A stretch of DNA of 11,106 nucleotides. Origin: Candidatus Latescibacterota bacterium. Lineage in GTDB: Bacteria; Latescibacterota; UBA2968; GCA-2709665. A program made the position numbers and the translations under genes. Position 1 is the first letter of the stretch; the number at the start of each line of letters is the position of its first letter. Under the pieces are notes generated by a model that did not search any database, was not told where the DNA came from, and was given only the letters and a program-made list of their open reading frames with translations. This document shows positions 1-11,106 of this stretch, piece after piece. Location: assembly GCA_012271065.1 (NCBI GenBank), contig JAAXHE010000161.1, positions 1-11,106 of the forward strand, written 5' to 3'.

Positions 1-529
1 CGTGCCCGCGCAGACCCGCGAGTTCGTGCCATGTCTGGCCCCCGTCCGTGGTTCGAAACAAGGCGGCGTCTTCAACGCCCGCGTAGACCGCATCGGGATC
101 GGTCAACGAGGGTTCCAGGTGCCAGACGCGCGCGAATTCCCACGGATGCTGGGTGCCGTCATACCACTGGTGGGTGGTCAGGGGTTTGCCGGTTTCCGCG
201 GAGGTGTCGTAGACGAACATATTGCTCTTGCCCTGGGGGGGCATCGCTTCGCCGTCCTCCGAGCCAGGGGGCGTTTCCGGCAACTTAGGGCCCGATCCGG
301 GCTGCTCCCACGTGACTCCACCGTCGTTCGAGCGCTGAATGACCTGGCCGAACCACTCGCTGGTCTGGGAAGCGTAAATGCGATCGGGGTCCACCGGTGA
401 GCCCTTGACGTGGTAGATCTCCCAGCCGGCGAAATGCGGGCCGGATACGGACCAGTCTTCGCGCGCACCGTCCGCTGTGAGAATAAAGGCGCCCTTCTTG
501 GTACCCACGAGGACTCGGATTGTTGACAT
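1..529 (-). CDS. Asp-box (BNR/WD40-YVTN-like) repeat protein, 3' part missing
   Basis: Partial gene: the start is at 529 and the reading frame stays open for 176 codons to the left edge. A GGAG lies about 7 bases before the ATG. Two Asp-boxes (S/T-x-D-x-G-x-T-W) are visible, around residues 67-74 (SNDGGVTW) and 160-167 (TTDGGQTW), the blade-turn signature of BNR/sialidase-type beta-propellers. The N-terminus ([17 protein letters not shown]) has no signal peptide, so the protein is probably cytosolic, unlike secreted sialidases. No sialidase active-site arginine triad can be judged from this part, so 'sialidase' should not be assumed. It lies 26 bp after the ThiF-like gene on the same strand, which suggests co-transcription and a shared role. 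From memory, propellers of this type occur beside MoaD/ThiS-type genes in other bacteria; that is a lead, not evidence. Confidence 0.85.
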
Positions 530-555
530 GTTGGTCTCCGTCAATGCGGTTCGAT

Positions 556-1677
556 TCAGATACCGACGTATTTCGCGTACACGCTGCGCGCCACGTTCGG
601 TTCCGCCGTGCCATGAACGATGGCGCGGCCGTCCGGGAACAGGCTCAGGGAATAGGCGTTGCCGCCGTCGCTGATGTTGGCGCGGAGCATATACCGGTTG
701 GCGACCACATTGCCATGCTCGCGCAAGCGTGCCGAAACACGGTCGAGGTCAAGCCCTCCCGGGCTTTGCCTGTGCGTGAGTTGCACGGCGTCCCGGCCGC
801 AGAGTGTCGTCGCCCCGGATCCCAATCTGCCGTCCAGGTAGTCGAAGCGGCCATGTTTGCAGCACGGACAGGCATCGCGTTCGTACGCGCTGGCGACCTT
901 GAGTTGCATGACGGTATTCGTCCACAGGTCGATGTGGAGCAAGGTCGGGCAGACTCGGTCGAAGTTGCCCGTGAGCACCTTGAGCGTCTCGGCAACCTGG
1001 AAACTCGCGACGGTCGTTACGGCGGAAGCCAGCACGCCCACGGTGTCGCAGGTGGGCGTGGCGCCAGGTGGCGGCGCTTCCTCGAAGAGGCAGCGCAGGC
1101 ACGGTGTCGCCCGGTTGCCCGCGGCACCCTGTTCCCAGGGCGCATCTCCTGCCGGGGTGTGGGGCAGGATCGCGAACGCCGCGCCGATCGTGCCGACGGC
1201 ACCGCCATACATATAGGGAACGCCATGCTTTACCGCGTAATCGTTAACAAGATAGCGAGTTTCGAAGTTGTCCAGTCCGTCCACGAAAATGTCGGCTCCG
1301 GACGCGTGGCGGGCAATATTGCCATGATTGAGATCGTCCACGATCGCCGTAACGCGGACGCGGGAGTTGATCTTCACGAGTCGGCGTCGAGCGGCTTGCG
1401 CCTTGGGGATGGCGTCCGCAACGTCCCGCTCATCGAACAGCACCTGTCGCTGCAGATTAGTGATCTCGACGAAGTCGCGGTCCAGGATCATCAGATGACC
1501 GACGCCGGATCGGGCGAGGAGTTCCGCGGCCATGCTGCCAAGCGCGCCACACCCCAGAATGAATGCGGTCGAATTGCCCAGACGCCGCTGACCGTCCTCG
1601 CCGAAGCCGGGAAGCAGCGCTTGGCGGTGGTAACGGGAAAGGTGGTCACTCATGTCTGGACAAATCTGTTGGCGCAC
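556..1677 (-). CDS. ThiF/MoeB/HesA-family E1-like adenylyltransferase
   Basis: E1-like enzyme expected to adenylate the C-terminal Gly-Gly of a small sulfur-carrier or ubiquitin-like protein (ThiS, MoaD or similar) in the cytosol. Numbered from the GTG at 1677 (373 aa): nucleotide-binding loop GCGALG at 42-47, acidic ILDRD at about 64-68, the NLQRQ segment at 74-78, VDGLDN at 132-137, and four zinc-type cysteines as two CxxC pairs (193/196 and 270/273). The TCDTVGVL segment carries Cys210, placed like the catalytic cysteine of ThiF/Uba4-type E1s. A C-terminal extension of about 80 residues follows (LCGRDAVQL to YAKYVGI), longer than E. coli MoeB and with no rhodanese signature. Two starts are possible: GTG 1677 has AGGA six bases upstream, while ATG 1653 ([11 protein letters not shown]) matches where the family usually begins but has a poor ribosome site. 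No ThiS/MoaD partner is encoded nearby in the window. Confidence 0.92.
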
Positions 1678-1759
1678 CCGGATTCCTGTCCAACGCGTTC
1701 ACCGGAGATCGACGGGTGACGGGCGCGGACGGTCCGGTTGATCCGGTGGGCGGTTTCGC

Positions 1760-2815
1760 TCAGTTGTCCGCGCAGTTGAACGGCAGCACCGCATCGCCCG
1801 GGATCCAGCGCCACGACTTTCCGAGCGTCACCGGTTCCGTGAACAGCCATGGGTCGGTGACGACCAATTCGTAGTCCAGCCGGCTGCCTTCCTCGTTCAC
1901 CGTGAAGCGCTCCACAGTTTCCATGGCCTCGCTCTGAGGCAGGCCGTTCTGGTCGAAATAAGGCCAATTGATTCGGCCGGTGCGCACCACGAGCGTGCCG
2001 CCCTCCCAATGGCCGGTGGAGTGTCCCATCCGGGAGGGCGGCGCATCCTGGCCGTCGGCGTCGCCGCTCATGTGGATGATGCGCATCGCATCGAATTCCT
2101 CCATGAGAAAGACGATGCGATTTCCTTCGTCGATGAATTCGACGGGATTGGGCTGCTGCATGATGGTGGGCATCCCCTTGGGAATGCAGGTGAGGAAGGG
2201 GTTGGCCGGGTCGAGCGGGTCCCAGGCCGCCTGCGCGGCGCGGGCAGCCTCCGTCAGCGGGTAGTCCAGCGTTCCGCCCTCGGTGAGAAAACGCGTTTCC
2301 GTGCGCAGGAACGAACCGTCGGTGCTCCAGACGCGGAAGATTCCCAGGGACGGATCGGCGCCGGGCGTTCCGGGCGTCTCGTCGAGGCCGGTGCCCACGG
2401 TGTTGTCCGACCAGCGGGGGACGGGCGTATCCAGCAACGCCTCGCGTCCATCGGCCAGCAGCATGTTGATGGCGTAGGCGTTGCGCACGGGGCGCCTGGC
2501 GGGGTATACGGCCACCGTGACGGTGTCGCCGACGCCAAGCATTTCCCGCGTGATGCCGACCCGATTCAGACGCGTGACCGGGATGCTTTCGACGTTCCAT
2601 GTCACCGACTCGTTGTCTTCGCCCGTGCTGCTCAGGGTGAAGCGCACGTGAGGGTTGCGCCAGGTCACACCCGTAATCTCGCCCTGGATCTCGATGACGG
2701 TGTCCATGTCGTAGGTAATGCGTGCGGAGTGATGCGCGACCGCAACGCTGCCTGTCGCCGTCATCACCAATACCAGCACTGGACGGATCACAAGTACTCT
2801 CGTAGGCGTGGTCAT
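1760..2815 (-). CDS. Exported DUF6152 family protein (long form)
   Basis: A 351-aa protein with a clear signal peptide ending in AVA at residues 25-27. Predicted cleavage leaves a mature N-terminus beginning His-His-Ser. The N-terminal 90 or so mature residues follow the DUF6152 pattern: HHS, a beta-rich stretch ending in the WRNPHVRF motif (His56), then a TRLNRVGITREMLGVGD-type segment. The remainder (about 130-351) is the long C-terminal part seen in many family members, with WEGGTLVVRT, INWPYFDQNG and DYELVVTDPWLFTEP, and two cysteines (210, 348) that could pair in the periplasm. The biochemical function is unknown. The ATG at 2815 has GGAG about 9 bases upstream. The gene starts 24 bp after the tannase-like gene stops, on the same strand, so the pair is likely one transcript. 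A second, short DUF6152 gene lies at 6122-6493. Confidence 0.88.
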   Translation of the reverse strand: MTTPTRVLVIRPVLVLVMTATGSVAVAHHSARITYDMDTVIEIQGEITGVTWRNPHVRFTLSSTGEDNESVTWNVESIPVTRLNRVGITREMLGVGDTVTVAVYPARRPVRNAYAINMLLADGREALLDTPVPRWSDNTVGTGLDETPGTPGADPSLGIFRVWSTDGSFLRTETRFLTEGGTLDYPLTEAARAAQAAWDPLDPANPFLTCIPKGMPTIMQQPNPVEFIDEGNRIVFLMEEFDAMRIIHMSGDADGQDAPPSRMGHSTGHWEGGTLVVRTGRINWPYFDQNGLPQSEAMETVERFTVNEEGSRLDYELVVTDPWLFTEPVTLGKSWRWIPGDAVLPFNCADN

Positions 2816-2839
2816 TGAAAATCTCCGCTGCCCGTGCGG

Positions 2840-4432
2840 TCACTCAGGGTCCACACAGTGAAAACTGGCTGCCTCGTTCGGGTCCAGGTCCGGTGCCACC
2901 AGTCTTGCAACCTGTGGATAGGGGCACAAGGGGCGTGACAGCCCGCGCCCCCCGTCGTGGGTCGCCAGTATCGAGTCCGGTGCCCGGTCGTGGGTGACCC
3001 AGTCGTCGAGGGCCACAAGCACGGGGTGAAAGTCGATGGAAGGGCCATAGCCGCCGCCGCAATGGGCCATACCGGGGGCCATGAACAAGCGTACATGGTC
3101 GCGGAAGTCGGACTTCCCCCGCTTGCGGGAGACGGTTGACTCCATGGCTTCATACAGCTCGACCGTAGGTGTCGCGGTGACAACGGTGTCGCTCCAGCCG
3201 TGATAAAGGATGGCCTTGCCGCCGCGTTGCACGAAGGGCGTCACGTCGGGATTGTCGGCACGCGTCACTCCCGAGTAATAGGAAGAGTCGGCTGCGACGA
3301 CATCGTCGGGGTTATCGATGCTGAAGTCGTTCAGCAGATCCCTGTCCGGATCCTGGTACCAGACTTGGGCGAGATAGTCGAGATAGTCGCATTGTCCCGA
3401 TTCTTCCGGAGTTGCACATGCGCCCGCGGTAAAGCGCGCCCAGCCGCCCATGCCCATGCCGGCGCCATACTCGCCGCCGTGAAGGAGCCCGGGGTAGATG
3501 CGCTCGCCGGACGTGGTTACCGGGCCATCGTAGATCGTGCGGACGAATTCGACCTGGCTGTCCGTCAGGCACTGGGGCGGAGATTCGGACTCGCTGCACT
3601 GCAGAATGCCGGGATCGACGCGACATTGCCGGGGGTCGTCGATGATTTGGTCCTCGATCCCGTCGATGGCATCACAAGCGTCGAGCACGGCATCCTTCAG
3701 CAAGTTAAGCTGCTCGCCCGCGAGCGGCTGGTCTTCGGCATTGAGCCGGGCGACCTGTTGGGTCGTCCAGAGACCGGACACGATCATGCGAGCCGGCGAG
3801 AAGACCGGGGCGCCCACAATGATGCCGTCGAAATCTCCGGGATAGCGCTGCATGGCCATCAGCCCCTGGCGCCCGCCGGTGGAACAACCGCGAAAATAGG
3901 AGTGATCGGGTGCCCGCGCGTAGTACCCCTCGGCAAATTGCTTGCCGACAACCGTGGTCAGATGGACCGAACGATGCCCGAAATCTTCGATGGCGACATG
4001 GTTCGGCACGACTGTGCCGTCTGCCAGTTCCTTCATCACCCAATCTTCGGATGAACTCTGGACGTGACCGGTGTCCGTCTGACCGGTTGCGTATCCCAGT
4101 TCCAGCGCAAGCAGGGATAGATGATCTCTCTGAAACCTGCCGGCCGAGCCGCCGTTTCCGCCCATCAGAAACCGACCGTTCCACGCGGCGGCATCGGGAA
4201 ACCGGAATCTGAACCGGATCCGGCTCTCGCCGTCGTCGGCGTTGGCGATGACGCCCTCGAGCTGACAGTAGCCGCCAGCATCGTCAACCCGTTCAGCGCT
4301 GGCAAGCGTTACGCCGTGCGGTGACACCTCGGCGAAGCTCTGGAAGTCGGTGAGTTCGCACGGCACGGCCGGCGCGCAGACTGCCAGGGTCATTGAAAGA
4401 AAGAGCCACGTTGAATGGATTGGAAGCTTCAT
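2840..4432 (-). CDS. Exported tannase/feruloyl esterase family alpha/beta-hydrolase
   Basis: A 530-aa secreted serine esterase of the tannase/feruloyl esterase family (PF07519 type), normal in length. The N-terminus is a signal peptide (hydrophobic core about 9-20, cleavage near residue 24). Catalytic elements: Ser184 in RGCSTGGRQ, Asp415 in YHGWSDTVV and His457 in MAPGMAHCGG. Cys183 and Cys458 directly neighbour the Ser and His, the CS-D-HC arrangement in which a disulfide links the nucleophile and histidine loops. DACDAIDGIEDQIIDD (251-266) resembles the family's calcium loop. Likely activity is hydrolysis of esters of phenolic acids (gallate, ferulate, aryl esters) in the periplasm or outside the cell; the exact substrate cannot be read from sequence. 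The ATG at 4432 has only a weak GGGAT upstream. It is first in the minus-strand block and divergent from tRNA-Ala. Confidence 0.93.
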   Translation of the reverse strand: MKLPIHSTWLFLSMTLAVCAPAVPCELTDFQSFAEVSPHGVTLASAERVDDAGGYCQLEGVIANADDGESRIRFRFRFPDAAAWNGRFLMGGNGGSAGRFQRDHLSLLALELGYATGQTDTGHVQSSSEDWVMKELADGTVVPNHVAIEDFGHRSVHLTTVVGKQFAEGYYARAPDHSYFRGCSTGGRQGLMAMQRYPGDFDGIIVGAPVFSPARMIVSGLWTTQQVARLNAEDQPLAGEQLNLLKDAVLDACDAIDGIEDQIIDDPRQCRVDPGILQCSESESPPQCLTDSQVEFVRTIYDGPVTTSGERIYPGLLHGGEYGAGMGMGGWARFTAGACATPEESGQCDYLDYLAQVWYQDPDRDLLNDFSIDNPDDVVAADSSYYSGVTRADNPDVTPFVQRGGKAILYHGWSDTVVTATPTVELYEAMESTVSRKRGKSDFRDHVRLFMAPGMAHCGGGYGPSIDFHPVLVALDDWVTHDRAPDSILATHDGGRGLSRPLCPYPQVARLVAPDLDPNEAASFHCVDPE

Positions 4433-4616
4433 ATGCGATCCCGTGCGTTTCAGAGCGCAATACCATAGTTTACGAATGCTGCTGAAACACTACCGCCTCT
4501 GCAGGCCGTCGATCAAGAGAATTCCATTCCGGAACAGGTCCCGTCGGCACGACTCTTCGGGGGCAATATGGCTACGTTGCCCCAAATACGGGATAATTCC
4601 GTGAGCACAAGGCTGT
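4433..4616. promoter_or_regulatory. Divergent spacer between esterase operon and tRNA-Ala
   Basis: This 184-bp spacer must hold the promoter of the minus-strand esterase block and that of tRNA-Ala on the plus strand. For the tRNA, GATAAT at 4592-4597 matches five of six bases of a -10 box, but no good -35 sits 16-18 bases upstream (TGGCTA at 4569-4574 matches three of six). On the minus strand no convincing -35/-10 pair is seen before 4432. No conserved ORF is visible: the frames here are short or antisense to the tRNA. Confidence 0.4.
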
Positions 4617-4692
4617 GGGGCCGTAGCTCAGTTGGGAGAGCGCTGCGTTCGCAATGCAGAGGTCGGGAGTTCGAATCTCCTCGGCTCCACCA
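4617..4692 (+). tRNA. tRNA-Ala (anticodon CGC)
   Basis: A complete 76-base cloverleaf. The acceptor arm GGGGCCG pairs with CGGCTCC and includes the G3:U70 wobble pair that is the alanine identity element. The D arm reads AGCTCAGTTGGGAGAGC. The anticodon stem CTGCG/TGCAG closes a seven-base loop TTCGCAA, giving anticodon CGC, which reads the Ala codon GCG. The T arm contains GTTCGAATC. Discriminator A is at 4689 and CCA is encoded at 4690-4692. No tRNA cluster or integrated element adjoins it, and I see no second copy of its 3' end that would indicate an attachment site. Confidence 0.97.
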
Positions 4693-4715
4693 CTTTCCAA
4701 AAAAGGGGGGATCCT

Positions 4716-4740
4716 GAACCGACGGTTCCACTTCTCGGTT
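4716..4740. repeat. Overlapping inverted repeats in the leader between tRNA-Ala and the MBL gene
   Basis: GAACCG and CGGTTC flank a single A (4716-4728), a near-perfect palindrome, and a further TCGGTT at 4735-4740 can pair with AACCGA at 4717-4722 over a 12-base loop. No run of T follows, so it does not look like a standard intrinsic terminator of the tRNA. It could be an operator or a processing hairpin in the leader of the downstream gene. Confidence 0.35.
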
Positions 4741-4760
4741 GAAACTTGGGGATCATTTCA

Positions 4761-5690
4761 ATGAATAAATTCAAACTACTGGCTCTCGCCGGATTGTTCC
4801 TGCTCAGTCAACAAGCTTACTCCCAGTACGAAACGAGCTGGGACAATGCCGAGCGCAGTATCAACCAGATATCCGAGCATGTGTATCGTTGGGGCGGCGG
4901 CGCCATGGGAGGGATCAGCGGATTGTTCGTTCCCACATCGGAAGGCATTATCGTGATCGACGGCCCCGGCACGCCGTGCGAGCCGGACGCCGGTCAGTGG
5001 TTCAAGGACGAGCTCGAACAACGCTACGACGTCCCGGTGCGCTATGTCGTGTTGAGCCATGACCACCAGAGCCACATCTGCGGCACGACGGTGTTTGCGG
5101 ACACAGCAGTGGCGATCGGTCACAAGAAGCTCCGGCCGCACCTGATCAGGGAGGGGCGCGTCGCGCCGATCCCGACGGTCTCGTTCGAGGAGTCGCTGGA
5201 TATCGACCTGGGCGGCGTGAAGGTCGTGTTGCACTACTTCGGCCCGACCCACAGCGACAACCTGATCGTCACCCACATACCCCAGGATGGCGTGTTGTTC
5301 GTGCCGGATCTGTCGCGCCCGGACGGCCAGCTGCCCAATCCGGATTTTCGCGACATGGACGTGGACAACACCATCGAGGTGCTGGGCATACTGGCACGTA
5401 TGGACGACGTGGACATCGTCATGCCGGGACATAACTCGCCTGTCGCGGACCAGTCCTACTTCCGCCGCTACCGGAACTACCTGTCGAGCATGAGGGAACA
5501 GGTCTTGGCCTACATGGTGGAGGGCCGCTCGCTGGAGGAGATTCTCGGGCTCGTGACGATGGACGACTTCGGGGACTACACCAACCTCGGGCAGGTTCTC
5601 GAGCGCAACGTCACCACCATGTATGACTACCTGTACCGATACCGGGAACCCAACTCACCGGGAGACTTGCCGATCAGGGCGGTGCAATAG
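4761..5690 (+). CDS. Exported metallo-beta-lactamase-fold hydrolase with Ser in the HxHxDH motif
   Basis: A 309-aa protein of the MBL superfamily, resembling the SoxH / subclass B3-like periplasmic group. A signal peptide (MNKFKLLALAGLFLLSQQAYS, cut before Gln22) points to the periplasm. Metal ligands in order: His100, His102, His105 in HDHQSH, His164 in GPTHSDN, Asp183 in FVPDLSRP and His224 in MPGHNSP. The Asp that usually precedes the third histidine (D120 in standard numbering) is Ser104, so the second metal site is altered. Other fold features (GLFVPTSEGIIVIDGP near the N-terminus) are normal. The substrate is unknown. The ATG at 4761 is preferred over an in-frame TTG at 4746 because it begins the signal peptide and has GGGGAT about eight bases upstream. 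It lies 68 bp after tRNA-Ala on the same strand and may be read through from it. Confidence 0.9.
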   Translation: MNKFKLLALAGLFLLSQQAYSQYETSWDNAERSINQISEHVYRWGGGAMGGISGLFVPTSEGIIVIDGPGTPCEPDAGQWFKDELEQRYDVPVRYVVLSHDHQSHICGTTVFADTAVAIGHKKLRPHLIREGRVAPIPTVSFEESLDIDLGGVKVVLHYFGPTHSDNLIVTHIPQDGVLFVPDLSRPDGQLPNPDFRDMDVDNTIEVLGILARMDDVDIVMPGHNSPVADQSYFRRYRNYLSSMREQVLAYMVEGRSLEEILGLVTMDDFGDYTNLGQVLERNVTTMYDYLYRYREPNSPGDLPIRAVQ

Positions 5691-5719
5691 CCCCGGCACG
5701 CCCATCAGAACAAGTGCAC

Positions 5720-5748
5720 ACCGGGCGATGTACGAAGATGCGCCCGGT
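5720..5748. terminator. Hairpin between convergent genes, possible bidirectional terminator
   Basis: ACCGGGCG at 5720-5727 pairs perfectly with CGCCCGGT at 5741-5748 across a 13-base loop. It lies between the stop of the MBL gene (plus) and the stop of the selenoprotein gene (minus), where a shared terminator is expected. There is no clear U-tract on either side, so termination is inferred from position and stem strength. Confidence 0.45.
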
Positions 5749-5758
5749 TCGGGGCGCG

Positions 5759-6100
5759 TCAGTCGAAGACGCTTGAATACACGTCTACGTTGAATCCCAC
5801 CAGCACCGTTTCGCCGACTCGGGCCGTCGGCGCCCGCAGATTGCCCGTCCTTCCGAGCATGGCCTTGACGGCGTCATCCGAAGACAGGGTGTCGCCGGAG
5901 AACTCGCTGACCTTTCTGCCCATGGAAACGATCAGGCGCGATGCGCTCTCAAGCATGGCTGCCGCATCCGCTGCCTGCAGCTTCCTGCTCGCGGGTACCC
6001 GCTCGCCGATCTCAATGTGATTGGCCTCCAGAAACTTGGAAGCCCGGGTACAACCGGTTCACCCGGGGCGGTGGTAGTACCAGTCAACCTTGGCGGTCAT
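5759..6100 (-). CDS. ArsC/Spx-like thioredoxin-fold selenoprotein, TGA at codon 14 read as Sec
   Basis: A 113-aa protein if the TGA at 6061-6059 encodes selenocysteine. It begins MTAKVDWYYHRPG, then Sec14-Thr-Gly-Cys17, a U-x-x-C redox motif exactly where ArsC-related proteins carry their catalytic cysteine pair. It continues in one frame through ASRKLQAADAAAML to the ArsC-type C-terminus GNLRAPTARVGETVLVGFN (about 86-104). The ATG at 6100 has GGAGAG eight bases upstream. Without recoding only a 13-residue stub or the unsupported internal ATG at 5956 would remain. Both halves read as one family and the TGA is at the active site, so a random nonsense mutation is unlikely. The expected role is thiol/selenol redox chemistry in the cytosol; arsenate reduction is not shown. 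It ends the three-gene minus-strand unit, 21 bp after DUF6152. The terminal stop is also TGA (5761-5759). No selA/B/C/D is in the window, so decoding capacity is untested. Confidence 0.85.
6023..6044 (-). promoter_or_regulatory. Candidate bacterial SECIS hairpin
   Basis: In the mRNA of the ArsC-like gene, GGCUUCCA (6044-6037) pairs with UGGAGGCC (6030-6023): an 8-bp stem including one G-U, closed by the six-base loop AGUUUC. The loop GU lies 24-25 bases after the UGA, against 20-21 in E. coli fdhF, and within the range accepted for bacterial SECIS elements. It lies in the coding sequence directly downstream of the recoded codon, as required for SelB binding in bacteria. Confidence 0.75.
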
Positions 6101-6121
6101 CCTTGAATCTCTCCGTCTTGC

Positions 6122-6493
6122 CTAATCCCACTCTTTCACAACACCGTCAGGGGTTGTAATGAATCCCAGGAGGCACCCGGGGGAGCCATCCCTCAGTGCG
6201 TGGCATTTCACGTGAATCTCGTCGCCGGGCTTGAGTTCATCTTCTGTGATTCCGGCCCTGGTAAGCGTTGATGCGCCGGCGGCTTCCATGGCCCACGTCA
6301 CGATTTCCCCGCCATCTTGTTCCACGTCCATGTAGAGCCAGGCGTGGGGGTTGATGAAGTAGAGATCCGTCACCGTCCCATCGAGCTCGATGTACTGCGT
6401 CATCTCGTAGTTGCCGTGGGAGTGGTGCGCCCAACCGGTCAGTGTCACTGCCAGGGACGCGATGAAGACAAGGGCTGGTCGCTTTGGTTGCAT
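6122..6493 (-). CDS. Exported DUF6152 family protein (short form)
   Basis: A 123-aa protein comprising just the N-terminal DUF6152 unit. The signal peptide ends GWA at residues 20-22, leaving a mature protein that starts His-His-Ser-His. Family landmarks are IELDGTVTDLYFINPHAWLY (His50), TRAGITEDELKPGD and a C-terminal HALRDGSPGCLLG. Cys97 and Cys107 bracket the last motif, with His98 next to the first. The function is unknown. The ATG at 6493 has GGGAG about six bases upstream. The gene sits 39 bp after the unknown exported gene and 21 bp before the selenoprotein, so the three probably form one transcript. It is the second DUF6152 gene in the window and lacks the long C-terminal part of the one at 1760-2815. 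Confidence 0.88.
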   Translation of the reverse strand: MQPKRPALVFIASLAVTLTGWAHHSHGNYEMTQYIELDGTVTDLYFINPHAWLYMDVEQDGGEIVTWAMEAAGASTLTRAGITEDELKPGDEIHVKCHALRDGSPGCLLGFITTPDGVVKEWD

Positions 6494-6532
6494 TGCTGGC
6501 TCCCGAAGTCTTTGTTCCTGAATTCCAGACTG

Positions 6533-7168
6533 CTAGCGGCGATATTCGCTGCCGGGCTTGATTTTCCGTACCTCGTGGAAGGTCGGATACATGATCCTGT
6601 TCCCGTTCTCGTCCAGGAACTCGAACGACTGCTGGAACATGCCGCCGGTCGGTGCCATGGGCGCGATAGTCGCCTCTATCGCGTAGAGCTTGCTCTGGAG
6701 CAGGTACAGGGCCGCAAATGTCCGCGTGCCGTCGGGATTGGTCGTATGAAGCTGGTGGCCATCGACCCGGCCGATGTAGTGGTAGTTGTCATACTCCACC
6801 GTTTCGGCTCTCTCGCGGATCATTCTGGCGAAATACGCCACGGACCCGCGTGGGTCCACTTCGCCGTAGACATCGAGATAGATGCCATCGAGCTCGGCGA
6901 TTCGTTCCCTGTGCAGCGCCATGGAATCGGTATAGTCGACCACGGTCAGGGTGTAGGTCCCGTACGAGTCTTCCGCTGTGTGAATCTGTGCCGGCACGAT
7001 GATCCCGTATTCGGTTTCGAAGTCGACGGTTTCGACTTCGAATTGGCCACCGGGCACCATGATCCGGAATTCGCCGTTCTCGCTTGTATATGGCGCCCAG
7101 CGCTGGGCGAAAGCTGAACTGCTGAAGATCAGCATCGTCGCAATTGAGATCAATCGCAGAGTGAACAT
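6533..7168 (-). CDS. Exported protein of unknown function
   Basis: A 211-aa protein I do not assign to a named family. The N-terminus MFTLRLISIATMLIFSSSAFA is a signal peptide with an AFA cleavage site before Gln22, so it is periplasmic or secreted. The mature part has no cysteine, no transmembrane segment and no evident catalytic motif. It starts with GEFRIMVPGGQFEVE, has a beta-strand-like YTLTVVDYTD, and ends with MFQQSFEFLDENGNRI, a layout seen in small alpha/beta periplasmic proteins that resemble stress or adhesion subunits; this likeness is only impressionistic. The ATG at 7168 has GAGG about nine bases upstream. It is the first gene of the three-gene unit with DUF6152 and the Sec protein, so its promoter should lie in the spacer to its right. 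Confidence 0.75.
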   Translation of the reverse strand: MFTLRLISIATMLIFSSSAFAQRWAPYTSENGEFRIMVPGGQFEVETVDFETEYGIIVPAQIHTAEDSYGTYTLTVVDYTDSMALHRERIAELDGIYLDVYGEVDPRGSVAYFARMIRERAETVEYDNYHYIGRVDGHQLHTTNPDGTRTFAALYLLQSKLYAIEATIAPMAPTGGMFQQSFEFLDENGNRIMYPTFHEVRKIKPGSEYRR

Positions 7169-7343
7169 GCCGAATCGCCTCGGATATCGGGATCAGTGTG
7201 TATTCTGCCAAAAACAACCGCCCGCCGCATGGCGCGCGACCGATATCTGCGGAATTCTTGCTTAAACCACCTGACAATTGCGAGTCGGCGCCGGCGGAAA
7301 CGTATCGCACGAAACGCGGCAGCGGCGTCGGCCGGCATCAGCG

Positions 7344-7562
7344 TTATTCAGACCCCTTTGTGAGTGCCGCGCTCACCGGCGTGAACGTGGCCACGTCGCC
7401 GTTGGGGAACTCCATGCTCTTCAACCGCGAGGTGTTTTCCCTTGCCAGGCCGGGAATGCCGGGCCAGCCCACAACAATGGGCAAGAGGTCGCCCGGGCTG
7501 AGCATGGAGGCACTGATGCCTCCGCGCGTGGAAAATGTCGGGAGAAGTATTCGATTTCCGGT
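7344..7562 (-). pseudogene. Possible coding remnant, 72 open codons, unrecognised
   Basis: One minus-strand frame is open for 72 codons before a TAA at 7346-7344 and has strongly G/C third positions like the neighbouring genes. It reads naturally (GDLLPIVVGWPGIPGL, SRLKSMEFPNGDVATF, ending ALTKGSE). Upstream it is closed by tandem TGA codons (7568-7563), and the first internal ATG (about 7505) would give only about 53 residues. The opposite plus-strand frame shares the same third positions and is also open, so the strand is uncertain. It could be the 3' end of a decayed gene, a small gene, or chance in GC-rich DNA. I cannot name a family. Confidence 0.3.
7506..7523. repeat. Perfect inverted repeat, 7-bp arms, 4-base loop
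   Basis: GGAGGCA (7506-7512) and TGCCTCC (7517-7523) flank CTGA. No T-run follows on either strand, so it is not a typical intrinsic terminator. It lies within the possible coding remnant, upstream of its internal ATG on the minus strand. Confidence 0.4.
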
Positions 7563-7650
7563 TCATCAGGTGTCCCGGACCATTATGAGTCGTCCCGGTT
7601 TGTGGCGCCGGAGAATGCGCAACCCGTCCGATTGCCGCGATCGTTTCGAG

Positions 7651-9102
7651 TTATGGCCCCGCTGTCCGTGCGTCGGGCTCATTGTGTCGCGGAAGCCAAT
7701 CCTTCAGTCCGGCCTTGACAGCCGAAAGGGCGGGGTCCGCGGCGCGGTTCGTCCACTCGTGCGGGTCGGTGTCAAGGTCGTAGAGTTCTTCCGAACCGTC
7801 CGAGTAGACAATGTAACGGTGGCGCTCACTGCTGACCGCATGGTTGCGGTATCCAAACGTGGTCACCACGCCCGCTCGCTCCAGGGTAGCTTCCGGATCC
7901 TCAAGCAAGGGCAGCAGACTCAGCCCCTCAACGTGATTCGGCGTAGGCAACCCGGCCAGTTCGGTGAGCGTGGAGTACAGATCCAGCAGCGACACGGGCG
8001 CGTTCGAGCGGCTCCCTGGCTGTGTGACACCCGGGGCCACCACAATCAATAGAACGCGCGTGGATTCCCGCCACAGGGTCTGCTTGCGCCAGCGGGCCTT
8101 TTCGCCCAGGTGAAATCCGTGATCCGACCACATGACGATGATTGTCTCGGCTGCCCGACCGCTTTGCTCCAGCGCGTCGAGCACGTGACCCAGCATGGCA
8201 TCGGCGAAGCTGATGCTGGCGAGATACGCCTGCACGCCGTCCTTCCAGACGCCCGCCTCCTGCGCCCACTGGTGTACTTCCATCGGTGACCCGAAGTTCG
8301 TACCCTGCATTCTGGCGATCTCGGAAATGTCGTCGAGATCGTTTTCCAGGACGGGTGGAAGTTCCACGGTGTCCAGCGGGTACAGATCGAAATACTTCTG
8401 CGGCAGGTACCAGGGCAGATGGGGACGATAGATGCCCACTGCATCGAATCGGGGACCGTCGGTTTCGGTCAGGAGCTGACGCGCCGACCAGGCAGCGACC
8501 TGACCGTCACCCATGGCGCGGTCGTCGGCGAAAATCGGCGCCCAGTCGAACCTCGCGTCGTGGGGGTTGTCGTTGGCCGGGAGAACGTGGGGCCTGATTT
8601 CGTCGGGGATCTGCCGATCCAGGGACGGATAGTAGGCATCCCAGGCGGTGGTGTCATTGTAGCCGTAATAGGCCCAGGCACTGAAGGTGCTGGAGTGGAA
8701 CAGCTTGCCGGCGCCATAGGTTGTGTAGCCGGCATCCTGGAAGTACCCGGGTATCGTCCGAATGTCCTGGAAGATTTCCATCGTACGCCAGTCCGGCTGG
8801 TTCACGTAAACGCCGGTCGTCGCGGCGCTCAGACCGGTCATGAGAGCCGTCCGGGCGGGATTGCACAGTACGGAGGTTGAATGCGCGTTGGTGAAGACCA
8901 TGCCTCGTTCGGCGAGGCGGTCCATGTTCGGCGTCTTCGCCTGCGGGTGCCCGTCGAGCGGTCCGACCCAGTCGTTCAGGTCGTCGATGGAAATGAACAG
9001 GATGTCGGGAGGGGTAGCCGGTTGTGCGTGCAGGCACGCTGCCGGCAGAGCCAGTATGAACAGAAGTACAACGATAGGGTGCGGCGACCTCACGGAGCGC
9101 AT
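7651..9102 (-). CDS. Exported formylglycine sulfatase, iduronate-2-sulfatase-like
   Basis: A 483-aa sulfatase. The signal peptide runs to about residue 26 (LPAACLHA before Gln27). DILFISIDDLNDW supplies metal ligands Asp40 and Asp41. Cys80 starts LCNPARTALMTG, the C-x-P-x-R signature in which the cysteine becomes formylglycine. Further active-site segments are GAGKLFH (Lys133, His136), YRPHLPWY (His228), MWSDHGFHLGEK (Asp327-His328) and RWRKQTLWRE. The SIDDLNDWVG start and the DHGFHLGEK motif favour the iduronate-2-sulfatase-like subgroup, but the sulfate ester substrate cannot be fixed. No maturase (FGE or anSME) is encoded in the window. The ATG at 9102 lacks a Shine-Dalgarno sequence and overlaps a TATAAT; GTG at 9093, three codons on, is an alternative start that keeps the signal peptide. 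It is transcribed divergently from the DUF4159 gene. Confidence 0.92.
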   Translation of the reverse strand: MRSVRSPHPIVVLLFILALPAACLHAQPATPPDILFISIDDLNDWVGPLDGHPQAKTPNMDRLAERGMVFTNAHSTSVLCNPARTALMTGLSAATTGVYVNQPDWRTMEIFQDIRTIPGYFQDAGYTTYGAGKLFHSSTFSAWAYYGYNDTTAWDAYYPSLDRQIPDEIRPHVLPANDNPHDARFDWAPIFADDRAMGDGQVAAWSARQLLTETDGPRFDAVGIYRPHLPWYLPQKYFDLYPLDTVELPPVLENDLDDISEIARMQGTNFGSPMEVHQWAQEAGVWKDGVQAYLASISFADAMLGHVLDALEQSGRAAETIIVMWSDHGFHLGEKARWRKQTLWRESTRVLLIVVAPGVTQPGSRSNAPVSLLDLYSTLTELAGLPTPNHVEGLSLLPLLEDPEATLERAGVVTTFGYRNHAVSSERHRYIVYSDGSEELYDLDTDPHEWTNRAADPALSAVKAGLKDWLPRHNEPDARTAGP

Positions 9103-9215
9103 TATACGTGTGGCGAGTTTATATTGGCTCGATAGAGGTTGCTTTGGCTCAGGAGAGGATGAGTGTCATAATCGTTCCGCGTTTGCCGATCACAGTGAGG
9201 CGAGACGAGGTGGAA
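9103..9215. promoter_or_regulatory. Divergent regulatory region between sulfatase and DUF4159 genes
   Basis: On the plus strand TTGGCT (9144-9149), a 17-base spacer and CATAAT (9167-9172) form a good sigma70-type promoter for the DUF4159 gene, giving a leader of roughly 37 bases. On the minus strand a perfect TATAAT lies at 9106-9101, overlapping the annotated ATG of the sulfatase, with only a poor -35. Both promoters flank or overlap a 15-bp direct repeat, listed separately. Confidence 0.55.
9124..9158. repeat. 15-bp direct repeat TTGGCTC-N3-AGAGG, period 20 bp
   Basis: Copies are at 9124-9138 and 9144-9158, identical at 12 of 15 positions, with all differences in the central three bases. 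Start-to-start distance is 20 bp, about two helical turns. The second copy covers the -35 of the DUF4159 promoter and the first lies where the -35 of the sulfatase promoter should be. This is the geometry of an operator for a regulator binding one DNA face. Confidence 0.5.
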
Positions 9216-10007
9216 ATGAATTGCCGGTCCACAATCTCTGCCGTGTCCGGGCTGGCCGCCGCGGCGCTGGCCACTTGCCTGTGGATCGAAACAGCCGCGG
9301 GGCAGGGAGGGGACGCCCGACTCGAGGGAGATCCCACCGCAGAATTCCACTTTGCCAGGCTTGTATACAGAAACTCCCCCTCCAGCCGCCGCGGCCGTGG
9401 CTGGGGAGGCGGAGGCGCCTGGAGCACGGACTACGCCGACGCCGAATACCACCTCATGCAGGGCGTGAATCGCCTTACACGTGTCGATGGGCAGGCCGTC
9501 GACTACTACGGGGACGGCGGCCGACTGATCACCCTGGACGACGACCGGCTGTTCGATTACCCGTGGCTCTATGCCGTCGAGGTCGGTCAGTGGGAACTCA
9601 ACGCTTCGGAAGCCGCGCTGCTGAGAGAGTATCTCGACCGCGGCGGGTTCCTGATGGTGGACGATTTCTGGGGGGAATACGAGTGGTACATATTCAACGA
9701 GTCCATGCGGCTGGTCTTTCCAGACCGACCGATTCTCGAACTCGGCGAAGATCATCCCTTGCTCCACGTGCTGTACGACCTTGACCAACGTACCCAGATA
9801 CCCGGCCGGGGAGGCAACAGGGCCGGCACGGTGCCCCATTGGCGAGGCATCTTCGACGATGACGGACGGCTCATGGTGGCCATCAACTTCAATATGGACA
9901 TGGGCGATGCCTGGGAACACGCCGACGACCCTTGGTACCCGGAGCCCATGACCGCGCTGGCCTACCGGTTCGCCGTCAATTACCTGATCTACTCGATGAC
10001 GCACTGA
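9216..10007 (+). CDS. Exported DUF4159 domain protein
   Basis: A 263-aa protein formed by a signal peptide (core SAVSGLAAAALATCLWI, cleaved near AAG before Gln) and a single DUF4159 domain. Diagnostic segments are EFHFARLVYRN, a Gly/Arg-rich loop around RRGRGWGGGGAWSTDYAD, YPWLYAVEVGQWELNASEA, LREYLDRGGFLMVDDFWGEYEW, and LVFPDRPILELGEDHPLLHVLYDL. The family is thought to have a glutamine-amidotransferase-like fold; its function is unknown and it often occurs near MoxR/DUF58 genes, which are absent here. The ATG at 9216 is chosen over a longer frame from 9108 because it begins the signal peptide and has GAGG upstream; the longer version would also start upstream of the predicted promoter. It lies 91 bp before the second sulfatase on the same strand, so the two may be co-transcribed. 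Confidence 0.9.
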   Translation: MNCRSTISAVSGLAAAALATCLWIETAAGQGGDARLEGDPTAEFHFARLVYRNSPSSRRGRGWGGGGAWSTDYADAEYHLMQGVNRLTRVDGQAVDYYGDGGRLITLDDDRLFDYPWLYAVEVGQWELNASEAALLREYLDRGGFLMVDDFWGEYEWYIFNESMRLVFPDRPILELGEDHPLLHVLYDLDQRTQIPGRGGNRAGTVPHWRGIFDDDGRLMVAINFNMDMGDAWEHADDPWYPEPMTALAYRFAVNYLIYSMTH

Positions 10008-10098
10008 CGCGCTCTGAAAGGCGCCAATCGGCAAGATGCGGATATGGCGTGAATCGCACTGAGGGATTGGGGGATCAGGGAATTTCGGACCAAACCGC

Positions 10099-11106
10099 AT
10101 GACAACAAAAACAAACGTCCGGACGCCCGCGCTCATTCTGGTTCCGGCCCTGGTCCTGTCCGGTACGCTGAATGCGGCCCCGAATATCCTGCTTATCATC
10201 GGCGACGACATGGGTGTGGAGACGCTGGCCTCCTACGAGGTGGGAGAGAACCCTCCGGCGACCGGCGCCCTGGATGAACTGGCCCGTCAGGGTGTGCGTT
10301 TCACGAGTTTCTGGTCCCAGCCGATCTGTTCGCCCACCCGCGCGACCCTGCTCACGGGCCGCTACGGATTCCGAACCGGCGTCGGCCGGCCCATCGCGCA
10401 CGGGCCGCCCATGCCCGAACCCCCCGCGAGGCCCGAGTGGGCAACTTTCGAGGGTCCGGTGCCGGAAAGGCCCGCGTTCGATGCGCCCCTGTACCTTCGG
10501 CCCGAAGAGTTCACCCTGCCCATGGCATTCAAGGCCAACGCCGACCCCGGGTACGCGACTGCGGCCATCGGCAAGTGGCATCTGGCCAATGCCGCGAATG
10601 GTTGGATCGACCACCCCAATCTCGCGGGCTTCGATCACTTTTCGGGGCTGATCGAGGGGGAATTCGTTTCCTACTTCAGCTGGAACAAGGTCGTCGACGG
10701 CGAGGTCGCGGGAACCAGCGGCTATGCGCCCGTCGACAAGGCGGAAGACGCCATCCGGTGGATCGATGAGCGGAGCGATGAACCGTGGTTCATGTGGTTT
10801 GCATTCAATCTTCCGCATATTCCGATGCATCTGCCGCCCGAAGACACCTGGCAGTCGGACTACTCGCACCTGGACCCCGCATCCATACCCGAAGGGATGT
10901 CCGGCGCCTATTTCGCGGCCATGATCGAGGCCATGGACACGCAGATCGACCGAATTCTGTCGTCGCTGGATCCCGACGTTCGCGAAAACACCTACGTGAT
11001 TTTCATGGGGGACAACGGCACTGCGGGTATCAACGCGAGTCCGCCATTCCGGCGGGGACGGGGAAAGAACTCCGTCTACGAGGGCGGCGTCAACGTGCCG
11101 TTGATC
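10099..11106 (+). CDS. Exported arylsulfatase-type sulfatase, 3' end missing
   Basis: The first 336 codons of a sulfatase that runs off the right edge. The signal peptide ends near AAP at residues 26-28. PNILLIIGDDMGVETL gives metal ligands Asp36 and Asp37. Cys77 begins CSPTRATLLTGRYGFRTG, the full formylglycine signature. AIGKWHLA holds Lys159 and His161, NLPHIPMH holds His240, IFMGDNGT holds Asp305-Asn306, and GKNSVYEGGVNVP the conserved Lys323. This is the arylsulfatase A / choline-sulfatase style active site and differs from the iduronate-sulfatase-like gene at 7651-9102, so the two are not a recent duplication. The ATG at 10099 has only a weak GGAC upstream. The substrate is unknown. The protein should be periplasmic and needs a formylglycine maturase from elsewhere in the genome. 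Confidence 0.93.
   Translation, partial: MTTKTNVRTPALILVPALVLSGTLNAAPNILLIIGDDMGVETLASYEVGENPPATGALDELARQGVRFTSFWSQPICSPTRATLLTGRYGFRTGVGRPIAHGPPMPEPPARPEWATFEGPVPERPAFDAPLYLRPEEFTLPMAFKANADPGYATAAIGKWHLANAANGWIDHPNLAGFDHFSGLIEGEFVSYFSWNKVVDGEVAGTSGYAPVDKAEDAIRWIDERSDEPWFMWFAFNLPHIPMHLPPEDTWQSDYSHLDPASIPEGMSGAYFAAMIEAMDTQIDRILSSLDPDVRENTYVIFMGDNGTAGINASPPFRRGRGKNSVYEGGVNVPLI

Follow-up and report, generated by a model that had tools for sequence, protein, structure and literature searches.

Arsenate reductase-like selenoproteins

Proteins that resemble arsenate reductases (ArsC) and carry selenocysteine (Sec) are already present in published catalogues of selenoproteins. Table 2 of the GOS survey (PMC2398784) contains an 'Arsenate reductase 2' with the motif UxxC, assigned to cd03032, for which 42 selenoproteins, 21 samples and 238 Cys homologs are given. 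A 2022 review (PMC9312934) lists an 'Arsenate reductase-like protein' under COG1393, again with UxxC, and in a 2026 review (PMC13188914) the same name is attached to NF041106 as a UxxC selenoprotein, with the 2008 GOS survey cited for it, a citation from which NF041106 and the 'Arsenate reductase 2' of that survey are inferred to be one family. A Sargasso Sea selenoprotein (PMC1088965) was also described as an 'arsenate reductase' of COG1393, its motif being UxxS, and the table of the 2026 review places this Sargasso-type protein in a row of its own, apart from NF041106. NF041106 itself is a curated NCBIfam model, ArsC_rel_Se_1, described as 'ArsC family (seleno)protein'. In the limited set of literature searched no functional study of the family was found, and the main text of PMC12013277 mentions none of the terms ArsC, arsenate reductase or NCBIfam.

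A reading frame interrupted by TGA

The window, which is the whole stretch of 11,106 nt of DNA analysed here, contains a gene that is almost certainly a selenoprotein gene of the NF041106 family (Table 1). Translation table 11 yields no more than an ORF of 65 aa (5759-5956). Followed further in the 5' direction, the same frame crosses a single TGA and reaches an ATG at 6100. When read from this ATG the frame runs MTAKVDWYYHRPG-U-TGCTRASKFLEAN... and ends at a TGA, giving a product of 113 aa with the motif R-P-G-U-T-G-C, in which U14-T-G-C17 forms the putative redox pair. The original prediction had described this gene with coordinates, motif, length and a U at position 14 that all prove to be exact, the strand, which it did not state, being the minus strand, and its observation of an ArsC-like frame interrupted by TGA is confirmed. 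For the ribosome site that it noted at the ATG there is a ribosome-site-like GGAGAG stretch 14 to 9 nt 5' of the start codon, and stretches of GGAG or GGGAG precede the ATG in all six related genes that are described below. It is apparent that the bare pattern of a TGA with an ATG upstream is not rare in the window, as 9 of the 37 open frames that are at least 90 codons long and follow a TGA have an ATG 13 or more codons before that TGA; it is conservation that lifts the seleno gene above chance.

Table 1. Positions of the seleno gene, its elements and the neighbouring features in the window
Feature	Position	Strand	Remarks
Seleno gene	6100-5759	-	113 codons and TGA stop; Sec14-x-x-Cys17, predicted ArsC-like/Trx-fold protein
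In-frame TGA, codon 14, taken as Sec	6059-6061 (plus-strand numbering)	-	same column in 7/7 genes; Cys/Trp in homologs
Candidate bacterial SECIS	6023..6044	-	8 bp stem, 6-nt loop AGUUUC, 22 nt from TGA to loop
Terminal TGA, taken as stop	5759..5761	-	TGA in 6/6 kin as well
Gap to upstream same-strand gene	6101..6121	-	holds GGAGAG, ribosome-site-like by sequence
DUF6152 protein, 123 aa	6122..6493	-	Pfam PF19649, 98.7 bits; directly upstream, gap 21 nt
211-aa protein	6533..7168	-	upstream of DUF6152 gene; no Pfam/NCBIfam match at E 0.001
Metallo-beta-lactamase-fold protein	4761..5690	+	Pfam PF00753; convergent with seleno gene
tRNA-Ala, anticodon CGC	4617-4692	+	
Two sulfatases and a tannase-family protein	7651-9102, 10099-11106, 2840-4432	-, +, -	Pfam

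Homologs in public databases

On NF041106, which has a cut-off of 85 bits, the read-through product reaches 103.9, and the match covers model positions 1-107 of 107. The scores on the ArsC and Spx families are far lower, with 17.8 bits on PF03960 (Pfam ArsC), under its gathering score of 24, and 22.8 bits on TIGR01617 (Spx/MgsR), under its cut-off of 75.05. Homologs came from two protein searches, the first contributing the best 120 of 171 and the second, in which candidates were capped at 7999, the best 120 of 6588; the two sets overlap and together comprise 222 different proteins. Among those listed, 168 of the 222 start beyond the Sec column, and the joint alignment of the 54 that reach it has 30 Trp, 22 Cys, one Ser (P0156) and one Met (P0062) in that column. 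The second Cys of the UxxC motif is kept in 53 of these 54 listed homologs, the exception being P0062, which has Leu at the Cys column as well as Met at the Sec column and whose start looks to have been placed within the motif.

The Trp at the Sec column is best read, most simply, as TGA translated by genetic code 4. P0003 is by blastp 93% identical to two kin proteins that have TGA in their DNA, and it also ends in a Trp at the place of their TGA stop codon, which suggests that it was translated automatically by code 4. Trp-bearing public entries (P0003, P0004, P0006, P0015 and 26 others) are a hazard for re-annotation. Support for the gene had been expected from homologs with Cys or Sec at this position, and among the 54 listed the 22 with Cys and the 30 with apparent code-4 Trp provide it, and the interpretation as an ArsC/Spx-like selenoprotein is supported. 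The gene had further been called hidden, which is true in so far as the majority of the entries listed begin downstream of the TGA and no longer true in that a curated (seleno)protein model, NF041106, now exists.

Conservation in related genomes

Among genome contigs that were scanned, three from MAGs have copies of the gene that are 85, 87 and 92% identical over the best segment. Over the NF041106 cut-off the seleno gene is found in 6 of 396 genomes from the order, and the same six are found among the 22 genomes in the family of G002; these six gene-bearing kin genomes are G001, G002, G003, G401, G388 and G412. Wider draws gave one genome over the cut-off in 369 from the class and one in 398 from the phylum, in both cases G002, and none of 14 well-known control genomes passed. 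Genomes with any match at E 0.001 are far more common (109/369 in the class draw, 104/396 in the order draw), and the matches under the cut-off, which contain no stops, are taken as ordinary ArsC relatives. Among viral contigs 56 stretches fitted a pattern and none of them coded for a relative of the seleno protein, and a plasmid search gave no match to the seleno gene.

Each of the six kin copies has exactly one internal TGA, and in all seven genes, the window gene and its six kin, this TGA falls in one aligned column. Over the 21 pairs pN/pS is 0.51 before the TGA, a part of only 13 codons, 0.32 for the next 34 codons and 0.35 for the rest, and purifying selection is thus seen across the entire reading on both sides of the TGA. 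With the TGA column conserved in 7/7 genes and with these pN/pS values, the part of the frame that precedes the TGA is most likely coding. The original prediction would have been undermined by close relatives in which the gene is degraded, and all seven copies are intact but for the TGA.

Selenocysteine machinery

A tRNA-Sec scoring 77-82 bits is present in all six gene-bearing kin, and in 2 of the 14 controls at that threshold. Weaker tRNA-Sec matches of 47.7 to 49.5 bits (gathering score 47) were left out; five of the 14 controls exceed 47. For selD a match over the cut-off is found in 6/6 of these kin and for selB in 5/6, with 2/14 controls in each case, and the remaining genome, G412, has on its tRNA-Sec contig a 644-aa frame that contains a selB piece of 206 bits, matching the profile over positions 51-353. 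In G002, the genome in which selA was examined, selA (547.9 bits) is grouped with selB and tRNA-Sec, the three being immediate neighbours. Within the family of G002 tRNA-Sec is found in 6/6 genomes with the seleno gene and in 8/16 without it, an association that is borderline (Fisher p 0.051).

Two further observations were made on these loci. The SelD matches of all six kin lie in open frames of 752-788 aa (L126-L131), and as these are far longer than the 311 positions of the model a fused SelD is suggested. In two kin a DUF6152-type relative stands within about 4 kb of selB/tRNA-Sec (L086 10169-11176 in G003, L087 1778-2788 in G002), and both are 43-44% identical to the protein encoded at 1760-2815 in the window.

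A candidate SECIS element

The decoding of UGA as Sec in bacteria is described by a published SECIS model (PMC13188914, with four constraints printed in the legend of Fig. 2), applied here as a loop of 3-9 nt, a stem of 4-16 bp, a G within the first two positions of the loop, a distance of 16-37 nt from the UGA and an MFE of at most -7.5. The stem-loop after the TGA of the window gene satisfies the four constraints printed in that legend, and the model is satisfied after the TGA in 7/7 genes, with stems of 6-8 bp, a TGA-to-loop distance of 21-22 nt and loops of AGUUUC, AGUUCC, UGGUUUCU or UGGUUCCU. One pair of the candidate is seen as U-G, U-A and C-G in different genes. The same model is also passed by 470 of 2000 synonymous resamples and by 394 of 2834 ordinary in-frame stretches, all six core pairs survive synonymous resampling in about 9% of cases, and the folding energy, with z between -2.5 and -1.0, is unremarkable. 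Because chance satisfies the model too often and the folding energy is unstriking, the stem-loop was rejected as proof of Sec; it agrees with Sec decoding and is consistent with it, with weak specificity.

Predicted fold and proposed function

The structure of the protein was predicted from an alignment of the window protein with 44 of the 222 listed relatives, with a mean pLDDT of 93.5, and the top matches of the model among solved structures are Spx and ArsC-family proteins, so the predicted fold is of the Trx/Spx/ArsC type. UxxC aligns on the CxxC of Spx, and R89-A90-P91 (RAP), which is invariant in the 45 aligned sequences, aligns on the RRP of Spx, with Ala90 preceding the cis-Pro-type proline where Spx has Arg. 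Since by eye a signal-like stretch is absent before Sec14, the protein is probably cytoplasmic.

A job as a selenol/thiol oxidoreductase is likely, and the following account of the whole is held with good though not complete confidence: that the protein is a thioredoxin-fold selenol/thiol oxidoreductase of NF041106, in which UGA14 is read as Sec by SelB and tRNA-Sec and Cys17 is the resolving residue. SelB and tRNA-Sec would decode the UGA of codon 14, perhaps aided by the stem-loop just downstream. The selenolate of Sec14 may then attack a disulfide or another oxidised substrate, and Cys17 would resolve the Se-S bond that is formed, both steps being modelled on UxxC redox proteins in general. 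The substrate is presumed to be a disulfide rather than arsenate. The parts of this account that have direct support are the frame, the conserved TGA, the exchange of Sec and Cys in relatives, the predicted fold and the Sec machinery of the kin.

Alternative explanations

It might be argued that the TGA is a plain stop, or the gene a pseudogene, so that translation ends there and a 65-aa piece or nothing is made. Table 11 gives nothing else, the open pattern is common in the window (9/37 frames), and 168/222 listed entries begin beyond the Sec column, although such shortened entries are probably what is to be expected from gene callers that have no rule for Sec. That the codon is TGA in 7/7 genes, and no other stop or sense codon, and that the 13 codons upstream of it remain in frame with a pN/pS of 0.51, make a plain stop scarcely credible. 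Closer still to negligible is the idea that the organism reads TGA as Trp throughout, as in code 4, which could appeal to the Trp at the Sec column in 30/54 of the listed relatives that span it; TGA however ends 4 of the 8 other window genes checked as well as 7/7 copies of the seleno gene, tRNA-Sec is present in the kin, and P0003, with its Trp at the kin stop, looks automatic.

Where the TGA is read as Sec the job of the protein may still be disputed. In a selenium-containing arsenate reductase Sec14 would be the nucleophile that acts on arsenate. ArsC enzymes have a catalytic Arg before the cis-Pro-type proline (R94 of the plasmid-borne E. coli enzyme); the position is held here by the Ala90 of the invariant RAP, as judged by the alignment on Spx. 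Together with a PF03960 score below the gathering score, and with a Pfam scan of ten other window proteins that brought up no arsenic-resistance family, this makes an arsenate reductase improbable. Against a Spx-like transcription factor, in which a Sec-Cys redox switch would replace the Cys-Cys switch, the TIGR01617 score is less than a third of its cut-off, and the query profile has a gap opposite Spx residues of about 51-54, a stretch that includes G52, which is needed for binding the C-terminal domain of the RNA polymerase alpha subunit. Such a regulator is thus more doubtful again. The seleno protein is probably neither an arsenate reductase nor a Spx regulator, and the selenol/thiol oxidoreductase of NF041106 is the preferred reading.

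The surrounding genes

The order of 211-aa gene, DUF6152 gene and seleno gene is direct in the window and in G001, G002, G003 and G401, and in G388 and G412 it is interrupted by a long open frame of the opposite strand. The 211-aa family occurs in 17 of the 22 genomes of the family, with as many as 17 matches in a single genome, and a DUF6152 relative was near the 211-aa gene in 18 of the 20 loci fetched (L106-L125). The pair also stands where no seleno gene was found, for example in G470 and G438, and its link to the seleno gene is weak for this reason. An operon with DUF6152 as a clue to function is weakened, as the pair repeats in the lineage without the seleno gene and the order is interrupted in two kin. 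DUF6152 had no mention in the limited set of literature searched. A relative of the metallo-beta-lactamase-fold protein is found within about 6.5 kb of the seleno gene in 6/6 kin.

A Spx-type switch that uses selenium, or a redox relay with the DUF6152 and metallo-beta-lactamase-fold neighbours as partners, is a long shot. If it were true, selenium at the switch would tie the selenium supply to a process specific to the lineage.

Elsewhere in the window, the match of the minus-strand frame at 7476-7682 is confined to the first 60 residues of an open frame of 264 aa that lies in the same place on L084 (3172-3966). Between the flanking aligned blocks about 57 bases of the window face about 1.0 kb in L084, so that the greater part of this gene appears to have been lost in the window. 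The two sulfatases and the tannase-family protein each have, by eye, a start that is like a signal peptide.

Comparison with known systems

The original prediction had cautioned that the family may not be new, and this was right, with NF041106 and the UxxC arsenate reductase-like selenoprotein already in print. As such a protein is listed in PMC13188914, PMC2398784 and PMC9312934, the window gene is a well-supported new sequence of a catalogued selenoprotein family. What is gained is a set of well-placed members for that family, useful for re-annotation and small for biology. In the public data most of the listed entries begin at a downstream codon and many others have Trp from an apparent code-4 TGA.

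The nearest described system is NF041106 itself, which the protein matches over its full length and over the cut-off, with the UxxC at the N-terminus, and no substantial difference was found. With the 'Arsenate reductase 2' entry of PMC2398784 it shares the ArsC-like character and Sec-x-x-Cys, and with the Sargasso Sea 'arsenate reductase' recorded in PMC1088965 it shares the ArsC type, the motif there being UxxS and here UxxC. Spx (PDB 1z3e, 3ihq, 6gho) has a similar fold with its redox pair in the same place, but here Sec replaces the first Cys, the stretch around Spx 51-54 is absent, and RAP stands where Spx has RRP.
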